Source: a virus
IMG/VR virus record: IMGVR_UViG_3300021185_003145
Coordinates: 1 to 64,000 of that record
Length of the DNA stretch: 64,000 nt
Strand: one strand, 5' to 3'
Shown: one piece after another, positions 1 to 64,000 of the stretch
How positions within the stretch are numbered: the first letter of the stretch is position 1
How the letters are laid out: each line of letters starts with the position of its first letter
Program-made: the position numbers and the translations under genes
Notes under the pieces: model-generated
Databases searched by the model: none
The model's input: the letters and a program-made list of their open reading frames with translations, nothing else
Told to the model about the DNA's origin: nothing

Positions 1-373
1 CGTCAGTGTAGTGGTCAAGAATAGCGTCGTCATAATAACCTTTTTCAATATTTGTTTTAACTGTTTGCAGTAGAGGCCAAGGAACAAAACTATCGTATAC
101 GTTCTTACGTAGGTGATAGTTAATTAAACGTCCTGCTACCCATTGATAATTAGGATTTTCTTCGCTAATTAAATCAGCGGCACTTTTAATAAGTGTTTCT
201 TGTATTTCAGTAGAAGTAATACCGTTGTAAAATTGTAAATGACTTTTAATCTCAACTTCACTTGCACTGACACCTGTAATGCCTTCACAGGCATAAAATA
301 CAACTTTGTGCATTTTTTCAATGTCTAATGGTTCGTCTGTATTATTACGTTTCTTTACTTGAATATCACTCAT
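1..373 (-). CDS. nrdA: Ribonucleotide reductase large subunit NrdA, N-terminal part
   Basis: Class Ia ribonucleotide reductase alpha chain, which makes deoxyribonucleotides for phage DNA synthesis. The visible ~124 residues begin at an ATG (371-373) and read as the ATP-cone regulatory domain, with segments such as PLDIEKMHKVV, SEVEIKSHLQFYNGI, KSAADLI and LINYHLRKNVY that closely follow bacterial NrdA. The frame is open to the left edge, so the catalytic barrel lies outside the window. It follows the 392-832 gene after 18 bases, so the two are probably co-transcribed. Confidence 0.93.
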   Translation of the reverse strand, partial: MSDIQVKKRNNTDEPLDIEKMHKVVFYACEGITGVSASEVEIKSHLQFYNGITSTEIQETLIKSAADLISEENPNYQWVAGRLINYHLRKNVYDSFVPWPLLQTVKTNIEKGYYDDAILDHYTD

Positions 374-391
374 TAATCGATAGTCCTATTG

Positions 392-832
392 TTATAGATA
401 GTTTACTGCGTTTAGATCGTTTGCATCAAAAGTACGATACTGATCTGTGTTATTGATCGACGTTGTATTTACGACATCTTGGTAGTGAATATTAAGAGCA
501 TATTTCTCACATACTACTACAGCCACGTCGTAACCCGACTTACTGTTATATATTACTACACTTAGGTCCCGTTTGTCAAATCTTTCTGTTAAAAAAAGTG
601 TATAAAACATACCTAAAGCTCTTGCCGCTTCGCAGTACATGTTATCCACTAGTAGTGTCCATGGATCTGGCCAGTTTTCACAACTGTCAATATCCAAATA
701 ATGATTTACCAACGGAGCCATTTTCCATAAATCCGTTGTTTTTTGAAGCATATCCATCCTATCAAGATGCTGAATGCTTTTCCTGAATTTACGCCATTCA
801 GATATACGATCCTCAGGCCTTAAATCAAACAT
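392..832 (-). CDS. Conserved marine myovirus protein of unknown function
   Basis: A 146-residue protein with an ATG start at 832 and an AAAAGG-type ribosome site upstream. It starts MFDLRPEDRISEWRKFR and is rich in aromatic and charged residues; no catalytic motif or membrane segment is visible. I recognise the style from T4-like cyanophages, where similar proteins are unassigned. Its place directly before nrdA suggests co-expression with nucleotide metabolism, but that is only context. Confidence 0.8.
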   Translation of the reverse strand: MFDLRPEDRISEWRKFRKSIQHLDRMDMLQKTTDLWKMAPLVNHYLDIDSCENWPDPWTLLVDNMYCEAARALGMFYTLFLTERFDKRDLSVVIYNSKSGYDVAVVVCEKYALNIHYQDVVNTTSINNTDQYRTFDANDLNAVNYL

Positions 833-852
833 AGTAGCCTTTTAGTTTACTT

Positions 853-2427
853 TTATTTTAATGTCTCGATACGATAATGTAACGTTGGTGCAGTACCTGT
901 ACTTGTTGAAGTATACTGTATAGTACCTGTTGTTCCATCAATAGTGAATCCAACTCCAACATCAGCATTTTCAACTCTTTCTTCATCTAAACTGTAACCA
1001 CCAGTATTATTACCAGTTACTGTTAATGAACCTGTTGCACTTGCTACTCCACGGTTAATAGTAAAGTATATTCTACTGTTACTAAGAACTGCTTGATCAA
1101 AGTCGATAGTTGTATTAGTTGGCGTAGAAGTATTATCTGCTAGTGCTTCTTGTACACCTGGTTGTTGAAAGTGTGTTCCGTAAACAATATGTTCACCTGA
1201 AACTAACCCATATACTCTTTTGTTGTTTGTTTCAATTCTGGCGTGTGATGCTGCATCAGTGTCATTACGCTCAAAACTGTCACCAATACTGTAATTGTTA
1301 TCACTACTAATATCGATGACTGGTGCTATTGGTCCACCTGCTCCAGTTGTTCCACTTGCAGTCATTACTTTAAATGTATTAAAACTACTTACAAAGTCAC
1401 TAACTGCAACTACTTTAATTGCTGAATGATGAATATCATTAAACAAGGAATTATTAATTTTTACGCCTGCAGGTCCATTGGCTACAACATTTTCTCCAAC
1501 TAGTATACCTTGGTAGAGTAAATGAAAATTACATTTATCTAATACTACGTTGTTTACTTCTGTATCAATAACAAATGCTGTATTTGCTCTTCTATAGTTA
1601 CAACGATTAAATGTTATGTGAGCACTATCATCACCTATTTCTTTTGAAACTTTTACAGCTATACTATTACCAGTTGTACTAGGATAAGTATCATTATTTG
1701 CATGATTACCTGTAAATGTAACATCTTCAAAATGTACATAACTTGCACGTTCAACTAGTACTGATGTGTATGCAGTTGTGTTTTCAAAACTACAATGTGA
1801 AATGGAAATATTTTGTGGAAATGTTGCACCACTTAATCCAATGTTTGTGCCTGTTTGTTGGGCACTATCAGTTGTTCTTGCAACATAGTCTGCTGATGAA
1901 CCTGCATACTTAAATATTGTATGTTCAGATCCTTCACCAATAATAACACAGTTACTTGGAATCTTAATTGCACTTTTTACAACATATGTTCCTGCTGGAA
2001 ATAAAATTCTTTTTAAACTTTTGCTATTTGTACTTTCACGGCAATAAACTTGAAATAACATCCAGTTAATTTTTGCGGCTACATCTGTTGTACCGTCACC
2101 AATAATATCAAAATCTTTTGCACTTACAATATCATCTAGTTTGCTTTGTAATGTTCTTTGTACATTACCACTTCCGCTCTGTGTCTGTGCAGTGTATCCT
2201 ACTTCAGTTCCTTTGTATGTATAAGAACTAATTCCACCTAGTATATCACTATACTGTGTTAGAATCTCTGTATTGCCAACTACAGGCGCACCTTCTTCAA
2301 CTGGTCCATTACCAATATAAAGTTTACGATTATCAATTACCCAACCTAGTTCGGCTGCTGATAATTGAGGAAGATCTTGCAACAGACCACGTCTGTGTTG
2401 CACTCTTGAAATTTGAATTACTGCCAT
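853..2427 (-). CDS. Tail spike/fibre with pectate-lyase-like beta-helix
   Basis: A 524-residue virion protein. Residues 1-60 form a short N-terminal attachment domain (HRRGLLQDLPQLSAAELGW, KLYIGNG) typical of phage fibre or baseplate-associated proteins. From about residue 100 a pectate-lyase-3-type beta-helix begins (KDFDIIGDGTTD, ILFPAGTYVV, NCVIIGEGS), continuing in solenoid repeats to about 400, followed by a beta-rich tail. Such proteins bind or cleave surface polysaccharide; no catalytic residues can be assigned. A TATAAATA late box lies 25 bases upstream. The gene sits apart from the main fibre locus. Confidence 0.8.
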   Translation of the reverse strand: MAVIQISRVQHRRGLLQDLPQLSAAELGWVIDNRKLYIGNGPVEEGAPVVGNTEILTQYSDILGGISSYTYKGTEVGYTAQTQSGSGNVQRTLQSKLDDIVSAKDFDIIGDGTTDVAAKINWMLFQVYCRESTNSKSLKRILFPAGTYVVKSAIKIPSNCVIIGEGSEHTIFKYAGSSADYVARTTDSAQQTGTNIGLSGATFPQNISISHCSFENTTAYTSVLVERASYVHFEDVTFTGNHANNDTYPSTTGNSIAVKVSKEIGDDSAHITFNRCNYRRANTAFVIDTEVNNVVLDKCNFHLLYQGILVGENVVANGPAGVKINNSLFNDIHHSAIKVVAVSDFVSSFNTFKVMTASGTTGAGGPIAPVIDISSDNNYSIGDSFERNDTDAASHARIETNNKRVYGLVSGEHIVYGTHFQQPGVQEALADNTSTPTNTTIDFDQAVLSNSRIYFTINRGVASATGSLTVTGNNTGGYSLDEERVENADVGVGFTIDGTTGTIQYTSTSTGTAPTLHYRIETLK

Positions 2428-2451
2428 GTTTCCACCTTCGTCTATGTAATG

Positions 2452-2459
2452 TATTTATA
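2452..2459 (-). promoter_or_regulatory. T4-type late promoter box TATAAATA
   Basis: Exact TATAAATA on the minus strand, 25 bases before the tail spike ATG, leaving a leader of about 19 bases. Confidence 0.7.
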
Positions 2460-2461
2460 CA

Positions 2462-3178
2462 TTAAGAAGTCTTTATATAGTACTGCTCGACACGTTTCCA
2501 CCATTGTTGACGCCAATGTTCAAATAATTCTCCTTCAACAATAAACTCTTGATACTGTGGATCTGTTTGTAACTTACCTTGATCATCCATCTCAGGCTTA
2601 ACACACATTAACACTACACCTTTAGAAATGTTTGTGCCATAGACTTCGTTATGTGCTTCTGCATATGCACACAGTTGTAAGTAATAATCTTCTACCCATT
2701 CTGCTTTCTTAGGCTTATTAGTTTGCTTAAAGTCCATAATAGCATGTTCGCCTTTGTGTACTCCTACTAAGTCAGTTGTACCTGCGTATATGCCAGGAAA
2801 GAACATAGATACTTCTACGCCCCATACTTGATCAACATTACACATTCCTTCACGTATAATAGTTTCAGCCATTGCATGAGATTGATGACTGAATGGATTT
2901 GTGCCACGTTCTTTAATAAAACCGTCAATGCAATAATTTTCAAGGTAGGTATGCATACGAGTACCACGATTGGCTGCCTCAGTCACAACTTCCTGTGCTT
3001 TAACCTCACCAACACGTTTTCGCCAACGTCTTAGACCTTCTTGTTTTTCTTGTGATTGAGTTACACTGAGGATTGTAGTTACACTAGGAACCGCTAATCC
3101 GTCAGGAGTACTGTATAGCCTTTTTCCGTCTACACTCTTTCGAGTCAAGGCTTTGTAGTCAAATTTATCAGTTATCAT
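2462..3178 (-). CDS. PD-(D/E)XK exonuclease, MGME1/RecB-like
   Basis: A 238-residue nuclease of the Cas4/RecB/MGME1 superfamily, probably acting on single-strand ends in replication or recombination. Visible motifs in order: RGTRMH (71-76), an acidic residue in GVEVSM (about 122), GTTDLVG with D136, the core DFKQ (D149, K151), and QLCAYA (168-173), the QxxxY-like motif. This is the full active-site set, so it should be active. It has its own sigma70-like promoter (3185-3213), fitting early or middle expression, unlike its late-type neighbours. Confidence 0.85.
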   Translation of the reverse strand: MITDKFDYKALTRKSVDGKRLYSTPDGLAVPSVTTILSVTQSQEKQEGLRRWRKRVGEVKAQEVVTEAANRGTRMHTYLENYCIDGFIKERGTNPFSHQSHAMAETIIREGMCNVDQVWGVEVSMFFPGIYAGTTDLVGVHKGEHAIMDFKQTNKPKKAEWVEDYYLQLCAYAEAHNEVYGTNISKGVVLMCVKPEMDDQGKLQTDPQYQEFIVEGELFEHWRQQWWKRVEQYYIKTS

Positions 3179-3184
3179 AATATT

Positions 3185-3213
3185 ATTATAACAGAGATTT
3201 TGTTAGAGATCAA
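3185..3213 (-). promoter_or_regulatory. Sigma70-like promoter for the exonuclease
   Basis: Minus strand TTGATC (3208-3213), 17-base spacer, perfect TATAAT (3185-3190). The -35 overlaps the end of the upstream gene. Confidence 0.7.
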
Positions 3214-3560
3214 GTTCTTTTTTTCAAAGCTCTTTTAGCCATTGAATCAACTTTATCAACAGGTTCTATATCTAAGTCTGCCTTAGTTGCAATAGTTCGT
3301 TCATCACCTGCTAAATTTAGTACTACAGTATCCTGATTATAATCAGAAACAAGAGCTTTAAAGTTTGGGTTGCCTTGTACTAAAGTACTAAAATTATCAT
3401 ATGTTAATGCTACACCTACTGATTGTGCTAACTGCACTAAAGCGGCCATACTAACTTCAGGATTTCCACCTGTTTGCTCAGCACGGTTTTTTAGAAACAC
3501 TAACAAGCTCATAACCTTGTTAGATGAATCTGTTTCTATTACAAATTCATCAAATCTCAT
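3210..3560 (-). CDS. Unknown virion-type protein with capsid-targeting-like N-terminus
   Basis: A 116-residue protein starting MRFDEFVIETD, which resembles the T4 capsid-targeting sequence MKTYQEFIAE with a possible gp21-type cleavage after VIE. The remainder is helical, then beta, then a basic tail (MAKRALKKRT). The start overlaps the upstream stop as TAATG, so translation is coupled to the 3560-4552 gene. Function unknown; an internal head protein is a guess from the N-terminus. Confidence 0.7.
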   Translation of the reverse strand: MRFDEFVIETDSSNKVMSLLVFLKNRAEQTGGNPEVSMAALVQLAQSVGVALTYDNFSTLVQGNPNFKALVSDYNQDTVVLNLAGDERTIATKADLDIEPVDKVDSMAKRALKKRT

Positions 3561-4552
3561 TAGATACGTTCTTCTCTGTCTAGTTCTGCGTCGCCTTCTT
3601 GTCCGGCTGGATCTGCATCTAAGTCTAAGTCAGCATCTGTATCGCCACTTATATCTAAGTCTAGTTCTGAATCATCAGCACCTAAATCAACTGCTGGCTC
3701 ATCACTAACTGCAGGCTGTTCGCCAATTAAAATACGACTTGCATTATCCATATCTCCACGAGCAGTTGTAACTGCATCCATGAATGCTTCTAAGGCACCT
3801 TTTGCGGCATTGTTAAATGCTTCTGCTTTTTCATTGCCCATTTCATCACGAATTGAATCTGTTAATGGAAGTAGTTCTTCATTCATCATTTCACCAACAT
3901 CTTCTAACATGCTTTGAATTCTATCAACCATGTCTTTTGATGCTAATACTAATTCAGCACTTTCCATTTCGCCTTCATTAATTTGTGTTGACTCATTAAT
4001 ACCTAATGCTTTTTTAGAACGTCTTTGTACCATTTGTAACATGCGAACATTTGCTATTCCACTTGACATAATTTCATCCATCATATCAATAACTGGCATA
4101 AGTCCAATCATTAGTGTTGGCGGTACAGTTTTACCTTGCTTGTATAATTCCATTGCACGTCTGGCTTTAGCAAAGTTTTGTGTTCCTACTAGCATACGAA
4201 GTGCTTGGTTTCTCTTTGCATCTGCTCCTGGAAGTTCCTGTTGTGGCTCAATAGCACCATCACCTGGCTCTTCGTTAGACTGCTCATCTTTTTCATTAAT
4301 TCCTAAGTCATTTTCAACTAACCATGCTTCAACAGTTTCTTTAGCAAGTTTAGACGCCATATACTTCTTATCTGTTTGATAAGGCCCTGTGCCTTTTTGC
4401 GATTCTGTTAAAGTTTTTTCAATAGCAGATAGTAACTTTGTTGCACGTTTTTCAGTTAACTTTTCTAAGTCAAGAGTCATATTAAAACGTGTTGCTAATA
4501 GTTTATTTAAACTATCACTGTGTTTAACTCTGTTTAAATCATTTAATTCCAT
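3560..4552 (-). CDS. Conserved helical virion-type protein, acidic C-terminus
   Basis: A 330-residue protein. An N-terminal helical part (1-95) is followed by an acidic proline-rich linker, a long helical region (about 110-280) and an extremely acidic tail of Asp/Glu/Leu repeats (DLDLDADPAG). Related proteins occur in marine T4-like phages without assigned function. It has a late-type CTAAATA box 30 bases upstream. Tail composition and context fit a head core or assembly protein, but nothing proves it. Confidence 0.7.
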   Translation of the reverse strand: MELNDLNRVKHSDSLNKLLATRFNMTLDLEKLTEKRATKLLSAIEKTLTESQKGTGPYQTDKKYMASKLAKETVEAWLVENDLGINEKDEQSNEEPGDGAIEPQQELPGADAKRNQALRMLVGTQNFAKARRAMELYKQGKTVPPTLMIGLMPVIDMMDEIMSSGIANVRMLQMVQRRSKKALGINESTQINEGEMESAELVLASKDMVDRIQSMLEDVGEMMNEELLPLTDSIRDEMGNEKAEAFNNAAKGALEAFMDAVTTARGDMDNASRILIGEQPAVSDEPAVDLGADDSELDLDISGDTDADLDLDADPAGQEGDAELDREERI

Positions 4553-4581
4553 GTGTTTATCCCAAACCTGTTTTGTAAGTG

Positions 4582-4588
4582 TATTTAG
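4582..4588 (-). promoter_or_regulatory. Late promoter-like box CTAAATA
   Basis: Minus-strand CTAAATA 30 bases before the 4552 start; it lies at the end of the upstream gene. Confidence 0.55.
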
Positions 4589-5028
4589 CCTACTTTTAAT
4601 TTTTTAAGAAAATTTGTGAGACGTTCTCTTTTGTTTTTTAACTGACACATACTGTCATCATAACGTATCCACATAAGTTCTTTTTTAAATGGATCAGTTG
4701 TCGTTTTAAATCTTGTTAGAAATACATAAGCGTTTTCAACAAGACGCCCGTAATTAGTATCTTCGTGTAATATTGTTCTAGCATCTATATTATTGTTGCC
4801 AATAGTTGCAATACACCATGCTACTGCACTAGATCGAAGTGTAAACTTTTTTTCTTCACGTTTTTTATAGTACACTACCCAGAAACCATCGTCTTGTTTG
4901 CAAACATAGTTTCCTACTCTTACATTGTCTTGGTTATTAACAATAACTGGAGTTTGATCAAGTCTAGATTTTACAAAGTCTGAAAATTGTTTAAGTTCTG
5001 GTTTCTTTGTAATAGTAGAGGTCACCAT
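4585..5028 (-). CDS. Conserved marine myovirus protein of unknown function
   Basis: About 147 residues from the ATG at 5028 (MVTSTITKKPELKQF), preferred because AGGA lies 9 bases upstream; a GTG at 5052 would add eight residues. The body contains PVIVNNQDNVRVGNYVCKQ and a WVVYYKKREEKKF strand, then a basic C-terminus. No known motif. It overlaps the end of the preceding small gene by about 38 bases, so the two are co-translated. Confidence 0.65.
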   Translation of the reverse strand: MVTSTITKKPELKQFSDFVKSRLDQTPVIVNNQDNVRVGNYVCKQDDGFWVVYYKKREEKKFTLRSSAVAWCIATIGNNNIDARTILHEDTNYGRLVENAYVFLTRFKTTTDPFKKELMWIRYDDSMCQLKNKRERLTNFLKKLKVG

Positions 5029-5197
5029 TGCGTTTTTTCCTATATAATACACTCTTATTTACTAACATTAAACATACTTTTATATGCTTTTGTTCAACAT
5101 CAGTTAGTTTTACTGATGTCTTAAAACTATCTAAAAATTCTTCTTCTTCCTTTGATAATGCTACTCTTACACCATCAGAAAATTCAAAATAACTCAT
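4991..5197 (-). CDS. Small conserved protein, unknown
   Basis: A 68-residue protein (MSYFEFSDGVRVALSKEEE...), acidic in the middle and basic/tyrosine-rich at the end. It starts in an ATGA overlap with the kinase stop at 5194 and overlaps the following gene. Similar short proteins occur in T4-like cyanophages. Function unknown. Confidence 0.65.
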   Translation of the reverse strand: MSYFEFSDGVRVALSKEEEEFLDSFKTSVKLTDVEQKHIKVCLMLVNKSVLYRKKRNGDLYYYKETRT

Positions 5198-6099
5198 CGA
5201 GTTTTAGTTTTTTCTTTTGCTTTATCAATCCACTGTTGTGCTTTACTGCTAACCGGTGCATTTAAAAATTTCTGTGTGTTATTATATACTTTGTCGAAGT
5301 TCTTTGAGCGAGTTGGGTCTTCAAGACCTCCGCTATTATCGACAATAAAAAATTTGTTGGCTCCAAATATCTGCTGATATTTACCTACGTTTTGTTGCGT
5401 GTCGTCCCATATTTGCTTAACCATTTTAGGAGGTAGTATGCGATCACGTTCTTTGTTTCTTTGTTGTGCAACATCAAGACTAGTGTTGACAAATATCATT
5501 GCACAATCATAGCCTAGTTGCTTAAAAAATTTTACTTGATTTTTATATACGTCTACTTCTTTACCAGTACCATCTACAAGTAAACCAAGTCTACCTGATA
5601 TGTACTGTATACTGCGTTTCTTTGTTAAGTTCTTTGCTTGACCACGGATTTCTTGTCCTTGTGGAGATGCAATAGAGTCTGGATCTAAATCAAGATCTTG
5701 CTTTTTCATTAGCAATTCATATACTTCGTCACTGTTTAGTGGACGTAATCCTGTGCCACCAAGAATGTTCTTAGCAACAAAACTTTTACCACTACCCGGT
5801 CCACCTGCCATAAAAAGTGCTTTAAATATATGCGGGTCGTTAACACCTTCTTCAATAGTGCCTTCTCCAAAACTAACAGTTTGTCCCGGACGAAGTCCAC
5901 CTGCTATCTTTTTCTGACCTGGCTTTTTGGCTTTTATAACTGGATTATTTGGATCTTTATTATCAATATCTACTTGATCTGTATCGATAGTTGTCTCAAT
6001 ACCAGGTTTCTTTGGGTCTGTAAGTGTAACCTTATTACCTGCAACCTTGCTTACTTTTTGCGGTTCTCCACCAAATTCAAATAGATCATTTAAACGCAT
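5194..6099 (-). CDS. P-loop kinase, zeta-toxin/polynucleotide-kinase-like, with CTS-like N-terminus
   Basis: A 301-residue protein. It begins MRLNDLFEFG, a capsid-targeting-like peptide with possible cleavage after LFE. Residues 13-90 look like a small beta domain (KVSKVAGNKVTL). The kinase domain has Walker A GGPGSGKS (99-106), NSDEV after it, LVDGTGK (174-180) and an arginine-rich lid (QQRNKERDR), as in AAA_33 and zeta-toxin kinases that phosphorylate nucleic acid ends or small molecules. The substrate is not deducible. It sits next to a very basic protein and near ligase-like and nucleotidyltransferase genes, which makes a nucleic-acid end kinase plausible. Confidence 0.75.
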   Translation of the reverse strand: MRLNDLFEFGGEPQKVSKVAGNKVTLTDPKKPGIETTIDTDQVDIDNKDPNNPVIKAKKPGQKKIAGGLRPGQTVSFGEGTIEEGVNDPHIFKALFMAGGPGSGKSFVAKNILGGTGLRPLNSDEVYELLMKKQDLDLDPDSIASPQGQEIRGQAKNLTKKRSIQYISGRLGLLVDGTGKEVDVYKNQVKFFKQLGYDCAMIFVNTSLDVAQQRNKERDRILPPKMVKQIWDDTQQNVGKYQQIFGANKFFIVDNSGGLEDPTRSKNFDKVYNNTQKFLNAPVSSKAQQWIDKAKEKTKTR

Positions 6100-6396
6100 T
6101 TATCTGCTTGCCTTGTTCAGTGCCTGTATTCTTTTGCTTACTGGATTTACTCGTTTTGTTCTTTTTGACTTACGAGCCATTTTAGTACCAAGTCTTGCTT
6201 TAGTCATCTTCAACTTCATACGTTTTTTGATATCAGGTGCGGCAAAACATGCTCCAGGAGTACTAACTGTTTTTCCCTTTAAACGTCCAATAGTACATCT
6301 ATACTTCCGTACTACTTGGTTACCACGACGGCCCCAAGCCATTTTGGTTTCATTTATATCTGTTTTTTCGTCACTGAATAGTTCTAATATAAGCAT
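6100..6396 (-). CDS. Very basic conserved head-type protein
   Basis: Up to 98 residues, strongly basic (MARKSKRTKRVNP, KKRMKLKMTKARLG), as expected of a DNA-binding internal head protein. The start is uncertain. ATG at 6396 gives a leader peptide MLILELFSDEKTDINE, which ends in INE, an ideal gp21-type (I/L)xE site. The alternative ATG at 6342 (MAWGRRGN) is where I remember cyanophage relatives starting. Neither has a good ribosome site. A CTAAATA box exactly five bases before the first ATG would make that mRNA leaderless. Confidence 0.75.
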   Translation of the reverse strand: MLILELFSDEKTDINETKMAWGRRGNQVVRKYRCTIGRLKGKTVSTPGACFAAPDIKKRMKLKMTKARLGTKMARKSKRTKRVNPVSKRIQALNKASR

Positions 6397-6401
6397 ATTA
6401 G

Positions 6402-6408
6402 TATTTAG
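6402..6408 (-). promoter_or_regulatory. Late box GACTAAATA five bases before ATG
   Basis: Minus-strand GACTAAATA followed by CTAAT and then ATG. If the start site sits six bases past the box, as in T4, the mRNA begins at the A of ATG. Confidence 0.55.
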
Positions 6409-6420
6409 TCCTATTGGATC

Positions 6421-6684
6421 TTATTTAAGAAATAGTTGGTATGCTAAAAAGCCGCAGGTTGTACATAAAGTTGTAATAATACCTACACCCCAGTTAATCA
6501 TTTGTCTGTTACGAACGTCACGGTCACGCACTACACTGTCTCTGATTTCTCCGAGAACAGATTCAATACCTATGACACGCCCTTCCAGGTTGTCTAATTT
6601 TTCTTCCAAACGTGAGTACCTCGCTGCACATAATTCAACGTGAGCTTCTAGGCTTGTTTTTTCAATGTCTCGACTTAAACTCAT
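6421..6684 (-). CDS. Coiled-coil protein with C-terminal membrane anchor, XhlA-like
   Basis: An 87-residue protein. Residues 1-60 form a coiled coil (ARYSRLEEKLDNLEGRVIGIES, written here only in part: SRLEEKLDNLEGR), followed by one membrane segment near the end (MINWGVGIITTLCTTCGFLAY, about 62-82; key run IITTLCTTCGFLAY). The architecture matches the XhlA/haemolysin-like family found in many phages, sometimes linked with lysis. AGGA precedes the ATG. It has a long leader of about 100 bases back to a late box at 6790. A spanin or holin helper role is possible but unproven. Confidence 0.7.
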   Translation of the reverse strand: MSLSRDIEKTSLEAHVELCAARYSRLEEKLDNLEGRVIGIESVLGEIRDSVVRDRDVRNRQMINWGVGIITTLCTTCGFLAYQLFLK

Positions 6685-6789
6685 TGCTTCCTCAGGGTTG
6701 CTTTAACCGATTGATAATATTGGAGCCTTATAGACTTGTGCCTGTGTTTTGTTGCCTGTGTTATGCCTATCGCTTTTACGCTTCAGTTA

Positions 6790-6796
6790 TATTTAT
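6790..6796 (-). promoter_or_regulatory. Late promoter-like box ATAAATA
   Basis: CATAAATA on the minus strand, about 106 bases before the 6684 start. The 6685-6789 gap holds only this leader, which contains a direct repeat AACACAGGCA. Confidence 0.5.
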
Positions 6797-6825
6797 GAAC
6801 CAAAGTTAAAAGAATATGTGAATGT

Positions 6826-7518
6826 TTATCTTTGAAACTTTCTTACTGCTACGTTACTTGCCTTTGCTATAGCATCTTTTTTTCGTATTGCTTTGTATCC
6901 TGCAACTGCACCAGCAACTGCACCTACTGCCGCCCATCCTAACTTACTGTTGTACGGACTCTTTGCATTTGGGTTAGCAATACCATTAATACTTTTTATA
7001 TAAGGAGTATGTAAATCACTGCCTCTTGCATAATGATTCATCATAAATCCTAATCGTGTTGCTCCTGCTTTTTGTTCACTTGGTAAAGCACGTGGCCAAT
7101 CTGCAATAATTCTACGCATTGCTTTAAGATTAGGATCTTTAATTCGTAAAGACTTTTCAAGTTGCATTATAGTACGTCTATCTCTGTCAGTAACTTTTAT
7201 ACCATTTTGTATATCTCTAAGCATACGTTTAACTTGTGCATTAGGTACACTAAGAATTCCTTTGTCTTCAATAGTATCAAGGTGTGCCATTAAGTTATGT
7301 AAATCACTAGCACCAGCTCTAACACCATCAAATCCACCAAAACGCATTGTATTTTTTGCATACTTTCCTGCTATGCCTGGATCAGTGTAACGCATAGCCT
7401 GTAAAGAAAGGATGTGTGCGTAAATATTATGTGCTACATCTTCAGCACTCTTAGTTTTAAAAGACGCAGGACTTCTAAATAATTTTGCTTCGACTAATTC
7501 ATCTTTTATAAAATTCAT
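6826..7518 (-). CDS. Unknown head-type protein with CTS-like N-terminus and glycine-rich membrane segment
   Basis: A 230-residue basic protein. It begins MNFIKDELVEAKLF, where LVE followed by A resembles a gp21 cleavage site. The middle is helical and basic (KVTDRDRRTIMQLEKS). Residues about 193-212 form a small-residue hydrophobic segment (AAVGAVAGAVAGYKA) followed by lysines, suggesting membrane insertion. An ejected, membrane-inserting internal protein would fit, but is inference. It starts at the stop of the upstream ligase-like gene. Confidence 0.65.
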   Translation of the reverse strand: MNFIKDELVEAKLFRSPASFKTKSAEDVAHNIYAHILSLQAMRYTDPGIAGKYAKNTMRFGGFDGVRAGASDLHNLMAHLDTIEDKGILSVPNAQVKRMLRDIQNGIKVTDRDRRTIMQLEKSLRIKDPNLKAMRRIIADWPRALPSEQKAGATRLGFMMNHYARGSDLHTPYIKSINGIANPNAKSPYNSKLGWAAVGAVAGAVAGYKAIRKKDAIAKASNVAVRKFQR

Positions 7519-8651
7519 TATCTCTGTACCGCTCTGTTTGCTTTTGTAAAGTATTCTCTACCAACTAGTTTTACGTCACCTTTTGGATCTGAAAGAACGT
7601 AACCTTCGCCGCCTTCTCCACTACCAATAGTTGCTTTAACATCTGCATCTTGTTTTTCAAACTGGTCAATAATATCATCTTTAACAATTTGTATACCTCG
7701 TACAATACGCCACATACTTTTAAAACCGTTAATATTTTCATTAATATGTTGCATTATACGAGCTTGTTTAACACCACTAACTTTACTTGTTGACATCCAC
7801 TTTTCAAAATCATCACCTAAGCCGTCCATAGTTGTATCAACTTTACTGTTTATGTAAGCATAGAATATTTTGCTTAAATCTTTCATCTTAAGTTGTTCTA
7901 GTACTGCCTTGTCTAATAACTTGTCAATTTCAGTTGCACTACTATTTACTACTGATTCGAGTTGTTTAATTTTTGAATCATCGATACTTGGTGCTTTTTG
8001 TACTGTTACCGGTGGTATTACTAATACTTCGTTACCTTGCATAGTGTTCATATCTGCTTGTGTTAGTTTACGATCAATACCGTTTTCATCCATGTGTAAG
8101 TGTATAACAATACCGTATGTACTTTGTGCTATTCTTTTACCAATATCACTGTCTGCTTTAACTGTATATGTTACAATATTTGGAGTAAACACAAACGAGT
8201 CTTGTTTTTTAGGAGGCATTGTAAAATATAATAAATCACCTTTGTAGTACCCACGAAAGTCTTCAGGCATTGCTTTTTCAAAAGCCATAAAAGCATTTTT
8301 CATTGCACCTGCTAATTGTTTAAAGCCGTCTGCTTTTTCAGGAATTTTTGCACCAGGTCTGTTTAGTATCATTTGTGCTACTGCATCACCACTTTTTGCT
8401 TTGCCATCATAACCTTTTGCTACAAATCCGCCTTTGTCTGTTAGGATAAAATCACCAGACTCATCACGACCGAATATAATAGCAGGGCTTCCATCCCATT
8501 TAATTGTGACATCACTATGCCCTCCTTGTTCGAGTCTTTTTAATGACTCTAAAGTACGTTTAGCACCCTTACTACCTTCCCAAAAGATAATATCTTCTGC
8601 ATGTTGTATACGGGCCTCAACTGCTTCAATTATAAATTCAAGTGCTTTCAT
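7518..8651 (-). CDS. Ligase-superfamily covalent nucleotidyltransferase with CTS-like N-terminus
   Basis: A 377-residue protein starting MKALEFIIEAVE, close in pattern to the T4 capsid-targeting sequence, with IIE before A. It then shows the ordered ligase/capping motifs: motif I KWDG (51-54, lysine nucleophile), motif III KGDLLYF (137-143), a IIIa-like strand GIVIHLH (180-186), motif IV EGYVL (349-353) and motif V VKLV (360-363). A helical insertion of about 130 residues sits before motif IV, and there is no domain after motif V, so it lacks a C-terminal OB fold. An RNA or DNA ligase is the best guess; the substrate is unknown. Confidence 0.75.
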   Translation of the reverse strand: MKALEFIIEAVEARIQHAEDIIFWEGSKGAKRTLESLKRLEQGGHSDVTIKWDGSPAIIFGRDESGDFILTDKGGFVAKGYDGKAKSGDAVAQMILNRPGAKIPEKADGFKQLAGAMKNAFMAFEKAMPEDFRGYYKGDLLYFTMPPKKQDSFVFTPNIVTYTVKADSDIGKRIAQSTYGIVIHLHMDENGIDRKLTQADMNTMQGNEVLVIPPVTVQKAPSIDDSKIKQLESVVNSSATEIDKLLDKAVLEQLKMKDLSKIFYAYINSKVDTTMDGLGDDFEKWMSTSKVSGVKQARIMQHINENINGFKSMWRIVRGIQIVKDDIIDQFEKQDADVKATIGSGEGGEGYVLSDPKGDVKLVGREYFTKANRAVQR

Positions 8652-9490
8652 ACGCCTGCCAATTCTAATGTTCTATTGAACTCTTCGTTAAGTTCTGGAG
8701 GTATTCCAGCATCTTTAATAACACCGTTTTCTTCAAAACCTTTTCTAATTTTTTCTACTACATCTGCTGGATAGTTCTTTTTAACTGCATTCCATAATGT
8801 TTCAAAACTATTTAAATCTTTTGGTCCATCTAATCCTAATGCTTTAGCAATACCTTTAGGATCTTTAATAGGATCTATAATTTTTTCGTTACTGTTTTTC
8901 TTAGTATATCCATCTCCGCTTTTCTTTGGAACCGGTGTTCTTCTGATACGGATTAAGCCATCTGTAGGTGACCACATCCAACGTTCACTTGTAACCGAAC
9001 GCCCGTCATCAATTTTTTCGTCACTATCCTTACGTTGATATACTGCGGCAATTGATGCTATCATAATATTACGATAAACACCTTTGTATTTGGACTCTGT
9101 CTCACTAGGTGAGTGGTAATAAGTCTTTAACCAACCTGGATCTCCAGGCATAAAATCTACTTGTACATAACCTGTACGTGGTCTTCCATCTGACTTAGAT
9201 TTGTCAAAATCTTCTATTTTTATCTTTGTCATTATAACACTAGACTTTGCTAAGTCTAATACTTCTGGCATTGCTTTTAATTTTTCTACAAATGCAGGAA
9301 TGTCGTCAGCAGGTATGTTTAGTGCAACATCAATGTCGCCACTGAATTGTCTTTTACCTACACTGCCAAGTACATTATTTTCTAGGTCAATACCAAGTTT
9401 ACTTTGTAGTAACTTTAATGTTGGTTCAATTTCATCTATATGAATTGCACCTACACCGGGCATTGCACCTCCTTCACTTAGTCTTTTCAT
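8648..9490 (-). CDS. DNA-polymerase-beta-fold nucleotidyltransferase
   Basis: A 280-residue protein with the hallmark GS(x8)DID: GS at 42-43 and DID at 52-54, and a third aspartate in YVQVDF (about 112). This is the metal-binding triad of CCA-adding, poly(A), kanamycin- and MNT-type nucleotidyltransferases. It ends LELAGV, a variant of a terminal motif shared with gp22 and other head proteins here. The start overlaps the upstream stop (ATGA) and its stop overlaps the ligase-like start, so the three genes are tightly coupled. The substrate cannot be read from sequence. Confidence 0.75.
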   Translation of the reverse strand: MKRLSEGGAMPGVGAIHIDEIEPTLKLLQSKLGIDLENNVLGSVGKRQFSGDIDVALNIPADDIPAFVEKLKAMPEVLDLAKSSVIMTKIKIEDFDKSKSDGRPRTGYVQVDFMPGDPGWLKTYYHSPSETESKYKGVYRNIMIASIAAVYQRKDSDEKIDDGRSVTSERWMWSPTDGLIRIRRTPVPKKSGDGYTKKNSNEKIIDPIKDPKGIAKALGLDGPKDLNSFETLWNAVKKNYPADVVEKIRKGFEENGVIKDAGIPPELNEEFNRTLELAGV

Positions 9491-10101
9491 TCAACTAATC
9501 CGTCATCTATCGCTTTTTGTGTTGCTGGACCTTGCTCTGCTTTAGGTAGTGGTTGTTGCCTTGCATCAACCCACATAGCACCTTTCCAAGTAATTTTGCC
9601 TTTACCTGGCCATTCCATTTCAGCACCTATTTTAACTGTACTAGAAAAGTCTTTTGGATCAAAATCTGGTTCTTTATCGTCAACAAATTTACCATATAAT
9701 TTTTCAATCATTGCTACTGATTTTGGGTCTTTCTTAAAAATTAATGGTGCTATTTGTAATAATGACTTTCCTCCAGCAAAACCTGTTTTAGGCTTTAAGT
9801 AAGTGTTTTGACAACCAAGTAAAACAAAAATTTTAATAAGTTTATCCATTGTGTTGTTAGTAACTTTACTATAAATTGCAGGGGCGTCTATTACTCTTGA
9901 TAAAGGTCTATCAAAGTAATGCTCATACCATTGTTCAAAGGCTACTTTTGGTTGCTTACTAAAAGCATCTCCGTTTTGAGCAATAACATTTTCAAGGTTT
10001 TCCATTGCTTTCGCATAAAAAAGTTTTGTTTTCTGAGCAAGAGCTTTTACTTCTTTTTCGTCATCACTTGAAAATAATCCAAATAGTTCATTTAAATTCA
10101 T
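9487..10101 (-). CDS. Unknown protein, possible CTS-like N-terminus
   Basis: A 204-residue protein starting MNLNELFGLFSSDDE; the first residues resemble the MxLNxLF start of the 5194 kinase. A helical domain (20-150) is followed by a beta-rich basic section (GAEMEWPGKGKITWKGAMW). It is translationally coupled to the nucleotidyltransferase downstream (ATGA) and to the small gene upstream. No family recognised. Confidence 0.65.
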   Translation of the reverse strand: MNLNELFGLFSSDDEKEVKALAQKTKLFYAKAMENLENVIAQNGDAFSKQPKVAFEQWYEHYFDRPLSRVIDAPAIYSKVTNNTMDKLIKIFVLLGCQNTYLKPKTGFAGGKSLLQIAPLIFKKDPKSVAMIEKLYGKFVDDKEPDFDPKDFSSTVKIGAEMEWPGKGKITWKGAMWVDARQQPLPKAEQGPATQKAIDDGLVE

Positions 10102-10337
10102 TTTAATTTTTTCAACCCGTTTGTAAATTTTTTGCTGTCTTGTCTTTTAATTGCCAACAATAACTTGCGTTCCATGTCTTCGGCTATTTGATTATCGTAA
10201 CTATTACGAATTAATTCTATCAAATTCTTCGCACTGGCAATTAAATGCTCTGCACGTGATTCGATTAAATGTACACGGTCTCTTGGTATTGCAATGCTAT
10301 CTAATTCTTCTAATAGTTTGCGTGTTTTACGTTGCAC
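10098..10337 (-). CDS. Small conserved helical protein, GTG start
   Basis: A 79-residue helical protein (MQRKTRKLLEELDSI, ERKLLLAIKRQD) typical of T4-like marine phages. The start codon is GTG at 10337, supported by GGAG 11 bases upstream and by the conserved MQRKTRK beginning. A late-type ATAAATA box lies about 30 bases upstream. It is the first gene of the coupled 10337 to 5194 run. Function unknown. Confidence 0.75.
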   Translation of the reverse strand: MQRKTRKLLEELDSIAIPRDRVHLIESRAEHLIASAKNLIELIRNSYDNQIAEDMERKLLLAIKRQDSKKFTNGLKKLK

Positions 10338-10364
10338 TTTTAATAATCTCCGTTCGTTATATGT

Positions 10365-10371
10365 TATTTAT
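10365..10371 (-). promoter_or_regulatory. Late promoter-like box ATAAATA
   Basis: Minus-strand CATAAATAA, 28 bases before the 10337 GTG. It probably drives the 10.3 to 5.2 kb gene run. Confidence 0.6.
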
Positions 10372-10382
10372 GTAAATTTTTG

Positions 10383-10389
10383 TTAAATA
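10383..10389 (+). promoter_or_regulatory. Possible plus-strand late box TTAAATA
   Basis: GTTAAATAC on the plus strand, 31 bases before the lipase ATG. It is a weak match and back to back with the minus-strand box at 10365. Confidence 0.4.
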
Positions 10390-10419
10390 CAACTAGCACA
10401 AACTAGAGGTAATTACGAT

Positions 10420-11184
10420 ATGAAAGCAGATTTCCACCATTCCACACTAGCATCTTTGGCATATCAAGACCAAAGTCCTGAAATAGATGCACAATTTAAA
10501 GAACTTGGCTATGAGGATATTAGATTTATTAATATCGACGGTGCTCAAGTATACTTAGTTAGCAATAAAAACCATGTTGCAATAGCATTTAGAGGAACAG
10601 AAGTTACTCAAATGAGTGATGTTGTTGCAGACTTAAAAGCCTGGAAGAAAAGAAGTAAAGTAGCAGGTAAAGTACATGACGGATTTTATGATGAAGTTGA
10701 AAAAGTTTGGAAATCATTAATATTTGAATTGACAACTTTAGGTGTAGGAAAGTCTCTATCTATTTGTGGACATAGTTTAGGTGCTGCAATGGCAACTATA
10801 TGTGCGGCTCGTTTGTGTGCTTTAGATTATAAATTAGTACTATATACATATGGTTCTCCAAGGGTAGGTAATAGGACTTTTGTTAAAAGTATCACATGTT
10901 GTCACCATAGATGGGTAAACAATAATGATGCAGTTACCAAAGTGCCTATGGCAATAATGTTTTTTAAACATCATGGAAAACTACATTATTTAAATCACTA
11001 TGGACTTGTTCGTAACGGACTTAATCCATGGCAAAGATTTAAAGACGGCTGGAGAGGTAGACTGGCTGCTTGGAAAAAATGTGAACCTTTTGATGGTGCA
11101 AGAGATCATTCTATTGGCAAATACGTTGATAATATCGGCAAGCCAGAAAATGATATTGAACTAAAAAGTAGTTGCACTAACTAG
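10420..11184 (+). CDS. Class 3 lipase (alpha/beta hydrolase)
   Basis: A 254-residue serine hydrolase of the fungal-type class 3 lipase family. It has AIAFRGTE (54-61, oxyanion region), the nucleophile elbow GHSLGAA with S119, the family motif GSPRVGN (145-151), D170 in NNNDAVTKVP and H230 in ARDHS, giving a full triad. No signal peptide is seen, so it would act inside the cell or after lysis, for example on membrane lipids. AGAGGT precedes the ATG by 9 bases. It is one of few plus-strand genes and converges on gp41, overlapping its end slightly. Confidence 0.88.
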   Translation: MKADFHHSTLASLAYQDQSPEIDAQFKELGYEDIRFINIDGAQVYLVSNKNHVAIAFRGTEVTQMSDVVADLKAWKKRSKVAGKVHDGFYDEVEKVWKSLIFELTTLGVGKSLSICGHSLGAAMATICAARLCALDYKLVLYTYGSPRVGNRTFVKSITCCHHRWVNNNDAVTKVPMAIMFFKHHGKLHYLNHYGLVRNGLNPWQRFKDGWRGRLAAWKKCEPFDGARDHSIGKYVDNIGKPENDIELKSSCTN

Positions 11185-12559
11185 ACTTTATACCTGCTAA
11201 CATATCTTTTAACTTACTACTTTGTACACTTGCAGTAACTTTTGCTTCAGGTTGATAATCCTGTGTATTATCTGCTCCTGACTTAATCTTGTTCATCATA
11301 GAAGTTGCAACTGGTTGTTGTCCTCCATCATCTTCTGCTAAGTCTCTAATTCTTAAACTGTTAATATCAAATTCTAAATCAACTTTTTGTCCGACACCGC
11401 TACTACTTCTAGTTTTCATAAACTGTATTTGATATCTTCCACGTTCACGCATTGCTCTACTTGTAAAAATACCAATAACATTATCAGCAGTATTAATCTT
11501 ACTAATACCACCAGCAATATGCGAATGATCAAACTCTATTTCTTCAACTGCCGCTCTGTTTAACTGCGAAGCAGTTACCATAATAATATTAAACTCTCTT
11601 GCTAAGTTACGCAATTCTTCACTAACATACTTGTCTTTAATAAACTGATCGTTTGGCGATACTTTAGCACTAACTGGCATCAATAAATCCAAGTAGTCAA
11701 CACATATAAAATCAATTTGCTTTCCTGTTTGTATTTGTAACTCTTTTAAGTATGCTCGCATATCATTAATGTTACTTTGTGCTGGCATATATTTTATTCT
11801 TAAACTACCTGCTTTTTTACTAGTCATTCCTAGTTTCATTTCAAGTGTATCAATATCTTTAAAAATGTCTTTACTTGGAATATCTGTAACCATGCTATCT
11901 AGTCTCATAGCACATAAGCCTTCACTAAGTTCAAGTGTTACATACACTCCTGTAAGTCCTGCTAGTGCCCAATTAATAGATAAGTTTTGCATAAACAAAC
12001 TCTTACCACTACCACTACCACCTGCAAATATATTAAGTTCACCTTTGTTAAATCCACCAAACAATTTCCTATCTAGTGCAGGCCAGCCTGTGCTAATTTG
12101 TCCATTACCATCTTTTAAGCTCATTAGTCGATCACGTGGATTCTCCCAATACTCAATACCCAAGTCATTTGTTAAACTAATTTGTACTGCATCTTTAATA
12201 AGTTTCTCAACTGGCTCATACTCACCTTTTTCAATCATATCTGCACTTTTTAAAATAGCACGTTCTAGTTCTTGCTTTTTAGTAAACTGCTCAAACTCTG
12301 TCATGAACCATTCATAGTGTCCATCATTTAAGTTTTCAACTGGCTTCAGTTGCATATTACATGCCGCATTTACTTGTTCATACGCAGGCATAGTTGCATG
12401 ATCTGTTGTGTGTTTTTCTATAAACTTTGCCGCTTCTCTTAGACTCCTATCAAAGTTTTCTGCATTAAAAATGTTTTGCACTCTAACAAATGTTTGTGCA
12501 TCATTTAACATCATTTCTAAAAATAATCTTTGTAAGTCTGTTGTGTAATTAGTTGCCAA
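11177..12559 (-). CDS. 41: Replicative DNA helicase gp41 (DnaB family)
   Basis: A 460-residue hexameric 5'-3' helicase. It has a helical N-terminal domain (1-135), Walker A GGSGSGKS (180-187), a Walker B-like strand IDFICVDYLDLL, and the H4-type loop ASQLNRAA. The start codon is TTG at 12559, supported by GAGGAA just upstream; no ATG lies near. It overlaps the end of the primase gene, so helicase and primase are co-translated, as suits the primosome partnership. Confidence 0.93.
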   Translation of the reverse strand: MATNYTTDLQRLFLEMMLNDAQTFVRVQNIFNAENFDRSLREAAKFIEKHTTDHATMPAYEQVNAACNMQLKPVENLNDGHYEWFMTEFEQFTKKQELERAILKSADMIEKGEYEPVEKLIKDAVQISLTNDLGIEYWENPRDRLMSLKDGNGQISTGWPALDRKLFGGFNKGELNIFAGGSGSGKSLFMQNLSINWALAGLTGVYVTLELSEGLCAMRLDSMVTDIPSKDIFKDIDTLEMKLGMTSKKAGSLRIKYMPAQSNINDMRAYLKELQIQTGKQIDFICVDYLDLLMPVSAKVSPNDQFIKDKYVSEELRNLAREFNIIMVTASQLNRAAVEEIEFDHSHIAGGISKINTADNVIGIFTSRAMRERGRYQIQFMKTRSSSGVGQKVDLEFDINSLRIRDLAEDDGGQQPVATSMMNKIKSGADNTQDYQPEAKVTASVQSSKLKDMLAGIKSS

Positions 12560-13559
12560 GTTTCTTCCTCATCAATTCTATCTTTATTCTACTACTTTGT
12601 TTAGTGTTTACAATACTCCATAAAGTATATAACTTTCCATACTTGTCTATTGCATCACTAACATCTTTTACATCATCGTCCCAGTCTGGATATGCTACAT
12701 TCCATCTATATTGTAGTGCAGCATCTACTAACTTTTTTCCTGCTTCATCTTTGTCAGGTACAACTATAACTTCCTTTGCTAAGTTATCAATAATGTCTGC
12801 TTGTGTTTCACTAATAGTGTTACTCAATACTGCAACACCACCAATTTTTAGTGCATCAAATGGACCTTCAACTACAATGACAAACTTATTTTCTTTGTCT
12901 TGTGCTTCTGTGTTATACACATATCCAGGTTCCATAGCATTAAAATATTTTGGACTAACATCTTGATCTATAGCACGACCACAAAATCCTATTGTTTGCC
13001 CTTTCCAATTAAACGGAATAATAAGTCTACGATTCATATTTGCCGCTCGACTAGGACTCCACATAAGTTTATCTAAGTTATCTTCCAATCCTCTGCTTAG
13101 TGCATACTCGGCAGTTCTATTTGCAAAATCTTGTGTACCATCATGTAACCAATCCATTATACTTTTACTATCTTGTGGCAATTGCCTAGTTTTAAAAACT
13201 ACTTCTTCTTTAACTTCTTTAACTGGATTAAGTATTTCATAATCTTGCTTTATACGAAGTGCTTCTATAACAAGTCCACGTATTTCTGCTTCTTCGGCAC
13301 CTAACCATTCTAACAGTTGACGAAACTTAAATCCTACTGGTAATCCAGGAGCCCAACCAGTTTTAAAACCACAATTAAAGCAATGATAACTTGCACTACC
13401 ATCACCATTCATAATGGTACCTGCACGTCCTTTAGTGTCCGCTCTTCTTTCACCATTGTGTACACAACATGGCCCGCTGAAACTAGTCCATTCACTTGGA
13501 CTACTTCTCTTGTCAGCAGGTAGATGTGCTACCAATACATCTTGTATATTGTTTTGCAT
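12549..13559 (-). CDS. 61: DNA primase gp61
   Basis: A 336-residue DnaG-type primase that makes lagging-strand primers with gp41. It has an N-terminal zinc site (C31/C32, H34, C60, C63 around CCVHNG and HCFNCGF), and a TOPRIM core with VVEGPFDALK and VVPDKDEAGKK, whose acidic residues bind metal. It is about the T4 length (342). A sigma70-like promoter precedes it. Its stop overlaps the gp41 TTG start. Confidence 0.93.
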   Translation of the reverse strand: MQNNIQDVLVAHLPADKRSSPSEWTSFSGPCCVHNGERRADTKGRAGTIMNGDGSASYHCFNCGFKTGWAPGLPVGFKFRQLLEWLGAEEAEIRGLVIEALRIKQDYEILNPVKEVKEEVVFKTRQLPQDSKSIMDWLHDGTQDFANRTAEYALSRGLEDNLDKLMWSPSRAANMNRRLIIPFNWKGQTIGFCGRAIDQDVSPKYFNAMEPGYVYNTEAQDKENKFVIVVEGPFDALKIGGVAVLSNTISETQADIIDNLAKEVIVVPDKDEAGKKLVDAALQYRWNVAYPDWDDDVKDVSDAIDKYGKLYTLWSIVNTKQSSRIKIELMRKKLGN

Positions 13560-13567
13560 AATAATTC

Positions 13568-13597
13568 ATTATAACACAGAGTTACGGGCGATACAAG
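13568..13597 (-). promoter_or_regulatory. Sigma70-like promoter for primase-helicase
   Basis: Perfect TATAAT (13568-13573) with TTGTAT (13592-13597) at 18 bases on the minus strand, directly before the gp61 ATG. Confidence 0.6.
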
Positions 13598-14364
13598 ACT
13601 TTTTCTATAGTTCCTGCAGTTTTTGAACTTTTAAATCTAACTGCTGTGTAATTGCCTGTAAAGTTAACTGAAACACTACCTGATTGTGCAGTATATGTAG
13701 TGCTGGATAAATCAACCCAATCACTATCAAGTAGTGAACTTGGATCTGCATCTACTGTAATTTGTACTGTAATGGTGCCTGTATAAGCATCTAAGTAGTA
13801 CTGTGCAGTATGTAATGAGTCTGTGTCTAAGTGTGCGTGTGATAATGCGTATGAACTGTTATCGTCTGTTGTAGAACTAGTCATTGTACTAAATGTTACT
13901 TCTGTACTTGCAGTAAATCCAACATATGGAGAGTCAAATATTTGTAATTGCCCGTCAGCATCATAATCATCATCACTATAAATTATAGTTTTTGATGAAT
14001 CGCCGTTCAGTTCATAGATGCTATAAATAAAACGTCCTGCGTTAGTCGAGGACATATCAGTGCTAGTTAGTTCAAAATCCACTTTACCTGCTTGACTTTG
14101 AGTCGTATTTCCTAGGGTGGTGGTTTTACTTTTGATAACTAAGTGTGTAGTCGGATCGACAATGTTAAGAACAAATGTTTTGGTGCTTACATCTACGCTT
14201 TTTTGATCGTTATTTAACAATCGTAATTGCAAGGTGTTATCAATACCACGGTAAAGTTTTATAGGTCGAGCATACACTGTTCTACTCCTGTTTACAGTTG
14301 ATGTATCTGGAGAGTAAAGTACGCTCAGATACTGTGTTTCTATATAGCCATTTAGTTTTTGCAT
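13582..14364 (-). CDS. Virion protein, baseplate/fibre-type
   Basis: A 260-residue beta-rich protein. The N-terminal section (VYARPIKLYRGIDNTLQLRLLNNDQK) is shown here as its core RPIKLYRGIDNTLQ, which recurs in marine T4-like structural proteins and resembles phage baseplate upper-protein domains. The C-terminal half is threonine/serine-rich beta with no motif. A late box lies 29 bases upstream. Likely a tail or baseplate component. Confidence 0.65.
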   Translation of the reverse strand: MQKLNGYIETQYLSVLYSPDTSTVNRSRTVYARPIKLYRGIDNTLQLRLLNNDQKSVDVSTKTFVLNIVDPTTHLVIKSKTTTLGNTTQSQAGKVDFELTSTDMSSTNAGRFIYSIYELNGDSSKTIIYSDDDYDADGQLQIFDSPYVGFTASTEVTFSTMTSSTTDDNSSYALSHAHLDTDSLHTAQYYLDAYTGTITVQITVDADPSSLLDSDWVDLSSTTYTAQSGSVSVNFTGNYTAVRFKSSKTAGTIEKVLYRP

Positions 14365-14392
14365 TGTTTTTATGAATCCACATTATATAGAG

Positions 14393-14399
14393 TATTTAT
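14393..14399 (-). promoter_or_regulatory. Late promoter-like box ATAAATA
   Basis: CATAAATAC on the minus strand, 29 bases before the 14364 ATG. Confidence 0.6.
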
Positions 14400-14406
14400 G
14401 CCATAG

Positions 14407-14781
14407 ATGGAAGAATTAATAACAAAATTACTAGATAAGTTTCCGTTTATGAGTCACATCAAATACGGTCAAAACGAGTATATCGGAATTGTACAAAACA
14501 GAGATGCACATTGTACGAGCTTTTACAACTACGAAAAGATTACAGAATCACACTTAAAACAGTTGTTTCTTAAACTTGGTGACGATTGGTGGTGGGAATC
14601 AAACAGAATGATTCCTATTAACATTTTTCTTAAAGAAGATTGGGTACCTTTTCGTCCATATTTAACTACATTTGTAACAAAAGACTGTGAAATTATTGCA
14701 GGTCCAAATGTAAGTTTAAGCGATCTTAGTAAAAAGCGAACAAAAAGACGAAGTATTCAATTAATTAAAAAAGTAGACTAG
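14407..14781 (+). CDS. Conserved T4-like marine phage protein, unknown
   Basis: A 124-residue plus-strand protein with the conserved-looking segments [31 protein letters not shown] and a basic end ([12 protein letters not shown]). I recognise it as a common hypothetical in T4-like cyanophages; function unknown. No clear ribosome site is seen before the ATG. Its end converges with, and just overlaps, the ferredoxin gene. Confidence 0.75.
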
Positions 14782-15140
14782 TCACCTTTACCTGGTGTTT
14801 CATCTAATAGATCACGTTTGTCTGGTACATCTGGATTTAACTGTCTATTATTTGCATCAGCATCTGGCAATGGATCTCTTTGTTCTGTTATTACTGGCCA
14901 TGCACCTTCACTATACTTTGTATTAATATTCATCCAGTATTTTAATTCTTCACCTACAACATCAGTATCAGGAATAATAGCACCTGCAGGACATTCAGGC
15001 TCGCATACTCCACAATCAATACATTCATCTGGGTTTATAACTAATGTGTTTAATCCTTCATAAAAACAATCTACAGGACATACACTTACACAGTCAGTGT
15101 ACTTACAGTTAATGCAGTTGTCAGTTACAAGATATGTCAT
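14778..15140 (-). CDS. fdxA: 7Fe ferredoxin, FdxA type
   Basis: A 120-residue soluble electron carrier. Nine cysteines sit at 9, 12, 17, 21, 25, 40, 43, 46 and 50, one position shifted from the classic 7Fe ferredoxin I pattern. C9/C17/C50 would hold a [3Fe-4S] cluster and C21/C40/C43/C46 a [4Fe-4S] cluster. The sequence ([24 protein letters not shown]) is of the alphaproteobacterial FdxA kind, including the long acidic C-terminus. It overlaps the mini-DnaE gene upstream (ATGA), so it is embedded in a phage operon. An auxiliary metabolic gene; the electron donor and acceptor are unknown. Confidence 0.93.
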
Positions 15141-15715
15141 TTGTATTCCTCAGATAATAAGTTAATGTGTACTGCTACTAAATGTGCATAAGCAACAGCG
15201 TGTGCTTTTTTAAAATAGTAACTACCGTCTGCTGGTTTTTGCCAAACAGTTTCTGCTATTTGATTCCAAGGCTTGTATTGTAAATTTGCTTTACCAGGTC
15301 TAATAATACTTAGTAACATTGCCATTTGCGGTATGCTTGTAGGCTTTTTCTTTACAATTAAATCATAGTAATTACTAATATGTATTACTTTTTCGCAGAA
15401 CTCTTTGCTTTCCCAAAGTAAGTTCCATTGTGGCTCTTGTGCCATTAATCTATCAAGATGTGCTTCATCTTTAACATTACGATATACTGCTACATTAAGT
15501 AAGTCAAGTTTAAAGTAACCTCTATCTTCAGCAGTTTTATAATCTAATGTTGCAACCCCTGTTACTGGATCACTTGGAATATCCGTGTAGTAAACACCTG
15601 TATTATGCTTTGTAAGAACACCATGCTCTTTCATCATAGCAGGTGTACAATCAATTAAATCAATTGCTTTTTGTCTATCAGAGAAGTCAATGTCTACGTC
15701 AGGCAAATCACTCAT
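15137..15715 (-). CDS. Miniature DnaE/PolIII-alpha-like protein
   Basis: A 192-residue protein that seems to keep three landmarks of bacterial replicative polymerase alpha: LPDVDIDF (4-11, the catalytic Asp-x-Asp strand), FKLDLLNV (68-75, like KFDFLGL with the third Asp), and [14 protein letters not shown] (about 168-181, like the SHAAAYA helix). The intervening regions are far shorter than in DnaE, and PHP, fingers and tau-binding regions are missing. It is too small to be a normal polymerase. It could be a remnant, a regulator or a minimal palm enzyme. It is coupled to genes on both sides. Confidence 0.6.
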
Positions 15716-16443
15716 AGCCCTGCTTCCTTTAATGCACTTTTTACAATAGCAGTTTCATTATGATACTTAATAAAGTTTTTCTTCCAAAAGTCTGGATCAA
15801 TATATTCGTATATCATAGTAAGTTGTTCTTCACTAACTTTACTTAAAAAGTCAATACCAGTATCACAATTAAATATTACCCAAGTACTAACTCTGCCATT
15901 AACAATATGTTGACATATTTTATTTTTATTAGCGGCAAAGAAATAACTATTTAATTGTACTTGATTTTCATCGGCCCATGCTTCCATAGTTGTTAAACTT
16001 CTTGTAATAGCATCTTGCCAACTTTCAACTTTTAAGTGTGATGTTAAGTATGCTTGATAATGTTTATCTTGGCACCATTGGTCCAACTTAGTATTGTTAT
16101 TAATTACATAATCAATAAACTTACTAACATTAATTGCTTTTATGTTAACTAGGTGTTTGCCAAACTTTACAAATGCATTATAATATGGGCTATTAACAAA
16201 GTCTCCATATGTTTTCTTAGACCCATTAGCACCTTGTGTTTTTTCATAAAACCTTAAATATGCTTGTAATCCTAATTGTACTTGTTTATCTTTTTCTTGC
16301 AACCATCTACGTTTTTGCTCACACGTATGACTAAACAAAGTTTTCTCTTTACTAAAAGCTCTGTCGCAATACTTACAAACAAATGGCTTATCACTCATAT
16401 GTGCTTCTGCCGTTTGTTTTGCTATTGACATCAATGTGTTCAT
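15712..16443 (-). CDS. Zinc-finger protein of T4-like marine phages
   Basis: A 243-residue protein with a C2H2/C2HC-type finger at the N-terminus (C23, C26, H39, C41 in VCKYCDRAF and FSHTCEQKRRW). The rest is helical with aromatic residues and no catalytic motif. Similar proteins are conserved in cyanophages. It lies between the mini-DnaE and clamp-region-style genes in a tightly overlapping operon, so a nucleic-acid or replication role is plausible. Confidence 0.75.
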   Translation of the reverse strand: MNTLMSIAKQTAEAHMSDKPFVCKYCDRAFSKEKTLFSHTCEQKRRWLQEKDKQVQLGLQAYLRFYEKTQGANGSKKTYGDFVNSPYYNAFVKFGKHLVNIKAINVSKFIDYVINNNTKLDQWCQDKHYQAYLTSHLKVESWQDAITRSLTTMEAWADENQVQLNSYFFAANKNKICQHIVNGRVSTWVIFNCDTGIDFLSKVSEEQLTMIYEYIDPDFWKKNFIKYHNETAIVKSALKEAGL

Positions 16444-16904
16444 AATAGTTCTTTAAGTTGCTTATCGTCATATCCTAAATCTTCAAGGTACTTTTTAACA
16501 TCTGCTTTAGTGTTAACTTGCTCAAGTAACGCAATTTCATCTGCTTTGGCATTTGGGTATATATGGTTTAGTGCTTTACCAATTTTATTCTTACTAGCCA
16601 CTTTCTTTTTGTTTGCAATCCATTCATGAAATGCAGTACCCATGCCTGGACTTGCACTTGTAAGTAACAACCATTGTAACTTAGGATGCTTACCTAAGTC
16701 AAAGAAATGTGTGTTAACACGTTTGTTTGTAGCAATAAGCCACCACTCTTGTAACTCACTTTGTCCTTTTACACTACTCGCGTAACGATTCATTAAGAAA
16801 GGACTAAATGCTTTACGTTCTTCATCAGTGAGGCTATCGTAAAACTTTCTGTCTTTACGATCCATTGCACCTAACACTTTGTTTAGCGGAAGTTTACTTG
16901 CCAT
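16440..16904 (-). CDS. Conserved protein of unknown function in replication operon
   Basis: A 154-residue helical protein (MASKLPLNKVLGAMDRKDR, NRYASSVKGQSE, HPKLQWLLL, FHEWIANKKK). It resembles a conserved T4-like cyanophage hypothetical. Its position between ClpP/UvsW and zinc-finger genes suggests DNA replication, but no motif supports a specific role. It overlaps the following gene (ATG within the stop). Confidence 0.7.
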   Translation of the reverse strand: MASKLPLNKVLGAMDRKDRKFYDSLTDEERKAFSPFLMNRYASSVKGQSELQEWWLIATNKRVNTHFFDLGKHPKLQWLLLTSASPGMGTAFHEWIANKKKVASKNKIGKALNHIYPNAKADEIALLEQVNTKADVKKYLEDLGYDDKQLKELL

Positions 16905-16906
16905 AA

Positions 16907-17179
16907 TTAAAAATACTCTGCATATGTTATTTCAAAAAGTGTAGCATCATCAATGTTTTCAAAACTAATATGATACCAGCGATTATTCTGTGCGTCCCAG
17001 TCAATTGTAATGTTTACTCCAGCATTAACCATTTCTCTATCATTAAAAAAATTAACGACATTTTCAATTAATGGTCTTTGTGTTGTATTCCACGTTCGTT
17101 GATTATCTCCACTAAGACTTAAACTATAGCACAGATTAGAAGTTTTTACAATATAATTATTACCAGACTTTTTCAACAT
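16907..17179 (-). CDS. Small protein, unknown
   Basis: A 90-residue beta-rich protein (MLKKSGNNYIVKTSNLC, TIDWDAQNNRWYHISF). Its ATG lies 20 bases inside the end of the upstream gene, indicating coupled translation. No family recognised. Confidence 0.6.
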   Translation of the reverse strand: MLKKSGNNYIVKTSNLCYSLSLSGDNQRTWNTTQRPLIENVVNFFNDREMVNAGVNITIDWDAQNNRWYHISFENIDDATLFEITYAEYF

Positions 17180-17660
17180 CTACAATTTCTGAAGCTCTAC
17201 TAATTTCTTCTACAAAATAAGCACATTTTGGTTTTTCACCGTCGTGTAACGGTACTGCTAATAACTGTCCTGGTTTCAACTTTGGAAAGTACCAACGTAC
17301 ATCTTGATATACATCTACAATTTCTACAGGAGCAAACTCGGGCCTAAAGTCACTACGTGGATTGTATAAGAATGCATGAAATCCTCTGTCATTTAAACTT
17401 GTAAGTGGAATAACTTCTAAGTCTCCGTGATCTGGTTCGCCAATAAGCATCATCCAATCACGTGGCATTCTAACTGTGTGTTTACCAATTTTCAATACTA
17501 GTGCAGGACTGTTAAAACTTTGTAAAAATATTAATGGTATAAAAAAGTAATCAGGTTCCTTTGGATTACTGTTATCTAATACTGCAAACCTCATATCATC
17601 TACTTCTTCAGGTAGATCATTCATTGAGAATGTTGTGTTCTCTAAAGTTAATATCTGCAT
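17160..17660 (-). CDS. Conserved T4-like marine phage protein, unknown
   Basis: A 166-residue protein with segments well kept among marine myoviruses: LTLENTTFSMNDLPEEV, GEPDHGDLEVIPLTSLNDRG, IVDVYQDVRWYFPKLKPGQ. It is mainly beta. Function unknown. It starts at the stop of ClpP and shares its operon, so it is likely expressed with the replication genes. Confidence 0.75.
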   Translation of the reverse strand: MQILTLENTTFSMNDLPEEVDDMRFAVLDNSNPKEPDYFFIPLIFLQSFNSPALVLKIGKHTVRMPRDWMMLIGEPDHGDLEVIPLTSLNDRGFHAFLYNPRSDFRPEFAPVEIVDVYQDVRWYFPKLKPGQLLAVPLHDGEKPKCAYFVEEISRASEIVDVEKVW

Positions 17661-18250
17661 TAATAAACACTCTTTATTTTGTCAGCAATGCCATACTTAA
17701 CTGCCTCTTTGGCACTAAGCCATTTATCTTCCGGTGGAAGAAGTATTTCACGAATAACTTTTTCTTTGAGTCCTGTACATTTTTTATAATGTTCTAGCAT
17801 ACGTTCTGTACTAAGTTCAAACTCACGTACTCTTGCAAATAGTTCATGTTCTTTACCACTACTGCCCCAACTATATTGGTGTGATAAGATACTTGTATTT
17901 GGCGTAAGTATGCGTCTGCCTTTTTCACCTGCCATAAATGTTAATACGCCACAACTTGCAATAAGTCCTAACCCAACTGTTTTAATTGGAATAGCACTGC
18001 CTTTCATTGTGTCAATAAGGGCAAAGGCTGCATGAACACTACCGCCAGGACTATTAATAATCAGTGTTAGTTCCTTTGGACGTTCGTTACTTGGAAGTAA
18101 ATTCTTTTCTATAATCCATTGTACAATAGGCTTGGTAGAGTCAAATGTAAACCCGTCTGCCATGTAATAGATTCCTGTATTCCACATAAGTTCGCCAGGC
18201 TGACGTGACTGTGGAGATGATGCTGGTGCTTTTGCTTTGTTTTTACTCAT
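17660..18250 (-). CDS. clpP: ClpP-like serine protease
   Basis: A 196-residue ClpP peptidase. The catalytic triad is visible: S99 in LIASCG, H124 in ILSHQ, D175 in PPEDKWLSAKEAV, the last aligned with D171 of E. coli ClpP. NSPGGSV (66-72) is the oxyanion strand. It lacks the hydrophobic prosequence of some bacterial ClpPs and has a 20-residue polar N-terminal tail. It may form its own barrel or mix with host ClpP to redirect proteolysis; a prohead protease role is less likely because gp21 normally does that. It sits directly after UvsW. Confidence 0.92.
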   Translation of the reverse strand: MSKNKAKAPASSPQSRQPGELMWNTGIYYMADGFTFDSTKPIVQWIIEKNLLPSNERPKELTLIINSPGGSVHAAFALIDTMKGSAIPIKTVGLGLIASCGVLTFMAGEKGRRILTPNTSILSHQYSWGSSGKEHELFARVREFELSTERMLEHYKKCTGLKEKVIREILLPPEDKWLSAKEAVKYGIADKIKSVY

Positions 18251-18256
18251 TTTATT

Positions 18257-19717
18257 TTATTTCCAATCTGTTTTTTGTAGCACAAATGGATATTTGGCCT
18301 CTTTATAAAATTGTTTTCTCTTAGTTAGGTGTCTTTTTGCATATTTACAAGTTGATGTTATGTCCCATATTTGGACGTGGTCTTTATCTTGGGCTTTACG
18401 AATACCTCGTCCAATACTTTGTATTACCCTTACAAAACTCTTGCCTGGTTCTAATAAGACAAGATTAAATATACGTGGTATGTTAATACCAACTGCCGCA
18501 ACTCCGTATGTAGCAACAATAACTTTGTTATCTACGTCTGCGATTTCGTCATAGTGTTCTTTTCTGTCTCCGGCTTTAGTTGCTCCGCTAATGAATACTG
18601 CACTGTCTCCTATCTTTCTTACTAAGGATTTGCCCGATTCAACACGATCAACTAGTATTAATGTATTACCCGAATCTCCAATAGTGTTAAACAATGAAGC
18701 AAGATAATCTAAACGTTTTTCATCTGTAAGTAAATATTTTAATTCACTTTGATAGTTGCTATAATCTCCATGATCAATTAGTTGTACAACATTAACTTCA
18801 CAGTTACTAAGCACACCCATATCTTGTAGTTCACTAGCACTTTTACGTCCTACAACTTCTCCCAAACTTACCAATAGACTCATAAATTCAAAGTCTTCTT
18901 TTGGTATTGTTCCTGTAAGTCCCCAACGAATTGGTATCTGACTCATTACTCCTGTAAGTAATGTTTTAAGTGCATCTGCTTTTGCTTGGTGTACTTCATC
19001 TACCATCACACATACTACCCCATCAATAAACTCTTGTATAGTAATTGGTGCTTCGGCGTTACGAGTGTTCTTTAATAGTATATTCAAACTTTGCCAAGTA
19101 CATATAGTATGCGTCTTGCCAAATTCTTTTCTGTCACCATACCATACACCAACATCTAAACCTAAATTAATATAATCTTCTTCAGTTTGTGTTACTAGAC
19201 TCTTGTTTGGTACAATAACAATACTACGGCCATATGGTTCTACTAATTTACTAAGAGCCGCAGTCATAATTGTTTTTCCGGCGCCTGTTGCAATTTCTTG
19301 TAGGCTTTGCGGATTACTTATAAAGTTATTTATTATATCTATTTGATAGTCTCTTAGCACAACAGGCTCTCCTGCAACAGGATGTCCTTCGGGCCATGTT
19401 TTATCTGCAAATGTATCAGCATCTACAGGTTCAAATGTAAAGTCTGTTTGATACTCTCTATGGTCACTAACTTCAAAATCATATCCCATACTATCAAGTA
19501 CAGGTAATATTTTTGGAAGTAAATTAATAAACGAACTACCACCTAACTGAAAGTAACTAACCTTACCATCCCAACGTCCTAATCGTACTGCTGGCAAGTA
19601 ACGGGCATAAGGGACTTCGTACTTAAACATCTGTGAAAGTTTCTTCCTTGCCTCAAGGTCAAGGTTTTCTATCTTGACGTTTACTTCGTCCTTAATTACT
19701 AGTTTAGCTGTTTTCAT
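18257..19717 (-). CDS. uvsW: Superfamily 2 helicase UvsW
   Basis: A 486-residue T4 UvsW homologue that unwinds branched DNA and R-loops and moves replication from origin-dependent to recombination-dependent mode. It has an N-terminal substrate domain (1-110), LRDYQ (121-125, Q motif), Walker A ATGAGKT (143-149), DEVH (240-243), LTGT (267-270) and motif VI QSIGRGIRK. The length is near T4's 503. It starts at the stop of the 19717-20883 gene. Confidence 0.93.
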   Translation of the reverse strand: MKTAKLVIKDEVNVKIENLDLEARKKLSQMFKYEVPYARYLPAVRLGRWDGKVSYFQLGGSSFINLLPKILPVLDSMGYDFEVSDHREYQTDFTFEPVDADTFADKTWPEGHPVAGEPVVLRDYQIDIINNFISNPQSLQEIATGAGKTIMTAALSKLVEPYGRSIVIVPNKSLVTQTEEDYINLGLDVGVWYGDRKEFGKTHTICTWQSLNILLKNTRNAEAPITIQEFIDGVVCVMVDEVHQAKADALKTLLTGVMSQIPIRWGLTGTIPKEDFEFMSLLVSLGEVVGRKSASELQDMGVLSNCEVNVVQLIDHGDYSNYQSELKYLLTDEKRLDYLASLFNTIGDSGNTLILVDRVESGKSLVRKIGDSAVFISGATKAGDRKEHYDEIADVDNKVIVATYGVAAVGINIPRIFNLVLLEPGKSFVRVIQSIGRGIRKAQDKDHVQIWDITSTCKYAKRHLTKRKQFYKEAKYPFVLQKTDWK

Positions 19718-20883
19718 TAATTACCTACGGAATTAGAATATAAACAAAGCCACGGTGCTTTAGTTTCTATGTAGTCACTTGATCTTAATTTTGTTATTCC
19801 ATTAGTATGAATAACAAAATCTGGTTTCCAGTCAGTTTGAGACTTGTTGTGCGAAAACCTTTGTATACTATCTAGTATAGCAAACTTTGTGTCAGAAGTA
19901 AACCTACGATTTGCATTAATAGTAATATTTAAATGCTTAACTAGACAAACTGCATTATTATGTCCTACTGCATCAATTACTTCAGTGAACTGTGGTACTT
20001 GTTCAGACTGTATTGTTCTGCCATCTACAATATATGCAATACGTTTAAAGCCTAACTCTTGTGCTCCTTCAACTAGTTCATTAATTGTACAGTCATCAAA
20101 TCTAAACTCACTACCTCTGCCTGTTAAAATTTTGTTTGCAATATAATTCAGTTTAAATGTACTACTACGATTAACTACATCTATATTTTGATCCGCAGCT
20201 TTTACTACTTGATCAATAATAGGTTTGTCTTGTACATTATTTTTCCACCAATCACTTAAACTATCTGGAGCATTAACTAGTTCACAATCATTTTCATTTA
20301 CTATTAATTGAATAGCATATTTTGACCTGTTACTAATCATACTTTTAAACTTGCTTACTAATGAAGTTACTTCAGTACTATACTTAAACCTATAATTTTT
20401 AGTCCATTTATCTATTTGTAATAAGTTATATTCATTATAATCAACTTCGTATCTACGTTCTTCTTTACTCCAGCCACTAGTAGTTGAATGCAACGACTTG
20501 TTTAGTAATGCTTTAAAACTAGTAATCATTTCCTTATTATATGGAAACTTGATATAAATTCTATCTTGTGTTATTTCAATCGTCCTTGTTCTATCAACTT
20601 GTCGTAACGGACTACTAAATGTAGGATTTTGAACAATAACTGAAACATCAATTCCTAACTTTTTATACTGCCTAACATACTTTGCAACTAACTTTACACT
20701 TAGATCTCTTTGCTTATCACTAAGTCCGTCTCCGCTGTTAATACTGCGAACTACATTATTAACAAAACTAACATCATAATTAGCAAGACTAATAGGCTTA
20801 TTTTTAAAACGAGGAGGAATAGGAGTTGGAATCAAACCTATTGCAAACTTCATACAATCTTCAATATCTAATGGTTGTAACAT
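19717..20883 (-). CDS. Unknown protein, possible HARP-like domain, next to UvsW
   Basis: A 388-residue protein with no helicase motifs. Residues about 55-75 (GLSDKQRDLSVKLVAKYVRQ) are helical; 105-155 (IYIKFPYNKEMITSFKAL, GWSKEERRYEV) look somewhat like the HARP/annealing-helicase accessory module. The C-terminal half alternates alpha and beta (RIAYIVDGRTIQ, NNAVCLVKHLNI) as in a helicase core or Rossmann fold without catalytic residues. It is coupled to UvsW. A degenerate helicase or UvsW partner is possible. A leader hairpin precedes it. Confidence 0.55.
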   Translation of the reverse strand: MLQPLDIEDCMKFAIGLIPTPIPPRFKNKPISLANYDVSFVNNVVRSINSGDGLSDKQRDLSVKLVAKYVRQYKKLGIDVSVIVQNPTFSSPLRQVDRTRTIEITQDRIYIKFPYNKEMITSFKALLNKSLHSTTSGWSKEERRYEVDYNEYNLLQIDKWTKNYRFKYSTEVTSLVSKFKSMISNRSKYAIQLIVNENDCELVNAPDSLSDWWKNNVQDKPIIDQVVKAADQNIDVVNRSSTFKLNYIANKILTGRGSEFRFDDCTINELVEGAQELGFKRIAYIVDGRTIQSEQVPQFTEVIDAVGHNNAVCLVKHLNITINANRRFTSDTKFAILDSIQRFSHNKSQTDWKPDFVIHTNGITKLRSSDYIETKAPWLCLYSNSVGN

Positions 20884-20904
20884 ATAGCACCTTTAATAAA
20901 ATGA

Positions 20905-20932
20905 GAGTGTAGCCCGACCAAAGACTACACTC
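20905..20932 (-). terminator. Hairpin in leader between AAA ATPase and 19717 gene
   Basis: Eight-base perfect stem GAGTGTAG/CTACACTC with a 12-base loop; a T-rich but broken tract (TCATTTTATT) follows on the minus strand. A perfect TATAAT (20961-20966) lies upstream with a weak -35. It could be a terminator, an attenuator or an mRNA-stabilising hairpin. Confidence 0.5.
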
Positions 20933-20961
20933 CTTTTGCCTGCAACGAGGAGGTTCACTTA

Positions 20962-21993
20962 TTATACTCTTTTCATACAAGTATTCGAAGCCAGGCTTTT
21001 CCAATTTGTAGGACTTAGTTTTTTCAAGTCACCTATCTTAAGTGCCATTCTAAGACTCATTTCTCTAAGTTTCTTTCTGTTAGAAAACATAAACTCAAGA
21101 ATATCTTCTTCATCTTGTTTCTCAAATTTATATCCTTCAAACAAATCACCTTTTCTTGCAATTTGTTTAATCCTTAAAAAGCAATCTCTAGCAGTATCAA
21201 GTGTTAAGTCAATGTAATGACATCTTGACATAAGTGCATCTAAATGATCTTTAAGTTTTTTACTTCTAACATTATCAAATTTAATGTTAGTTACAAAACA
21301 AACACTACCTTTGAAATCAAAGTAATTAGGAATACCTTCAGTTCTTAGTTTACTACTATCTGCATTCCAGTATATACGTCTACGTTTACCACTATCAAGT
21401 GCCGCTTTAAGTATGTTTAAGGATAAATCGTCCATTAGCACACTATCACAATCATCAAATACTAGTACATCACCAGTTTGACTATATTCAAATAGTTTAG
21501 CATAAAGTCCAATTGGTGTCATTGCACCTTTACAAACTTCATATCGTGTAACACCAGCAAGTGCATCAAAACCACTTTGTTCTTCAAGTGTAGTTTCAAC
21601 ACCATATGATTTACCAACACCTGGAGGTCCAGTAACAATCATTGCTCGTACATCACCATTTTTTAGTGCAGAAGCCATTTCATTAAGTATCTCAAATCGC
21701 TCTTCAATTTCTACCATACGTTTTTCATCTTTTTCAGTAATAACTGAAGATTCTGCTTCAACTGGTATTGCTATGCTACCTGCATTTGGCTTATAAGCAT
21801 CTGCATCTACCATTTCAAGTTGCATAGGGCTAGTAACTTTAACACGGATTTTATCCATGCCAAATCCATTGCTACCATCTACAGTAACAAACATTCCGCT
21901 TTTGCCTTGTTTGAGATCTGATACTAGTGGAAACACAGTATCTTTAATTGCTTGGTTTCTGTAAAAACCTTCTTTAACTAAAACGTAACTCAT
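20962..21993 (-). CDS. AAA ATPase, MoxR/clamp-loader-like
   Basis: A 343-residue protein. An N-terminal beta-rich domain (1-85) may bind DNA or a partner. The AAA core has Walker A GPPGVGKS (122-129), Walker B VLVFDDCDS (176-184), a sensor 1-like VTN (VCFVTNIKFD) and an arginine around MSRCH. The C-terminus is a helical lid. It is not gp44, being too divergent and having its own N-domain. It has its own sigma70-like promoter and opens the early small-gene region. Role unknown. Confidence 0.75.
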   Translation of the reverse strand: MSYVLVKEGFYRNQAIKDTVFPLVSDLKQGKSGMFVTVDGSNGFGMDKIRVKVTSPMQLEMVDADAYKPNAGSIAIPVEAESSVITEKDEKRMVEIEERFEILNEMASALKNGDVRAMIVTGPPGVGKSYGVETTLEEQSGFDALAGVTRYEVCKGAMTPIGLYAKLFEYSQTGDVLVFDDCDSVLMDDLSLNILKAALDSGKRRRIYWNADSSKLRTEGIPNYFDFKGSVCFVTNIKFDNVRSKKLKDHLDALMSRCHYIDLTLDTARDCFLRIKQIARKGDLFEGYKFEKQDEEDILEFMFSNRKKLREMSLRMALKIGDLKKLSPTNWKSLASNTCMKRV

Positions 21994-22030
21994 ATTGTAA
22001 TCCTTTTCATCGTTTTATGTTTATATTATT

Positions 22031-22058
22031 AATGTAGCATATCTATAGGATAAGTCAA
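22031..22058 (-). promoter_or_regulatory. Sigma70-like early promoter for the AAA ATPase
   Basis: TTGACT (22053-22058), 16-base spacer, TACATT (22031-22036) on the minus strand. Confidence 0.6.
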
Positions 22059-22061
22059 CCT

Positions 22062-22205
22062 TTATTTTGTTGCTTTATAGATATCTTCAGCAGTTTGGTT
22101 AATAGTAGATTTTACATCATCTACTATTCCATCTACATTTCCGGGTGTTTGGTACACATACATTCCATATGCTCCAACTGCCATAAAAATAAGTGCTTTA
22201 ATCAT
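22062..22205 (-). CDS. 47-residue membrane miniprotein
   Basis: A short frame starting ATG at 22205, sharing one base with the TAA of the upstream gene (TAATG). It encodes an N-terminal hydrophobic segment (ALIFMAVGAYGMYVY) followed by an acidic, helical tail (VDGIVDDVKSTINQ). It looks like a small bitopic membrane protein, co-translated with the 22205-22552 gene. Its stop lies just before the next promoter. Function unknown. Confidence 0.6.
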   Translation of the reverse strand: MIKALIFMAVGAYGMYVYQTPGNVDGIVDDVKSTINQTAEDIYKATK

Positions 22206-22552
22206 TAGTCTAACCTACTTCCTGCATAAGCACGAAAACCGTACTTTTTAAATACATCAGCAGCCGCAATAGCACCTGCTTCTAATGTATCAACATTTTG
22301 ACATCCGTATCTTGAAGGATTCCACATATTAATTGAACCAGTATAATCCTTAGTTAAACCTGCTTCTTTAAAAGCCTTACCCATTTTAGTATTCATCTTA
22401 ATACCATAAATGTTAACCCAAGCAAAACCACATGCATAAGCATCTTCACCACCAAGTTCTTTCTTAAAAAACTTATCAGCGGCAATATAAGCGGCATCTT
22501 TTGCTTCTTGTATAATAGTTGGAATTTGATTTTCTGTAACTGAAACTGTCAT
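22205..22552 (-). CDS. Small conserved protein, unknown, early
   Basis: A 115-residue protein (AAYIAADKFFKKELGG, ACGFAWVNIYGIK, GSINMWNPSRYGCQNVD, KKYGFRAYAGSRLD). Hypotheticals of this kind are frequent in marine phages. A consensus promoter TTGACA-17-TATTAT lies directly upstream and GGAGTC-like bases precede the ATG. Likely expressed early; role unknown. Confidence 0.7.
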   Translation of the reverse strand: MTVSVTENQIPTIIQEAKDAAYIAADKFFKKELGGEDAYACGFAWVNIYGIKMNTKMGKAFKEAGLTKDYTGSINMWNPSRYGCQNVDTLEAGAIAAADVFKKYGFRAYAGSRLD

Positions 22553-22583
22553 TGTCGACTCCTTTTGTTTAACTTACTATTAT

Positions 22584-22612
22584 ATAATAGCATCTATATA
22601 CAATCTGTCAAC
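22584..22612 (-). promoter_or_regulatory. Sigma70 early promoter, consensus -35
   Basis: TTGACA (22607-22612), 17-base spacer, TATTAT (22584-22589), minus strand, upstream of the 22552 start. Confidence 0.75.
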
Positions 22613-22630
22613 CTTTTTCTGTCAGAAAAA

Positions 22631-22663
22631 TGCCTAATATGTAAGAAAAATACATACTAGGCA
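22631..22663 (-). terminator. Intrinsic terminator after the 22670 gene
   Basis: Thirteen-base stem TGCCTAGTATGTA/TACATATTAGGCA with one G-T pair, followed on the minus strand by TTTTTC. It lies directly before the next early promoter. Confidence 0.75.
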
Positions 22664-22669
22664 CTATTT

Positions 22670-22984
22670 CTATGATAAAGGAATTATCAAACCTTTTTGC
22701 TTCATAACAGCAGTGGCTTTTGCTGCTTCAAGTTTAGCATTAGACGGATCATTTTGGTCACCGTTATACTTTTTTGAAGTTTTGTTGTAATTCTTATTTT
22801 GCATAAGAGTGTATACAAACAAGTTATTAATATCTTGTCGGGTAACTAATTTACCCCCAAAAGTATTAACAATAGCAGATAACACAGGACCGAGCCTACT
22901 ATTATCCATTGTTGGTATGGTACTCTTTACAGTATTAATATTATTACAAACTGTTACAACTTCGTTCTTCTTTGATTTAGACAT
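22670..22984 (-). CDS. Small early protein, unknown
   Basis: A 104-residue protein starting MSKSKKNEVVTV at 22984, chosen because AAAGGAG sits seven bases upstream; a longer frame to 23047 has no ribosome site and lies in a structured leader. It is basic, with VLSAIVNTFGGKLVTRQDINN and a lysine-rich end. No family recognised. Own sigma70 promoter and own terminator. Confidence 0.65.
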   Translation of the reverse strand: MSKSKKNEVVTVCNNINTVKSTIPTMDNSRLGPVLSAIVNTFGGKLVTRQDINNLFVYTLMQNKNYNKTSKKYNGDQNDPSNAKLEAAKATAVMKQKGLIIPLS

Positions 22985-23003
22985 TTCTGTCTCCTTTATA
23001 TAC

Positions 23004-23039
23004 AGGGCGATAATAAGGAAATAAGTTATGATGTCGCCC
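23004..23039 (-). promoter_or_regulatory. Structured leader upstream of the 22984 start
   Basis: GGGCGA (minus strand, complement at 23034-23039) pairs with TCGCCC (complement at 23004-23009), closing a 24-base AT-rich loop just before the ribosome site of the 22984 gene. Confidence 0.4.
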
Positions 23040-23062
23040 AAAAGCATCTAACTTACTGTTTT

Positions 23063-23090
23063 ATAATAACATCTTTGCTATATTTGTCAA
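23063..23090 (-). promoter_or_regulatory. Sigma70 early promoter, consensus -35
   Basis: TTGACA (23085-23090), 16-base spacer, TATTAT (23063-23068), minus strand. Confidence 0.75.
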
Positions 23091-23593
23091 CCTTTTATTT
23101 GCTTTTGTGCTATTTTAAATAAAGGTGTTTGTTTAACAGTATCTAACATACCGTTAAGTATCAGTTGCTTTTCTAAAAAATACACTTTTGCAAAGCCTGG
23201 ATCGTTTTTACCAATGCAAGCCGTGTTATCTACCAAATCTGCTAGTTTGATAATTTGTGCTTCTATCGGTGCAGACAATATATGCTTACGATCTATTGCT
23301 TTACGAACTGCACGATTACCATCTTCAAGTGTACTTTGATCAGTTAACCAATAAACCAAGTCAGCAATAGTAGTTCCAAACTTAATGCAAATATCATCTA
23401 GTGTAAAATCTGTATCTTCAACTACATCATGTAACAATGCCGCGGCAACTTGCTCAGTTGTTCCACCGTGATCATATACTAATTGAGCAACATCAATAGT
23501 GTGTGTTACATATGGAAGACCAGTATACTTACGTTTCTGATCTCCGTGGGCAACTACAGCAAATTTTAATGCTTTAGTTACTATTTTATCCAT
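23087..23593 (-). CDS. HD-domain (p)ppGpp hydrolase-like protein, SpoT/MESH1 type
   Basis: A 168-residue protein starting at ATG 23593, which overlaps the upstream stop (TAATG) and has AGGA before it; a TTG at 23611 is less likely. The HD fold carries H31 in GLPYVTHTIDVA, H55-D56 in LLHDVVEDTDFT, and a distal Asp in IIKLADLVDN, matching the SpoT hydrolase motifs (SGEPYITHP, LLHDVIEDT, KLADRLHN). The length equals stand-alone alarmone hydrolases such as MESH1. It would cleave pyrophosphate from ppGpp and damp the stringent response. No synthetase domain. Confidence 0.8.
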   Translation of the reverse strand: MDKIVTKALKFAVVAHGDQKRKYTGLPYVTHTIDVAQLVYDHGGTTEQVAAALLHDVVEDTDFTLDDICIKFGTTIADLVYWLTDQSTLEDGNRAVRKAIDRKHILSAPIEAQIIKLADLVDNTACIGKNDPGFAKVYFLEKQLILNGMLDTVKQTPLFKIAQKQIKG

Positions 23594-23958
23594 TATGCAA
23601 TTCCTGTCCAACGTACAACTGATGTGTTCTTTGCATCAGTAAAAACATTACCACGTTTAAAGTTTGTTGCTGGTGCATTCCAACCGGCTGCTTTAAGCAT
23701 ATCGCCTTCTACAAAGCCTTTAGTTGCTTCTTTAACAATAAAGCCACTAACACTACCACCACCAAATGAACTTTTGTGGTCTTTTTTAATAAGTTTAATA
23801 TACTTTTGACCTTCTTTAATTTCAACTTCCCAATTATCAACAACTTCTTGCATGTATCCTGACAATGGTTTTGCACCACTATGTGTTGCCCAATCAATAT
23901 AACTTTGCTTCATTGTTTCAACTACTGTTTCACATGCTTCTAAAAGTTCTGCGTTCAT
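23593..23958 (-). CDS. Small early protein, unknown
   Basis: A 121-residue protein (MNAELLEACETVVETMKQS, YIKLIKKDHKSSFGGGSVSGFIVK, KRGNVFTDAKNTSVVRW). The C-terminal half resembles small beta domains seen in phage hypotheticals. It is first in a two-gene unit with the alarmone hydrolase and has its own early promoter. Function unknown. Confidence 0.7.
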   Translation of the reverse strand: MNAELLEACETVVETMKQSYIDWATHSGAKPLSGYMQEVVDNWEVEIKEGQKYIKLIKKDHKSSFGGGSVSGFIVKEATKGFVEGDMLKAAGWNAPATNFKRGNVFTDAKNTSVVRWTGIA

Positions 23959-23992
23959 AATGTTTACTTCCTTTTTGTTAACTTACTATTAC

Positions 23993-24020
23993 ATAATAGC
24001 ACTATTACAAGTTTTGTCAA
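23993..24020 (-). promoter_or_regulatory. Sigma70 early promoter, consensus -35
   Basis: TTGACA (24015-24020), 16-base spacer, TATTAT (23993-23998), minus strand; drives 23593-23958 and the hydrolase. Confidence 0.75.
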
Positions 24021-24033
24021 CCTTTTTAGTCAC

Positions 24034-24057
24034 AAAAAAACCCTTGTAAAACAAGGG
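24034..24057 (-). terminator. Intrinsic terminator after the 24078 gene
   Basis: Stem CCCTTGT/ACAAGGG with a 3-base loop followed on the minus strand by seven T. Confidence 0.85.
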
Positions 24058-24077
24058 CTTAAAAAGTTTTTTATTTT

Positions 24078-24269
24078 TTAATAATCTAGTTCAAATTTTT
24101 TGTTAGTATTTGCTTCACAGATGCTAATAATTTGTAACTTTTCTTCAAAATCATAATACTCAGCAAGTAGTACTTTTGCAACTTCTGTCTTATCTTCTGC
24201 CATCATTAACACACTTCGTTCGTCTGTGTTTTTATCAGTATTAAAGTTTACAATGTATCTGTTTTTCAT
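24078..24269 (-). CDS. Small early protein, unknown
   Basis: A 63-residue protein (MKNRYIVNFNTDKNTDERS, VAKVLLAEYYDFEEKLQI) with a beta-alpha layout. It forms a single-gene unit: promoter at 24296-24324, AGGAG before the ATG, terminator right after the stop. No family recognised. Confidence 0.65.
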   Translation of the reverse strand: MKNRYIVNFNTDKNTDERSVLMMAEDKTEVAKVLLAEYYDFEEKLQIISICEANTNKKFELDY

Positions 24270-24295
24270 ACTATTCTCCTCTATGTATAAGTTAT

Positions 24296-24324
24296 ACTAT
24301 ACATTAGAAAAACACAGATGTCAA
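24296..24324 (-). promoter_or_regulatory. Sigma70 early promoter
   Basis: TTGACA (24319-24324), 17-base spacer, TATAGT (24296-24301), minus strand. Confidence 0.7.
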
Positions 24325-24327
24325 GAC

Positions 24328-25188
24328 CTAAATTGGATTTATTGGCTTTTGTCTTAACTTTATATTATTCATAACTCTTTTGTACATTTTTTGGTATGTA
24401 TCATCAAATCCTTCAACAGGTTCAAGTACACCATCTAATTCATATATTGGTGTTTTTTCTCTTGGTCCGCAAAATATGTCAATAATACCACCATTTGAGA
24501 ATATGTTTACTCTGTTGCCAAAAAAGTTAGTTGGATTATAATTACGAACTGGTAGCCACCACATTAAGTAATCTAACTCGTCTAATAAGTTCCACATAAA
24601 CTCTAAATGTGTTTTACTATTATTAATTTCTACTAACATTTGCGGTCTGCATCTTTTTATAGTTTCTTGACATCCTGTTAGTACTTCTTTCTCGTAACCT
24701 TCAACATCAATTTTTATAAAATCACAACGTCCAAAGTTTAAACTATCAATCCTAACCATTGGCTTTGCTTCGTACAAACCTCCTGGATTTGCTTCTAGTA
24801 CACTACACTCTCCGTAGTTGCCAGGAATGCTTGGATTAAACGAACTAATAAAACTGCTACCATTACGGTCACCAACAATGTTTCCGTATACTTGTACATT
24901 CTTACATTGATTCTGATCAATGTTTTTTATTAGTAAATTTCTATTAAACTCATTTGGCTCAAATGCGGCTACTTGACCTTTAAAAGCATGTTTGGCAAAC
25001 CATACAGTATGCAAACCAAGATTAGCACCAATGTCTAAAACAAAGTCTCCAGGTTGAACTACATGATTAAGTAATAAAAACTCATTTTCTGCATATTCGC
25101 CGTACAACTCTAAGCTCTTACCAATGATAATATCATTTGTAAAATAACTAAACAATCCGTGCTTACATAATTTAGTTTGTATTCCCAT
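24328..25188 (-). CDS. FkbM-family methyltransferase
   Basis: A 286-residue SAM-dependent methyltransferase. The SAM-binding motif FVLDIGANLGLHTVWF lies at about 50-65, followed by AAFEPN and the FkbM signature FIKIDVEGYEKEVLTG with PQMLVEIN. Such enzymes O-methylate sugars or lipids. Its neighbours are a cytidylyltransferase-cupin and another methyltransferase, so the likely job is modifying a surface glycan or virion sugar. It starts immediately after the upstream stop. Confidence 0.85.
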   Translation of the reverse strand: MGIQTKLCKHGLFSYFTNDIIIGKSLELYGEYAENEFLLLNHVVQPGDFVLDIGANLGLHTVWFAKHAFKGQVAAFEPNEFNRNLLIKNIDQNQCKNVQVYGNIVGDRNGSSFISSFNPSIPGNYGECSVLEANPGGLYEAKPMVRIDSLNFGRCDFIKIDVEGYEKEVLTGCQETIKRCRPQMLVEINNSKTHLEFMWNLLDELDYLMWWLPVRNYNPTNFFGNRVNIFSNGGIIDIFCGPREKTPIYELDGVLEPVEGFDDTYQKMYKRVMNNIKLRQKPINPI

Positions 25189-25946
25189 TAATCTCTTCGT
25201 TCAATATCGTCTTCTGTACATTGTGTACCAATTTGTACTTCAATTACTTTGCATGGCTCATTTGTTTGATTACTAGCCTGATGCCATACTTTTTTACTAA
25301 CTGTGTATGCACGATCGTGTGCAGTTAATGTAATAACATCTTGCACCTTGTTGTACTCCGTAGTCATCTGACACGATCCTTGTACTACATTCCAACGTTC
25401 ATCTCTATGTTGATGTAGTTGCATACTTAAACTTTTACCCGGTAATATCTCTAATTCTTTTACTTTATAATCATGTCCTTGGTCAATAGTTCTATACCAT
25501 CCCCAATCTCTGTAAACTCTGTCGCCGTTCCATTTTGCTAATAGTATTGAACTACTATTTTGCTTATCTTGGCCGCCAACTCCAAACTCAAAGGATAATT
25601 TTTCATCTTCCATTTTCATCTCCGGTATGTTTTCTGCAGTTCTATCACCGCCATTTGCAAATATAATTTCACTATCAGGCCAAGTTTCTCTAACTTGTTT
25701 AATGGCATCTATTGCAGAATTGTCCGAGTCGTCAAAAAGTACATAATCATCAACCATTCTCAAGTTTTGTATAATACCTACTCTATCAAGTATTGGCATA
25801 AACGGCTTGCCTTTCTTATTGGCTAACCACTCATCACTATTAATGCCTACTACTAGTTTGTCGCCAAGTTGCTTTGCTGACGTAAGGTATGACAAATGCC
25901 CAGAATGTAGTGGATCAAATCCACCTGTTACTAAAACAATCTTCAT
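25188..25946 (-). CDS. Cytidylyltransferase-cupin fusion
   Basis: A 252-residue two-domain protein. Residues 1-130 are a TagD/RfaE-type nucleotidyltransferase with GGFDPLHSGH (8-17), the HxGH motif, and VVGINSDEWL. Residues 145-252 are a cupin like the C-terminal domain of type II mannose-6-phosphate isomerase (LSMQLHQHRDERWNVVQG, WHQASN). It would activate a phospho-sugar or alcohol with CTP and perhaps isomerise a sugar. The fusion is unusual among bacteria. It precedes FkbM in one operon. Confidence 0.82.
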   Translation of the reverse strand: MKIVLVTGGFDPLHSGHLSYLTSAKQLGDKLVVGINSDEWLANKKGKPFMPILDRVGIIQNLRMVDDYVLFDDSDNSAIDAIKQVRETWPDSEIIFANGGDRTAENIPEMKMEDEKLSFEFGVGGQDKQNSSSILLAKWNGDRVYRDWGWYRTIDQGHDYKVKELEILPGKSLSMQLHQHRDERWNVVQGSCQMTTEYNKVQDVITLTAHDRAYTVSKKVWHQASNQTNEPCKVIEVQIGTQCTEDDIERRD

Positions 25947-25979
25947 TACTAATAGTTATCCTGTCTGTAGTTTATTCAT

Positions 25980-26001
25980 AAAAAAACTGGCTAAAGCCAG
26001 T
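25980..26001 (-). terminator. Intrinsic terminator after methyltransferase
   Basis: Stem ACTGGCT/AGCCAGT with a 2-base loop followed on the minus strand by seven T. It separates the 26006 gene from the cytidylyltransferase. Confidence 0.85.
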
Positions 26002-26005
26002 AATT

Positions 26006-26758
26006 CTAAATTTTGGAATAATCAATTAACGTACCGTCGATCCAGTACAATAGCAAATTCTTGTTAGTTAAATATCCATATCTGTTTAGTTGTTTTTTGC
26101 ATGATTCAGGTAACAATTCATCATACTCGTATAGTGTTTTATCCCCGTAATTGTATAGTTCTTCTGAATCTTTGTATACTAGTGCATTAATAACATTTGA
26201 ATTTGGTTGTTTAATAAAGTAACCTTCGTTACAATTAAAACCACTTAATACTAACATATGTATAAGATCAACAATAGTAATACTATTAGTTGCCTGCGAA
26301 TACACTCTGTAATCAGGTTCCCCATAAAAAGTGTTTATAGTAGTTGGAAACGTTAAACACAACATACCACCTAAGTTGGTACATTTATTCATCTTGTGCA
26401 AGAAACCTAACGGATCTATTGCTTCATGTAAAACACTATGAGCCCAAACTACATCAAATGTGTCTTTTGGTTCATAGTTGTATATGTCTTCATTAATAAA
26501 AGTTATACGTTCGTGTTTATATTCTTCTTTAAAATCATTCTTAATGTCAATAGCAGTTACGTTAATATCTAAAGATACCGGTGCGTCTTCATCACCATCA
26601 TCAACTTCTGCCCACCAGTAACTGTCAGATCCTTGTCCGCAACCTACATCAAGTACATTATCAATACTTTCCATCATTGTTGGATATTGTCTTAGTAGTT
26701 CAAGAAATCCGTAACTGTGTAGTCTACTATTTGCCGGGTTACTTAGTAAAAAATCCAT
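26006..26758 (-). CDS. Class I SAM methyltransferase
   Basis: A 250-residue methyltransferase with motif I NVLDVGCGQGSDSYWWA (about 37-53), VTAIDIK and post-II FDVVWAHSVLHE. The C-terminal third has no partner motif. It probably belongs with the surface-sugar genes downstream (cytidylyltransferase-cupin, FkbM), though a terminator lies between. The methyl acceptor is unknown. Confidence 0.82.
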   Translation of the reverse strand: MDFLLSNPANSRLHSYGFLELLRQYPTMMESIDNVLDVGCGQGSDSYWWAEVDDGDEDAPVSLDINVTAIDIKNDFKEEYKHERITFINEDIYNYEPKDTFDVVWAHSVLHEAIDPLGFLHKMNKCTNLGGMLCLTFPTTINTFYGEPDYRVYSQATNSITIVDLIHMLVLSGFNCNEGYFIKQPNSNVINALVYKDSEELYNYGDKTLYEYDELLPESCKKQLNRYGYLTNKNLLLYWIDGTLIDYSKI

Positions 26759-27005
26759 CGTTTAACATACCTTTTAACAAATCTATGTGTAACTCTTCCA
26801 AACACACTTTAGCATTATTTACTTTATTTTTAAGTTGGTTGGGATGAATACGACTATGATTTTCTAAATCGTTAAAAAGTTGATCTAAAACAAACTTTTT
26901 TTGCTTCATTACACCAATACTTTTAAAGTTTACAATATGTGCATCAAAGTCTTTACAGAATGTTTTATATTCTCTTGTTAATTTATTAATATTATAATGT
27001 GACAT
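26739..27005 (-). CDS. Small helical protein after UvsY, unknown
   Basis: An 88-residue basic helical protein (LTREYKTFCKDFDAHIV, NQLKNKVNNAKVCLEELHID). It overlaps UvsY by 14 bases at its start and the methyltransferase at its end, so it is part of the recombination operon. No family recognised. Confidence 0.65.
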   Translation of the reverse strand: MSHYNINKLTREYKTFCKDFDAHIVNFKSIGVMKQKKFVLDQLFNDLENHSRIHPNQLKNKVNNAKVCLEELHIDLLKGMLNDGFFTK

Positions 27006-27447
27006 CTTCCATACCGGCTGTTCTTAGCCTAACAATATGGCCCATTTGCCATTGCTTTGCTTCCAAACCTTTCATAATACCAAGCCATCTGTTTCGTGCT
27101 AGTGCAACTTCATTGACTAGTGTTTCAAAGTCGATTACTTCATCTTCACCGTCAACATATTTTTCAGCATCACGACTTGATAATGCACGTTGATAGCCTT
27201 CCAAGTATTTCTGAAAGTGCTTACGTCTTATTTTTCTAAGTTGTATGTTAAGATAGTTAAGCACTGCTTCAATCTCTTGTAGTTGATTAAAACGGTGCTC
27301 TGTTATACCTGGCAAATCTCTTAGATGACGTTCTACACTTCCGTTGATGCCAGTTTCTTTTTTGGCTTCAGTTAACTCTTTTTCATAATATAAAATAAAG
27401 TCAGGAAGTGTAGATAAGTCTTTGGTTATTTTACCATACCAACTCAT
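26992..27447 (-). CDS. uvsY: Recombination mediator UvsY
   Basis: A 151-residue helical protein. It loads UvsX onto gp32-coated single strands. The C-terminal NRWLGIMKGLEAKQWQMGHIVRL matches the T4 segment with YWGILLDF and FAIKHIQDMR in layout, and its place two genes after UvsX supports the call. The core seen is RWLGIMKGLEAKQW. It overlaps the preceding small acidic gene by one base. Confidence 0.82.
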   Translation of the reverse strand: MSWYGKITKDLSTLPDFILYYEKELTEAKKETGINGSVERHLRDLPGITEHRFNQLQEIEAVLNYLNIQLRKIRRKHFQKYLEGYQRALSSRDAEKYVDGEDEVIDFETLVNEVALARNRWLGIMKGLEAKQWQMGHIVRLRTAGMEDVTL

Positions 27448-27686
27448 TAGTCGTCATCATATCCGTAGTCGTCGTCATCATAGACTTCTTCTTCTTCATC
27501 TTCACCTAATTGATCTGCTACTGCTTGTGCCATATTTTTATCGCAACCTTTTAGTGCATATAAAATATCATCACTTGCACCAGCATCAATTAGAATACTA
27601 ATTGAATGATCTGCGGCTGTTTGTCTTTCTTTTGCCGGAACATACTCTTTTATTGTGTTCCAGAACTCTGCAAACATTTCGTCCAT
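27447..27686 (-). CDS. Small acidic protein between UvsX and UvsY
   Basis: A 79-residue protein: a helical N-terminus (FAEFWNTIKEYVPAKERQTA) and a very acidic tail of Asp/Glu/Tyr (EEEEVYDDDDYGYDDD). Marine T4-like phages carry similar proteins at the same place. The tail resembles the acidic C-terminus of gp32-type proteins, so interaction with recombination proteins is plausible. Confidence 0.75.
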   Translation of the reverse strand: MDEMFAEFWNTIKEYVPAKERQTAADHSISILIDAGASDDILYALKGCDKNMAQAVADQLGEDEEEEVYDDDDYGYDDD

Positions 27687-27689
27687 TGC

Positions 27690-28787
27690 TTATCCTTCTG
27701 CTACTTCTTTTTCTGTATCAATAACATCAACAACTGGTTGATCAGTTGCTTCTTCTTCAGTACTTAGTGTATCACCACCAAGTGCAATATCTTCCATTAC
27801 TGTATCAAGTTTTTCACCAATCCAATTTTTACGGAATTCAATAATAACTTCACCAGTACGTTTGCTTGTGTATTCAAGTCTGTTACCACTTTTCTTTAGT
27901 AGTCCTGCTTTTTCAAAAATGTCAACAAGTCCACTATATGGATCCATACCTGTTTCATATGGAATTTCTACTTGTACACCTTCAAACGGTTTTGCATAAC
28001 GTGTTTTCATAACTTTACAAGCGGCTCTAATACCATGTACTTGCGAAGTCTTAACACCGTTTGCGTCAACTTTAAGTTTAAGTTTTTTCATTGCAACAAC
28101 AATACTTGATGCATATACAAAACCTTGTCCACCTGATATCTTATCATCAGGATCAAACATGTCTTGCGATTGATAAGTGTGGTTAGTTGCTACTAAACCT
28201 ACATTATAACTACCAAACATATTAACACAATTTGTTACTAGTGCTTTAAGTGCCTTAGCCTTACGACCCATATCACCTTTCATGTCACCTGCATCAAACT
28301 GATTGAGTTCAGTTGGTGTCATCATCATACCTAATGAGTCAATTACAAATAATACCTTAGGACGTTCACCGTCGGGCATTGCTTTATAATCTTTCATAAA
28401 AGTACTAACTGTTTTTGCTACATCATCTAACATTGCCATGTTAAGTTTAAGAAGTTTTTCATCACTTGTATCAACATTTAATGCTTGTAACCAACTTTCA
28501 TCAAGTGCATTCTCTGAGTCAATTAATACTACAAAGATACCTTGATCTTGTGCGGCTTTAATAATATTACCACTTGCTATATAACTTTTACCAGCACCAG
28601 ATTCTCCAGCAAATACTGTAACTTTACCTAAAGGAATTCCTTTGTGAAAGTCACCACTTACTAGATAGTTTAATGCATAGTTACCAGTGCTGATCCAATC
28701 TGTAGGGTCATTAAAACCAACAGACAGGCCATCAATACTTTTTGTTATATCTTTTCTAAATTTACTTACGTCGAATGGTCTTGCCAT
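27690..28787 (-). CDS. uvsX: Recombinase UvsX (RecA family)
   Basis: A 365-residue strand-exchange ATPase. Walker A GESGAGKS is at 61-68, Walker B is in VLFVIDSLGMM, and KISGGQGFVYASS and ATNHTY are RecA-type DNA-binding and allosteric loops. The C-terminus is acidic. It works with gp32, UvsY and UvsW in recombination-dependent replication. A GC-rich hairpin separates it from gp32. Confidence 0.95.
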   Translation of the reverse strand: MARPFDVSKFRKDITKSIDGLSVGFNDPTDWISTGNYALNYLVSGDFHKGIPLGKVTVFAGESGAGKSYIASGNIIKAAQDQGIFVVLIDSENALDESWLQALNVDTSDEKLLKLNMAMLDDVAKTVSTFMKDYKAMPDGERPKVLFVIDSLGMMMTPTELNQFDAGDMKGDMGRKAKALKALVTNCVNMFGSYNVGLVATNHTYQSQDMFDPDDKISGGQGFVYASSIVVAMKKLKLKVDANGVKTSQVHGIRAACKVMKTRYAKPFEGVQVEIPYETGMDPYSGLVDIFEKAGLLKKSGNRLEYTSKRTGEVIIEFRKNWIGEKLDTVMEDIALGGDTLSTEEEATDQPVVDVIDTEKEVAEG

Positions 28788-28811
28788 TTGTTTAATCTCC
28801 AGTCATTGAAA

Positions 28812-28834
28812 AGTAGGGGGCTGTAACCCCCCAC
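28812..28834 (-). terminator. GC-rich hairpin between gp32 and UvsX
   Basis: Stem AGTGGGGG/CCCCCTACT (one unpaired base possible) then TTTTC on the minus strand. Likely a partial terminator lowering UvsX relative to the abundant gp32. Confidence 0.75.
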
Positions 28835-28843
28835 TATATAGTT

Positions 28844-29875
28844 TTACTTGTTGCTTTGACGTGATCTGATCATTGCTAGAATGTCTTCAGCACGTTGATT
28901 TCCACCTTCTTCGGCTGCTGGTGCAGTTGCACCCATTTCTGCCGGAGTTGCAACTGGAGCCGGTTGCATAACAGTTTCAGCAACTGGTTGAGCGACCGGA
29001 GCAGGAGACGATTCTGCTACTGGTGCCACAGGTGCCGCTGTTGCAACTGGAGTAGGTGTTGGAGCATTTGAGCCTTCAGGTCTAGCCATTCCAGCAGGAC
29101 GATAGTATGATGCATACTTGTCCGGATCATATGCTTTTCCATCTACACTATCTTCAAACATTTGTTTAATAATAGCCAGTTCTGTTTCAGATGGTTTCTT
29201 TGGCAAGAAGTCATTCAAGTCAAACAATCCGTTTGTATCTACTGCTGACTGCTCTTCTTCAGTAATTGCAGTCTCTTTACGAGCCCAATTACTTGTTGAA
29301 TAGTCTGCATAGCCACCTTTTGATGTCTTTACAACACGGAAGTCTAAACCTTTTGAGTAATCAGTTGGCATTTCTTCCATATCCGGGTCCATTAAACTTG
29401 CTTTAATAATATTAAACAGTTGTGGTCCCATAATGAATCTACGAACTGGATTCTCAGGAGATGTTTCTTCTAATGGATTATCACGAACAAAACCTTGGAA
29501 TAAGTAAGATTTCTTTTTCCAGTATTTTCTACCCATATCTTCTAAAGAACTATCTTTAAACCATGGACGTACTTCTGCAAGAATTGGGCAAGAACCAGTT
29601 GGCTCCCACATTTCCATACATGGTACTTGTACTACTGTAGTTTTTGTTTCGTTATCACCTACAATACCTTGAAATGGTAAACGAATCATTGCTCGCTCTA
29701 CCCAAAAGAATGTATTGTTAGGATTAGAGTCTGGAAGGAAACGAATAGTGGCTGTTTCGCCTTCGTTAATATTCCAGTGTGGATAAATGGCGTTGTCGCC
29801 ATATGTATTGGAGTTACCGTTTGAACGGGTTTCTTGTGCTTGTAATTTTGCACGGATTTCTGCTAATGATGCCAT
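28844..29875 (-). CDS. 32: Single-stranded DNA-binding protein gp32
   Basis: A 343-residue protein. It has a basic N-terminus (MASLAEIRAKLQAQETRS) for cooperativity, the OB core with the zinc region around VPCMEMWEPTGSCP, then a long Ala/Pro/Val-rich linker (about 255-325) and a short tail. The linker (VATAAPVAPVAESSPAPVAQ, partial) is longer than in T4 gp32 (301 residues), as in marine relatives. It coats replicating DNA. A strong TTGACT-17-TATAAT promoter lies upstream. Confidence 0.9.
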   Translation of the reverse strand: MASLAEIRAKLQAQETRSNGNSNTYGDNAIYPHWNINEGETATIRFLPDSNPNNTFFWVERAMIRLPFQGIVGDNETKTTVVQVPCMEMWEPTGSCPILAEVRPWFKDSSLEDMGRKYWKKKSYLFQGFVRDNPLEETSPENPVRRFIMGPQLFNIIKASLMDPDMEEMPTDYSKGLDFRVVKTSKGGYADYSTSNWARKETAITEEEQSAVDTNGLFDLNDFLPKKPSETELAIIKQMFEDSVDGKAYDPDKYASYYRPAGMARPEGSNAPTPTPVATAAPVAPVAESSPAPVAQPVAETVMQPAPVATPAEMGATAPAAEEGGNQRAEDILAMIRSRQSNK

Positions 29876-30171
29876 AATAATTTGCCTCTTTCTGTTTAGC
29901 CATAATGGTTAGTTGTTGTTTTAATGCCTCGATAGCACATACAAGATCTACTTGTACTGCTAACAATTATATTTACCTTTGTAGTCAAAGTCAACCACTT
30001 TTTTTAAAATAAACATAATGTCTTGTTCTCTAAGCATGTACTTAATATAACATACTATATTAGTAAAGGTCAAGAGAAATCTGCATTTTTTTTGCATATA
30101 GTAGCGAATTATATACAAAAGGTAAGCAGACAACCTCTGACGCCTGTCGCTGTAACAGCGGTCCTAAGCGT
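29876..30171. other. Largest intergenic stretch: gp32 leader and promoters
   Basis: This 296-base gap holds the gp32 leader and its promoter, a weaker TTGACC-based promoter-like site (30045-30073), an inverted TGCA-A8-TGCA motif near 30083-30098, and a hairpin CGCTG/CAGCG (30148-30160) just after the 30172 gene. I see no open frame or tRNA. Confidence 0.6.
29966..29994 (-). promoter_or_regulatory. Strong sigma70 promoter for gp32-uvsX-uvsY
   Basis: TTGACT (29989-29994), 17-base spacer, perfect TATAAT (29966-29971), minus strand. Confidence 0.75.
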
Positions 30172-32577
30172 TTACTTTAATCCGGCTAAGCCGAGTATTC
30201 TATCTATTTCTGATTGGTAATCAATATCTTCATTTTTTACTGCAAGATCATCATCACCATCACCATCTAAATCTACCATAATCCAGTTTTCACCTTTTGG
30301 ATCTTGACTATCATGTTGACAATCTGTAGTTGGCTCGCCTAACATATCACCACACTCTTTACATTTTAGGCTACATGCTTCGTTAATACTTTCGTCCATT
30401 GGCTCTTCTGAATCTTCGTCTACTTTGTCTTCTTTTTTAGGAAGTTTATCTTTAATTAGACCTGCAATCTTCAGCATAGTTTCAAGTTCTTTATCACCTA
30501 GTGCGTTTTTCTGACTTTGTAAATCTGCTTCTGCTTTTTTAAGTGATTGTTCTAAATCTTCATCTACTTCTACTACTTTTTCATCCATTAGTCCAAGCTC
30601 GTCTAGCTCATCACTTATATACTGTACTGGATCTCCATCTCTGGCTTTCATAGTATCGTATGGCATATCTTCTGAATAGTAATCAAACAAATCCATATAC
30701 AAATCAGTATCGTATACTGACATTAAATCATTACTCATTTGCATCTTTTTAGTTTCTGCAGGATGTTTTTTAAGTATATTAATAACATTTTCTTTGTCAG
30801 TATTTCTGGCTACTACTTGTGGGTAATCAGTATCATCTTCACTAACTGAACCAGCGTCATAATCAACTGCTACCATTAGCCTTTTTATTAATTGTTCATC
30901 AATATCATAACGTTGAATATTTGCTAATACCCATCTTTGTATGATTGGTCTTGCATCTGCATTTGGATCTTCGTCGCTTAACTCTCCAAGATCGTCATAT
31001 AACTCATCATCACCTACAATGTTGCCTAATGCATTACTGGCATTTTGTGCATCTGCTCCAACTGGTAAAGGTTTTTGCATAAGTTTTTCTAATTCTTCTG
31101 CAGCCTCTTCTGTATCTGGAATTGCCCAAGTACCTTCAATTAGATTGTTAGCCCAACTTTCTAATTGATTGTCTTCAGTTTTTAATTTTTTCTTTGCTTT
31201 TGGTTCTGACATCTTAACGTTGCCTTTGAGATACTTTAGTGCAAGACCCATTGCCGCATTATATTGCTTGGCATTATCAGTATCAAGATCACCTAACGCA
31301 TTAGCAAGTTCACTATCTACAGCGTTTAACTCTAAATAGTCAATTATCTTCATAATTATGCTTCTATTTTTTTGATCTTTTTCCTGGCCACTGCTCTTAA
31401 CTATTTCAAGCTCTGCATTAAGTTCTGCTTGTGCTCCTGGATTATTTTGTACTTCAATAGCATCTGATGATTTTGCAAACTTCATTAAGTTATCTGCTCT
31501 GTTGGCAAGTTTTGCATCTTGCTCTTTTTCAAATTCATCATAATCCTTATCTGCTTGTGATACAGCCGGCTCTGCTTCTGCTACTGCTTCGTTATCATGT
31601 TTTTCATTCATTGCTTTAATTCCTTGGGCTAAACTTGGTAAAACAGAATCCACAATATTGTCTCTTTCAATGCGAATTAGTTTACTACGAATATCATCTA
31701 AGTCGGCTTGTTCAATAGTTGACTCTGTAGGCTCATATTGCTGTACATAAGTCTTATATCCTTTTGGACCTGATAATGTTTTTAAAGTTGCAACTAAACC
31801 AGTTGCACGTTGCTTTGCTTGTTCAATAATATTTTGTGCTTCATCTTGCTCTGCAAAATTATCTGCACGTTTAAATGCTTTTACAAACTTTTTAAGATCA
31901 ATAACTTCCTGATTCATTTCATGTATGTGTTGTCCAAGTTCATCTACTTGATTTCCACCATGATTAACATGTTGTGCCATTGCTCTTGCACCTGCTAAAA
32001 ATCTAAAAGGAAACTTTGTGCGTTCTTTTGCTGAATTTTCAATAAACAAACTGTGTATTTGTCTTGTTCTTGAACCACGTTTTTCTTCGTCTACTGGCTT
32101 AGAGTGCTTTATAACTAAACGTACTTCACCAATGTTTTGATAACTGGTTTTAAGACTTCCGTGTAGTTTGCTCTCGTTAACATCTTCAACTGTGTCACTT
32201 ACATCATTTGTTTTAATATAAGCATAATCTTTTTTATCTAATTGTTGCTTGCCGATATTTCTAACATCAAAACCCATTAAGTTTCTTTTTGCAAAATATC
32301 TTAATTCTTTTAAAAATGTGTACCAATCTTTTTTATCATCATAACGCATGTCTTCAGTGATGTTATTGTTGTAATATACAACTAGTGCATCTGGATCAAC
32401 AATGTTAACTGTAACACTTCCATATGTTTTTCCACTACCTGTATACTCAAGTGTAAAAATTCTACCTGCGTCTGGCTCGATAGTACTCTGTGCCTGTTCG
32501 TTTGCAATAGTTAACTTGTCAAACTTCTTGGCTAATATACTGCTTAAATCTGTCGCTATTTTATTGTGTATTTGCAT
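30172..32577 (-). CDS. Large virion-type protein with zinc ribbon and acidic segments
   Basis: An 801-residue protein, starting at ATG 32577 five bases after a late box. The N-terminal 220 residues are mixed alpha/beta (FTLEYTGSGKTYGSVTV is not a P-loop). The middle is helical and acidic. Near the C-terminus is a zinc-ribbon pattern (CSLKCKECG, then C and H in TTDCQH) and a calcium-loop-like DLDGDGDDD. It ends IDRILGLAGLK, a motif shared with gp22. Cyanophages carry comparable large proteins of unknown role; a head core or internal protein is my guess. Confidence 0.65.
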   Translation of the reverse strand: MQIHNKIATDLSSILAKKFDKLTIANEQAQSTIEPDAGRIFTLEYTGSGKTYGSVTVNIVDPDALVVYYNNNITEDMRYDDKKDWYTFLKELRYFAKRNLMGFDVRNIGKQQLDKKDYAYIKTNDVSDTVEDVNESKLHGSLKTSYQNIGEVRLVIKHSKPVDEEKRGSRTRQIHSLFIENSAKERTKFPFRFLAGARAMAQHVNHGGNQVDELGQHIHEMNQEVIDLKKFVKAFKRADNFAEQDEAQNIIEQAKQRATGLVATLKTLSGPKGYKTYVQQYEPTESTIEQADLDDIRSKLIRIERDNIVDSVLPSLAQGIKAMNEKHDNEAVAEAEPAVSQADKDYDEFEKEQDAKLANRADNLMKFAKSSDAIEVQNNPGAQAELNAELEIVKSSGQEKDQKNRSIIMKIIDYLELNAVDSELANALGDLDTDNAKQYNAAMGLALKYLKGNVKMSEPKAKKKLKTEDNQLESWANNLIEGTWAIPDTEEAAEELEKLMQKPLPVGADAQNASNALGNIVGDDELYDDLGELSDEDPNADARPIIQRWVLANIQRYDIDEQLIKRLMVAVDYDAGSVSEDDTDYPQVVARNTDKENVINILKKHPAETKKMQMSNDLMSVYDTDLYMDLFDYYSEDMPYDTMKARDGDPVQYISDELDELGLMDEKVVEVDEDLEQSLKKAEADLQSQKNALGDKELETMLKIAGLIKDKLPKKEDKVDEDSEEPMDESINEACSLKCKECGDMLGEPTTDCQHDSQDPKGENWIMVDLDGDGDDDLAVKNEDIDYQSEIDRILGLAGLK

Positions 32578-32581
32578 AAAG

Positions 32582-32977
32582 TTATTTATCCGAATTGTTG
32601 GTTCTTGCTTTAGTTAAAATAGCCAGATCTTGTTGTATGAGAACAGGAATTGGAGTACTATGTCCACCGTAACACGGATGACTGTACAACCATTCTTCAT
32701 GCAATCTGCACTCGTTTAACCTATTGTGTATCTTACACAACAGTCTGCCACTAGAATGCCAGTGTATCCACATTCTAGCAACATAGTTATTTAACGGTGT
32801 AATATTGTGTTCTCCTTTCCATTGCTGTACGTCTATCTGTTGCTTTCGCCAGTAAGACTTACTCCAAGGACAAACACTAACAATTGAAGCGAAATACTCA
32901 CTCCAATCTATATTACTTTCTTTTGCCGCCTTTTCCGCCACGTTTTGCCATTTTAAAACTCCTTGTTTGTTACACAA
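32582..32977 (-). CDS. Unknown protein after terminase, start uncertain
   Basis: Up to 131 residues rich in Trp, His and Cys (NIDWSEYFASIVSVCPWSKSYW, ARMWIHWHSSGRLLC, HPCYGGHSTPIP). The only upstream start is TTG at 32977; a GTG inside (VAEKAAKE) is an alternative. The best ribosome site in the region (AAGGAG) instead serves an ATG in another frame encoding 12 basic residues that ends early. Start or even frameshifting is therefore unresolved. No family recognised. Confidence 0.5.
   Translation of the reverse strand: MCNKQGVLKWQNVAEKAAKESNIDWSEYFASIVSVCPWSKSYWRKQQIDVQQWKGEHNITPLNNYVARMWIHWHSSGRLLCKIHNRLNECRLHEEWLYSHPCYGGHSTPIPVLIQQDLAILTKARTNNSDK
32583..32589 (-). promoter_or_regulatory. Late box ATAAATA five bases before ATG
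   Basis: Minus-strand GGATAAATA, then ACTTT, then ATG at 32577; a leaderless mRNA is predicted. Confidence 0.6.
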
Positions 32978-32978
32978 A

Positions 32979-32985
32979 TATTTAT
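32979..32985 (-). promoter_or_regulatory. Late promoter-like box ATAAATA
   Basis: GGATAAATA on the minus strand at the very end of gp17, just before the 32582-32977 gene. Confidence 0.55.
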
Positions 32986-32986
32986 C

Positions 32987-34552
32987 CTACATCAATATAA
33001 AAGGCATTGGTTCTATTATATCATCAAGGTGATCTTTCATTCGTTCTTCAATACTAGCATCATAATTACGAACTACATTTGTCATTCGTATTGCTAGTAA
33101 TAAACTCATTACTAAATCATCTTTCTCTCCAGGCTTTGCACTATAACTATTTCCAGTGGCAACAAAGCATTTCATTTCACTAATAAGACTTTTACTATTA
33201 AGATTAAGTCGTTTAGTTTCTATTAAAGATTTCATTTTTGCACAAGCAGATAACTTACTTCGATGTGTTGTATTAAACCCTTTACGGAATCTTTTTGCAT
33301 TTCCGTGTGCTCGCGGTTCGCTCAAAAATACTCCAGGTATATTTTCTTCTCCAATTTCAGCAATACTAACAAGTGCAGCCTCTCCTAGTGTATTATTTTC
33401 AACACTATAATAGACATCATTTGGCTCGCCGATGCACTCAGCCAAGTATCCACATATTTCTCTCATAATTGCTACTTGTTGTGTTATTGGTGTTTTATTA
33501 TGCATCCACTCGGCTACTTGTACTAAATTAGGCAATTCAAGTATTTGTATTGCACTATTGTCCCCTCCTGTTCCTAAACTAGGATCTAGTGCAACCATAT
33601 AAGTTTGTCCTTTGACTGGCTTTTTATACCAACGTACTTGTCCTTGCTTTTCAATTGGATCTGAGCCATCAAGTTCTGCTAGTCTAACTGGATTAATTAA
33701 TGTTTCTTCGTAGATAATAGGTTCGCATTCCATTTCACGTCTGAAACGTTCATCGCCAATTCTACCACGTTCTTCTATTGCCCACTGCTCATCTCTGTCT
33801 GGGTGCTCTTGCCACAAGCATTTGTAAGGAGCAAATCCGTTTGTTCCTGAATCACTTTCGTTACCATACTCATCAATGTTATCGTTTGCTTGTGTCCACA
33901 ACAACCAAAACTGATCTTCATCACTGTTAGGTGTACTTGTAATAATTGCACTACCACCTGTTGCTAGTGTAGGAGATATTGATGTCCAAAATTCTGTAGC
34001 AATAGTATTACGAACAAATGCAAACTCATCACAGTATAATAATGTTATGGACATACCACGTCCGGTATTTTCTGTTGTTGCTTGTGCTACAATTCTACTT
34101 CCGTTTTCAAATTCAATTGAACCTTTGTTGTAGTTTGTAACACCTGCTCTAATATGATCAGGGCATAGTTCATATGCATAACGTATACGTTGCATAATCT
34201 CTTGAGCTCCACTAAACTTATGTGCCGCAATAAGTATTGTACTATCAGCAATAAACATTGCATGCCATAACAAGTAACCAGCGGCAGTAGTTGTTTTACC
34301 CATTTGTCGACTCAGTAAATTAATACTGAAACGATTTTTGTGATAACTATTAACGAGAGACTCTTGAAACTCAAAAGGCTTGTACAACATTTTTCCTTGG
34401 ACTGGATGTTGTATGTGAAAATAATTTGACATAAAATAGTTAGGACCGTTATCAGTGTTTGCACACTTTATAAATTCTTCTAATTGTCCTTCAGAAAACT
34501 TCTGGCTTTGGTGGGCTCTTTTTACTAAAACGCCATCTAAACTCTTGCTCAT
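32987..34552 (-). CDS. 17: Large terminase subunit gp17
   Basis: A 521-residue packaging motor. The N-terminal ATPase has Walker A SRQMGKTT (81-88), Walker B TLLYCDE (171-177) and the coupling motif ITSTPNS. The C-terminal RNase-H-like nuclease begins at YMVALDPSLGTGGDNS with the metal-binding Asp and continues to VENNTLG. It is shorter than T4 gp17 (610) mainly at the N-terminus. A late box lies at 34591. Confidence 0.95.
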   Translation of the reverse strand: MSKSLDGVLVKRAHQSQKFSEGQLEEFIKCANTDNGPNYFMSNYFHIQHPVQGKMLYKPFEFQESLVNSYHKNRFSINLLSRQMGKTTTAAGYLLWHAMFIADSTILIAAHKFSGAQEIMQRIRYAYELCPDHIRAGVTNYNKGSIEFENGSRIVAQATTENTGRGMSITLLYCDEFAFVRNTIATEFWTSISPTLATGGSAIITSTPNSDEDQFWLLWTQANDNIDEYGNESDSGTNGFAPYKCLWQEHPDRDEQWAIEERGRIGDERFRREMECEPIIYEETLINPVRLAELDGSDPIEKQGQVRWYKKPVKGQTYMVALDPSLGTGGDNSAIQILELPNLVQVAEWMHNKTPITQQVAIMREICGYLAECIGEPNDVYYSVENNTLGEAALVSIAEIGEENIPGVFLSEPRAHGNAKRFRKGFNTTHRSKLSACAKMKSLIETKRLNLNSKSLISEMKCFVATGNSYSAKPGEKDDLVMSLLLAIRMTNVVRNYDASIEERMKDHLDDIIEPMPFILM

Positions 34553-34590
34553 TTGTTTCTCTCATTGTATAATGTATACATATTATAACT

Positions 34591-34597
34591 TATTTAT
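34591..34597 (-). promoter_or_regulatory. Late promoter-like box ATAAATA for gp17
   Basis: CGATAAATAAG on the minus strand, 39 bases before the gp17 ATG. Confidence 0.6.
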
Positions 34598-34608
34598 CGG
34601 TAAAAATT

Positions 34609-35163
34609 GTGAGTGATTGCTTAGTATTAAATGGTAACTATCAGCCGTTGAGTTTACTACCATTAAGTGTAGTAGGCTGGCAACAGGCTGTTAAATTATA
34701 TTTCTTAGATCGGGTTAGGATCATTGAAACGTATGATGACTGGCAAGTACACAGTCCTAATATGGATTTTAAAGTACCTGCTCTTGTGGCATTACGAAAA
34801 TACTACCCTGTGCAAAAACAAATAAGATTCACTCGTTATAATTTATTTTTACGTGATATGTATCAGTGTCAATATTGTGCTGATACTTTTCCTACTATTG
34901 AATTAACTGTTGACCATGTACTTCCACTAAGCAAAGGTGGAAAAACAAATTGGCAAAATTGTGTTAGTGCTTGTAAAAAATGTAATACAAAAAAAGGTAA
35001 TACTGTTGGGCAAATGATTCCTATCAGAAAAACGTTTACACCGGATTACTTTAACTTATCTAGTATTAGACGCAAGAGACCATTTACTGTACGACACAGT
35101 AGTTGGTTAGAATATATTGGAAACGTAGATGACTTTAAGTTTAGTAAGGATTCTCACCAGTAA
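34609..35163 (+). CDS. HNH endonuclease (HNH_5-like)
   Basis: A 184-residue protein starting at GTG 34609. An N-terminal module (LVLNGNYQPLSLLPLSVVGW, AVKLYFLDRV) typical of bacterial stand-alone HNH proteins precedes the HNH site: CQYC (87-90), DHVLPLSKGGKTNW (D102, H103) and C122/C125 in ACKKCN. It lies on the plus strand beside gp17 and between terminase-region genes, a usual site for free-standing homing-type nucleases. It converges with the 35141 gene. Confidence 0.88.
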   Translation: MSDCLVLNGNYQPLSLLPLSVVGWQQAVKLYFLDRVRIIETYDDWQVHSPNMDFKVPALVALRKYYPVQKQIRFTRYNLFLRDMYQCQYCADTFPTIELTVDHVLPLSKGGKTNWQNCVSACKKCNTKKGNTVGQMIPIRKTFTPDYFNLSSIRRKRPFTVRHSSWLEYIGNVDDFKFSKDSHQ

Positions 35164-35347
35164 GATGTGTTTGTGCAAACCATAATTTAAACCATTCAGG
35201 TGTTCCTGGTTTAATATTTTTCTTCTTCATATGTTTAGATTTTTTATCTCCCACATAAGAGAGATTCTCACTATAAGGGGTCAAACCTTTATACGATTCA
35301 ACCCCTGCTAGTTTTTTTAAATTTTTTAACTCTTCTTCAAAAGTCAT
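35141..35347 (-). CDS. Small conserved virion-region protein
   Basis: A 68-residue basic protein. The N-terminus LKNLKKLAGV carries the LAG(L/V) motif seen in other head-related proteins here. The C-terminus NIKPGTPEWFKLWFAQTHLTG is well kept in marine T4-like phages (core GTPEWFKLWFAQ). It overlaps the HNH gene end. Function unknown. Confidence 0.7.
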   Translation of the reverse strand: MTFEEELKNLKKLAGVESYKGLTPYSENLSYVGDKKSKHMKKKNIKPGTPEWFKLWFAQTHLTGENPY

Positions 35348-35348
35348 T

Positions 35349-36503
35349 TTACTTCGACATAAGTGCCTGTAGTTGGTCTGCCAATTTTGCTGCCAGTGGG
35401 TTATCCCCCGGACCCTCTTTTCTAGTGTGGGCTTTTGGCCCGTTTAGTCCTCCGGACAATTTGTTTAATTGCATATCCGCATCCATGTAATCTTCGTCTG
35501 GTGAGTTAGAATACTCGTCCAGTGCTTTTGTTGCCTGTGTATCTGCCTGTAAGCCCGCTAAGGACATAAGTGATGCTAAGTCATCGACTGCAACTTCTAC
35601 TGTTTCTTGTACGTCTGCTTCTTCAACAGTTTCTGCTTCTTCTACAGATTCACCAATGCCGTACATAAACAACTTGCTGTATACTTCTGGATGATCTTGT
35701 TTGATTGCATATTTAATGTCTTGCATAAATTTTTCTCTCATTGCGGTATCACCTGAAGAAGCCATAGCGACAATATCATCACCATCAGCATTAGCATTTT
35801 TCATAAGATTTTCTAATGCTTCGATTGAATCCTCAATATCATCAATCATAATATATGAATAATCATACGGGTCACCTTGCATTAATTCTCTTTCTACTTC
35901 TTCGTCACTCATGCCTTTTGCTTTGAGTTCTGCTTTAGCCTCAGCCTCTCCATCATAGTACTCTTTTTGATCTGCTTTATAAGACATTAAAAGTTTTTTT
36001 AAGGCAGGTGCAACCATATCAAGTGTTACACTATCTCTATCAATATTTGATAATTCTTCTTCACGACCAGTGTTAGTAACTTCTTCAGATGCTTCATCAA
36101 CAACTTCTTCTGTTGCTACTTCATCAGATTCAAAACTAGCATTCATCTCATGGTGTCTACGATAGTCATCTACAAACTCTTTTATTTGATCTGCATCTAA
36201 GAAACGTACTATTTCTTGGAATATAGGATGATCTGGATCGCAACCTACTTCATCACATAAGTCCATAATAGGATCAGCGGCAGTACCTACTGCTTCTGTT
36301 TCAACGCTTTCATTTGATTCATTTGCTTCTTTAGAATCGTCCCAAAATTTGCCGGCTTCTTCAGCACTACCAAATGTTTTTGAATGCATGTCAATAAAAT
36401 CTTTTCTGCTATTATCTTGTGCTTCAATATCTAAATCAGACATTCTACTTTCAGATACATCTTTTTCCATGCCTGAATATTTTAATAAGGTTTCTAAATC
36501 CAT
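35349..36503 (-). CDS. Acidic protein between gp16 and gp17, head-core-like
   Basis: A 384-residue, very acidic helical protein (many Glu/Asp runs such as EEAETVEEADVQE). It starts MDLETLLKYSGM and contains LASLMSLAGLQ, both variants of the LAGL motif. The C-terminal part carries a short GPKAHTRKEGPGDNPLA tail. Composition resembles prohead core proteins. No enzymatic motif. Confidence 0.65.
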   Translation of the reverse strand: MDLETLLKYSGMEKDVSESRMSDLDIEAQDNSRKDFIDMHSKTFGSAEEAGKFWDDSKEANESNESVETEAVGTAADPIMDLCDEVGCDPDHPIFQEIVRFLDADQIKEFVDDYRRHHEMNASFESDEVATEEVVDEASEEVTNTGREEELSNIDRDSVTLDMVAPALKKLLMSYKADQKEYYDGEAEAKAELKAKGMSDEEVERELMQGDPYDYSYIMIDDIEDSIEALENLMKNANADGDDIVAMASSGDTAMREKFMQDIKYAIKQDHPEVYSKLFMYGIGESVEEAETVEEADVQETVEVAVDDLASLMSLAGLQADTQATKALDEYSNSPDEDYMDADMQLNKLSGGLNGPKAHTRKEGPGDNPLAAKLADQLQALMSK

Positions 36504-36504
36504 G

Positions 36505-37014
36505 TTACTTTCCTGCTTTTTCTTTTTTGGCTATTTCTACTTCCGGAGTACCACGCTCTAATTCTTTAAGCATGTTCTCGTTATATTTGTCACCAAATGT
36601 TGGGTCATCTTTACTATCTTCATAGTCGCTATCAAGTAAAGGCTCATATTCTTTTTCTTTGGCATTAGCCGCTTCTTCACGTGCAATTTCTTCCGGGTGC
36701 TCAGCGTTAATAACAACTAAGTGCGACCCTGAAAGTCCAGCATATTCGGCTAACTCATTTCTTAATATTGCAGAAGTACAAGGATAATTTACAGTAACGT
36801 CAATCATGCTAACTTCTGAATTCTTTAATGTTTGGAAATCCATTGGATGTTCCTGAATAGGAGTTGTTTTTGGCTTACTCATGTCAGTTACACTGTACTT
36901 TCCGAGCACCATTTCAATTCTATCAATGTGCTGATCTTCAAGAGTGCCGGCATATTTTATACGGAATTTGTATTCTTTTTTACTTTCCGTTAAGTATTGT
37001 TGAAATGTTTTCAT
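36505..37014 (-). CDS. Probable internal head protein with T4-like capsid-targeting sequence
   Basis: A 169-residue protein starting MKTFQQYLTES. T4 internal proteins and Alt begin with the capsid-targeting sequence MKTYQEFIAE, cleaved by gp21; here the same pattern ends LTE, a good (L/I)xE cleavage site. The rest is mixed alpha/beta (EYKFRIKYAGTLEDQ, VTVNYPCTSAILRNELAEYA). I infer packaging into the prohead. A late box lies 29 bases upstream and AGAGGT precedes the ATG. Confidence 0.72.
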   Translation of the reverse strand: MKTFQQYLTESKKEYKFRIKYAGTLEDQHIDRIEMVLGKYSVTDMSKPKTTPIQEHPMDFQTLKNSEVSMIDVTVNYPCTSAILRNELAEYAGLSGSHLVVINAEHPEEIAREEAANAKEKEYEPLLDSDYEDSKDDPTFGDKYNENMLKELERGTPEVEIAKKEKAGK

Positions 37015-37041
37015 TTTATCCAGACCTCTATGTAATATAAG

Positions 37042-37530
37042 TTATTTATCGTTTTTCATTAGTTTTTCTAATAAAGCATTTCTATCTAAAACCACTGCAT
37101 CACCGTCGGATTCGCTGGTTCCGTCATGTCTTGCTTGTACTTGATCAATTCTTGCTTTCTTTAATTGCAAATCAATCATTTTTAATTTTCTATCAATTTT
37201 TGCACCTTTGGCATTTAACGCAGTATCAAGCATTCTGGCTGCAGTACTAAAAATATCGCCGGCATATCTTGCTTCTACGTTCATACCTAAATCCATTAGG
37301 TCTTTAAATGTATCTTTGGCAGTATCTGCAATATCGTCCATTTCGCCATCACTTGCTTCAAGGTTTTCTACCATTGGCAGAGCGGCGTCAATTTTGTCTG
37401 CTTTGCTCATTGCATTTTGATAAGTTTCAGCGTCAGGCACAGGAATAACGTCCTGTTGTTCTGTGACTTTTTCTTCTTCTACTTTATCAGCAGGTGCTAA
37501 ATTTAATAAATCTTCTAATTTTTTTGTCAT
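37042..37530 (-). CDS. 16: Small terminase subunit gp16
   Basis: A 162-residue protein, nearly the T4 length (164). A disordered N-terminus (MTKKLEDLLNLAPADK) precedes a central coiled-coil pair (FKDLMDLGMNVEARYAGDIF, LKMIDLQLKKARIDQ) and a tail, as in gp16 rings that regulate gp17. It directly follows gp4. No other family fits as well, but identity is by architecture and context. Confidence 0.7.
   Translation of the reverse strand: MTKKLEDLLNLAPADKVEEEKVTEQQDVIPVPDAETYQNAMSKADKIDAALPMVENLEASDGEMDDIADTAKDTFKDLMDLGMNVEARYAGDIFSTAARMLDTALNAKGAKIDRKLKMIDLQLKKARIDQVQARHDGTSESDGDAVVLDRNALLEKLMKNDK
37043..37049 (-). promoter_or_regulatory. Late promoter-like box ATAAATA
   Basis: CGATAAATAAC on the minus strand in the gp16 tail, before the 37014 start. 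Confidence 0.6.
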
Positions 37531-37538
37531 ACAATTAC

Positions 37539-37976
37539 TTACCTTGCTTTACCTTTGTGGAAAATATCTTCTTCAGTAACAACTCTAAACTTAATACGTT
37601 GTTGTTTACACCATCTACTAGCGGCTTCCCATTTTGCCATATTAACAATAACTCGGGCTTGTGCCATTTGACTTTTACCTGCACTTTCCATTGTTGTTTC
37701 TTTTTTTGGCTTTACTTCAATGAGTTCTGCACTTTGTCTACCGTTTTTGTCTGAATATACAACTAAAAAGTCTGGAAGATATATTGATGCTTTTCCTGTA
37801 AGTGGATTTTTATACGGTATTTTTACACTTTCGCTTGACCATTGTGTTATGCCTGGATGATTATCACAAAATTGCATAAATGCCCATTCCCAACTACTAC
37901 GATAAGTAGGTTCTTTTAATCCAACATACTTTTCTGGAGACTTTAAAGTAAATTTACCTTGTGCAAATTTTGCCAT
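37539..37976 (-). CDS. 4: Head completion protein gp4 (TnsA-like nuclease fold)
   Basis: A 145-residue protein like T4 gp4/gp50 that finishes heads after packaging. Seen: YRSSWEWAFMQFCDNHP with the acidic residue, SESVKIPY, YLPDFLVVY (PD motif) and AELIEVKPK (ExK), a PD-(D/E)XK arrangement. The length agrees with T4's 150. It precedes gp16. Confidence 0.88.
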   Translation of the reverse strand: MAKFAQGKFTLKSPEKYVGLKEPTYRSSWEWAFMQFCDNHPGITQWSSESVKIPYKNPLTGKASIYLPDFLVVYSDKNGRQSAELIEVKPKKETTMESAGKSQMAQARVIVNMAKWEAASRWCKQQRIKFRVVTEEDIFHKGKAR

Positions 37977-37980
37977 CGGG

Positions 37981-38343
37981 CTAACTTAATATGTTACGAG
38001 CAACTAAATTGTTTGGAGATTGACTCTTGTTAAATCCTAGCATACTTGTATCGTTGCGTGTTTGGTTGAGTAAACTAATAATACTTTGTTGTATATCGTT
38101 TAATCCGTATTCTCTTAATTCATCAACAATTATCATTGGAGAATTACCTGTGTTAGTAGCAATGCTAATTACTGTGTCTGTTAAACTATTTGCAATCTCA
38201 TTGTTTCCTTCAGTTTTATCTAAAAAGAAACCTAGCACTGCATCATACTCACCCGAAGTAACTGTAACGTTCTCGTTGGTATTATACGAGTTAAACACAT
38301 CTGTTTCTGTTACTGTTGTTGTATTTGCTGGTAAATTAGCCAT
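37981..38343 (-). CDS. Conserved virion protein, unknown
   Basis: A 120-residue protein (MANLPANTTTVTETDVFNSY, YDAVLGFFLDKTEGNNEIANSL, DELREYGLNDIQQSIISLLN). T4-like cyanophages have related virion proteins in the tail/head-completion cluster. AGAGGT precedes the ATG. Possibly a structural or tail-assembly factor. Confidence 0.7.
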   Translation of the reverse strand: MANLPANTTTVTETDVFNSYNTNENVTVTSGEYDAVLGFFLDKTEGNNEIANSLTDTVISIATNTGNSPMIIVDELREYGLNDIQQSIISLLNQTRNDTSMLGFNKSQSPNNLVARNILS

Positions 38344-38352
38344 TTATACCTC

Positions 38353-39762
38353 TTATGTTGCTACTGCTGTTGGTAAGCCTTTAGTTACTTTTGTAACTCC
38401 TTTAGGACTTGCACCAAGATTTTTGCCAAATGCTTTTCCTAGTTCACCTTTAAACGATCCTGGTCCACTACCACTCATAAAATCTTGTGCTTTTCCTAAG
38501 TCATTTTGAAAGTTTGTTTGAAAGTCTGGATTGTCAACAAATCCACTTAAATTACCAAAGGACTTAGGTAAAGATCCTGTTACTTTTCCAACTAAACTAA
38601 ATGCCTGCGAGGACATATCTTCTAAAGACTGTAAATTAAACTTTCCAAGTGCGTTTGCTAATGGTTGCTTTAAGTTAGCACCTACTTTAACACCGTTACT
38701 TGCTATCTTGTTCTGTGATGGTGGAATAAAGTTACCTGCAACTGTTCCAACTTTAGGTACGTTAGGTAAAGGATTGGCTCCGCCTGTTGATCCTGAACCG
38801 CTACTTGGAAACTTAAAATCACCTATTGGATTATTTCCTCTAAGTGCGTTTGTTGCCATACCTGTTAATTCTGATTTTAGCATACTTTTAAGATTAGCAC
38901 CTTTAAGATTTTGAGCTCCTCTTAAACCAGTAACAACTGCTCCTGCTATATTTCCGCCTGATAAATCACTTCCTATACTACCTACCGCATCAACAACTCC
39001 ACCAGGACCAAATACACTAGTAGTACCGCCTCCTTGTGGTGTTAATGGACTAGAAGCCTTATCATAATGCATTTCACCAAAACCTGCTGGGCCATCGCCT
39101 GCTACAAGTCCTGACTTGTATTTAACAGTTTCAAACTTTACAGTCATTGAATTTTCCATTAATCCTTGACTGTCTGCATAATCGTGCCTATCGTGTTCAA
39201 AACTTTGAATTATAGGATTAACTAACCAATATTCTGTGTACTTCTTTTGGTAGATACTATAAATTTTTATGTGACTAAAAAACTGTCCACTGTTACGATC
39301 TAGTCCCCAGTTTCTTGCTGAGTTTGGCATCTTTGTGTATGTGTCTTTTAGAGAATAAGTTCCGCCACTTTCATAGTTTGGATCGTTATTGTAAAAGGCA
39401 TAATACGCATACCACATATTACGAATAATATCACTGTTATCATCGTGAAATGTTAAACGTACAGGGTCATAGTTTATTTTATTATATGTATAACGCTTTC
39501 TGTTATACTGATTGTGTTCTGCTAACTCATAGGAGTATTTGGGCAAGTCTACGTTTTTTACGAGAAAACTTGCCTCTAATTGCTCACTTCCTGAAAAGGA
39601 AAATCCTAGTCCTGGGTTAATTCCAAAAGTACAATGGAATAAAAATCTATGCTTTGGAGCAAGACGGTAATTACCGTCAACAAAGGTTTTGGATGCATGT
39701 CGAAAATCTCGAACATTATCCCCAGTTGAAAGAGCGGTTAGAAAAGAGTTTAATACACTCAT
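38353..39762 (-). CDS. Tail-tube-related structural protein
   Basis: A 469-residue protein directly after gp19. Residues 1-225 have a tube/baseplate-hub-like layout (HRFLFHCTFGINPG, LVKNVDLPKYSYELAEHNQYNRKR, PVRLTFHDD, YWLVNPIIQSFEHDRHDYADSQ). The rest is Gly/Pro/Ser-rich and partly repetitive. Marine myoviruses carry it next to gp19, and it may correspond to the gp19-fold baseplate proteins gp48/gp54. T4 identity is not secure. Confidence 0.65.
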   Translation of the reverse strand: MSVLNSFLTALSTGDNVRDFRHASKTFVDGNYRLAPKHRFLFHCTFGINPGLGFSFSGSEQLEASFLVKNVDLPKYSYELAEHNQYNRKRYTYNKINYDPVRLTFHDDNSDIIRNMWYAYYAFYNNDPNYESGGTYSLKDTYTKMPNSARNWGLDRNSGQFFSHIKIYSIYQKKYTEYWLVNPIIQSFEHDRHDYADSQGLMENSMTVKFETVKYKSGLVAGDGPAGFGEMHYDKASSPLTPQGGGTTSVFGPGGVVDAVGSIGSDLSGGNIAGAVVTGLRGAQNLKGANLKSMLKSELTGMATNALRGNNPIGDFKFPSSGSGSTGGANPLPNVPKVGTVAGNFIPPSQNKIASNGVKVGANLKQPLANALGKFNLQSLEDMSSQAFSLVGKVTGSLPKSFGNLSGFVDNPDFQTNFQNDLGKAQDFMSGSGPGSFKGELGKAFGKNLGASPKGVTKVTKGLPTAVAT

Positions 39763-39780
39763 TACAAAATCCTGACTCTA

Positions 39781-40398
39781 TTAACCAGTAACAACCTCAC
39801 CAATTGTTCTTGCCACTGTAGCACCAACGCCAGCACCAATTGGTGTCTGTACTGCATTATCAAATCTAATTGTTAAGGCAATAGTTGCGGCTTCACTGCT
39901 TGAATAGTTTAAATCACCGTAGTTTACGTTTGAAATAAAGCAACCGTATAATTCCCAAGTCTCAAGTACGTTTGGTGCACTTGCTCCATTACCACCGTCT
40001 AATACTTCACAACGTGTGATAAACTTGAAATCAATACCAGATGCTGCACTTGACTGTTCCATCATATCAAACTGCTTTTGTGTTTGCTCACCAACTAGTT
40101 TTGCAACTTGACCTGATGCATCATCACGTAAGTTAACTGTTGTTGGATCCCAAGTGTGTTTACCTTGGATGTACACTTTACTGTTGTAGATATCAATCGG
40201 AACATCTTCAAATGTTACGGCTGGACGAGTAAAATCAATTACTTGTTTTGTTAATTCGCTACGTGGAGTTGAAACACCAAAGTTTTCAAAACTTACACGG
40301 AAGCGATACTTTAATTTTGGCATTAACAGGCCTTGAGCTGATGCGGACTGATCCGATGCTAAAGGTACTGTAAACTTGCTTAATGAACTTACTGACAT
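39781..40398 (-). CDS. 19: Tail tube protein gp19
   Basis: A 205-residue tube monomer. LKYRFRVSFENFGV, QVIDFTRPAVTFEDVPIDIYNSKVYI (shown in part: RPAVTFEDVPIDIYN), LETWELYGCFI and IALTIRFDNA mark the gp19 fold. The T4 protein is 163 residues. It follows gp18 and has a GTGACTAAATA late box with AGGAG upstream. Confidence 0.92.
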   Translation of the reverse strand: MSVSSLSKFTVPLASDQSASAQGLLMPKLKYRFRVSFENFGVSTPRSELTKQVIDFTRPAVTFEDVPIDIYNSKVYIQGKHTWDPTTVNLRDDASGQVAKLVGEQTQKQFDMMEQSSAASGIDFKFITRCEVLDGGNGASAPNVLETWELYGCFISNVNYGDLNYSSSEAATIALTIRFDNAVQTPIGAGVGATVARTIGEVVTG

Positions 40399-40420
40399 AT
40401 TTTTTGCTCCTGCTTATTAG

Positions 40421-40429
40421 TATTTAGTC
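40421..40429 (-). promoter_or_regulatory. Late box GTGACTAAATA for gp19
   Basis: Minus-strand TGACTAAATA, 23 bases before the gp19 ATG. Confidence 0.65.
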
Positions 40430-40464
40430 ACTTTTTTTACTGCTAATTCATACATCACAGACTC

Positions 40465-43400
40465 TTAAATAGAGCCTGTGTTTTGTATACGAACTGGAAT
40501 ATAAATGTATTCAACTGCCTTAACAGGTTCAACTGCAATATCAATATACAATTCGTTACGATCAATTCTATCGTTTGTGTTGTTTGATTCATCACAAACT
40601 ACTAGGTAATCGTATAAGCCTCTTTTTGCAACTAAGTCATTCATTAACTGTTCAACTACTTGTTTAACTTCATCTCTTGTTAACTTGTCGTTTGGTTCGA
40701 AAACAAACGGCTTAGTAATAACTGCTAGTCTTTCACGTACATATGCAACTAAACGTGCAACGTTAATACGATCTAATGCACTTGCAGTTGCTGTGCGTGT
40801 TTTGTTACCGTAGTTAAGTATTCCGTTACCCGGGAAGAATGATACTGGGTTAATACTGTTATCATACAATGTATCACGTAAACTTTCACGTACACCTGTT
40901 GCAACAAACTCACCTGTTACTGTATCTAAATATCCAAGTCCAGTAGCATTATCTACTACACCACGTCTTGTACCTGCTGGTGCAAACCATGGAAAACTTG
41001 CTTCATCGGAACGTATTAGTGTTCTTAAAATCATATGACTTGCTGGAACCATAATACTGTTTCCATCTAAGTCAGTTGAAATACCATGTGGATAAAACAC
41101 ACCCATATATGTATCTGCACTAACTAATCCGTCATCACCGTTATCTGATGCTAAGTTACTGTTTAACGCCCAGTTCTGGATATCAGTACTGTTTGCCGCT
41201 AATCTAAATGGTGTATCACCAATTATAAAGCCTGTGTTACGTCTATCATTGTTTAATGCAATCATGTTAGCCATTAGCTCTGGATAACCTGGTGCTGCCA
41301 TTACGTTAAAGTTTCTTTGATCTTCACGTAACTCACCACTTGTATCAATTACTGATTTCATTTTTTCTACAATAACTTGACGTACTGCGTTTCTACCCAT
41401 ATAAGGTGAACCATCAGTTTTGTTACCTGCAATACTTACCCATGCATCTGTTTCTGCTGGTAATACTTTACCTGGAAAATCATCTGCGTTAAAGTAATCT
41501 CTTCTAAACTCTTTAACATTGTAACTACTACGTCTTGTGTTAAACAATAGTGTACCACGTGGATAAAGTGCATTACTCGGTGCGTCTAAATCAACATCGT
41601 TATCTGTTAATAAACTTGCAATACTAGTAACTGTTCCTGTAACAACGTCTGTTGTTGTATCGCCCATATAACGTGCATCAGCAAATAAAATACCATCACT
41701 ACTTGTTTGATCGCCTTTATCAATTGCTACCCATTTGTTTTCACCATCAACTAGTTGATAACGTTTAATAAACGGATAGTTTTCTAAATCGCTTGTGTCA
41801 ATCCATAAATCACCAACTACTAATGCTGACTTGTCGCTTTGCTCTGTTGGAGCACTTGCACTTACAAACGGACCTTCTGGATTAGTTTGACTTAAATCAA
41901 AGCCTCTAGCATCTACAGTTACGTTTTGGTAACCTTTCCAGTCTGTACCATCGTGTATCATAATATCTACTTCGTTAGTAATATTCTGGTACCACATACG
42001 ACCGTTATCTGGATTTGCAGTAGGTTGTGTTGCACCTACAACGTATGTTAATGCTTGGAAATTACTTATAATAATTTCACCAGTTGTAACATCGTCTCTT
42101 GCATAACTGTTTGCACTAACTATGCCTGCATCTGCAATCGGTGTTCCTGTAGTTTCGTCTAATTTTACAAAACCACCTAAACTGTGTGTAATTGTAATTG
42201 CACCAGTATCTTCTAACTTTGCAGTAACATATGGAACAGCCGCTGCATTAAATTCTTGTACAAATAACTCTTTAGTTGTACCACTTAATGTAACTGATGC
42301 ACTTGATGTTGCTATTGTGTTTTTACCACTTGCAATAATTGTAAAGGCATCACTTGCAGTAAATGTTGGGCTAGTTAAGTTACCTGTAAGTACTGTTTCG
42401 CCTTTTACTTTACGCTCATATAACTTATATGTTATTTCACCTAATGTTGACTTTTCTGCTAACGCAATTACTTTGCCTGTAGCAACGTTTAATCCGCCGC
42501 CAATAGCATCAACGTCATACATTGCAGCCTCTTCTGACTTGTATAACTTAACACTTTTATCTGCAAATAAATCTGTTATTGAACTATATGCACTTACATC
42601 AATGTCTGCACCTGTGTTAGAATTTGTTGTTTTAATCCAAATACTTCCAGTTGGTCTTGATGCTGCATCACCGCTTCTCCATTCTGGAATTGAAGTGTGT
42701 GGATCAATGTTAATTGCTGGAATGTAAAAATCTCCTGCTGACATACCAATATCTGCTAATAATGTACCTGTTCCGCTAATAGCAATTTTTCCTGAAGCTG
42801 TACTTGCAGTTCCAAACAAACGAATGTTTCCTTCACTACTAAGTTGTGAAGTAACACCTGTAACAGCCGCTGCATTAATATCTGCTACCACTTGAGAAGC
42901 AGATGTGCCTGTCATTGATATAACATTACCATTAATTGTAATAGTATGTCCTATTGTTACTGTTGGATTTGTTTCTGTACCTTGTACTGCTGACCATGTG
43001 TTGTACCATGAATTAACACCAACAACTTGCCAACCTGCACTTGTCTTTAAGAAAAGTTTGTTGTTTGTTGTTGTAGTGTCAATGGCATAATCTGCTATTG
43101 AACCAATATGTGCTTTTGGAATACCACCATCCATATCAGTTGCCGCAGTAATTACTACCGGTACTTTATTAGTAAATGTTTGTGTACTTGAAGACCATTG
43201 AAAAATTCCCCATTTAGACTTTGTAGTGTTAAGCCAGTGTGTTCCGTTAGCCGGGTCACCTGCAGGACGTCCTGCACTTCCTGTTAACTGTCCTAAATCA
43301 ATGTCTGCACGAACGATATATGCTCTATTACTAACGCCTAATAAACTGTATGCTGACATTAAGCCATGCTCGTTTAGTTCATAGCCATGTAAAGCAGTTC

Positions 43401-43641
43401 CGCTTGTACTCTGATAATATGATGGTTCACCAAATGTAGAAACTAGTTCTCTTTGTGAGCCAATTAAATATGCCTTTTCAGCATTTGCTTTTGTAGTTCC
43501 ACTAGCAGTATTGCCTGTGGTTGGATCTTTCTTGTCTTGTGCAGATGCTATCACCAACATTGGTACCGTACCAACTGCCGTACTTGCGTACTGTGATTCA
43601 TCTATAACTTTGACCTCGATACCGGGTGAAATAAGTGCCAT
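40465..43641 (-). CDS. 18: Tail sheath protein gp18, enlarged
   Basis: A 1058-residue contractile sheath protein. The start (MALISPGIEVKVIDES) and end (a C-terminal block with FVFEPNDKLTRDEVKQ, YIDIAVEPVKAVEYI) are typical gp18. T4 gp18 has 659 residues; the extra about 400 lie between residues 100 and 640 as repeated small beta units with a recurring layout GxxW near an N-x-W (ANGTHWLNTTKSKWGIF, DNGRMWYQN, WIKTTNSN). These should be surface insertions. Late TATAAATA upstream. Confidence 0.92.
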   Translation of the reverse strand: MALISPGIEVKVIDESQYASTAVGTVPMLVIASAQDKKDPTTGNTASGTTKANAEKAYLIGSQRELVSTFGEPSYYQSTSGTALHGYELNEHGLMSAYSLLGVSNRAYIVRADIDLGQLTGSAGRPAGDPANGTHWLNTTKSKWGIFQWSSSTQTFTNKVPVVITAATDMDGGIPKAHIGSIADYAIDTTTTNNKLFLKTSAGWQVVGVNSWYNTWSAVQGTETNPTVTIGHTITINGNVISMTGTSASQVVADINAAAVTGVTSQLSSEGNIRLFGTASTASGKIAISGTGTLLADIGMSAGDFYIPAINIDPHTSIPEWRSGDAASRPTGSIWIKTTNSNTGADIDVSAYSSITDLFADKSVKLYKSEEAAMYDVDAIGGGLNVATGKVIALAEKSTLGEITYKLYERKVKGETVLTGNLTSPTFTASDAFTIIASGKNTIATSSASVTLSGTTKELFVQEFNAAAVPYVTAKLEDTGAITITHSLGGFVKLDETTGTPIADAGIVSANSYARDDVTTGEIIISNFQALTYVVGATQPTANPDNGRMWYQNITNEVDIMIHDGTDWKGYQNVTVDARGFDLSQTNPEGPFVSASAPTEQSDKSALVVGDLWIDTSDLENYPFIKRYQLVDGENKWVAIDKGDQTSSDGILFADARYMGDTTTDVVTGTVTSIASLLTDNDVDLDAPSNALYPRGTLLFNTRRSSYNVKEFRRDYFNADDFPGKVLPAETDAWVSIAGNKTDGSPYMGRNAVRQVIVEKMKSVIDTSGELREDQRNFNVMAAPGYPELMANMIALNNDRRNTGFIIGDTPFRLAANSTDIQNWALNSNLASDNGDDGLVSADTYMGVFYPHGISTDLDGNSIMVPASHMILRTLIRSDEASFPWFAPAGTRRGVVDNATGLGYLDTVTGEFVATGVRESLRDTLYDNSINPVSFFPGNGILNYGNKTRTATASALDRINVARLVAYVRERLAVITKPFVFEPNDKLTRDEVKQVVEQLMNDLVAKRGLYDYLVVCDESNNTNDRIDRNELYIDIAVEPVKAVEYIYIPVRIQNTGSI

Positions 43642-43686
43642 TTTATACCTCGCGAATATATAATATATATTAATATTTTGTAGTTG

Positions 43687-43694
43687 TATTTATA
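43687..43694 (-). promoter_or_regulatory. Late promoter TATAAATA for gp18
   Basis: Exact TATAAATA on the minus strand, 45 bases before the gp18 ATG; the leader is strongly AT-palindromic. Confidence 0.75.
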
Positions 43695-43733
43695 CTTTTG
43701 CAACAAAAAGGCGTCTATTAGACTCAGATACCA

Positions 43734-43753
43734 GGTACCCTTTAAAGGGCACC
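43734..43753. repeat. Near-perfect inverted repeat between divergent genes
   Basis: GGTACCCTTTAAAGGGCACC, palindromic except one pair, lies between the gp18 promoter and the plus-strand zinc-ribbon gene. It could be an operator or a hairpin. Confidence 0.5.
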
Positions 43754-43754
43754 G

Positions 43755-43761
43755 CTAAATA
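43755..43761 (+). promoter_or_regulatory. Late box CTAAATA five bases before ATG
   Basis: CTAAATA, then TTTGT, then the ATG at 43767; no ribosome site, so a leaderless mRNA is predicted. Confidence 0.55.
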
Positions 43762-43766
43762 TTTGT

Positions 43767-44114
43767 ATGGAAAAACGACCTATATGTACTAAATGCAAGA
43801 AAAAATTTGCAGCCTTTAACTATCGTAAAGGGGAAAAGGTTTACTATCGCAAAAAATGTGATAGTTGCAATCGTAAGCACAAAGCAGACGGTAAAAAAAG
43901 TCCGTGGGCAAAAGCAGGTTATAAAAAGAAAACTGTTTGCGAAAAATGTGGATTTAAAAGTAAGTACTACGAACAAATAGAAGTGTACTATATAGATGGT
44001 AATATGATTAATATAAAACACACTAATCTTAAATCAGTGTGTTTAAACTGTTTAACTGAATTGGGACACGAAGGATGGAATACTAAGCAAGGTGACTTAA
44101 TACCTGACTTTTAA
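43767..44114 (+). CDS. Zinc-ribbon / degenerate HNH-like protein
   Basis: A 115-residue basic protein with CxxC pairs: CTKC (7-10), CDSC (31-34), CEKC (about 58-61) and CLNC (about 94-97). The second half, VYYIDGNMINIKHTNLKSVC (part of a longer run), has the HNH-like layout in which NIKHTNL and CLNC would be the N and zinc sites, but the catalytic His is replaced. Conserved in T4-like marine phages. Plus strand, converging with gp1. Confidence 0.75.
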   Translation: MEKRPICTKCKKKFAAFNYRKGEKVYYRKKCDSCNRKHKADGKKSPWAKAGYKKKTVCEKCGFKSKYYEQIEVYYIDGNMINIKHTNLKSVCLNCLTELGHEGWNTKQGDLIPDF

Positions 44115-44715
44115 GATCTTCTAACGTACTATTATTTTTGATAATTGCATCAAATTTATCATCATTTGCAACCCAGGCCCATTCACTTATGTGTACTTCT
44201 GGAAAAATTACTGCCATTGAATTATGTTCAACGTAAGTTGCATCGGCTTCATTAATACCTACGGCAGTTACAAACCACATAGGTTTTTCTCCTCTACACA
44301 CTTGCCAAACTTCTCCATCTAATTCTTTTATTAGATTAATCTCGTTTGAAAAACGTACATCTGGTATTACAAAATTTTTAGTAGGATTTTGTATTAGTTG
44401 TTGCTTAACTAAACTTACCCATATACCATCAAAGAATCCACTTCGCATACAGTCAGTACCAAACAACTGAAGAACAAGACGAGGAGTAATATCTTTTCCT
44501 GTTTCCTTACTCCAGAATGTATCTTGTGTTTCACGCCATTGTCTGCTGTCATCAGTATCTCCTTCAAGCATATTTCTGTCCCAACCAAATACAGTTGCAA
44601 CTCCGTCTTTTAACTTATCAGCAAAACTAATCTTAGTAAAGTCGTGATCTTGTACCAGCATATCAGCCACGGTTCCTTTACCGCTACCGATGAGACCACA
44701 TACTCCGATTATCAT
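44083..44715 (-). CDS. 1: Deoxynucleoside monophosphate kinase gp1
   Basis: A 210-residue dNMP kinase like T4 gp1 (241). P-loop GLIGSGKG (7-14), FADKLKDGVATVFGWDR, QLFGTDCMR and VIPDVRFSNE are family marks. It phosphorylates dNMPs, so it serves DNA synthesis, although it sits among virion genes as in marine relatives. It overlaps the plus-strand gene end by 32 bases. Confidence 0.9.
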   Translation of the reverse strand: MIIGVCGLIGSGKGTVADMLVQDHDFTKISFADKLKDGVATVFGWDRNMLEGDTDDSRQWRETQDTFWSKETGKDITPRLVLQLFGTDCMRSGFFDGIWVSLVKQQLIQNPTKNFVIPDVRFSNEINLIKELDGEVWQVCRGEKPMWFVTAVGINEADATYVEHNSMAVIFPEVHISEWAWVANDDKFDAIIKNNSTLEDLKSQVLSHLA

Positions 44716-44740
44716 AAAGTACCTCTTTTTATTTTAAGGG

Positions 44741-45484
44741 TTAGCCCATGACCCATGTCATTGGCATTTGTCCGTCAACTAAATTCATTAAATCTGTTTC
44801 AAGTTTGTCAAGTTCTGTTTGTGCTTCTACTTTAAGAGCATCACCATTTAAACTTGTTCCACCTTGTGGACCGGCAATAGTTGCAAATTTAGAACGTGCT
44901 TCACCTAACATATACTTACTTCTTGCTAGTGCATAGTCGTATACCCATGGCTTACAACGTGTATCTGTTAGCAATGACGTATCAGGTCTTACATTATACA
45001 TCCATAACATAACTGTTTCGCCATCTGATCTAACATTTCTAATTATTGTTAATTTTTTTGTAACAGGATTAAAAGTAAAGTTAATATATGCTCCAAACAT
45101 ACGTCCAGCCATTTCTTGATACTGCTTGTAGAAATCGTAAGTAGCAAGACCACCCATCTTTCCTGCAGTTAACATATATGTGTTCATGTAACCTGCTTCA
45201 AAAGGCTCAAACACACTACCAACATTACCTGTTGTACTACGAAATACTTGTCTAACATTTTCTACTTCATTAGGTAATGTATACTCTGTCTGTCCTGTAA
45301 CTAGTGCTAAAAAGCCATAACTTTCTTCAACGGCATTACTGCTTTTTTGACGATACACATCTAGTGCTTTTTGCAAAGCCATTTCATAGTGTGCTGCATC
45401 AAGCTCAACATCAACCATACCTCCACCGAGACTAAGTTCAATATAATCAAAAAGTTTTTGTTTTTCAGTTGTTAAGTCAGACAT
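44741..45484 (-). CDS. 13: Neck protein gp13
   Basis: A 247-residue protein with the marks of marine gp13: LFDYIELSLGGGMVDVELD (part), NAVEESYGFLAL, TEYTLPNEVENVRQVF, LARSKYMLGEARSKFATIAGPQGG (part) and a closing MTWVMG. T4 gp13 is 309 residues. It caps the filled head. A GTGACTAAATA late box lies 25 bases upstream with AAGGA before the ATG. Its partners gp14 and gp15 are on the other strand. Confidence 0.85.
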   Translation of the reverse strand: MSDLTTEKQKLFDYIELSLGGGMVDVELDAAHYEMALQKALDVYRQKSSNAVEESYGFLALVTGQTEYTLPNEVENVRQVFRSTTGNVGSVFEPFEAGYMNTYMLTAGKMGGLATYDFYKQYQEMAGRMFGAYINFTFNPVTKKLTIIRNVRSDGETVMLWMYNVRPDTSLLTDTRCKPWVYDYALARSKYMLGEARSKFATIAGPQGGTSLNGDALKVEAQTELDKLETDLMNLVDGQMPMTWVMG

Positions 45485-45507
45485 GTACTAAATCCTTTAT
45501 ATTACTA

Positions 45508-46749
45508 CTATTTAGTCACTTTCAATAGTATTGTCTGATCATTGATTCTGCCATTTAGTTTAGTTTCAGTAGTTTTTATACTATCCATAAACTTCCTAAC
45601 AAATACTTTATTACCTTTATTAAAACTTGCTAACTGCTCTAATGGCTTCCTAAGTGTTTTTTGTACACTTTGTTTTTCATCAAAGTATAATATTGTTGTT
45701 CCTTTAACTTGTAATGTAGCATGTTCTTCAGCAACATACTTTCCTAACTTACGAGTTTTTACATTGTATACCCATAACTCTGCACTTTCAAGTATATCAA
45801 TAGGATTAACACTTGCAATTTTTAGTGTTGTATCCTCTTTTTGATACTTCAATCTTGCAACAATTTTATCCTTAGCAACAGGCTTTTTTGTTCTAGTTTG
45901 ATTTGCTTTTTGGCTCGTAATAATCATATCACATGCACTTACTATTGCATTGTATATTTCAGCAATTTTCTTTTGTTGCTTTGTTGAAAAATGTGCATAT
46001 CCTTCAACTAATTGATCATACATATCATCATCTTTTTTCTTAGGCCCTATAAGTTCAGAAAACTCTTGTGCTACCGGCTTAAAGTACTCTCTAATAATAC
46101 GAGCATGATTACCTTTAACTTCTAACTTTCGTAATGAAGAAACAGGATTAAAACTTTTTAAATCAAACTTATCAATATTATCTAATGCTTCGTCAACTTC
46201 TTCTTCAATCTTTGTTGCATATACCATACTAGCATTTTTTAACTTTTGTTGTATGCTTAATACAGGTGCAGTATTCTTTGCTTTTTCTTCTTTTTTAATT
46301 TCGTCAACTATTAAAGATCCTGCCGCAATGGCTTCTTCAACTCTTGGCTTAATAAATTCTGTGATAGGTCGCATACTATCCATTGTCCCAGGACATGATT
46401 CCCAATATTCATTATGTGGTTCAAAGTAATCAGGACATCCTGTTAATAGTAACTTGGCGTATATTGCAACAGTTGGGCTTATTTGTCCTTTCTTAGCACT
46501 AGAAATATCTTTCTTAGTGTATTGCTCTTGTTTCATCCATTCGTAAATAAAAGGAACAACATCACTTGTTTTATAGTTCTGATAATAAAACTCTACTGCT
46601 TGTTGCCTTAACCTGTGGAATTCATATCCAGACAGTTTTTCAAAATCAGCAAAACTAGGTCCTGTTAATTTAGCACCTCTTTTAAGTCTAGGTGCACCTT
46701 TTACTACTTTTTTCTTAGGCTTTTTAGTAAGTGATCTTGCAGTAGCCAT
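45508..46749 (-). CDS. Conserved marine myovirus protein with basic N-terminus
   Basis: A 413-residue protein. It has a strongly basic N-terminus (KKPKKKVVKGAPRLKRG), a helical body with EFHRLRQQAVEFYYQNY and PTVAIYAKLLLTGCPDYF, and a C-terminal beta domain (YNVKTRKLGKYVAEE, KGTTILYFDEKQS). Marine T4-like phages share it; function unknown. An early-type promoter, not a late box, lies upstream, so despite its virion neighbours it is probably a host-takeover or DNA-associated protein. Confidence 0.7.
   Translation of the reverse strand: MATARSLTKKPKKKVVKGAPRLKRGAKLTGPSFADFEKLSGYEFHRLRQQAVEFYYQNYKTSDVVPFIYEWMKQEQYTKKDISSAKKGQISPTVAIYAKLLLTGCPDYFEPHNEYWESCPGTMDSMRPITEFIKPRVEEAIAAGSLIVDEIKKEEKAKNTAPVLSIQQKLKNASMVYATKIEEEVDEALDNIDKFDLKSFNPVSSLRKLEVKGNHARIIREYFKPVAQEFSELIGPKKKDDDMYDQLVEGYAHFSTKQQKKIAEIYNAIVSACDMIITSQKANQTRTKKPVAKDKIVARLKYQKEDTTLKIASVNPIDILESAELWVYNVKTRKLGKYVAEEHATLQVKGTTILYFDEKQSVQKTLRKPLEQLASFNKGNKVFVRKFMDSIKTTETKLNGRINDQTILLKVTK
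45509..45517 (-). promoter_or_regulatory. Late box GTGACTAAATA for gp13
   Basis: Minus-strand TGACTAAATA overlapping the end of the 45508 gene, 25 bases before the gp13 ATG. Confidence 0.65.
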
Positions 46750-46774
46750 ATTATTCTCCTTTGTTTATATTACT

Positions 46775-46802
46775 ATAATACACTGTTTTGTTTGTATGTC
46801 AA
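46775..46802 (-). promoter_or_regulatory. Sigma70 early promoter
   Basis: TTGACA (46797-46802), 16-base spacer, TATTAT (46775-46780), minus strand, before the 46749 start. Confidence 0.75.
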
Positions 46803-46814
46803 CCTTTATCTTTA

Positions 46815-46822
46815 TATAAATA
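46815..46822 (+). promoter_or_regulatory. Late promoter TATAAATA for gp14-gp15
   Basis: Exact plus-strand TATAAATA, 20 bases before the gp14 ATG, with AAGGA in between; back to back with the early promoter at 46775. Confidence 0.75.
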
Positions 46823-46842
46823 TAGTATAACAAGGATTTCAC

Positions 46843-48027
46843 ATGCCCAGACTATCACTATGGAAGCCAGAACGCAACAAAGACTTTACGTTTTTTGACA
46901 ATAGAATACGTGAAATGTTTACTATTGGCGGTACTGGTATTAATATACACAAGTACTTAGGTCCTGATACATCTAACAATGATGGCAAGGATGCTACACA
47001 ACCAAATTATGCCAGTCAAAGTGCAACAAATATACAAGATTTGTTGTTTTTAGAAAACCGTGATCGTAAGTACGATTCAAGTATATATCAACTTAGAGGT
47101 ATTTATAACGTAAGTGATATTGATTTTGATTTAACACAGTTTGGTTTATTCTTACAGAACGATACATTGTTTGTCAGTTTTCATATACAAGATATGGTAA
47201 ACGCACTTGGAAGAAAACTTATTAACGGTGACGTATTTGAATTACCTCATTTGCGAGACTTTTACCCATTAGATAGTGCATTACCGGCTTCTCTACGTAG
47301 GTACTATGTAGTACAAGATGCAAGTAATAGTGCTGAAGGATTTAGTCCAACATGGTATCCACATATTTGGCGTGTTAAGTGTACACCATTAGTCGACAGT
47401 CAAGAGTACAAAGACATCTTTGACGATACTGCTAAAAAACAAGATGGTACTGACGCTGATAGAACACTAAAAGATTTACTTAGTACATACAAAAAAGAAA
47501 TTGAAATTAATACTGCAATAATTCAAGAGGCTGAAAACGAAGTTCCAAAAAGTGGTTACGACACTGATAAATTTTTTGTTGTACCAACTGAACCAGATGG
47601 AACACCAGCAGACGGTGAAGAAACAGAAAGTGCTGATAATACCGGTGTTAAAGCAAGTAGCACACTGGTTACAGTGGATGAAGTTCCAACAACGCCAACA
47701 AGTAACGGTTATGATGGTTACTTAGTAGGCGACGGCTTAGCACCAAATGGATTTCCAGTAACTCCTGGAATAGCGTTTACAAATAACCCTAGCGTTGGAG
47801 ATTATGTTTTACGACTTGACTTTACTCCAAATAGACTATTTAGATTTGATGGTAATAGGTGGGTTAAAATTGAAGATTCAGTTCGTACAAGTACAACAGG
47901 TGGTGCAGGTACTACACAAAAAGATTCATTTGTTGAAAATACTAAGCAGTACACAGATGATGAAAATAATACATTTAATAGTAGACAAACACTTAGTGAT
48001 GCACTAAAACCAGAGGCAGATGATTAA
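46843..48027 (+). CDS. 14: Neck protein gp14
   Basis: A 394-residue protein. Residues 1-200 fit marine gp14 (LWKPERNKDFTFFDNRIREMF, FLENRDRKYDSSIYQLRGIYN in part, INGDVFELPHL, EGFSPTWYPHIWRV). T4 gp14 is 256; the extra C-terminal part is an Asp/Thr-rich segment with a small YVLRLDF, LFRFDGNRWVKIED unit like those in gp15 and gp18. It joins the head to the tail with gp13 and gp15. Stop overlaps the gp15 start. Confidence 0.78.
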   Translation: MPRLSLWKPERNKDFTFFDNRIREMFTIGGTGINIHKYLGPDTSNNDGKDATQPNYASQSATNIQDLLFLENRDRKYDSSIYQLRGIYNVSDIDFDLTQFGLFLQNDTLFVSFHIQDMVNALGRKLINGDVFELPHLRDFYPLDSALPASLRRYYVVQDASNSAEGFSPTWYPHIWRVKCTPLVDSQEYKDIFDDTAKKQDGTDADRTLKDLLSTYKKEIEINTAIIQEAENEVPKSGYDTDKFFVVPTEPDGTPADGEETESADNTGVKASSTLVTVDEVPTTPTSNGYDGYLVGDGLAPNGFPVTPGIAFTNNPSVGDYVLRLDFTPNRLFRFDGNRWVKIEDSVRTSTTGGAGTTQKDSFVENTKQYTDDENNTFNSRQTLSDALKPEADD

Positions 48028-49418
48028 TGGCAAGACAATTTTTCTATGATAATCAAATAAGAAGATTCCTCTTACAATTTGTTAGAATGTTTAGTAACTT
48101 TCAAATTGAGATAGGAGCCCCGGATTCAAGTGGCAATAGAACGCTTTTGACCGTCCCTGTGCGTTATGGAGATATGAGTCGTAATGCAGCTGCTATACTT
48201 AGAGAAAATAGTGAAAATAAAGTCTTAGGTGCTCCGATGATGAGTTGCTATATTAGTAGTTTAAAGTATAGTAGAGATCGTGTACAGGAACCAAATCATA
48301 TTAATAAAATGCAAGTTAGACAACGAAAATATAATGCAAGTACAGAAACTTATAGTCGTACACAAAGTAATGCAATTACAGTTGAACGACATATGCCAGT
48401 ACCTTACGATTTAACAATGAATTTAGATGTATGGACTACTAATACTGAAATGAAGTTGCAGTTACTAGAGCAAATGCTATGCTTGTTTAACCCTAGTTTA
48501 GAAATACAAAGTACAGATAACTATGTCGACTGGACAAGTTTAAGTTTAGTAGAATTAACAGACGTTAACTTTACAAGTAGAACAGTTCCAACTGGTACAG
48601 AAGATACAATCGATGTTGCTACATTAACATTTGATATGCCTATATGGATGTCATTACCTGCTAAAGTTAAAAAGATGGGTGTTATACATAAAATTGTTAA
48701 TAGCATTTATGACGGTAACGGAGACTTAGTAAGTTCTATTGGAAAAGATGACTTAGTACTAGGACAACGATTAGTTGTTACTCCAGGACGTTATGGAGCA
48801 ATACTACTTAACGGACAAGCAGAACTAGTAGATTATGATAATGAGCCCACGTCCGATACCTTACATACTAGTCAAATACTTAAGAAGTCAGCAAGTAAGC
48901 CAAAATGGAGATCAGTACTTGAACAATACGGTGCAGTAAATCCTGGAATTACACAATTACGATTTATACAACCTGACGATAGTGAAGTTATTGGAACAGT
49001 TGCATATCATCCTACAGATGATCAAATACTTTTAATAACTATTGACGCTGATACTATTCCAACTAATAGTTTAACTGCCATAGATGCAATTATTAAGCCT
49101 AGTAGTGTTAACGTAGATACATTTGTTAAAAATACAAACTCAAGATACTTGATACTTGAAGATATTGGAAAATCAACTAACACAGATGGTAGTGATTTTT
49201 GGAAAAGTACTAGTGATGTTGACTTTATTGCTAGTGCAAACGATATTATTGAATGGGATGGTACACAATGGACTGTAGCATTTGATAGTTCTGCAATTAG
49301 TGTTGCAAACTACGTTACAAACGCAACAACAGGTATACAGTATAAATGGAACGGTAGTGCTTGGCTAAAAAGTTTTGAAGGCGAGTATCAACCTCAGGAC
49401 TGGCGAGTAGTTATCTAA
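48027..49418 (+). CDS. 15: Proximal tail sheath stabiliser gp15
   Basis: A 463-residue protein. The first 215 residues match T4 gp15 (272): FFYDNQIRRFLLQFVRMFSNF (part) parallels YFYNSSFRRYATLMGDLFSN, then VPVRYGD, MMSCYISSLKYSRD, MNLDVWTTNTEMKLQLLEQML. The C-terminal 200 residues are an extension with repeated units (IIEWDGTQWTV, YKWNGSAWLKS). It finishes the tail tip joined to the head. Forms an operon with gp14. Confidence 0.85.
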   Translation: MARQFFYDNQIRRFLLQFVRMFSNFQIEIGAPDSSGNRTLLTVPVRYGDMSRNAAAILRENSENKVLGAPMMSCYISSLKYSRDRVQEPNHINKMQVRQRKYNASTETYSRTQSNAITVERHMPVPYDLTMNLDVWTTNTEMKLQLLEQMLCLFNPSLEIQSTDNYVDWTSLSLVELTDVNFTSRTVPTGTEDTIDVATLTFDMPIWMSLPAKVKKMGVIHKIVNSIYDGNGDLVSSIGKDDLVLGQRLVVTPGRYGAILLNGQAELVDYDNEPTSDTLHTSQILKKSASKPKWRSVLEQYGAVNPGITQLRFIQPDDSEVIGTVAYHPTDDQILLITIDADTIPTNSLTAIDAIIKPSSVNVDTFVKNTNSRYLILEDIGKSTNTDGSDFWKSTSDVDFIASANDIIEWDGTQWTVAFDSSAISVANYVTNATTGIQYKWNGSAWLKSFEGEYQPQDWRVVI

Positions 49419-50149
49419 CCTATATCAAGTTGGCTAATAAAATCTCTATAATCTTTAAGGTGTAAATTACTACACCATCTCCATGATTCAGGACAAACAT
49501 AATCTGCATTAGGATGAACGAAGTGAAAATTTACCTGATAGTAAGCCTTGAATAATCTTGTCATATTTGCTTCCCACTTACTTCCGTTGACATGCTCATT
49601 TCTTTCCTTGTAGGCATTTGTACCTGCATATATGTTACTGTTGTAACCTTCTGCTTGTTGATTATCAAATCCAATAAGATAAATGTCTTTGTGTCCGTGA
49701 TAGGCCGCTAAGTATGTTGCTACTGCACCAGCATTCATTATATAATTTTGAGGAACCAAGTGAAACTTACCAGGGTACTTAACCATTAAAGCCGCACTAC
49801 TGTAAACAATATTATTATCACAGTAATCAGTTTCTATAATTTCTTCCATCATAACTTCAGTATTGCAGATTAAAAAATCTGGAGACATATCTCTATAAAG
49901 TGCATTGCATCCGTAAGTTTGACACTTTAAACTAGCAAATAAACCGCCTTTGTGATTTGTTAGCAAACTAAGTCTAAACTTTTGTCTACTATCACCGTTA
50001 CCAATAATAACTGCATTACCTCTATGATCACTGTTATTAACAGTAACAGGTACCCATTCACGTTCTTCTTGACGCTTACCGGCTTCTATAGTTGTGTGAT
50101 GAATAATAAATTCACCTTCATATTCAGTGGCGTAAAAAGGAAGTTTCAT
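49415..50149 (-). CDS. Unknown protein, possible DUF115/glycosyltransferase-like
   Basis: A 244-residue protein with AVIIGNGDSRQKFR (about 46-59), CNALYRDMSPDFLICNT, and DIYLIGFDNQ, an alternating alpha/beta layout resembling the MptE/DUF115 and sialyltransferase-like folds. Related proteins sit among cyanophage fibre genes. It might decorate fibres or host sugars; this is weak inference. It starts at the stop of a fibre gene and overlaps the end of gp15. Confidence 0.55.
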   Translation of the reverse strand: MKLPFYATEYEGEFIIHHTTIEAGKRQEEREWVPVTVNNSDHRGNAVIIGNGDSRQKFRLSLLTNHKGGLFASLKCQTYGCNALYRDMSPDFLICNTEVMMEEIIETDYCDNNIVYSSAALMVKYPGKFHLVPQNYIMNAGAVATYLAAYHGHKDIYLIGFDNQQAEGYNSNIYAGTNAYKERNEHVNGSKWEANMTRLFKAYYQVNFHFVHPNADYVCPESWRWCSNLHLKDYRDFISQLDIG

Positions 50150-51642
50150 TACACTACTATCTCTGCTATCTTAATTCCTGAATCTAAATTTTCTTCTATT
50201 GCTTTTCCTATAACGCAAACTGCGTTAGGCATAGCACTTTCTTTTGCCAATGCAACGCCTGTTCCTGCAACAGGTCCTGAAACAATTATGTCGCCTTTGC
50301 GTATTGGTCCATCAATCTTGCAAGGTACTCTACCTCTTAATGCTACTGCTATACCATCAGCATCACTATTCATTAAATGTGCAGGATTAGTTGATACAAC
50401 TCCTGCAACTCTGTGATCATGCATTATATTAGTTGTAGTGACTTCTTTATCTCCACCAAATATTAAAACAGTGCCTGGTTCATAATCTTCATCGCTAGTA
50501 TAAATTTCTGCCAAGTCAGCATATTGAGCCGATGTTGCAGTTCCACTAAACACACCACTTGCTAAAGTAATACCACTTGAATTAAATGTTGTATGTGTTG
50601 CGTTGTCTAAAACTAATGTGGCTACTCCTGTGCCAGAGTCTGTTACTGAAAGTGAACTGTCTCCTTGTGATATTGAGTTTGTAGCAATACCTGATAGCCC
50701 ACTGCCATCACCTGTGTATGAAGTTGCATCTACAGTGCCATTAACACTTACACCTGTTGCTGTTGTTTCAAATTTAGTAACATTATTATATCGTAACTGC
50801 ACTTGTGCATCTGCGTAAAATATAGCCATATATTCAGCTGCATTTTTCTTACTTAAATATATGTTTCCATCTGTTTGAACCCAAGTATTATGAGCATTGG
50901 TGCCTCTTATAATATTATTTGAACCATCATGATGTATTGTAAAATCACCACCGGTACCAAGTTTAATCGTATCATTGTCACCCATATTAAGATGAGATTC
51001 TAAAGTGGTTTCACCAGCCACTTCCAATCCTGTTCCGTTAATTAATTTAAGATCTGTGCTTGTGAATCTTGCACTAATGTTATTACTGCCTGCTTTCTTG
51101 TGTGCAATTTCAATAATACCGTCTTCAGTACCATCACTTGCATCATCAATTTTTGCAGTAATTTTTGCAAATACTTGACTAGAGCCTGCGTCATTGTCGC
51201 CTTTAAATTTAATTTGTCCAATATAATCAGCATCTGATCCAGCATTGTCTGACGGATTTCTTGTTAGTGTAATTACCGGTCCTGCACTATTTCCTGTTGA
51301 TGTATCTGTTAGACTTGCTCCGTCACTCTCGGCAGTAAAAGCACCACTAACTCCTGTTAAGTTGCTTCCATCACCATAAAATGCATTGGCTTTAATATCT
51401 GCGTAACTTGTTATAGTGACATTACCACTAGTTGTTCCAACTTCATCTGTATTAATTACTGCAAAATGATTTGCACTCTCATCATATATTAACGCAACAT
51501 TACCATCACTACCTCGTTCCATAACGATACCAGTATCTTTATCAGCACTTCCTGATTCTCCGCTATTGATTCTTATTAAAGGATCTGTTATATTTGTTAC
51601 ATCAAAATTTACCTGGGCGGCCTTAGGTCTTGTTAATGGCAT
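50149..51642 (-). CDS. Tail fibre-like protein with C-terminal SAQYADLAEIY domain
   Basis: A 497-residue beta-rich fibre. N-terminus PKAAQVNFDVTNITDPLIR, then a module GSDGNVALIYDESANHFAV shared in pattern with two other fibres, a collagen-like middle, and a C-terminal 125-residue domain (SAQYADLAEIYTSDED, GVVSTNPAHLMNSDADG, GRVPCKIDG) nearly duplicated in the 1130-residue fibre downstream in the same locus. A late box and no ribosome site stronger than GGGAA precede it. Confidence 0.78.
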   Translation of the reverse strand: MPLTRPKAAQVNFDVTNITDPLIRINSGESGSADKDTGIVMERGSDGNVALIYDESANHFAVINTDEVGTTSGNVTITSYADIKANAFYGDGSNLTGVSGAFTAESDGASLTDTSTGNSAGPVITLTRNPSDNAGSDADYIGQIKFKGDNDAGSSQVFAKITAKIDDASDGTEDGIIEIAHKKAGSNNISARFTSTDLKLINGTGLEVAGETTLESHLNMGDNDTIKLGTGGDFTIHHDGSNNIIRGTNAHNTWVQTDGNIYLSKKNAAEYMAIFYADAQVQLRYNNVTKFETTATGVSVNGTVDATSYTGDGSGLSGIATNSISQGDSSLSVTDSGTGVATLVLDNATHTTFNSSGITLASGVFSGTATSAQYADLAEIYTSDEDYEPGTVLIFGGDKEVTTTNIMHDHRVAGVVSTNPAHLMNSDADGIAVALRGRVPCKIDGPIRKGDIIVSGPVAGTGVALAKESAMPNAVCVIGKAIEENLDSGIKIAEIVV

Positions 51643-51681
51643 TTTTAAATTCCCGTTCTTACTTGAATAATTATATAAACA

Positions 51682-51690
51682 TATTTAGTC
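51682..51690 (-). promoter_or_regulatory. Late box GACTAAATA
   Basis: TTGACTAAATA on the minus strand between the terminator and the 51642 start. Confidence 0.65.
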
Positions 51691-51691
51691 A

Positions 51692-51718
51692 AAAAGAAAG
51701 GCCCCGGAGGGCCTTTCT
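51692..51718 (-). terminator. Intrinsic terminator after the 1130-residue fibre
   Basis: Stem AGAAAGGCCC/AGGGCCTTTCT with a tiny loop, followed on the minus strand by TTTTTGAC; it directly adjoins the next late box. Confidence 0.88.
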
Positions 51719-51738
51719 AAGTTAGTTTTTTGCGTAAA

Positions 51739-54700
51739 TTACATACGGCCTACAACAACTTCAATAACGCCTTCTGCGCCGTCAAAGTCTTCTAAAGCCT
51801 TACCAATTACTTGACCCATTTTTGGATCTGCTTCTGCACGAGCACAACCGTTACCAGCCGCTACAAGCATATCACCTTTAGCAATTTTACCTGTAACTTT
51901 AGCAGGTACACGACCTGTTAATGCAACTGCAACACCATCAGCGTCACTGTTCATTAAGTAAGCAGGGTTAGTTGATACTACACCAGCAACTTTTTTGTCG
52001 CCGTCTTCCATACATGTTGTTACTTCTGCGTCACCGCCAAAGCATACAACTGTACCAGGTGCAATTTCACCGTCTGCTTTATAGATCTCAGCCAAGTCAG
52101 CGTATTGTGCCGAAGTTGCTGTACCACTAAATGTACCAGCGTTAGTAATGTCGTTTCCGCCCATGTTAATGTCACCACTCATAGTGCCACCTGTTAAGGA
52201 TAACTTACCATTTATGGATGCATTAATAGTAGCTGCGAAGTTGGCGTCATCACCTAGTGCTGCCGCTAACTCGTTAAGTGTGTCTAATGTACCAGGTGCA
52301 CTATCTACTAGTCCGTTAATTTCATCATCAACATATTTCTTTGTTGATAAGTCATAATCTTGACTAGGGGAATATGAACCACCTGCGTATATACTTCCAG
52401 CACTTAAAGTTAGTACTGCAGCATTATCTACTGTTAACGCAATGTTTCCTGAACCTGTGTCTGTAACTGTAACACCTGTGTCTGCAACAGAAATAGCACT
52501 TGAGCTAATCTCTTGTAAACCACCACTTGTAAATGTAGCAACAGTTGAACCACCAACTTTAATTAACACTCTATCATTAGCAGTATCCATAACGATTGAT
52601 TCTTCACCGTTTGTACCTGTAATAGATGTAACTGTTGATGTTGTTGTTAATACACGAGCATCAATAACATCGCCAGTTGCCGGAGCCTCTGTAAACGTTA
52701 ATGTTGTTCCACTGATCGCATAAGCAGTTGTTGGAATCTGTACAACACCGTTTAATGCAACGATTGTTGTAGCAGTTGTACCACTTACTGATAATGTAAA
52801 TGCAGTTGTTGTATCATCACCTGCGAAAGCGTCTGCTGTAATAACTGTAAAGTCAGTACCTGCGTTCCACTCACCACCTGTGTATACTTCAATAGCACCA
52901 GTTGAACTGTTAAAACGGAACATACCTGCTACGCCAGTTCCCGGACGTTGTGCAGTTGTACCAACTGGAATCATCATACTGTCTGTACTGTCAACTTTAA
53001 AAGTTACGCCAGTAGTTGCAGTTGTTGAGCCAATAATACCTGATGCCGCTGTAACCGCGCCACCAAATGCTGCCGCTGTGTCACTGATTGTTAACTGTGT
53101 ACTTGTACCATTATCATCAATACCAGTTGATGCGAAAGTAGAAATTGTTCCACCATGTATCTTATCACCTGAGATTTGATCATCTGCTAATGTTAATGTA
53201 CCGCCACTTACATCAATAGTTTTACCTGAACCTGCAGTTACACTACCTGTTAAGTCACCAGTTACGTCACCAGTTACATCACCAGTTACGTCACCTGTAA
53301 TTGTACCACTTGCCGCTATTGTTGTAAATGCACCTGAAGCCGGAGTTGTTGCTCCAACTGTACCATTTAATGCACCTGCAAAGCCAGTGTTTGCTGTAAT
53401 AGTTGTACCAGTTACGGCTGCTGGAGTGTTTCCACCTACAACGCCGTCTAATGCACCAGCAAAACCAGTGTTTGCAGTAATAGTTGTACCTGTTACAGCA
53501 GCTGGAGTTGTTCCACCTACGATACCATCAACATTACCTGTTACATTACCTGTTACGTTACCTGTTACGTTACCTGTTAAGTTACCAGTTAAACTTGAAC
53601 CATCCCATGCAGGACCGTCTGTAAGTTCACCGTTTGCGCCGACTAATACTAAGTCACCGTTTGTTAAGTCTTCAACTCTCATACTTCCAAAAGCTGCACC
53701 ACCTAATGAACCGCTCATAACAGCCGCTGTATCTGTAACGTCTGGAATATAAACGAACTCACCAGCACCACTTAGTTCTGACATGTCAGCACCAAAGTAA
53801 CCTGCTTTTGCAGAGCCATCGTTATGTAAGTATTTGATACCTCTGTCTAAACTATCGTTTGAGTCAGCACCAACCTGGAAGATTGGATCTGCAATAGTTA
53901 CAACAGTTGAATCAACAGTTGTTGTTGTACCTTGAACTGTTAAGTTACCAGCAACAATTAATGTTCCACCAGTTCCGTCTGGAGATGGATCAATTGTTAA
54001 GTCACCAGTTGTTGAACTAATTTCGTTACCATCAATGTTGATGTTACCCATTGTTAGTCCGTTAGCATCAATTTTACCTTCTTCAGCACCTTCAATGTTA
54101 AATGCTATAGTACCGTCTGAACCTGTGTCAGTTACAGTAACGTTTGAGTTGCCTTGTAAAATTGAGTTTTCTGCACCACTTAACTGATCGTCAACATATT
54201 TCTTTGTTGCCGCGTCTTGGTTTGCAGTTGGATCTACAACGTTTACAATTTTGTTTGAACCAGCATCAATTGTACTAGAAGCATCAAATGTAATACCAGC
54301 CGCAGTAAAGTTACCATTAATGTCAACAGTGTTAAATGTACTTGTACCTGTTGCCGCTGTAACGTTACCAGTTAAGTCACCAGTTACGTCACCAGTAATT
54401 GTACCGGATGCGCCGATTGTTGTAAATAGACCAGCAGCTGCCGTTGTTGCACCTACTGTACCGTTTAACGGTCCAGCAAATCCTGTATTTGCTGTAATTG
54501 TTGTACCAGTAACGGCAGCCGGTGTGTTTCCACCCACGATACCATCTATGTTACCAGTTACGTTTCCTGTTAAAGCACCTGCAAAGTTTGTGTTTGCAGT
54601 AATTACTGTACCAGTTACGGCTGCAGGTGTTGTTCCACCTACGATACCATCCTGTGTACCTGTATGAGCACCAGCAGATGCACCTGTTAGGTCACCTGTG

Positions 54701-55131
54701 AAGCCAGTACTTGCAGTAATTGTTGTACCTGTTATTTCTTTTGCCTTCATGTCGGCATAAGCTGCGATTGTAACGTTACCAGCAGTGGTACCGTCATCAG
54801 TTGTTGTTGCGAATGCGAATTCGTCTTCGCTTTCATCGAAAATAACAGCCGCGTTTGCGTCGTCACCACGGTTGATGATAAAACCACCATCAACTGATGG
54901 TGAACCCGTTGCACCACTACTTAATAGTAAAAATGGGTCTGCGATTGTTGTGTTTGTTGTGTCTACAGTAGAGGTTGTACCACTAACGGTTAAATTTCCG
55001 CTAACAGTAAGGTTACTACCGTAAGTTAAATTATCAACCAATTTTCCAGCAGTAACCGATTGGTTGGCAAGTTTTGCCGTGGTTACATTTAAATCTGTAA
55101 TCTGGTTGGTTTTTATACGAGTAACAGCCAT
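51739..55131 (-). CDS. Giant tail fibre, repeat-rich
   Basis: An 1130-residue fibre. The N-terminus (MAVTRIKTNQITDLNVTTAKLAN, part) is a trimerising attachment type. Then come FIINRGDDANAAVIFDESED, blocks of GDVTG and GNVTG tandem units, and repeats of TPAAVTGTTITANTGFAGAL. Residues about 745-840 hold the GTTAQRPGTG and VVALNGVVQIPTTAY modules, followed by a KYVDDEINGL segment and the SAQYADLAEIY C-terminal domain. It is probably the main or distal fibre. Late TATAAATA upstream, terminator after. Confidence 0.85.
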   Translation of the reverse strand: MAVTRIKTNQITDLNVTTAKLANQSVTAGKLVDNLTYGSNLTVSGNLTVSGTTSTVDTTNTTIADPFLLLSSGATGSPSVDGGFIINRGDDANAAVIFDESEDEFAFATTTDDGTTAGNVTIAAYADMKAKEITGTTITASTGFTGDLTGASAGAHTGTQDGIVGGTTPAAVTGTVITANTNFAGALTGNVTGNIDGIVGGNTPAAVTGTTITANTGFAGPLNGTVGATTAAAGLFTTIGASGTITGDVTGDLTGNVTAATGTSTFNTVDINGNFTAAGITFDASSTIDAGSNKIVNVVDPTANQDAATKKYVDDQLSGAENSILQGNSNVTVTDTGSDGTIAFNIEGAEEGKIDANGLTMGNINIDGNEISSTTGDLTIDPSPDGTGGTLIVAGNLTVQGTTTTVDSTVVTIADPIFQVGADSNDSLDRGIKYLHNDGSAKAGYFGADMSELSGAGEFVYIPDVTDTAAVMSGSLGGAAFGSMRVEDLTNGDLVLVGANGELTDGPAWDGSSLTGNLTGNVTGNVTGNVTGNVDGIVGGTTPAAVTGTTITANTGFAGALDGVVGGNTPAAVTGTTITANTGFAGALNGTVGATTPASGAFTTIAASGTITGDVTGDVTGDVTGDLTGSVTAGSGKTIDVSGGTLTLADDQISGDKIHGGTISTFASTGIDDNGTSTQLTISDTAAAFGGAVTAASGIIGSTTATTGVTFKVDSTDSMMIPVGTTAQRPGTGVAGMFRFNSSTGAIEVYTGGEWNAGTDFTVITADAFAGDDTTTAFTLSVSGTTATTIVALNGVVQIPTTAYAISGTTLTFTEAPATGDVIDARVLTTTSTVTSITGTNGEESIVMDTANDRVLIKVGGSTVATFTSGGLQEISSSAISVADTGVTVTDTGSGNIALTVDNAAVLTLSAGSIYAGGSYSPSQDYDLSTKKYVDDEINGLVDSAPGTLDTLNELAAALGDDANFAATINASINGKLSLTGGTMSGDINMGGNDITNAGTFSGTATSAQYADLAEIYKADGEIAPGTVVCFGGDAEVTTCMEDGDKKVAGVVSTNPAYLMNSDADGVAVALTGRVPAKVTGKIAKGDMLVAAGNGCARAEADPKMGQVIGKALEDFDGAEGVIEVVVGRM
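53246..53297. repeat. 12-base tandem repeats encoding GDVT units
   Basis: About four copies of CCAGTTACGTCA with small changes, in frame in the giant fibre gene. Confidence 0.75.
53345..53530. repeat. Long repeats within the fibre gene
   Basis: Two adjacent approximately 90-base copies encoding TPAAVTGTTITANTGFAGAL; further copies lie at about 54460-54660 in the same gene. Confidence 0.7.
53531..53595. repeat. 12-base tandem repeats encoding GNVT units
   Basis: About five copies of CCTGTTACGTTA with small changes; in frame, so copy changes would alter fibre length by four residues. Confidence 0.75.
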
Positions 55132-55182
55132 AAGTGAATCACTCCTCTTTATTATGGTTTATTGGTTTGGTCGGACCAACTG

Positions 55183-55190
55183 TATTTATA
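55183..55190 (-). promoter_or_regulatory. Late promoter TATAAATA with 5' hairpin
   Basis: Exact TATAAATA; the predicted mRNA start falls at the base of a TTGGT/ACCAA hairpin (55167-55179). Confidence 0.7.
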
Positions 55191-55239
55191 AAGGAAGTGC
55201 GGTTTTTTACTACTATGTTAATGTTTTAGGTCAGAAACT

Positions 55240-56526
55240 TTAATGGAAATCTACCCAGGTACTATTTGCATAACCTTGGAATTTATTGTCTGTTGTGTTG
55301 TAGATAACCATTCCGTTAGTCGCTGTAAGAGCGTTACGTTGTGTTGTTGTCATACTTGCTAACTGTACTGCATTACTAAATGCACTTTTACTATTTTCTA
55401 ATGCAAGTACTTCAGTACCGGCTGCATCAAAACGTATTGTATCGTCATCAGCGGATTCTTCAACTTGTATTCTAGTATCACTATCTGAATCTGACAATCC
55501 TCTTATAGTTGTCACAAGTCCAAGTTTTCTAACTTCAATTCTATCTCCAGTTACCGGTGCTCCAGTAAATGTTAATGTTGTTCCGCTAACGCTATACGCT
55601 TGTGTTGGCTCTTGTACTACACCATTAAGTGTTACCATAACTGTTGCACTATCCGCCGCACTGTTAAGAGTAAATGCAGTTGTGGTTCCATCTCCTGCAA
55701 ATGCTTGTGTACTAATAGCACCTGTACTTGCTCCGACTTGTACCCAATCAACACCGTCATATACTTCAACCTTGTCATCATCATCGTTGAATCTTATCAT
55801 TCCGTCTAACGGAGTTCCTGGACGTTGTGCTGATGTTCCTACTGGAATAATTAGTGCCGTAGTTGCATCAATATCAACTACACCTGTTCCTTGCGGTTGT
55901 AATACAATATCATCACCACTGTTAGTTGGCGTAATTGTTGATCCGCTAATATCTAACTCTGCTACTTGTGTATCTGCACCAGGACTAGATCCTACACCAA
56001 AATCACCTATGTATCTTGCACCAGTAATATAAACACTTGCTCCGGAAAAGTTTTTACCTGCTGGTAAATTTGTACCAATAAAGTGTAACACACCTGCTTG
56101 ATAATCAAAGAACCATTCATCATTACTACCACTACCACCGGCAAAAACTTTATTGCTAATTACTGCGGAATTGCCGGCATCACTAGCAGTATGTACATAA
56201 ACACTTACCAAGTAAGTACTTCCAAACTCAGGTGGTATCCAATCAGTTGAACCAGTTTTCCAAGTTCTATTTGCAGTTGCAGTTACATCTTCAGTACATT
56301 CAACTGGAGCACTATTTCCATATACCTGTACAGTACTACTACTCGAAGTAGGAATAACTGCTGGTATGTCTCCTGCCTGTTGCCATACTTTATCTCCACG
56401 AAGTAAAAGCGGACTTGCTATTGATTCGTTTGCGGCTGACTTTTGTGAATTTGTATCAGTTTTACTAACTGCAAAACCTAATTTTTTAAATAAGTAGTCA
56501 ACTTTTTGGGTGTCTGAAATAGCCAT
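55240..56526 (-). CDS. Tail fibre-like protein
   Basis: A 428-residue protein. A helical start (VDYLFKKLGFAVSKT) is followed by a beta domain with YLVSVYVHTASD and WFFDYQAGVLHFIG, then the GTSAQRPGTPLDGMIRFNDD and VTLNGVVQEPTQAY modules reused in two other fibres, and a C-terminal RNALTATNGMVIYNTTDNKFQ (part) module. It starts at the stop of the PKD fibre, so it is co-expressed. Confidence 0.78.
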   Translation of the reverse strand: MAISDTQKVDYLFKKLGFAVSKTDTNSQKSAANESIASPLLLRGDKVWQQAGDIPAVIPTSSSSTVQVYGNSAPVECTEDVTATANRTWKTGSTDWIPPEFGSTYLVSVYVHTASDAGNSAVISNKVFAGGSGSNDEWFFDYQAGVLHFIGTNLPAGKNFSGASVYITGARYIGDFGVGSSPGADTQVAELDISGSTITPTNSGDDIVLQPQGTGVVDIDATTALIIPVGTSAQRPGTPLDGMIRFNDDDDKVEVYDGVDWVQVGASTGAISTQAFAGDGTTTAFTLNSAADSATVMVTLNGVVQEPTQAYSVSGTTLTFTGAPVTGDRIEVRKLGLVTTIRGLSDSDSDTRIQVEESADDDTIRFDAAGTEVLALENSKSAFSNAVQLASMTTTQRNALTATNGMVIYNTTDNKFQGYANSTWVDFH

Positions 56527-59500
56527 TAACTTGCCTCCCCTATACTAAGCGAGGTAATACTTTGTCCACTTGTTAATGCAATTCTAACTAATACAACATT
56601 TCCTGTTGCGTTTGACATATTCTCACTACCCAATGTCATTGTGTATCCGCCACTTAAACTACTACCAGTTGGTATAACGTCTGCACCTGTACTTGCACCG
56701 CCGTCTACTCCGTTACCGCCGTTGCCTGTATCACTTCCAGGAACACCTGCACCTGCATACTGTGCCGTACCTGGAATCCAACCGTTTAATCCACTTGCAC
56801 TATCAATTCCTGTTCCTGGTGCTGCAAACCAGACACCTGCTATACCAGAACTAGTGATGTTAAGATCAAAATTAGCAACAACTTTTCTACGGAATGCAAA
56901 AGTAAAGTATTGCGTACCAGTATCGCCACTTCTATCAGGCCCTGCTGGTAAGTTAGTACTATGGTCAGTTACATCATATTTTAATGTTCCAAAAATAACA
57001 CTTGCTTCTTTAGTTCCGCTAACTGTAGTTGCTCCTGCTGATGTGTACGGACTATTTGTATAAAAGTTTGTACTACCTGTATATGATGGAGTGTCAGTTG
57101 TATCACTTAAAAAGTCTTTAATTCTTACACCATCATCAGTAAGGTCACCATTACCTAAACTATCAGCAACTGGAATAGAAAACTCACTAATACCACTTGG
57201 TGTTTCACTTACTAATGTTATGACTTTATTTAATTCTGCGTAACTTCCATTACCATTTACATTGGTTGCTCTAAATTGGAGTTTTCTACTTGCAGTTACA
57301 TTTGAACTTGTAAGTGTAATTGTTTGATCGCCTATTGCATATTTGCTACTACTGTTTAATCCTGTGTTTGCAGTTGGAACACTACTTACTAAGTAAGTAC
57401 TTGCTCCTTCAAGATTAGCATATGATTTATACTGTGTTGAAATGATACTATCACTTGTACCACCAACTGATGTACCATTAGCAATAGTAAAAACACTACT
57501 TGTATCTCTATACGTTTGCCCAATCCAGTTGTAAAGTTGAACACCACTTAATGTAAGTGTACTACCTGCACTGTAATAAGGAATACCTGAAATATAATTA
57601 TATGTAACTGATCCTTCTGTAAGTGTTGCTCCACTTAAATCAACTGTTGGTGTACTAGTTACATTATCAATAACAACAGATACATAATTTGTGTTTCCTG
57701 TTGTTGTGTGTTCAAGTCTTTGATCGTTTACACCAGCACTATAACTACCTGTTGCTTGTGTAATCTTTGCATCAAATGTTTGATAAAAACCTGTTGGGTA
57801 TGTTGAACTACTAATTGTATCGTGTGCATCTCTTTGATCTGAAACTATAAGAGCACCTGTTGTACCTGTCTGATTAAGTGCAGTACTAAATGTTCTATTA
57901 CCAGCATCTGCACCGTTTATAGTTGCAGTAAGTGTACCTGCAGTTCCATCATAGACGTTAGTAACATTGTTAGTATCTATTGTTCCACTTGTATACCTTC
58001 TAGCAGTAGTTGTTGTTAGACTTGCTCCTGCACTTAGTGGATTGGTTGCACTATTATCTGTAAAGCCGTGTGCTAGTTTTGGACTTGTTCCTTGATAACT
58101 ATCTTGTAATGTTAAACTTTCTGCACTTAATCCGTTTGGAGCAGACGGTACTGCATTAACTTGAAATACTAAACTATCAGTATCTGTTTGTGCTGAAATA
58201 TCCGGTGTTCCGTTTGCAGTAAAGTTTAATGTTTTGTTTCCTGTGCTTACTCCAGTAAAATCGTGTCCTAATGTTGCACCAATTGATCCAGCACTTGAAC
58301 CGTCTTCAGTTACTGTATCGTTTGAACTGCCATCATTCCAGTTATAAACATAGTCATCTGCGTTTTGTGTTGTGTTAGTAACTGTAACTAATGCATGATT
58401 TACACCGTCATAAGTTACACCATCATATACGTCATATTGATTGTCACCGCTTCTATCACTAACTCTGTTAGCAGTTCCGCTAATGTTTGCTCTTACATCG
58501 GGCTCAACATGTACTGTAAAGTTTGTGCTTATAAACGGACTACCTGTATGGTTACTAGTAACACGCAAGTTACCTGTATAATCTTGTGGTGTTCCACTTG
58601 CTTGATCTGAACCACTTAGTGTATAAGTGTGACTTATTGTTCGCCCTGTATCGCCACTACCGTTGTTTCCTGTGTTTACTGTTTGTGTTGTGCCATCGCC
58701 CCATGTATACACATATTGAATTCCGTATGTACTATAGTTGCCTATTGTATTTTCTGTATTGTTTGTAAACGTAACCGGTAAGCCACTGGTTGCACTTTCG
58801 TTAATTCCTGTTGTGACACTTAATCCTACTGTTGGTGTGTGATCATCATATATTTTTACAACTGCTGAATCGTCAGTCGGTACTGCACTTGGTAACGCAG
58901 TACTATGAGAATCAAGTGTTAATTCAACTGTTCTACTTACTTCTGTTTCTGTGCTTGTAGCAAATGTATGTGCTAATCGTGTTCCTGTTACGCCACCTGC
59001 ATCACTATCTGATGTTACAACATCATCACTTGAACCGTCGCCCCATGCGTATGTATACTGAACAGTTGCTCCAGTTGTATTTGTTGTATTGTTTTGAAAA
59101 TATACTGTAGCACCATCGTCCCAATATGTAATTGGACTTCCGCCACTTGCCGCGGCATAGGCTGCAAAACTAACTACTGGGTCAGCAGTATAGATTGTAA
59201 CATAACTTGTTCTTGCCTTTTGTGATGAACTTCCTGCACCTTCACCGCTGGTGTTACTTGCCGTAACCGTAACTGTAAAAGGGCTTCCGGTGTTAGTTGC
59301 GTAAACGTGACTAGGAGTAGTAGACGAAGTTGTTGTATTAGATGTTCCGTCTCCCCAATCAATTACATATTGATTTGCATTACCATCTGAACTAATATTA
59401 AGAGTAACGTTCATACCAGCACCGCCGGTTAAAGGACTTCCTGTAAAATCTGCGTCTATCACTGCTGTATTATTAATAACGTTACGAGATAATTCATTTA

Positions 59501-59954
59501 AATCGTCAATTGAATTAGTAACTTTAGTTGCAGTAGTCCAACTATTAATTGCACCGTATTGTGTTAAACTTGAATCTGATGGTGTAGATAAATTAATATC
59601 CATTCCAGTAAAGGCTCCAGAGCCTCCGCCACCGCTTGTTGCTAAATTACCTAATGAATCCCAAGTTAAATTACCCGAGCCATCAGTGGTTAAAACATAG
59701 TCTGCACTTCCGCCACCAATAGTAATATTAGTTGCGTCTGTACCTAAGTCTAAGTCACCGGATACACTTCTAATTGCAGATCCGCTAATCGTTACATTGT
59801 CTGCTTGTAATGTTGTTGTGGGGGTTGATGTTCCTATACCTATTCGACTGTTTGCTACGTCGAGGTATAATAAATCTGTTTCAAATGATAAATCTGTGCC
59901 TAATCTCTCAAGATTATTCTTGAGCATAGCACCAGAAATTCTTCCTATTGCCAT
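56526..59954 (-). CDS. Giant tail fibre with PKD-like repeats
   Basis: An 1142-residue protein. The N-terminus MAIGRISGAMLKNNLERLG with ETDLLYLDVANSRIGIGT is the usual marine myovirus fibre attachment. Between about 170 and 580 lie four PKD-like domains marked by VIDWGDGTS, TYAWGDGSS, VYTWGDGTT and VYNWNDGSS. The rest is beta-rich with no enzyme motif. PKD domains bind proteins or sugars, so this may be an adhesin. Late TATAAATA upstream with a 5' hairpin. Confidence 0.85.
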   Translation of the reverse strand: MAIGRISGAMLKNNLERLGTDLSFETDLLYLDVANSRIGIGTSTPTTTLQADNVTISGSAIRSVSGDLDLGTDATNITIGGGSADYVLTTDGSGNLTWDSLGNLATSGGGGSGAFTGMDINLSTPSDSSLTQYGAINSWTTATKVTNSIDDLNELSRNVINNTAVIDADFTGSPLTGGAGMNVTLNISSDGNANQYVIDWGDGTSNTTTSSTTPSHVYATNTGSPFTVTVTASNTSGEGAGSSSQKARTSYVTIYTADPVVSFAAYAAASGGSPITYWDDGATVYFQNNTTNTTGATVQYTYAWGDGSSDDVVTSDSDAGGVTGTRLAHTFATSTETEVSRTVELTLDSHSTALPSAVPTDDSAVVKIYDDHTPTVGLSVTTGINESATSGLPVTFTNNTENTIGNYSTYGIQYVYTWGDGTTQTVNTGNNGSGDTGRTISHTYTLSGSDQASGTPQDYTGNLRVTSNHTGSPFISTNFTVHVEPDVRANISGTANRVSDRSGDNQYDVYDGVTYDGVNHALVTVTNTTQNADDYVYNWNDGSSNDTVTEDGSSAGSIGATLGHDFTGVSTGNKTLNFTANGTPDISAQTDTDSLVFQVNAVPSAPNGLSAESLTLQDSYQGTSPKLAHGFTDNSATNPLSAGASLTTTTARRYTSGTIDTNNVTNVYDGTAGTLTATINGADAGNRTFSTALNQTGTTGALIVSDQRDAHDTISSSTYPTGFYQTFDAKITQATGSYSAGVNDQRLEHTTTGNTNYVSVVIDNVTSTPTVDLSGATLTEGSVTYNYISGIPYYSAGSTLTLSGVQLYNWIGQTYRDTSSVFTIANGTSVGGTSDSIISTQYKSYANLEGASTYLVSSVPTANTGLNSSSKYAIGDQTITLTSSNVTASRKLQFRATNVNGNGSYAELNKVITLVSETPSGISEFSIPVADSLGNGDLTDDGVRIKDFLSDTTDTPSYTGSTNFYTNSPYTSAGATTVSGTKEASVIFGTLKYDVTDHSTNLPAGPDRSGDTGTQYFTFAFRRKVVANFDLNITSSGIAGVWFAAPGTGIDSASGLNGWIPGTAQYAGAGVPGSDTGNGGNGVDGGASTGADVIPTGSSLSGGYTMTLGSENMSNATGNVVLVRIALTSGQSITSLSIGEAS

Positions 59955-60007
59955 TTTATTCTCTTCCTACACCACTGTTCATTCCCGGGTGTGCCTGGGT
60001 ATAATGT

Positions 60008-60015
60008 TATTTATA
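60008..60015 (-). promoter_or_regulatory. Late promoter TATAAATA with 5' hairpin
   Basis: Exact TATAAATA; about four bases past the predicted start lies CCCAGG-CACA-CCCGGG (59984-59999), a hairpin with one mismatch. Confidence 0.7.
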
Positions 60016-60035
60016 CTTAGAAAACAAAAAGAAAT

Positions 60036-60479
60036 TTATATAGCAGTTACACTATCAAAACCTACAATGCCGTAGATTCTATGTCCATTTGGTGGTGGAC
60101 TTGTAAATGTAAGTGTTGTTGTGCCGGAAGTTGTATATGCTTGTCCTGGCTCTTGTACTACGTTTCCAACTACTATAACAACTGCTTGATCACTAATAGG
60201 TGCAGTTGCAAAGAAACTTGTAAATGCAGTTGTAGTTCCATCTCCTGTTACTACTGATGTTTTTGTAATTGCGGCATTTCCTGCGCCGGCTACGTTAGTG
60301 TATTGCGTTCCGTCATAAACTTCTAATACAGTATTATCGGTATTATATCTAATTTCTCCAATTAGAGGATCTGAACTTCTTTCTGCCGATGTACCAACTG
60401 CAAGTTGTGTACCTGCATCCAAAGGTCCTTTAATTAAATTAGATGATGGAATTGAAAACTGCTTTATAAAGTTTGCCAT
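60036..60479 (-). CDS. Short fibre-module protein
   Basis: A 147-residue protein that consists almost only of modules found in the big fibres: KQFSIPSSNLIKGPLDAGTQ, GTSAERSSDPLIGEIRYNTD and VVGNVVQEPGQAYTTSG. It is probably a virion accessory or fibre-associated protein. It starts two bases after the end of the upstream gene. Confidence 0.7.
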   Translation of the reverse strand: MANFIKQFSIPSSNLIKGPLDAGTQLAVGTSAERSSDPLIGEIRYNTDNTVLEVYDGTQYTNVAGAGNAAITKTSVVTGDGTTTAFTSFFATAPISDQAVVIVVGNVVQEPGQAYTTSGTTTLTFTSPPPNGHRIYGIVGFDSVTAI

Positions 60480-60480
60480 T

Positions 60481-60789
60481 TTATATACCTACATGACTTA
60501 CAGTTGCAGTTACGGCAGTACCTGCACTTGCTTTTGCATGAATACTATCGCCATTTGCTAACACAATCTTTTCTAAGTTTAACATATATGTGTCTTTACC
60601 ATTGATTGATAATTCTGAAATAAGTTGTGTAGTAGCCGATGCCGCTCCTGCATTTGGAACTGCATAAACATCAACTGTTACTGCTGATGCACTTGTATTA
60701 CAAAAGAATATTACAGTTGTTGCAGTGTTTCCGGTACTGGTGTAAATTGCGGCAGTACTTGTTGTTAATTGAGCTTGTGCTAATGCCAT
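60481..60789 (-). CDS. Small structural protein of the fibre locus
   Basis: A 102-residue protein (ALAQAQLTTSTAAIYTSTG, ATTVIFFCNTSASAVTVDVY, IHAKASAGTAVTATVSHVG). The beta-sandwich style resembles phage fibre or decoration subunits. No motif. Operon with the 60802 and 60036 genes. Confidence 0.65.
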   Translation of the reverse strand: MALAQAQLTTSTAAIYTSTGNTATTVIFFCNTSASAVTVDVYAVPNAGAASATTQLISELSINGKDTYMLNLEKIVLANGDSIHAKASAGTAVTATVSHVGI

Positions 60790-60801
60790 TATTGTTACCT
60801 T

Positions 60802-61599
60802 TTAAAATATTAATCCAAAAGCAATCGCTTTTGATTTCGTTACTAGTTCGTCTGTTGAATCCTGATTGGCAACAAAAATGCCACTTCCGCCATCACCTGG
60901 TGTTTTAGCATATAATCTTGTTTCACCTGCTTGTGCAGTCGGATTTGAACCTTGTTCAGTTAATGTTAGTACTTCAGCAGTTTTTACTTCACCTGTTCCG
61001 GTTGTTGCTAAAATTAAATCTTCATCTGTTGCACTATTACTAATGGTGTTTCCAGATATAGATACGTTTGCATAAGAAAGCGTAGTACTTGTAACTTCCA
61101 TTACTTGTGTTGCATCAAGTTCAAGAAAGAGCCTTATATCAACGCCTGCATCAACAATTTCTAGTTTACTGTCACCTTCATTAATTTTATCAACTACTGC
61201 TCCGCCACCACCTACTTGTGTGTCAACGTAACTCTTTGTTGCTACGTGAGCTGCCGCGGTTGGATCTAATGCCTGTATGTTTATATATGCACTTCCAAGT
61301 TTAGCATCAAATGTATCGTCTGTTTCGTTAAACTGCCACGTTGCATTGTCAGATGTTCCTCTGTCAATTTCAATACCTGCAGTTCCTGATGTAACAACTG
61401 CACCTGATTCTCCACTGTTTAATATAAGTGTGTTATCTGTAACGGCAGTATCTGTTGTCGATACTGTAGTTTGTGTACCAATTACATCTAAATTTCCGTT
61501 AATAGTTACTGTTCCAGAATCAATTAATACTGTTCCAGTTGTGCCATCATTTGTGATTAAATCATAATCACCATTAATTCTTTTAGTCGTTTTTGCCAT
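60802..61599 (-). CDS. Fibre-like structural protein
   Basis: A 265-residue protein containing NLDVIGTQTTVSTTDTAVTD, GIEIDRGTSDNATWQFNETD and AHVATKSYVDTQVGGGG, modules seen in the other fibres here. The C-terminus (YAKTPGDGGSGIFVANQDST) is beta. It opens the 61.6-60.0 kb operon behind a CTAAATA box. Likely a fibre or baseplate-linked component. Confidence 0.72.
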   Translation of the reverse strand: MAKTTKRINGDYDLITNDGTTGTVLIDSGTVTINGNLDVIGTQTTVSTTDTAVTDNTLILNSGESGAVVTSGTAGIEIDRGTSDNATWQFNETDDTFDAKLGSAYINIQALDPTAAAHVATKSYVDTQVGGGGAVVDKINEGDSKLEIVDAGVDIRLFLELDATQVMEVTSTTLSYANVSISGNTISNSATDEDLILATTGTGEVKTAEVLTLTEQGSNPTAQAGETRLYAKTPGDGGSGIFVANQDSTDELVTKSKAIAFGLIF

Positions 61600-61619
61600 T
61601 GTAATTCAGTCCTATATGC

Positions 61620-61626
61620 TATTTAG
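61620..61626 (-). promoter_or_regulatory. Late box in palindrome TGCTAAATAGCA
   Basis: CTAAATA centred in the palindrome TGCTAAATAGCA, 21 bases before the 61599 ATG. Confidence 0.55.
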
Positions 61627-61667
61627 CATCTTATGACACGTTGTCTATATTACTTATGCTAAAATAA

Positions 61668-61689
61668 AGTTGCCCCCGAAGAGGCAACT
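61668..61689 (-). terminator. Intrinsic terminator after the 61709 gene
   Basis: Stem AGTTGCC/GGCAACT with an 8-base loop followed on the minus strand by TTATTTTAG. Confidence 0.75.
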
Positions 61690-61708
61690 CTAAGTTATCT
61701 ATTATAGA

Positions 61709-62167
61709 TTAAGCGTCTTCTGTAAAGTCGTCATCATCTGTGTTAGCAACGTCATCGTCACCTGCTTCTTCAAGTTTTACTTTACCTGCTGATGCAGCGG
61801 CAAAGTCCCACTTTAATGATAAACCGTCTAATGCATTAGAACCTGTTGCACTTGGTTGTGCGGCTGTTATCTTACGAGCAGTAATTTTACTTACGCCATA
61901 AGTTTCACTGTCGTTACCTGCAACTGAAATTGACATTTCACCTGCCGCTAGTGCAGATGCTAATTTACCAGTTGTTAAAGTACAAGTGTGTGTTGTATCA
62001 GCAGTACCTGTTTCTGCACATACAAATTTCTTTGAACCTTTTTGCTTAATAATTGTACCTTCAACAACAGATGAACCGTTATGAAAGTTTACTTTAATTT
62101 CGTTTTTACCAGCAGTTGCACCTGCAGCCGCAGTTGTAAAAAGTCTTTTATTTAGTGGACGTCCCAT
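61709..62167 (-). CDS. Virion structural protein after gp23
   Basis: A 152-residue protein starting MGRPLNKRLFTTAA with a beta body (EGTIIKQKGSKKFVC, GKLASALAAGEMSISVAG) and an acidic tail (DDDVANTDDDDFTED). Marine T4-like phages encode relatives beside the capsid gene that are found in virions. A capsid decoration or stabilising protein is likely by position. It is a one-gene unit: late box, leader hairpin, terminator, which suggests high expression. Confidence 0.72.
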   Translation of the reverse strand: MGRPLNKRLFTTAAAGATAGKNEIKVNFHNGSSVVEGTIIKQKGSKKFVCAETGTADTTHTCTLTTGKLASALAAGEMSISVAGNDSETYGVSKITARKITAAQPSATGSNALDGLSLKWDFAAASAGKVKLEEAGDDDVANTDDDDFTEDA

Positions 62168-62218
62168 TTGTTTCTCCTTAGTTACGTTCTATGTAATACG
62201 GGGTTGGTTTCCCCATAA

Positions 62219-62238
62219 GTAAATGCTTGTGCATTTAC
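62219..62238 (-). promoter_or_regulatory. 5'-terminal hairpin of the 61709 mRNA
   Basis: Perfect 8-base stem GTAAATGC/GCATTTAC; the predicted transcription start falls on its first base. Confidence 0.6.
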
Positions 62239-62243
62239 AACTA

Positions 62244-62252
62244 TATTTAGTC
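62244..62252 (-). promoter_or_regulatory. Late box GTGACTAAATA
   Basis: GTGACTAAATA on the minus strand, between the gp23 terminator and the leader hairpin. Confidence 0.7.
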
Positions 62253-62258
62253 ACAAAA

Positions 62259-62280
62259 AAGCAGGGCCTAAGCCCTGCTT
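62259..62280 (-). terminator. Intrinsic terminator after gp23
   Basis: Stem AAGCAGGGC/GCCCTGCTT with a 4-base loop, followed on the minus strand by TTTTTTG. Confidence 0.9.
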
Positions 62281-62302
62281 TATGTTTAACATATCTTAGT
62301 TA

Positions 62303-63526
62303 TTAACTGAATGATAGGTTAGCAACTGAAATGCTACCTAAGTAATCAGCCGCGTTACCAAGAGAGTTTGATGTGTTTGTTAGTGTCTGATAACCATAAC
62401 GTGTCATGAAACCAACTACTGGCTCTAGACTTGCTGGATCAAGCACAACACCTGAACTCATTAGTGGAACGTATGGGCAGTAAAATGCTGCTGCATCTGT
62501 TTCACTTGAACCTTTGTAACCAACTAGTACTGCTGTACTGTCGCCTGCATATGAGTCTACATAGATTCTCATTGAAGAGTTTAATGTACCAACCATCTTT
62601 GTGTTAGTTGGTGCTTCAAAAGTACCTTCTGTAGTTCTAGCAAATGCTGATGTTGATGCACTTTGTAGTACTGTAAGTGCCTGTGGACTTACAACTGCCC
62701 AGTTACCTGCGCCTCTACGTGTTCTTTGTGCAATCTTGTTACCTACACGATTCATTAATACTGCTAATGCGGCATGCTCATCACCTACGTATGTAGCTGT
62801 ACCACTTACTGCAGCCTGATCGTATGCGGCTGTGTTGGCGCCAAATGCGGAACCTGTACCAGCAGCTGCTAATGCTCTTAGACTTACAAGAATCTCTTGG
62901 TCGATTTCAGCAGTAATTTCTTGTGCTAATGCAGCCATAATTTCTGCTTCTACATCGATACCGTGGATGCTTTGTGCGTCTTGAGCTGATTCAAAAGTCC
63001 AACGAGCTGATAACTTACGAGTTTTCGCAGTTACTGTCTCTTTTAGAATTTCGATACTCATTGTGTTACCTGCTTTACCTTCTAAGTTAGCAGTTGCATC
63101 TGGGGCACCACTTGTACCACTATCGATACCTGAGTAACCTGCTGCGATTGCAGCTGGTGATAATGCTTCATCACCTGCACCTAGGTTTCCACCTGTTGAG
63201 TCTTGTAATTGTGTACCAGCATGGTCTGCCGCTGCATTGTACTTAACTCTTAGTGTGTGGATCTGTGAAACAGGTCCTGCCATTGGCTGAACACCAACGA
63301 TTTCGTTAGCAATAACAGTTGGCATTACACGTCTGATTACAGGTAAAATTACCTTGTTTAGTACACCAATGTCGCCGGCTGCAGTTGCACCTGCTGTTGC
63401 TGCTTCACTGATATATCTTTTGGTGTTTTCAAGAACAACACCCATATTCTTTCGCTTAGAACCTGCGAGGCCTTCTAAAAGGGCATCTTTTGTTTCGTCC
63501 CAGCGACTTTCGATTAAGTTAGACAT
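62303..63526 (-). CDS. 23: Major capsid protein gp23
   Basis: A 407-residue precursor of the hexameric shell protein. Residues 1-65 are the helical, cleavable region (SRWDETKDALLEGLAGSKRKN, YISEAATAGATAAG); then VLPVIRRVMPTVIANEIVGVQPM (part), YNAAADHAGTQ, TAKTRKLSARWTFESAQDA, and the C-terminal GFMTRYGYQTL. It matches marine gp23 and is shorter than T4 (521), lacking the insertion domain. It follows gp22 after 26 bases with AGGAG. Confidence 0.95.
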   Translation of the reverse strand: MSNLIESRWDETKDALLEGLAGSKRKNMGVVLENTKRYISEAATAGATAAGDIGVLNKVILPVIRRVMPTVIANEIVGVQPMAGPVSQIHTLRVKYNAAADHAGTQLQDSTGGNLGAGDEALSPAAIAAGYSGIDSGTSGAPDATANLEGKAGNTMSIEILKETVTAKTRKLSARWTFESAQDAQSIHGIDVEAEIMAALAQEITAEIDQEILVSLRALAAAGTGSAFGANTAAYDQAAVSGTATYVGDEHAALAVLMNRVGNKIAQRTRRGAGNWAVVSPQALTVLQSASTSAFARTTEGTFEAPTNTKMVGTLNSSMRIYVDSYAGDSTAVLVGYKGSSETDAAAFYCPYVPLMSSGVVLDPASLEPVVGFMTRYGYQTLTNTSNSLGNAADYLGSISVANLSFS

Positions 63527-63552
63527 TTTTATCGTCTCCTAGTTAAAATGTA

Positions 63553-64000
63553 TTATAAACCTGCTAAACGCTTGATTTCGATGATTTTGCCCTCATCTGA
63601 ATCCTGCTTGGTTTCTTTTTTATTACCAGTTACTTCTTTAGTTTCTGCTAAAACTTTATTAGTTGTTTTAGTGTCATTCTTAAGAACTGCTGGCAAATAC
63701 TTGTTAAATGATGCATCTAAGCGATCAGTTGTAATTGACTCAAGTAATGAACCCATTACTTCTTTTTGATCTTTATTTAAAGGTGCCATCATCTTTGATA
63801 ACATTGAATCGCGGGCAATACGATCTTTAATTCTACGAATTTCGGCTTCTTTACTTTCAACTAGTACTGATTTCTCATCAATAGTTTTTGTAGATTCTGC
63901 CAACTTTGCATTTACTTCTTCAACTTGCTTTTGTAAGTCTTTGATATCTGCGTTTTCATTTAGATGTGAAGTTGCAAACTCTGCCGCAAAAGTTTCAAAT
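63553..64000 (-). CDS. 22: Prohead scaffold gp22, partial
   Basis: The C-terminal approximately 149 residues of the prohead core scaffold; the frame is open to the right edge, and the TTG at 63903 is an internal codon, not the start. It is helical and charged (IKDLQKQVEEVNAKLAE, EAEIRRIKDRIARD, NKDQKEVMGSLLES), ending IKRLAGL. Position just before gp23 and composition give the identity. It is digested by gp21 during head maturation. Confidence 0.85.
   Translation of the reverse strand, partial: FETFAAEFATSHLNENADIKDLQKQVEEVNAKLAESTKTIDEKSVLVESKEAEIRRIKDRIARDSMLSKMMAPLNKDQKEVMGSLLESITTDRLDASFNKYLPAVLKNDTKTTNKVLAETKEVTGNKKETKQDSDEGKIIEIKRLAGL

Follow-up and report, generated by a model that had tools for sequence, protein, structure and literature searches.

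Small alarmone hydrolases (SAHs) are known as antitoxins of toxSAS (PMC8118318). The nearest tested relative of the protein described here, PaSpo of Salmonella phage SSU5, takes pyrophosphate off tRNA, undoing the modification made by the toxSAS FaRel2 (PMC11559606), and was co-expressed while CapRel was purified (PMC9712102). Iyer et al. 2021 predicted an HD-alarmone PDEase in jumbo phages, proposed as a counter to alarmone-based immunity (PMC7824862). A phage SAH has also been proposed by the authors on phage Adele, who regard its substrate as not predictable and note that (p)ppGpp is not cut by cyanophage MazG (PMC12846349). Alarmone degradation by phages has been put forward before (PMC7824862, PMC12846349); within an incomplete coverage of the literature, no study was found in which the effect of a phage SAH on infection had been tested.

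The locus considered here lies in a 64,000-nucleotide stretch of viral DNA (positions 1 to 64,000 of IMG/VR record IMGVR_UViG_3300021185_003145), referred to as the window. The window belongs to a record of 91,666 bases and 36% GC, itself a fragment, which encodes a UvsX-like recombinase, a single-strand binding protein, a helicase, a terminase and contractile-tail genes. The terminase is closest to those of the large phages PA5oct, Phosso and Atu_ph07, and related contigs extend up to 307-328 kb. A search of 24 kb of nucleotide sequence against phages gave no match, and the phage therefore has no near named relative. It may be aquatic, mainly because a relative of the partner gene described below is carried by a Pelagibacter phage. 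The tail sheath protein (40465-43641) comprises 1058 aa, against a 915-position PHROG profile that was matched over its whole length. A sugar or surface cassette, kept in many relatives, occupies positions 24328-26758 between the recombination genes and the SAH unit, and consists of an FkbM methyltransferase, a cytidylyltransferase fused to a mannose-6-phosphate isomerase-like cupin, and a further methyltransferase. The features of the SAH locus are as follows.

22584-22611, minus strand: third promoter copy, before the gene of 115 aa at 22205-22552 (motif search).
23063-23090, minus strand: second promoter copy, preceding the next gene; the -35 box reaches the stop codon of the hydrolase (motif search).
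23087-23593, minus strand: predicted small alarmone hydrolase, PaSpo type (HD_4, 168 aa; reading frame, profiles, residues, fold and tree).
23593-23958, minus strand: 121-aa partner, DUF7717-like / phrog_5014, directly upstream of the hydrolase (clustering and tblastn).
23993-24020, minus strand: sigma-70-type promoter of the two-gene unit, TTGACA-N16-TATTAT, in which TG precedes the -10 box; conserved in relatives.
24038-24060, minus strand: terminator-like hairpin with a T-run, isolating the unit from the upstream gene (sequence; present in most aligned relatives).

The 168-aa protein, read from an ATG at 23593 on the minus strand, matched HD_4 (PF13328) above the family cut-off in a Pfam profile search (E=4.6e-16), the HD/hydrolase part of TIGR00691 spoT_relA (E=5.8e-24) and phrog_990, "metal-dependent phosphohydrolase" (E=4.7e-34). 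Its sequence matches in the PDB were human and fly Mesh1, Lmo0812 and Rel/SpoT enzymes, with E values down to 8e-17 for MESH1 and Lmo0812. Together, the HD_4, spoT_relA and PDB matches place the assignment as a hydrolase far beyond chance. The HD-type motifs singled out in the preliminary description, including KLADLVDN, are real, and comprise R21-K22/H31, H55-D56..E59-D60 and K116-LAD119-LVDN123. In an alignment of 59 family members with 27 invariant columns, R21, K22, H31, H55, D56, E59, D60, K116, D119 and N123 are all invariant. Homologues lacking the metal-binding HD residues had been named beforehand as evidence that would count against the assignment; H31, H55, D56 and D119 are kept in 59 of 59. 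In a 12-sequence comparison, MESH1, Lmo0812 and B. subtilis Rel had the R, H, HD, ED, D and N in common with the phage proteins; as is established for RelSeq and MESH1, these are the metal ligands and catalytic residues. The same comparison revealed two traits of the phage family, namely a D-G-N-R signature ahead of the R-K pair and, after the last Asp, N-T/S-x-S/C/D in place of N-[LM]-R-[TD]. The 168-aa protein has N-T-A-C at the site where ppGpp hydrolases have N-[LM]-R-[TD], so that the base pocket may differ and the substrate could be a different one.

An AlphaFold2 model of the hydrolase, built with an input of 51 sequences, all viral, had a pLDDT of 97 and a pTM of 0.92. All of its PDB matches with E<=0.001 (47 of 47) were RSH hydrolases (RelA/SpoT type), the top TM-scores being 0.87-0.88 to Mesh1/MESH1, and MESH1 complexes with NADPH and PAPS were among the best of these fold matches. 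Values of dN/dS against four close relatives ranged from 0.08 to 0.26, and the gene is therefore under purifying selection. The protein combines the features of an SAH, i.e., the profile match, the metal and catalytic residues, a stand-alone single domain and the RSH-type fold. Sequence, residues, fold and selection all give strong support to reading it as a SpoT-type hydrolase that stands alone, and it very probably hydrolyses a 3'-pyrophosphate.

In a maximum-likelihood tree of 69 sequences, for which the bootstrap was not fully settled, the hydrolase was located in a 47-row clade (support 100/99) with about 40 viral proteins, SSU5 PaSpo and the proteins of E. coli phage Bas82, Komagataeibacter phage phiKM1 and Stenotrophomonas phage DLP6. 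Outside this clade were metazoan MESH1, fly Mesh1, Lmo0812 and long Rel, and inside it was one long-branched Flavobacterium SAH. The tree left out the cellular PaSpo and PbcSpo references; owing to their absence and to the position of the Flavobacterium SAH, it is a good but incomplete test of the PaSpo subfamily name. In this test the hydrolase groups with SSU5 PaSpo, with which it shares PHROG 990, and apart from MESH1 and long Rel. Membership in the MESH1 subfamily was rejected, both MESH1 and fly Mesh1 being outside the clade. The original designation of a stand-alone SpoT/MESH1-like hydrolase thus stands for its SpoT-type, stand-alone part and falls for MESH1, and the suggested phylogeny against SAH families led to the phage proteins. 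Cellular best matches by profile were mostly long Rel proteins, at 35-45% identity. Homologues of the hydrolase were detected in 286 of 50,697 phage records, and relatives in 356 of 72,556 plasmid records. The hydrolase belongs to a phage family already known; what is new is that it is steadily paired with a small gene that has so far escaped study.

This small gene and the hydrolase form a unit in which the partner stop and the hydrolase start overlap in TAATG, the order being terminator-like hairpin, promoter, 121-aa gene and, in second place, the hydrolase. The preliminary description of the hydrolase as following a strong early promoter holds in part. A consensus promoter, TTGACA-N16-TATTAT, is indeed present at 24020-23993, but the 121-aa gene (23593-23958) intervenes, and early expression is an inference. 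Exact copies of AGGTTGACA-N16-TATTAT occur four times in the window; for the motif with up to two mismatches, 0.48 matches were expected, and none of 100 shuffles reached four. Three copies stand in tandem at 22.5-24.1 kb, each before small neighbouring genes. The fourth AGGTTGACA-N16-TATTAT copy (46775-46805) lies ahead of a gene of unknown function (45508-46749, phrog_11903). A pattern with an 18-base spacer was discarded, as it gave chance-level matches only; the correct spacer is 16.

In profile searches the partner displayed weak similarity to DUF7717 / phrog_5014. Its model is fairly confident (pLDDT 89), with no significant fold match in the PDB (best E 0.8), and PADLOC, run on four genes, gave no match. 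Clustering placed the partner immediately ahead of the hydrolase in 15 viral loci, to which tblastn added one more (L079); many of these 15-16 loci are syntenic relatives. The pair persists with otherwise different neighbours in four distinct loci (L060, L062/L068, L076 and L079, L062 and L068 being identical), where the other window neighbours are absent within the examined stretch, save for the 115-aa gene (22205-22552) in L060 and L076. These pairs are not fully independent, because the contigs may be distant kin whose genomes have been rearranged. L062/L068 also has the promoter type, as do L060 and L076, the -10 boxes of the latter two being weaker. In the phage collection, only Pelagibacter phage Mosig has a relative of the partner, with no annotated SAH beside it in the stretch examined. 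The Mosig gene (L012 3971-4333) sits immediately ahead of a tRNA gene cluster. Of all the findings, this conserved partner was the one least to be anticipated.

No RelA_SpoT synthetase (PF04607) was detected in the 91.7-kb record, in a search whose positive controls responded, nor, again with positive controls, in seven related and possibly incomplete records of 113-328 kb. The hydrolase is therefore an orphan, and its substrate is most likely made by the host. The same result bears on the possibility that the hydrolase is the antitoxin of a toxSAS module, with the partner as its toxin. The tight unit with overlapping start and stop and the established antitoxin role of SAHs would agree with such an arrangement, but the partner lacks a synthetase domain, offers only the weak profile matches and no significant fold match, and no cognate RelA_SpoT gene was present in the record (a fragment) or in the seven relatives. 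A toxSAS toxin-antitoxin module was rejected on these grounds, and we hold it to be highly improbable. MazG (PF03819) was likewise absent from the 91.7-kb record, and identity as a MazG pyrophosphohydrolase was rejected, the hydrolase being an HD_4 protein. Neither the starved oligotrophic host of the preliminary description nor a cyanophage setting received support from any result here.

The explanation that best accommodates these data, and which as a whole we regard as reasonably probable, begins with a strong host-type promoter that would drive the two-gene unit. Its second product would be an active Mn-dependent 3'-pyrophosphohydrolase of the SAH family, PaSpo type, acting in trans on a 3'-pyrophosphorylated nucleotide of host rather than phage origin. 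While infection proceeds, it would most likely serve to cancel a signal that arrests host growth. This signal could consist of toxSAS products, namely tRNA with pyrophosphorylated 3'-CCA ends or (p)ppApp, or else of (p)ppGpp induced by stress. From sequence, ppGpp, ppApp, tRNA 3'-pyrophosphate and others are all candidate substrates. Against the explanation as a whole stand the only 45% identity of the tested relative and a base pocket that differs from that of ppGpp hydrolases. A role mainly against toxSAS products is a serious candidate, which we place just short of probable. A second candidate, that of the preliminary description, is early degradation of (p)ppGpp, by which a starved host would continue to produce rRNA, nucleotides and phage products. 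Mesh1, SpoT and other ppGpp hydrolases are among the closest folds, the catalytic residues are intact and a strong promoter precedes the unit. However, substrate cannot be read from sequence in this class, in which SAHMex cuts ppApp and not ppGpp while RelSeq does the reverse (PMC7644958); moreover, the protein does not keep the N-x-R-T/D motif found in Rel and MESH1, and it is against toxSAS products that its nearest tested relative is documented. A role mainly against (p)ppGpp is thus entertained tentatively, as a possible one.

Any other substrate or role appears unlikely. One such alternative is the removal of phosphate from another 2'/3'-phosphorylated nucleotide (NADPH, PAPS or PAP), by which the phage would tune cofactors rather than alarmones. 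The MESH1-NADPH and MESH1-PAPS complexes among the top fold matches point in this direction, as does the weak hydrolysis of NADPH by XccSAH, but the latter is more than a hundredfold below the alarmone activities of the same enzyme (PMC9765508), little or no NADPH activity was reported in a coupled assay (PMC7644958), and the phage family lies outside the MESH1 clade. We consider this alternative quite improbable.

A different neighbourhood was observed in a second lineage, comprising 38 related loci taken to be those of freshwater phages. There the hydrolase is near a metallophosphoesterase in all 38, an AAA_33 kinase-like gene in 35 and a T4 RNA ligase 1 (RnlA)-like ligase in 20, in varying gene order (e.g., L025 3811-6550). 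Because the loci represent one lineage, this neighbourhood counts as one event; it fits RNA-end repair, favouring counter-defence or tRNA repair. It was not seen at the hydrolase locus of the window, and a search of the window's own record for T4-type RNA ligase (PF09511), run without a positive control, gave no match. More generally, phage PaSpo-type SAHs might be 3'-end repair enzymes that take pyrophosphate off both tRNA and free nucleotides and thereby defeat toxSAS immunity (CapRel and kin). In the present, presumably aquatic, jumbo-phage group, the enzyme and the DUF7717-like protein, whose fold is not recognised, would then act together as a conserved module of two genes, the second protein perhaps directing the enzyme to tRNA or regulating it; this proposal as a whole we view as rather doubtful. 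Two further contexts were observed. In L072 (2429-2875) the SAH domain is embedded in a reading frame of more than 2000 codons, possibly an injected polyvalent protein, and in phiKM1 (L175 1798-2977) the SAH follows HicA/HicB-like toxin-antitoxin genes and overlaps the HicB-like gene.

If active, enzymes of this kind would provide phages with a widespread route for erasing host alarmone or toxSAS signals, given the 286 phage and 356 plasmid records. The locus opens the direct question of whether the hydrolase and its partner let the phage escape CapRel-type immunity, and the conserved partner offers a way into a protein family of unknown function.

Among the known systems, SpoT and the long Rel proteins share a homologous HD domain with the hydrolase, but long Rel adds synthetase and regulatory domains, whereas the hydrolase is an HD domain only, of 168 aa. 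MESH1 has the same fold (TM 0.87-0.88) and the same catalytic residues; unlike the hydrolase, it lies outside the phage clade, lacks the D-G-N-R signature and carries N-L-R-D in place of N-T-A-C. The jumbo-phage HD-alarmone PDEase belongs to the same enzyme class, and jumbo phages such as PA5oct are also closest to the window by terminase; it was a domain annotation, with operon, partner gene and promoter falling outside the passages compared (PMC7824862). SSU5 PaSpo differs from the hydrolase in its length (213 aa) and C-terminal extension, as well as in its annotated neighbours, the gene immediately upstream not clustering with the DUF7717-like partner. In contrast to these differences, the two proteins are 45% identical over 88% of the query, and both are phage-borne, stand-alone HD_4 proteins of PHROG 990, which belong to the same supported clade and carry the same catalytic residues.
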